Under the pieces are notes generated by a model. That model was not told where the DNA came from. It did not search any database and saw only the letters and a program-made list of their open reading frames with translations. From Smittium culicis (taxonomy: Eukaryota; Kickxellomycota; Harpellomycetes; Harpellales; Legeriomycetaceae), in NCBI GenBank assembly GCA_001970855.1, contig LSSN01005497.1, forward strand, positions 1 to 16,666: a stretch of DNA of 16,666 bases. The letters run 5' to 3'. This document shows, piece after piece, positions 1 to 16,666 of the stretch (the stretch's first letter is position 1; each line of letters begins with the position of its first letter). The position numbers and the translations under genes are program-made.

Positions 1-51
1 AGCGTCTGCCTCGTAAGCAGAAGGTCGCTGGTTCAATCCCGGTAGGAGGCA
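1..51 (+). tRNA. tRNA-Thr (anticodon CGT), 3' part
   Basis: The window opens inside a tRNA. The last bases of the D arm (AGCG, 1-4) precede a perfect 5-bp anticodon stem (TCTGC 5-9 with GCAGA 17-21) around the 7-base loop CTCGTAA, giving anticodon CGT at 12-14, which reads the threonine codon ACG. A 5-base variable loop (22-26) leads to the T arm: GCTGG 27-31, loop TTCAATC 32-38, CCGGT 39-43, with two G-T wobble pairs. The acceptor 3' strand AGGAGGC is 44-50 and the discriminator A is 51. GGTTCAATCC (30-39) fits the internal B box of polymerase III. No CCA is encoded, as expected for a eukaryotic nuclear tRNA. The 5' acceptor and most of the D arm lie outside the window, so the acceptor stem could not be checked. 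Confidence 0.93.
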
Positions 52-53
52 AA

Positions 54-59
54 TTTTTT
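54..59 (+). terminator. RNA polymerase III T6 terminator
   Basis: A run of six T follows two bases after the tRNA discriminator base. This is the usual position and form of a polymerase III stop. From here to about 240 the sequence is plain A+T-rich spacer with no further feature seen. Confidence 0.8.
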
Positions 60-240
60 GTTAAACTTATCAAGATCAATAAATTTTTCATGTAAAGTAT
101 ATAATTCGTCATAATAATTTTATTATTTTTTAAATCTTTGTTACTCTATTTTATTTATAATTCAAAGTAAATATAATATACAAATATAATATCATAAATT
201 ATACCTATAACGAGTTACAAATTATCATAAAAATATGCTA

Positions 241-545
241 TGGTTGTGTTTGACTTTTAAGGGGGCTCCGGTGCTGTTGTAGAGTAGCCTGACTGATAAT
301 GCACCGATTTTGGCTTTCATAATGTTTATAGTTAATAAAGGGTTTGATATATTTTATTTTACATTAATAATTATCAGGGAGCTTTTAAAGAAAAATTCGT
401 AATTGATTGTTGGGGAAGCCTCTGGTTTTGTAACCTTCGTATTTTTTTTGGAGCTTCTATTCTAGAATCAGTTTTCAGATACGCTTGTATTGAATAATAA
501 AAACTGCGCAGTAATTGGATACTTGGTCTCCGGCAGTTCCTAGAA
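241..545. other. G+C-enriched island with three hairpins: candidate structured ncRNA or gene remnant
   Basis: This stretch is clearly richer in G and C than the surrounding spacer and contains three separate stems. They are CGGTGC 269-274 with GCACCG 301-306 (6 bp, 26-base loop); GAAGCCTC 415-422 with GGAGCTTC 450-457 (8 positions, one mismatch and one G-T pair), which encloses a small hairpin GGTT/AACC at 424-435; and AACTGC 502-507 with GCAGTT 533-538. A T8 run (442-449) followed by GG resembles a loose Sm site or a polymerase III stop. No U1, U2, U4, U5, U6, U3, SRP or RNase P signature could be completed. The minus strand also has an open frame without ATG (559-374, about 61 codons), so a decayed exon is possible. 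The tRNA shows that G+C enrichment marks RNA genes here, which is why RNA is my first guess. Strand and ends are not determined. Confidence 0.4.
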
Positions 546-1489
546 TTTAATCTTTGATATTATTTACATTTAAACTACTAAAAAATATTATAAAACTTTT
601 AAAACAAATATAAAAGTATCGATAAATAAGCTAAAATCTAAAAATAGAGTTCACTGAAAACACAATATCTAAGAAATATGTCAAGAAAAAGTGAACCATA
701 GGCAAAGACATCCTTATTATTGACCAATTAAATTTTTTAAAAATAAATTTTTGGCGAGTAAATGAAAAAAATATAACACTTAAGTCAGAAAACTATATTT
801 TTTATATTTATCATTTTAATTATTCAATATTTTTGAAATAATATCATAATCAATTTAAGCATTAAATTTTTTTAGTTATCTTTCTGGGATTTTTTTTTAT
901 CATAAAGAGCTTTACCAAAACAGTTCTAATTGAATAAATAAAAATTTTTCTCATATATTTTATTGATTGTTAGATAATATGGGGGGAAAAAAACACATAA
1001 ATTCTCAAAATTTTTAGCCTATATCGAATTTTGAATTTTCATAAGCGCTTTAAACAGGATAATTATATCTAATTATACATTTCTAAATAATAATTTATAC
1101 GTTTTAAAATTATTTCAGGTAATTTTATTTTTATACTAGAGTTTTTAATTTGAAAGCCTTATTCTTTAGTTTAAATCTGAATTTTCAGTGATGATTAACC
1201 TTCGAATCTTAACTTGCTATTTACCTTTTTTTTAGTGTAATAATTTTTTTCTCGTTTTTATTATTCCATTTCTCCTTCCAATATATTTTCTAATAACTTT
1301 ATTAGATCTTTTCATGAAACATTAATAAATTTTTATTTAAATAATATTTATTCTGAAAATAGAAACGTATTCGTTTTTGGAAAATTTTTCATCGCTAAAA
1401 TTATCTCAACCTTAGTTTTATCATTATTATATGATTTATAATCTTTTCTAAATATTTTTTAATATTTTTTATCTATTTTTAAACATTGA

Positions 1490-1509
1490 GAAATTTGAAA
1501 TTTGAAATT
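1490..1509 (+). repeat. Short tandem repeat, unit GAAATTT
   Basis: Nearly three head-to-tail copies of GAAATTT. Small simple repeat; no function inferred. Confidence 0.6.
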
Positions 1510-1585
1510 ATTTTAAAATTATATTATAATTTGTGAAAAAATTCGATAAATTTCAGTGCTTAAATTCAGTAAACTTTTTTTTATT

Positions 1586-1630
1586 TTAAAGATAATAAAT
1601 AGCGATTAAAAAAAAATTAAAGATAATAAA
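1586..1630 (+). repeat. 14-bp direct repeat TTAAAGATAATAAA
   Basis: Identical 14-mers at 1586-1599 and 1617-1630, offset by 31 bases. In so A+T-rich a background this may be chance or a small local duplication. Confidence 0.5.
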
Positions 1631-2422
1631 AATTTTATTAAAAAATTACTATTTTTATTTCAAATTTAGGAATGGCCTATTTATAATTCCGTTTATTTTT
1701 TAAATAGGATTTTCTTATTTTTTATTCTGTCAAAGAAACACCTAATTTTATTTTAATTCTTATAAACACGTTCACTAATTTTCTCTTATATTTTTTTTCG
1801 ATTTTAGCTAAACTTAAAATATTTTGATTTTATTGTAACTTATTTATACTGTTGACTTTAGCTCCAATATTTTTTGACTTTTTCATTGTTAATTTTTATC
1901 AAATTTAGTAAATAATTATAATTATTAAGAAAATTTAAAATTATTTACGAAAGAGCTCGATTTTATCTTTTTTATATTCTTAAGATTTTCGGGAATTTTC
2001 ACCTCAATTATATTTTCGATTTTATATTTTAGCATGATAATCCGTTTTTTTAAAACGAATTTTTCTTGTACTAGTGTGTAATTACCGTATTATTATTCCG
2101 ATTTAACCCAACATAACATCATTTCTGTGAAATTGTTACACAATATTATTCATAATTATTTATTATTTAATTCTTAACTATGATGGACTGTTTTTTTTTC
2201 CATGTCAGCAGGATATTTTTTTACTTAAATGTAAAATTTTGCGGTATTATCATAAGTAATAAATTATTATCTGGTATTGGAAATCTATTGTTTATTTAGT
2301 AATAAACTCAAAGAATTAATGGTTTTATTGCACTATTTTCAATAGATTTAAGCGTTATTTTATAAAATTTGGTGATTAGGTATTCATATTATAAAAAAAT
2401 AAGTATAAATAATTTTCATTTT

Positions 2423-2440
2423 CATTACATTACATTACAT
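2423..2440 (+). repeat. Microsatellite, unit CATTA
   Basis: About 3.6 perfect tandem copies of the pentamer CATTA. Confidence 0.75.
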
Positions 2441-3062
2441 ATTTTATAAGCTAATTTTTTTCAGAAATAACTAAAAATCAAATTTAAATGGAAACTTGAA
2501 ATCATATGCATGTGAAAAAAATTTTTTAGCCAATATTTTAGATGTTCATTTTTTTACTAGATTAATGTCATAAATAGAGAATCATGTCAAATATATAAAT
2601 TTCATTGATAATTTATGAGATTTATTATAATCTTAAAATAACACATTTTCTTATAATAATTTTAAGTTTTTAAAGGTCTGTCTTGAATTATTTTTACCTT
2701 TTATGAACTATACACTATTCTGCCAAACTTTTATTTAATAATTTATAAGGGTTAAAATTTCCTTTATATACGCTGTGGTCTATCATCATTATGACTTAAT
2801 ATCCCTCTCTTCAATATGTTAATATCATGATAATTTTTTTTAGTTTTAATTCTATATGATTTTCATAGTTATTATAATCGATGGTTATAATTTGACTCTA
2901 ATTATCAGTTAATTATTAATTTCATAATGTGCCATTTTTCTGATAATAGAAACGCATATTTTTTATTATGCATGTTTTTTTTATTTTATTTTATTTCATA
3001 ATATTTACTCGTATGGGCATTCTTTATTATATTAATTCTAGTATTATATGTAAAATATAATT

Positions 3063-3076
3063 CCCACCCCATCCCC
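3063..3076 (-). other. C-rich patch (three G-runs on minus strand)
   Basis: The + strand reads CCC-A-CCCC-AT-CCCC. On the minus strand this gives three G-runs of 3 to 4. That is one run short of a canonical four-run quadruplex, although a two-tetrad form is conceivable. It stands out because runs of C are nearly absent from the surrounding kilobases. Confidence 0.4.
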
Positions 3077-3619
3077 ATTTAATCCTTTCATTGCTTAAAT
3101 CTCCAATTTAAAATTTTATTGATGATTTAATTGTTTTACTTTTACTTTATTTTTTATACCAATTTTAAAAATTTCTAACAATCCTAATGATTCATCATTT
3201 CAAATTATATAAATAAAGCAAATGACTTATTTCTCCTAAAATTTAATACTTTCATCAGCACCATTGATTTATTTATCACTTTCAAGATTTTACGACTTTA
3301 AATAATTTTTATGGGTTTTAATTCTCCGTATTTTGATTTAATAATTTAGTTCATTTCGATTTGCTCCGAATAACCTACATTTATACAATTTTTTATATTT
3401 TTTTCGGCAAATTTTCAAAGGAATGCTATTTTTCGTTATCAAATTTTATAGCTGAATATCTTGATCTTTTTTTTTAAAGAAAATAGTTATATTTCTGTTT
3501 AAATTATTTATCTTATACTAGAGTACTGTTGATTCAATTTACCTGAATGCTTTGAAACTAAATCATGCGTAAAATTAGACAATTTTAGCAAATTTTGTCT
3601 AATGCAGGTTGTATTATTA

Positions 3620-3669
3620 CTGTATATACAATTTGGGATAATAAAAATGATCATTTACAGTATATACAG
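3620..3669. repeat. 10-bp inverted repeat CTGTATATAC / GTATATACAG
   Basis: Perfect arms at 3620-3629 and 3660-3669 with a 30-base spacer. Each arm also holds the palindrome GTATATAC. It could be a weak hairpin or chance. Confidence 0.45.
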
Positions 3670-6087
3670 AAAATTAAAATTAGTCTTTTTTTATGTCTTT
3701 TCTATCTCATAATTATAATGATGCGAAATTTTTTTTCTTTTCCAGTATGGATCGCAGATAATATTATAATTCTAATGCTTTTGGGGTTCCCAATCACTCG
3801 AAATTCATCTATTTTTAAATCTAGATTCTTGAATACTTCAAACTCATTTTTTTTCTTAAAACAATGAGATTTTTTCCTGGAAAAAATTTTGATGAATTGA
3901 ATCATAAATTTTATTCATCTTAAAATACTTTCAGCGATACCTTCCGGTTCTTTGATCTCTTTAAAGCTATTTTGTAATTTTTAATAATTATATTTATACT
4001 GATTCAGCCCATTTATAGTTCTCTTATGACTATTTAATATTCATTGGTTGGTCATGGCAGATTTTTTTTAGTCTCATTTCTCACAAGAATTTTTTGAGTT
4101 ATATATATTTATTTTTATTTTTAGAAAAAAATATTCTATTAAAATTTAATCGCCATTTTAAAAAAAATTTACATCAAATAATAGGCTACCTTTAGATCCA
4201 AACCAGATCAATATTGACTCTTGTTCTTTTTAGATAAAATAGCGCAATAAATTCCTGATTTATATTATTATTTAGATACTACTAGCAGTTAGATCATATC
4301 ATTTTTTGCAAATAAACTTATTTGGAGAAAAAATTGTAAATTTTATTAGAGATCAAAAACCAATTTAATGAAAAAATAATAATTGAAAATAATTAAAAAT
4401 ATAGCAAAATACATTTGTATAATTATAACAATTAACTAAAAGTCTGTAGCCGCGAAATAGCACTAATTAATTTGATTTATATGCATATTTTGACAGATAA
4501 TTAAAGCTCCAAAAAAAATTATACTTTATACCTTTTTCTCGAAAAAGCTACCAGATATTAGCGAAAAATAAAAAATTGACAGTCGCAGTTTTTTTTTTCA
4601 CTATTATTTTATATCAATAAATCAACAGGTAGAAGGCGATCAAAATTACTGAAGATAAATTATTTTATTTCTTATTTTAAACTGATATAAGAAAAAAATG
4701 ATAATAATTGTTCTTTTTATATTAATATGAGAATTTTCTTGGGAAAAAAAATAAAATAATACTTGCTTATAAAAAATAAATGAAAAAAAAAGCATAAATA
4801 GTGGTTTGAATTTTTAATAATAATATAAAATTTTTGAATCGTATACGAATGCAACTTGGCTTGTTTTATTAATATTTTAAGTCATAAAATTCAGTCTTGT
4901 AAAAATTTTTTAATTTGTAAAATAAAGCTAATTAAGATATTAATTTTATTATATACCCATAAAAACTTAGCTTTAAAATTTTTTATTTTTAGCAATTATA
5001 AGATTTTAAAATATGATGTATTTTACTCATTTTTATAAGATGCTGTTTTAGATAATAATAAAATTTTGTTTTTTTAACGGATACTTACAATAAATAAAGA
5101 TTCAAATTATAGAAGCGAAAAATTAATAAAGCACAAAGAAAAGTAATATTTTGACATAAAAGCTCATCTCTGTCAATATTTTAACATTTTGGAATTATTC
5201 TATAATTTTTTATTAATAGTATTCTTTTTAAGATTTATAAAAAATCAAATTTGAATTCCTATTCTGTATTATATAAAATTCATAAATCAATTCATAATAA
5301 ATTATATTGAATTAATATAATCAATTATAAAATCTTAACTTGACCTCAGTTATAACATTGATTCTCATAATATTTTCCATTAAAAAAATCTCTAACAATT
5401 TATTCAAAACTGAAAAAATTATAGTATTTAATATGGCGAATAAACTAAAAAAAAATTTAATGGCGATACTAAACGGTTGAAAATTCCAAAAGATAATAAG
5501 TATTTACCTTTTATAAAATTTTCTCGATAGTTAGATTAGTTAAATTTGGTTTTATTTGGTTTTAAAATTTTTATTTTTTATTTTAAATGATTAAGGTTAA
5601 AAATGCTGTATATTTTTATGTAAAACGTGTTGAAGTTTAATCCTACGATAAAAGAGTATATTTATACCTTATTAAAAAAATTTTACGAGACAAGTGTCTA
5701 AAAGCATTTAATAGTAAAAATAGTAATTGGTTAACTATATTTAGTGTGCATTAATTAAGAACTGATTTACAAATATTTTTCAGAAATAAGAAAAATAAGC
5801 TAGCTCAAACATATCTTACTTTATTCCTATTTTCCCACGTAAAAACATATTTCCTAATATGTAATTAAATAAATGTATATAAATTAAATCTCTGTCGTTC
5901 CTCTGAGTGACAAATTTTTAAAAAATCTATTAATTCAGTTAAATATATTTAATATCCTGTTAATAACAATGAAAAAATCTTTTTTATATAAGAACTATTA
6001 AAATTAATTTTGTTAGAGTAGAGATAAGTGTGATAAAGATAGATTTAAATACGAATGGCATAAAAAAGTTAGAAATTGTCATGAATG

Positions 6088-6188
6088 GAACTTTCTATAA
6101 CCTTCTAGAATGTTTCAGAATATTCAGATATCATCAGAAGCAATGTTCTAGAATGTTATGAAACGTTCTAGAACATTTACGAAATTTC
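6088..6188 (+). promoter_or_regulatory. Array of heat-shock elements (HSF-binding nTTCn/nGAAn units)
   Basis: HSF trimers bind alternating TTC and GAA blocks spaced every 5 bases. Three groups are present. The first is GAA 6088 and TTC 6093. The second is TTC 6103, GAA 6108, TTt 6113, GAA 6118, TTC 6123, where four of five are perfect. The third is an unbroken nine-unit run at 5-base steps from 6146 to 6188: TTC, GAA, TTa, aAA, TTC, GAA, TTt, GAA, TTC, where six are perfect. TTCTAGAA occurs three times in full. The array lies about 190 to 290 bases upstream of the TATA box at 6378, a sensible promoter distance. Density and phasing are well beyond what scattered chance motifs give. Confidence 0.8.
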
Positions 6189-6207
6189 TTATCGATTTTA
6201 ATTTTTC

Positions 6208-6228
6208 TTACGTAATAATTTTACGTAT
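6208..6228 (+). promoter_or_regulatory. TTACGTAA / TTACGTAT bZIP-type sites
   Basis: TTACGTAA (6208-6215) is a perfect palindrome matching sites bound by fungal Yap/Pap1-type and CREB/ATF-type bZIP factors. A near copy TTACGTAT follows at 6221-6228. Both lie between the heat-shock array and the TATA box. Factor assignment is inference from the motif only. Confidence 0.45.
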
Positions 6229-6258
6229 TCATATTTTTAAACATCGATAACGATTTAT

Positions 6259-6292
6259 TTTGATTACTAATCAAGTTTGATTAGTAATCAAA
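6259..6292. repeat. 16-bp perfect inverted repeat carrying TTACTAA and TTAGTAA
   Basis: Arms 6259-6274 and 6277-6292 are perfect reverse complements with a 2-base spacer. Each arm is itself a palindrome around one central base: TTGATTA-C-TAATCAA and TTGATTA-G-TAATCAA. The cores TTACTAA (6264-6270) and TTAGTAA (6281-6287) equal the classic Yap1 response element in its two orientations. The DNA could extrude a cruciform, or hold two bZIP dimers side by side. TAAT cores would also suit a homeodomain factor. Confidence 0.75.
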
Positions 6293-6369
6293 CAGATATT
6301 TTTCTATAGCTTTCTTTTTAGTTTATTCTGTAGTTTTTCTTTTAAGTTTATGACCTAAAACCAAGCAAC

Positions 6370-6399
6370 GGAAAAAGTATAAAAAGGTTACGTTTTTCC
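6370..6399 (+). promoter_or_regulatory. TATA box framed by a 7-bp inverted repeat
   Basis: TATAAAAAG (6378-6386) is a strong TATA match. GGAAAAA (6370-6376) before it and TTTTTCC (6393-6399) after it are perfect inverted repeats. Transcription would start roughly 30 bases or more downstream, near 6405-6430, inside the proposed R region. Confidence 0.65.
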
Positions 6400-6444
6400 T
6401 GTCTTGAATTCGATATCTAGTATCTTGTATACTTTCTAATGAGT

Positions 6445-6454
6445 AATAAATAAA
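6445..6454 (+). promoter_or_regulatory. Poly(A) signal of the LTR (overlapping AATAAA pair)
   Basis: AATAAA occurs at 6445-6450 and again at 6449-6454. It lies about 65 bases past the TATA box and about 65 bases before the proposed LTR end, as expected at the R/U5 border. Confidence 0.5.
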
Positions 6455-8833
6455 TATATTTATAGTAAATATAACTTTTACTTCACTTGCCTTGCACTCT
6501 TATAACCCAGATCTTGACAGAAATAATATTTAAAAATTTTTAAAATATGATTCCAAGAATAAAATCAGATTAAAAAAAGATACATATCCGAATCATAATT
6601 TTATTAAAATTTTCATACTAATGAATATAAAACTAAAATATTTATCATAAAAATCGATTGCTAATATAAGATATTTTAAAATAATATTTAGATTAATTTT
6701 TATAGTAAAAAATTAAATTTGAATTTACGAAAAAAATATTAAAAATCTAGATTTTCTAAAAAATTAAAAAAACATGATTTCATAAATTTTTATTTAATAG
6801 ACTACTTGATTCTTTCTGATTAAATACTCAGTAAAAATCTAAAAGCGCTGAAAAATTAGGAAAAAAAAAAAGAGTTAAAATAATATCAGTTTACAAGAAT
6901 ATTTCAATAGAAAAGTAATTTAATTGGATTTATCTAATTATTTATATTAATATTGCTACATAAAACTAATTGTATTTGACAAAATAATTTTTTACTCTTT
7001 TATATTTCTAACTTAGTCAATTTATTACATACTGAAAAAAAATTGTGTAGCCTTTTTTTATTATCTTCAGTATTGACTTTATTAAGGTTACTAACAAGTA
7101 GATTTTGAAATTTTTTTATATTTTGAGCATTTAATTAAAATAAAGACTAAATACAAACAAAAAATTAATTTTTTCGAAACTCATGTTTTATCACCCCTTT
7201 CATTTTAACTTTTTTCTACTTGTCTATTTCAAATACATTAAACTATCAATAAATATAGTTATCTAAAAATAATTAATATAGTTAAAATGTAAATGATGGA
7301 TTTTTTTTAAATTAAATCGAGAGCAAAAAAAAAAAAATTCAAGGTAGTATTTACATGAGTTTATAATTAAATATTATTTCATCTCTTTTCTTAAAAATTA
7401 TAATTTTTTATTAGTAGTAAATCTTAATGATTATCGATTTAATATTTCACACCAGTATCTACTAAAATTATTATAATTAATAAATTATTATTCGTAGTTT
7501 TAAATACAAAAATTACTATCATAACATCCAAAATAATATTATCATATAACTTATTACTATAAAAAGCATATTATGCATTTATTGCGATTTATAATCTAAT
7601 CATTTTTCATTATTATATAAATTTGCTTTTTAAAATAATTTTAAAAAATATAATAATGAATTAAACTGTGTATATATATTCCATGTTCAGCCTAATTTAG
7701 TTTATAATTTATATTATATTAAAACAAGGCATAAAAAAATAGACATAATTTGTAATAGAAAATTGTTAATTTAGCTTCCAAATATAAATTTAATGGTTGG
7801 ATAAGCAATTTTTCTAATAAATATTCTCAAAATTTTGTTTAATAAAATATTCAAAGGTTTTTTTAATACCCTAATTTTTTTTGAATTTATAGAAAAATTC
7901 CTAAATTATTTAAAAGATGTCTATATTTAAATTTTAATCTCAATAATTTTCTAAAAAGATGTATATTTCCCTACTCATATGAATTAGTAGATAAATTTTT
8001 TTATCGTTAACATAAAATAAATAAATTTGAGACGATAGTTTTAAAAACTTATTCTAATTATCAAAAAATTATTATTATAGTTCGAAAATTCAAGAAAAAT
8101 ATAATTTGCACTTGACTATACTAAAAAATAATTCATTCATGATTCAAACAATTAAAATTAGAATGTATTAGAAATAGTTAAAATTCCTTCGAATCTTTAA
8201 TTGAAAAATTATATGTACGATTGAGTCAATTTTTAGATGTTTTATTATAAATGATAAACACAGTTATTTTTTAAAACAGAGTTTCAGTAATAAATTATCA
8301 AAAATTCAAATTAAAAAAAATATGAGAGTTCGATTTATAACCCTTTTTACAAATTTATAAGATTTTTTTAACCATTTAAATTAATCAAATAGATAATTCC
8401 AAAATTTTATATTTCAACACAAGTCAAGCTTTAAGAAAAAAAAAAATTATACAGATTTTCGTTAACATTTTATAAATGAAATTTAGGCTACGAAGGTTTT
8501 ATTATATAATCATATAGATGAATCAGCTGAGGACAAACTCAAAAAACTTTCGACTTTATATTTTTATACAAAGGACTTGCTTTGAAAATTTTTAAAATGA
8601 CATTTTAAATTATTATTATCGCATTGTTTTTTGTATAAAACTTATTATTTTTACATCGAATGAAAAATTAAAAGGTATTCTGTATTTTATAATTGCTTTT
8701 TGGGATTCATATTTCAATTTATATTTAAAATTAGAGTAAATTTCGTGTAAAAAAATATTAAAAATATCTTACTAAATTATATTAATTGAAATCAAGTAAA
8801 ATTCCATGGGAATAATTAATAAATAAAAAAATT

Positions 8834-8877
8834 AACCAGGAAGGTGGTTGGATTTCACCAACAGCTTTACCCAGGTT
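8834..8877. other. Small nested-stem G+C patch
   Basis: A 44-base patch of normal base composition inside A+T-rich spacer. It folds as AACC 8834-8837 with GGTT 8874-8877, GGT 8843-8845 with ACC 8869-8871, and a 5-bp hairpin GTTGG 8847-8851 with CCAAC 8858-8862 around a 6-base loop. It also holds two CCAGG words. No known ribozyme, riboswitch or snoRNA core is visible. It might be a small RNA, a protein-binding site or a remnant. Confidence 0.35.
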
Positions 8878-9405
8878 TGATTTTTATAATTTTTTATATA
8901 TTAATTATTTTTATTTATAAATATTGAAATTATAGACTAGTAATTGTACTAGAGCTTTGATTTTTTATCTTACTGTGTTTATTAAGCGGTCAATTCGATA
9001 TAAAATTAACTATAAAAAACATTTATAATATAATAATTAATTTTTTCGGCTACTTTCATATAATGTTATAGTTCAGTTCCATATCTTACTATTCATCGGT
9101 GAAGGAGTACAAATTTTTGATTATTGTCAAAAATACGGGTAAATATAGTATTTATTATTATATAAATAAGATTTTACGGCCAAGTCAATTCAATGAATAA
9201 AAAAATTGTATATTTTTTGTATTTTCACTGGTAAAAATTAGAAAAAATCCTATCACGTAAATTAATATAATATAAATTTCGCTAAAATTTACATAATAAA
9301 AAAAATTTAATATTCAGCTAAGATTTTTTTAGTAAATTTATTTATTTAAAGCTCAATTACTAAAATTATAGATAGAAAATTAATCCAAAAAAAAAAATAA
9401 AAACG

Positions 9406-9426
9406 TTTAATGATTTAATGATTTAA
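9406..9426 (+). repeat. Short tandem repeat, unit TTTAATGA
   Basis: Two full copies and a partial third of TTTAATGA. Confidence 0.6.
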
Positions 9427-10062
9427 AATTTTTTATAATCAATTTTATTAATGATTCTATTCAAAAGTATTCTTTTTTATTTTCACCTAAGATTTCCAAC
9501 TTTGCTTTTGAAAATTCTCGCTGAAATAGTTTTAATACGTATTTTTAATTCAATATGTGTTATTTAAACTGTAAAAATTGTTAATTTTTTGGATTTTGAT
9601 TTAAAAATATAAATACATTTAGTTATAAAATTTAAACATCAATATAATATGCGACTAAAATCTGATTAAATTAAAATGTATAATATTAAGTTCTTAAACT
9701 AATATCTTAATTTTCTACTTAAGTTATTGTATATGAGGGTTTTTTATTGGGGGTTTCATATTTTTATATATTTCAGGTAGAACTTAAATTTCAATATTAT
9801 ATATGCCATTTTTTCTATCAATAATTTTTATTGCTGTTATTATTATATAATACAAACTTATTTATTAGTTAAAATTATGCAGTTTTAACAGTGTCAGCTT
9901 TTAAAATAATTTTATGATGCACTTTTATCATTTAATTTGAATTCATGCATTTTTGGCTTGAATTTATAAAGATATTTTTTTAATTCAATTTTATATTGCT
10001 TTGCTTTAAATTTTTACAAAGTGAATATCCAAAAAAAATATATAAAGATATTTAAAATCAAG

Positions 10063-10157
10063 AAGCTGGAAAAGAATGCGATTTCTTTTTTAGTGCCTAC
10101 ACTTATTTTATGTTTATAAAATTTATTTTTATATAAATAAACCTAATTTTCCAGCTT
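10063..10157. repeat. 11-bp perfect inverted repeat AAGCTGGAAAA / TTTTCCAGCTT
   Basis: Arms at 10063-10073 and 10147-10157, perfectly complementary, 73 bases apart. The arms contain the non-A+T core AGCTGG/CCAGCT, so chance is less likely than for other repeats here. The 95-base unit could be a tiny terminal-inverted-repeat relic or a long-loop hairpin. No flanking duplication is seen. Confidence 0.55.
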
Positions 10158-12115
10158 GGAGTTTAGAATTACAATTATTTAAAAATTAAGTATTATTGGA
10201 TATTTATTTGCTCTTTGGATGAATAATTGTATAAGCTTTCTATAAAATACTTTCTGTTTAGTCATATAATATATATTAAGTAAAAAAAAAGAATTTAGTA
10301 TTTTTTTTTAAAGTTTATGATTTATGAAATAATATTTCACAAAAAATCCTATTTTTAAAGCTTAGTTTTATTAATATTATTTAAATTTAATGATATTATA
10401 TAAGGAAATGTGCAAATAGAAATCAAAGGGTAATTCTAGTAGATTTTTTCTAGATTTCGATAGAGTATTTTATTGAAGAAAATCAAGTTTTTAAATTTTT
10501 TTTATTGTTATTGTTATTTTTATTAACTCTGAATCAAAGTTTCTATTTTTTATTTGATATTGATTTTATTTTTTAGCCAGGATATTCTTGTATATCAAGC
10601 TAATTAGCATTTGTATACCTAAAATCTTCAAACTATTTCTTGATTAGTAGAATATTTTTGAAATAGCAAGTATATCCAACAGATTTGAATTAAAATAAAT
10701 TAATTTCAAGACTCAAATAGTTATTGATTTACTCATCAATAAAAGAAAATAATAAAGCTTCTTATAAATGGCTAGCGAATCAATAAATTCATGTTTTTAA
10801 ATAAGTTGGACGCGAAATGGATTTTGCATATGAAATGAATACCATAAAACCTCATAAATAAAAAAGCTAAAATATGAGCAAATAAACTCAATTTATATAA
10901 ACGAATTCTATTATATAAAATTTAAAGGTCAATAATATCTTAGGTAGCTATAACTTATAACATTAATTGACACTTGAGTCATCCGTTTTAAGCTTTACAT
11001 CATATAAGCCACGCAATATTTTTTGTATAAATTATCTAAAGTTTATATTTATTGCGCCATTTTTTTTAAAATATACTAAAATTTTAAATTAATAGAAGTA
11101 ATAAAGCTGAAAATTATAATTTTTTTGGAATTTTATGCATAATTTTTTATTTATTAAATAATCACTTTGTAGATTTTAAAACCCCCAATTGTAAACGTTT
11201 ATAAATCTAAAGAGAGGCAAGGAGTCGAAAATTTATGGGAAATTGGATATGTATTTAAAATTTCAGCTAAATAACATTATTATTAGTAACGCAATAAGTA
11301 ATTCTTTAAAGTTTTATTTTTCTGAAGCTAAAAAATAAAATTTTCTTATATTATTAATAAAAATCACAATTTACAAGACGTTAGTGGTTCCAAATTTAAA
11401 AGCTCATATTGTTTACGTATAAAAAATAGTTATTATATACTACAACGTACTCTTGGAAATTTATGACAAATGATTTATATAATATAAATAACTAGACTAC
11501 TTAAATATAATTAGTAACGTTGTTCTTTTATTTATTAAAGTCATTTGATTTTTTTTTGCTTGAATGATTTATCATGACTAACAGCTTATTTTTAATAGTG
11601 CTGGGTAATAATCTAAGATTTATAACTATAAAAAAAACGAAAAATCAGAAACTGGAGACACCAACTTATTCAAGTGACCTGTGGTGATAATATGTAACTT
11701 TTAAACGATACAATATGTCTATATTTTAATACCAACATTATTAGAAAAAAAAATACCAATAAAAATATCAATTATTGATAATTGTATAATAATAATTAAA
11801 AATTATTCCTGAATCGATATATGGTAGGAATAAACCTGCTAGAGAAATTTAATTTGACTTTTTAAATAATTTTACACATTAGTAATTTTGAATTTATAGA
11901 TATGTTAATGTTTTATTTAGACATACAAAAATATTTCCAAAAGATAAAAAATGCAATTTTTTTGACCTAATGATATAATTTTTTTCTAATTATTTTGATC
12001 ATTAACTTTATCTATATAGTTACACACCTTGTGATCTAAAAACTAAATTTTATGGTTTATTCCTTTACTCTGATAGATATAGTTGTAAATTTGTAATGAA
12101 ATAAAAATCCCTTCG

Positions 12116-12124
12116 TATAAAAAG
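12116..12124 (+). promoter_or_regulatory. Candidate TATA box of the Ras-like gene
   Basis: TATAAAAAG lies 200 bases upstream of the ATG at 12316. It is the same 9-mer as in the LTR promoter. In so A+T-rich a region the match is weak evidence, so this is only a candidate. From 12125 to 12315 nothing else stands out. Confidence 0.3.
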
Positions 12125-12315
12125 TGTTAGTTTGGTCATATTTTTATAGCTTAGAAAATTGTGCTATATCCCAAATAAATTTATTGAGAAATTTTTATGC
12201 GATTAAAGAAAACATATTTATTGATGTTTATTAACAGTTATTTATAAAGTTCAATAAATATTTTATAGAAAAGTTTATTTATTTATTTTCGTAGCTCTTT
12301 TTTATATATTTTTAG

Positions 12316-13193
12316 ATGGAAAACTATAATATTGTACTGATAGGCTGTAGAAAAACTGGAAAGGTAATTCATTTAATTTACATGTCATTAAAAATATTAA
12401 AAGTTTTAACTTTTTAAATAGACAACTTTAATTCGAAAATTCCTCGGAAAAAAAACGAGTAAAATATCTCGAAGACGCAACAAGCCTGAGTTCTACTCAC
12501 AAGTGTCATATAAACGTAAAAAACTATTCACTTTTGTCGGAATATGGGAAGCATCAGGTAAACTCACAATGGTTTAATTTAATAAAAATTTACATATAGA
12601 TTGTTTATTTATCTATCTAATAAGAAAATATAGCGATAAATTTTATTAAAAGTGTCAAATTGAACACATCTTTAGATTATGAGGAAATTTTATACTTCCT
12701 AAGAAATCACAAAGACAGAAATACTTGTTTTATCCTTGTTTATGACCTCACAGATTTTAGATCATTTAAGCTTACAATAGAATGCTTAAAAGAATTTTTT
12801 AAGAGCCAGAAAATTGGTGTAAACTATCCACTAGTAGTTGTAGGAAATAAAACAGATATATACAAAAGTCGTGCTGTAAAAGAAAAGAATATCAAAGACC
12901 TGGCAAGAATTCTAATTAAAAATAAAATAAATTGGTCTTATTTTGAAACCAGTGCTTTATTTGGGAGTAATGTGAATCACGCTTTCACGGAAGCTATAAA
13001 TTTATCTGAAATTTACAGGAACAACACAGATACTAGCAAAATTTTACTTAATGAATTTTGCAATGGAAAATCGCTGTTATCTAAGAGGTGTAGATTCGCA
13101 AGAAAATTTTTTTCGATATTACAAAAGATATCAAAGCACGTTAAAGGCGTACTAAATTTTCAAAAAAAATTAAAAGAAAGAAAGAAACTATAA
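12316..13193 (+). CDS. Divergent Ras-like small GTPase, three exons
   Basis: Proposed exons are 12316-12363, 12422-12557 and 12676-13193 (introns 58 and 118 bases, GTAATT...AAATAG and GTAAAC...CTTTAG), giving 233 residues. The ATG puts the P-loop GCRKTGKT at residues 10-17, where Ras proteins have it. The G4 motif NKTD is 119-122 and G5 ETSA is 152-155. FILVYDLTD marks the strand before the switch-following helix. Oddities: G3, normally DTAG, reads WEAS (58-61), so the Mg-contacting Asp and the switch II Gly are missing, and no clear switch I Thr is seen. Loss of these usually means weak GTP hydrolysis or none. WE at this place recalls the RGK GTPases (Rad, Gem). As in RGK proteins, the tail ends in basic residues (KKLKERKKL) with no CAAX prenylation box. 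Relation to RGK may be convergence. The acceptor at 12675 is chosen because spacing from WEAS to FILVYD then matches Ras. Acceptors at 12624 or 12633 also keep the frame but add 14 to 17 residues. Confidence 0.8.
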
Positions 13194-13496
13194 ACACTAG
13201 TTCCAAGATATAAACATAAAACTATTTAAATATTTATTATTCTCAGCAAGAGCTTACATGGCTGCCGACATGATTTCTATGTACATTTATTATAGTAACT
13301 AGAAAAATATTTATAATTTTAATAAACATTCTAATTAAATGATTATGATTTTTTGTATTTGGTTAGCAGAACTAATGTGATTTTTATGTAATGAATTGAT
13401 TCAAGCTCCATAATTTTCCATATTTTTAAATATAACTTTTTTAAATTTTTACTTGGTTTTATTAGGAGACTTTAAATCATGATTTTATAGCCATAA

Positions 13497-13515
13497 TTTT
13501 TTTTTTTTTTTTTTT
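13497..13515 (+). repeat. Homopolymer run T19
   Basis: The longest mononucleotide run noticed in the window, inside the convergent spacer. Read on the minus strand it is A19. It could be simple slippage or the trace of a poly(A) tail, but no retroposed sequence is recognisable beside it. Confidence 0.8.
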
Positions 13516-13552
13516 GGTAATACACTTATAAAAAAGCAAGAAAAATAAAATT

Positions 13553-13558
13553 TTTATT
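13553..13558 (-). promoter_or_regulatory. Poly(A) signal of ERG27
   Basis: AATAAA on the minus strand, 39 bases downstream of the ERG27 stop codon at 13599-13597. Confidence 0.45.
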
Positions 13559-13596
13559 ATTTTTTTGAATGAAAAAACTAGGTTTTAAAAATGTTA

Positions 13597-15124
13597 TTAT
13601 TTATTACCAGTGGTATACATTACTAAATTGTCGAATTCGCTAATAAGATATTGAGCTAATTCTTCATCATAGCTAATAAGCTCTGTTTCAACATATGGTT
13701 TACCATATCTATTACATTTAGTAAAATATTTTAAATCGCCGTTCAAATCATCATTATCCAAAAAAGCCACACGGAAAGCTCCATAGGAACCATTTTTTGG
13801 TGTAACTGTTAAATGTGAAATTCCAAATAAAAATCGCACCTATGAAAAAAAATTTAAAAAGTTCTTTGTAAGCTTTAATAGAACTAAAAAAATGAGTTAT
13901 AAAGCTGCGAGATTTGAGTTATTAGGAGGAGCATTCATTAAAATTTGTAGGAAGCTTACTATTAAGAAGCCAATATAAACAAGATAGTTCAAAACTAATG
14001 AGTTTAGGTCACCAAGAATGTTAGAGCTAACATTTCCGGGTTCGATAACTATGCTACGAATACCATCTTTCTTTAATATATCCTTATCTAGAATAACACT
14101 AATTTGATCAGTAATAAACTTCGAAGATTCGTAAGGTTTATCCCTGTAGAAAAGATGATAAGAATATATTTAAGTATTCGCTAAAAAAGATTGAATATTT
14201 GAAAATGGAATTATATAAATATATATACCCTGATAAGTGTTGATAATCAGTTTTATTAAAGTCGAGCTTAGAGGCGTTTGAACCAGTCCAAATAATTCTT
14301 CGCTCGCCTGGAGCAATGGAAATTATAGATCGGATTTTAGTGATCAGCAAATAGTGACCAAAAAAATTTGTTGCAAAAGTTTGACCTAAACCCTCTTTAG
14401 TTAGCAAACCTCTATTTTGTTTTAAAGCTTCAGTTGAGCACAAAAACTCAATTGGGTGTGTGGTAATTCCAGCGTATATAGAGCTCCAGTCTAGGCCACT
14501 TATAGATACTGCACCCGCATTGCAAAATAAGTAATTCACAAATTTAAACCTACAAAAAATCAATTATATTAAATCAAGTACCATTGGAGTTTTACATTTT
14601 TATTTATTCTTGAAAAAGATTAAAATAAATCATAATAATTATATATTTATTCCTTACCTTTTTTTAATCTCATCTGATGCAATTACAACAGAACTCATAT
14701 CACTAGTGTCTAATTTCAAAAATTCTATAGACAGATTTTGATTTCCGTATTTTTGTTGCAGTGAATCAATTGCAAGTTTAGCTTTTTTTGCATTTCTACA
14801 TGCTAAAACAAGATATAACTTCAAAGAGTCACCATATATTGGATTCTTATAATCTAATTAATTAATAATCAAATTTTCGATATCGACGAATGTAGATCAA
14901 TAAATACAGATTGAAAGTTAGAATAAGTTAAAATTAGTACTACTAAAATTTTTCGACCACAGGGATAAGCGCTCCGCCAATGCATATCCTATGCCACTAA
15001 AAAAATTCAGGGAGTTTAGCGATAAAATAAATAAGAAATGTCAACTACGATGTTTACTAAAATTAAATTCTAGTTAATACCTGTTTCCACCTGTAATAAT
15101 TGCGACTCTAGTGTATTTATTCAT
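13597..15124 (-). CDS. ERG27: 3-keto-steroid reductase (C-4 sterol demethylation), six exons
   Basis: Erg27 reduces the C-3 ketone with NADPH in the last step of sterol C-4 demethylation, at the ER with Erg25, Erg26 and Erg28. Exons on the minus strand are 15124-15081, 14996-14944, 14853-14658, 14549-14229, 14143-13960 and 13839-13597. All introns are GTA...AG (84 to 120 bases), and the joined frame is open for 346 residues, the usual family length. It is a short-chain dehydrogenase: cofactor motif TGGNSGIG (11-18), NxxxCNAG-type strand CNAG (107-110), Asn in TNFFGH (158-163), catalytic Ser188 (IIWTGS), and Tyr209/Lys213 in YESSK, followed by PGNVSSN. The GLDW block (116-119) and the insertion after it resemble fungal Erg27. 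A hydrophobic stretch near 249-275 could be the membrane-association segment of the family. Exon 2 has two possible donors 3 bases apart (GTAGTA after 14944, GTACTA after 14941), the second adding one Ser. No key residue is missing, so it looks functional. Confidence 0.92.
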
Positions 15125-16313
15125 TTCGTTTATAACTTTGAAATCTTAAAGATGCAAAAGGGAATCAAGCATTCAAAAAACACTAGAATTGGTATGGGTT
15201 AATTTTGTTATTGGTAAGATTAGTTTTAAAGTAAATTAAAGTTAGCCAATGAATGCTAGAATTTTGAAAGATGTAAACATCTATATTTTTTTAAAGTGGT
15301 GGCAATAAGTTTATATTGATTACTTCAAGTGCACATTAATTAAAAAATGTGTAGCGAGACTACTAATAAAAAAGAAACAATTTATATTATATATGCTAAA
15401 GCAATTAACATAAAATAATCAATAATACAATTACTGTAGCAATAATAGTAAAGTATATATTAGAATACGCTTGGCCAATTTCACCCTGATCCGCTAGAAT
15501 CTAATACTAATACAGTTTTAGTCCAGGGAATATAAACAAATAATATTTTCTTAATCGCAAGCAATATATTTACTATTATTATTATTATTATTATTATAAT
15601 GTAATTTTAATCGTAAGAAATAGAACGTAAAAAAAATTGATAAAGGAAAAATTATGGGTAGTAAAAAATAAGCTATGTAATTATTTTTGAATAGTATTAG
15701 AGAATATAGTATAGCCCTTTCCCGTTCAGCATTCTTTGAGAAAATTAAAATTTATGATTCATTTATGATTAATAATTAAATTTACTATTTGCTATATTTA
15801 TACAATATATCAATACTTCTTAAAGCCTCGGAATTAAAGTATTTAATTAATACTGTTGGCTATATCTGGTGGGCCAAAAATAGTTTACAGCTCGGGAAAG
15901 GATTATATGGTTCGATATTGTATAAATTAATAAAAAAGTCTGTTGGCTAGCTAAATTTCCTAATAATAACTATAGAATTTGATTAGGATAGTCAAAAATG
16001 ATTGAGCCAATAAGTATTATTAAGATGTTGCATCAATAAATTAATAGGCTATTAATTAGAGTTTAAGTAGTACAGGCATTTTTGGTGAAACTTGCTAGTC
16101 AAATCCCAAAAAAGTAAAAAATGCTAAAAAAAAAAGCATAATTTCATTTACGAATTCTTTTACATATACGAATACTCTATTTTTTAGGAATCACTACCAA
16201 AAAAATAAAAATTATAACTTCACAAATAACCTCGATTTTCTTTAACAGCATTCCAATTCATATTTAATCAAGACAAAAAATTAAGTATAAAATTTGTTTA
16301 AAAAAAATATAAA
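15125..16313. promoter_or_regulatory. Divergent intergenic region between ERG27 and the last gene
   Basis: About 1.19 kb separates the two starts. It is less uniform in base composition than the gene-free tract. The heptamer TTGGCTA or its complement TAGCCAA occurs at 15243-15249, 15856-15862 and 15943-15949. The last two extend to an identical 10-mer CTGTTGGCTA (15853-15862, 15940-15949). AGCCAAT also occurs at 16005-16011 and GGCCAAT at 15473-15479. CCAAT boxes bind the fungal HAP/CBF complex, so shared control of the two genes is possible. No convincing TATA box or open frame was found. Confidence 0.5.
15574..15596 (+). repeat. Microsatellite, unit TAT/ATT
   Basis: Between seven and eight uninterrupted copies of a TAT trinucleotide repeat in the divergent intergenic region. 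Confidence 0.85.
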
Positions 16314-16666
16314 ATGGGCAAAGTATCAAATGATGATAAAAACAACAAATCACAAATAGCTGAATCTGATATTAGCAGCACTCAATCATCAGTCGAAAAT
16401 AGTGCTTCTCAGCACAGTAAGAGTCTTACGGACGAAGCTAGTTCTGTATCAACAAATCAAGACAACACATTAACTACAGATCCAGATGTGGCCACAATTG
16501 ATCAGAAACAGGATAGCAATTTAGTAGTTGTTCCTGAAGAAAGCGGTAATCATTTGGATTCTAAAACAAAGGAAGGAACTAAAGAAAGCTCTTCATTTTT
16601 TGGCTTCTCTAGCATTTGGGGATCCAAAATTTCTAGTGCTTTAACTATTGATAATATAGTAAACAC
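16314..16666 (+). CDS. Unidentified Ser/Asn/Asp-rich protein, N-terminal part (runs off the window)
   Basis: An ATG at 16314 opens 117 codons that reach the window edge without a stop. The run of balanced codons, against a very A+T-rich background, argues for a real first exon. Residues 1-94 are Ser, Thr, Asn, Gln, Asp and Glu-rich with almost no hydrophobic stretches except NLVVVP near 69-74, which suggests a disordered region. At 95-110 comes an aromatic segment FFGFSSIWGSKISSAL. A similar W-G-S plus small-residue pattern occurs near the start of the FAM114/fungal Mtc1 (DUF5427) proteins, and W...A...I patterns also start some golgins. I regard neither as established. There is no signal peptide or membrane segment. 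The sequence after 16666 would decide the family. It is transcribed divergently from ERG27. Confidence 0.72.
   Translation, partial: MGKVSNDDKNNKSQIAESDISSTQSSVENSASQHSKSLTDEASSVSTNQDNTLTTDPDVATIDQKQDSNLVVVPEESGNHLDSKTKEGTKESSSFFGFSSIWGSKISSALTIDNIVN

Follow-up and report, generated by a model that had tools for sequence, protein, structure and literature searches.

The retroelement DIRS-1 of Dictyostelium has a heat-shock promoter in its terminal repeat and is a tyrosine-recombinase element without target-site duplication, and the plant element ONSEN belongs to Copia. The heat-shock elements (HSEs) inside the LTR of Arabidopsis ONSEN, or ATCOPIA78, are reported to be recognised by heat-shock factors (PMC8376061). 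Among fungal LTR retrotransposons, Cryptococcus TCN12 and TCN3 are credited with putative LTR HSEs and heat-linked mobility in a 2026 paper that calls host-mediated heat activation of transposable elements undescribed in fungi (PMC12810828), and Magnaporthe MAGGY and Pyret are tied to genome change after heat shock in another (PMC3978060). Mobile DNA in the form of Helitrons is described in Caenorhabditis as holding substantial numbers of the genome's HSEs (PMC6927752), and Tf1 is described as self-priming, with the same proposed for Tj1 (PMC7175516, PMC4600332).

We examined a solo LTR in one whole contig of the harpellalean fungus Smittium culicis, which is here called the window (16,666 nucleotides). 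The Smittium element is like ONSEN in having HSEs within its LTR; unlike ONSEN, a plant Copia element, it is fungal and appears to be of Ty3/gypsy type. It differs from DIRS-1, which has a tyrosine recombinase and makes no duplication, in having 5-bp target-site duplications and a Tf2-type integrase end, and it shares that integrase end with Tf1/Tf2 and Tj1 of Schizosaccharomyces, to which self-priming may be a further likeness. Caenorhabditis Helitrons differ in being DNA transposons whose HSEs do not lie in an LTR promoter. The heat activation of ONSEN has been demonstrated and the mobility of TCN12 and TCN3 is reported as measured, whereas heat activation of the Smittium element is predicted from sequence. 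By the same paper's count, the TCN12 LTR has a single putative HSE and the TCN3 LTR has two, whereas the window LTR holds 17 phased units in total; the term 'heat shock element' is absent from the accessible text on MAGGY and Pyret. A literature search whose coverage mostly excluded subscription journals found no account of an HSE-array LTR element of S. culicis.

The solo LTR and its copies in the genome

Family alignments end at positions that delimit an LTR of 443 bp with TGTCA...TGACA ends (Table 1). TGTCAT at its start is directly preceded by GAAAT, and TTGACA at its end is directly followed by GAAAT. With the window and the identical contig C2518 set aside, 36 of the 38 full-size family alignments start at window positions 6072-6077, the exceptions being C608 and C471, whose alignment starts at a contig end. 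The sequence-only reading had begun the LTR at 6011, which the alignment starts and the duplication before 6077 rule out; the TGTTAGAG found there is flank. Its TTGACA end at 6519 is where the family alignments stop, and its solo LTR is borne out by the paired ends and the perfect 5-bp duplication. A TG...CA LTR with a short target-site duplication is the mark of an LTR retrotransposon, and the feature is read as a solo LTR of a Ty3/gypsy-type element, its status as an LTR being near certain.

Table 1. Features of the solo LTR and its edges, in window positions
Feature	Position	Strand	Basis
5' target-site duplication GAAAT	6072..6076	.	Repeat of GAAAT at the 3' edge
Solo LTR	6077..6519	+	Family alignment ends; 3' end at 94 places including the window copy
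HSE array A, 8 units, GAA and TTC in turn at 5-bp steps, 6 perfect	6088..6125	+	Phased-chain score 11
HSE array B, 9 units (6 perfect, one mismatch in each of the other 3)	6146..6188	+	Phased-chain score 10.5
Near-perfect palindrome of 34 bp, downstream of the HSE arrays and upstream of the TATA box	6259..6292	.	Self-matches of query 310-343
TATA box TATAAAAA	6378..6385	+	Block also matching the second LTR-like repeat (blastn, 4/5 copies)
ATCTAGTAT, candidate self-primer	6415..6423	+	37 bp after TATA box start
AATAAA, poly(A)-signal-like	6445..6450	+	Sequence
3' target-site duplication GAAAT	6520..6524	.	Perfect 5-bp match to the 5' copy

The genome searched comprises 56.3 Mb in 2529 contigs. 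An SSB-type HSP70 encoded in it is 100% identical to a Smittium culicis protein, and contig C2433 has a matching HSP70 at its start. A DNA search yielded 40 scored matches among 120 candidates, all 40 of them family copies (the window included), and a 25-base pattern of the LTR 3' end, allowing up to three mismatches, occurs at 94 places in the whole genome as against none for the reversed control. The LTR is thus multi-copy, as had been proposed, and not a single-copy sequence; the 94 places take in duplicate contigs such as C2518, which is identical to the window across the 3651 bases compared, so independent insertions are fewer than 94.

When identical LTRs were merged and matches of at least 300 bases retained, 28 distinct LTR sequences resulted, the shorter L034 and L047 at contig ends being left out. 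Of these, 21 are solo copies readable on both sides, and five border internal sequence, a call that for L016 was made on four bases; of the remaining two, one is truncated at a contig end and the other is next to Ns. An exact 5-bp duplication borders 17 of these 21; two more match at four of five bases and two mismatch, and cross-pairings of the solo-LTR flanks gave no 5-bp match in 420. The LTR at locus L023 sits within a repeat that looks LINE-like by eye, and relatives of this repeat that lack the insertion are 88.5-90% identical across the site; the search for empty sites among the fetched loci returned repeat-family sites only and no clean allelic empty site. The repeat flanking the LTR of L019 likewise looks LINE-like by eye. 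No ORF of at least 80 aa overlaps 3868-12659 of the window; consequently, there is no sign of a heat-shock exon immediately downstream, and the window copy is unlikely to drive a local gene.

Heat-shock elements in the LTR family and in a second repeat

Both HSE arrays sit in U3, about 190-290 bp upstream of the TATA box. The nine units claimed at 6146-6188 are all present when one mismatch is allowed in three of them, as are the five claimed at 6103-6125, four of which are perfect, and array A is completed by units in the same phase at 6088, 6093 and 6098, two of these three being perfect. The arrays are real: none of 2000 dinucleotide-shuffled versions of the LTR has a phased-chain score above 6, and 6 is also the best score elsewhere in the window. 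The claimed TATA box and nearby poly(A) signal also stand, and the palindrome is possibly a site for a second factor. The LTR likely contains an HSF-driven, stress-induced promoter.

The window copy is decayed, with a longest run of two perfect units. Across 36 aligned family copies (L099 and L105, nearly identical to L098 and L103, were excluded), the longest perfect run is eight units in four copies, six in three, five in 22 and one to four in seven, the window among the last, so that 29 of 36 keep runs of five to eight. The array A unit at 6098 is TAA in 24 of 36 copies and GAA in nine, the commonest copies having lost one unit. Conservation of the HSE cores does not exceed that of other U3 positions (pairwise difference 0.0497 versus 0.0465; 6395 of 10000 permutations gave a value no higher), which is what neutral decay of solo copies would give and provides no sign of selection.

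Genome-wide, the exact four-unit HSE palindrome has 167 sites versus 7 in the reversed control, and the six-unit form, with at most one mismatch, has 58 versus none. By position, 42 of the first 50 listed six-unit places (58 in total) fall in this LTR family, as do 24 of the first 50 listed four-unit places (167 in total), some of the latter overlapping one another. Seven of the 26 other listed four-unit places were read: five (L087-L091) belong to a second repeat, L092 is coding-like by eye and L093 is unclassified.

This second repeat carries TTCTAGAACCTTCTAGAA, a TATA block and, upstream, GAA in 10-bp steps with three to six in phase. Of 2000 shuffles, the number doing as well as the stepped GAA was 0 for L090, 1 each for L087 and L088, 10 for L091 and 41 for L089. 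Compared with the window LTR by blastn (E up to 1e-3), the five copies match only in the HSE blocks (5/5) and in the TATA block (4/5, the exception being L089). Because the HSE pattern served to choose these five copies, their intact four-unit core is a consequence of that choice; a further copy, in L023, was met without that pattern and keeps TTCTAGAATCTTCTA, with a one-base loss beside it, together with the TATA block. We infer from the promoter layout, in sequence read short of the repeat's ends, that it is an LTR; this second, diverged LTR-like repeat has an HSE block too.

Internal region and element class

Internal sequence lies beside family LTRs on the 5' side on contigs C2444, C2331 and C882 (on the last, four bases only) and on the 3' side on C1251 and C387. 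On C2331 a 5' LTR, 89.8% identical to the window LTR, is followed to the contig end by gag-like, protease and RT frames, and the 3' LTR on C1251 follows an integrase end and a purine-rich tract. Pfam matches, sought piece by piece in frames interrupted by stops, are RVT_1 (1e-30), RVP_2, an aspartic protease (2.9e-6), and SH3_Tf2-1 (1.3e-21), the last being the Tf2-like C-terminal SH3 of the integrase by which Tf1/sushi elements are recognised; two frames tested of one broken 3' piece gave no Pfam match to a chromodomain, the C-terminal mark of chromoviruses. None of the 94 census 3' ends shares a contig with another, the 5' and 3' pieces ending at contig ends, and the RT-IN join falls on no single contig, so the order of protease, RT and integrase is only consistent with Ty3/gypsy. 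Three of the 120 relatives listed for the RT piece were named, from the fungi Absidia glauca and Podosphaera aphanis and the plant Tanacetum. A search of the genome for RT sequences scored 127 matches of 352 candidates, other RT-bearing families among them.

These pieces argue strongly for an element of Ty3/gypsy type whose integrase end is of Tf2 type, most likely a Tf1/sushi-like Ty3/gypsy LTR retroelement of Smittium culicis. By its RT and integrase end, the element stands outside the class of either ONSEN or DIRS-1: Copia membership is excluded by the RVT_1-type RT with the Tf2-type integrase end, and DIRS-1 membership by the 5-bp duplications with that same integrase end. The sequence-only reading had left it 'independently evolved or related' to those two elements; of the two, independent evolution fits better.

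Directly after the LTR, both 5' internal copies read CTATACTAGATC, the same 20 letters in each (n = 2), and ATACTAGAT within this sequence is the complement of 6415-6423, so that the candidate self-primer is complementary to a 9-nt stretch of other copies that starts 2 nt into their internal region. With 60 of 3000 shuffles matching the complement equally well, the fit to Tf1-type self-priming, in which the 5' end of the RNA pairs with the primer-binding site, is only suggestive. The predicted RNA fold of R-U5 is unremarkable (z -0.70).

Proposed mechanism and its alternatives

We consider it probable, on balance, that a Tf1/sushi-like LTR element whose U3 HSE arrays bind host HSF was transcribed under stress and was later reduced to solo LTRs by LTR-LTR recombination. 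During heat or proteotoxic stress, cooperative binding of host HSF trimers along both arrays would bring Pol II to the LTR. Reverse transcription of the element RNA, for which its own 5' end possibly serves as primer, would then yield DNA that integrates with a 5-bp duplication. Recombination between LTRs would have left many copies, including the decayed window copy, as solo LTRs.

HSF-type DNA-binding domains occur at five genomic places, two of which have equal scores and are perhaps duplicates. Both fetched domains match HSF-fold chains of the PDB, the best being 5d5w, 'Putative transcription factor', which we take to be fungal Skn7, and the domain on C1837 matches it most strongly. Eleven HSP70-family loci, some of them duplicates and one broken, had none above two adjacent perfect HSE units; the upstream stretches read were the 500 bases before the Pfam match (only 57 for L075, and inside the gene itself for L080), and several of these genes (SSB, mitochondrial and BiP, typed partly by eye) belong to classes in which heat induction would not be expected. 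For HSP90, the 350 bp before and at the start score one HSE unit. As the HSP70 and HSP90 stretches examined are without arrays, they give no instance of host HSF using such arrays.

The same two observations, the 5d5w resemblance of both fetched domains and the array-free HSP stretches, lend some weight to the alternative that an HSF-fold paralogue, for instance Skn7, occupies the arrays, with the LTR answering oxidative or wall stress instead of heat. Long contiguous inverted GAA/TTC arrays are, however, the classic HSF-trimer site, and we judge the alternative unlikely. The arrays might instead be inert relics of an ancestral element or of another host, the copies having spread through a different promoter feature. 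Decay of the window copy, the lack of excess conservation in the HSE cores and the absence of matching arrays from the host HSP genes examined would all suit such relics, but most aligned copies retain long perfect runs, and the second repeat keeps its HSE and TATA blocks while the rest has no blastn match to the window LTR (five of its six copies having been picked by HSE), and relic status is distinctly improbable. A TATA box combined with HSEs resembles an hsp promoter, and the locus could on that ground be taken for a remnant of a host heat-shock promoter instead of a mobile element; the 94 places, the target-site duplications and the adjoining gag-pol pieces refute this, and we give it next to no credence.

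Returning to HSF control of the LTR, a broader and rather doubtful proposal is that at least two diverged LTR families, with differing HSF-site promoters (contiguous inverted units in one; 10-bp-stepped GAA plus a four-unit core in the other), hold most of the strong HSE arrays in the genome, so that the response to heat shock would lie less in chaperone genes than in the activation of a retroelement network and the titration of HSF.

S. culicis lives in the gut of fly larvae and is an early-diverging fungus. Its LTR family numbers dozens of copies with up to eight perfect units in an unbroken run, and a second repeat also has an HSE block; this makes the family a strong sequence-level candidate for heat-driven transposition, one that would open such transposition to study in a fungal lineage remote from the standard models.

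Sequences bearing heat-shock elements

Copies of a second LTR-like repeat combine a four-unit heat-shock element (HSE) core, a TATA block and a GAA array stepped at 10 bp; the core of the L023 copy lacks one base. An additional HSE-bearing sequence, L093 (C122:7290-7720), contains TTCTAGAATCTTCTAGAA, a motif that recurs on contigs C178 and C382, and its blastn match to the window LTR is weak and confined to the surroundings of the HSE.

Features of the window and of the second LTR-like repeat
Feature	Location	Support
Second LTR-like repeat, copies L087-L091	C52, C73, C117, C225, C369	
Second LTR-like repeat, further copy	L023:2228-2507	
Near-perfect palindrome, 34 bp, in U3	window 6259-6292	
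ORF, Ras-family GTPase-like	window 12660-13193	PF00071, 3.1e-15
tRNA gene, 3' part	window 1-51	Rfam, 33.3 bits

Variation and pairing of LTR loci

The U3 palindrome is shortened or lost in some copies of the window LTR family (L096, L103 and L105). Window 4450-8100 is identical to locus L001 (C2518:34790-38440) over 3651 bases, representing either a second haplotype or a duplicate contig. Pairs also occur among some other LTR loci, such as L098/L099 and L103/L105.

Neighboring and HSP70-like genes

The tRNA gene is truncated by the contig end, and the GTPase-like ORF is probably one exon. Elsewhere in the genome, the HSP70-like genes at L076 and L077 (C2360 and C1612) and at L078 are divergent, the last being interrupted by stops.
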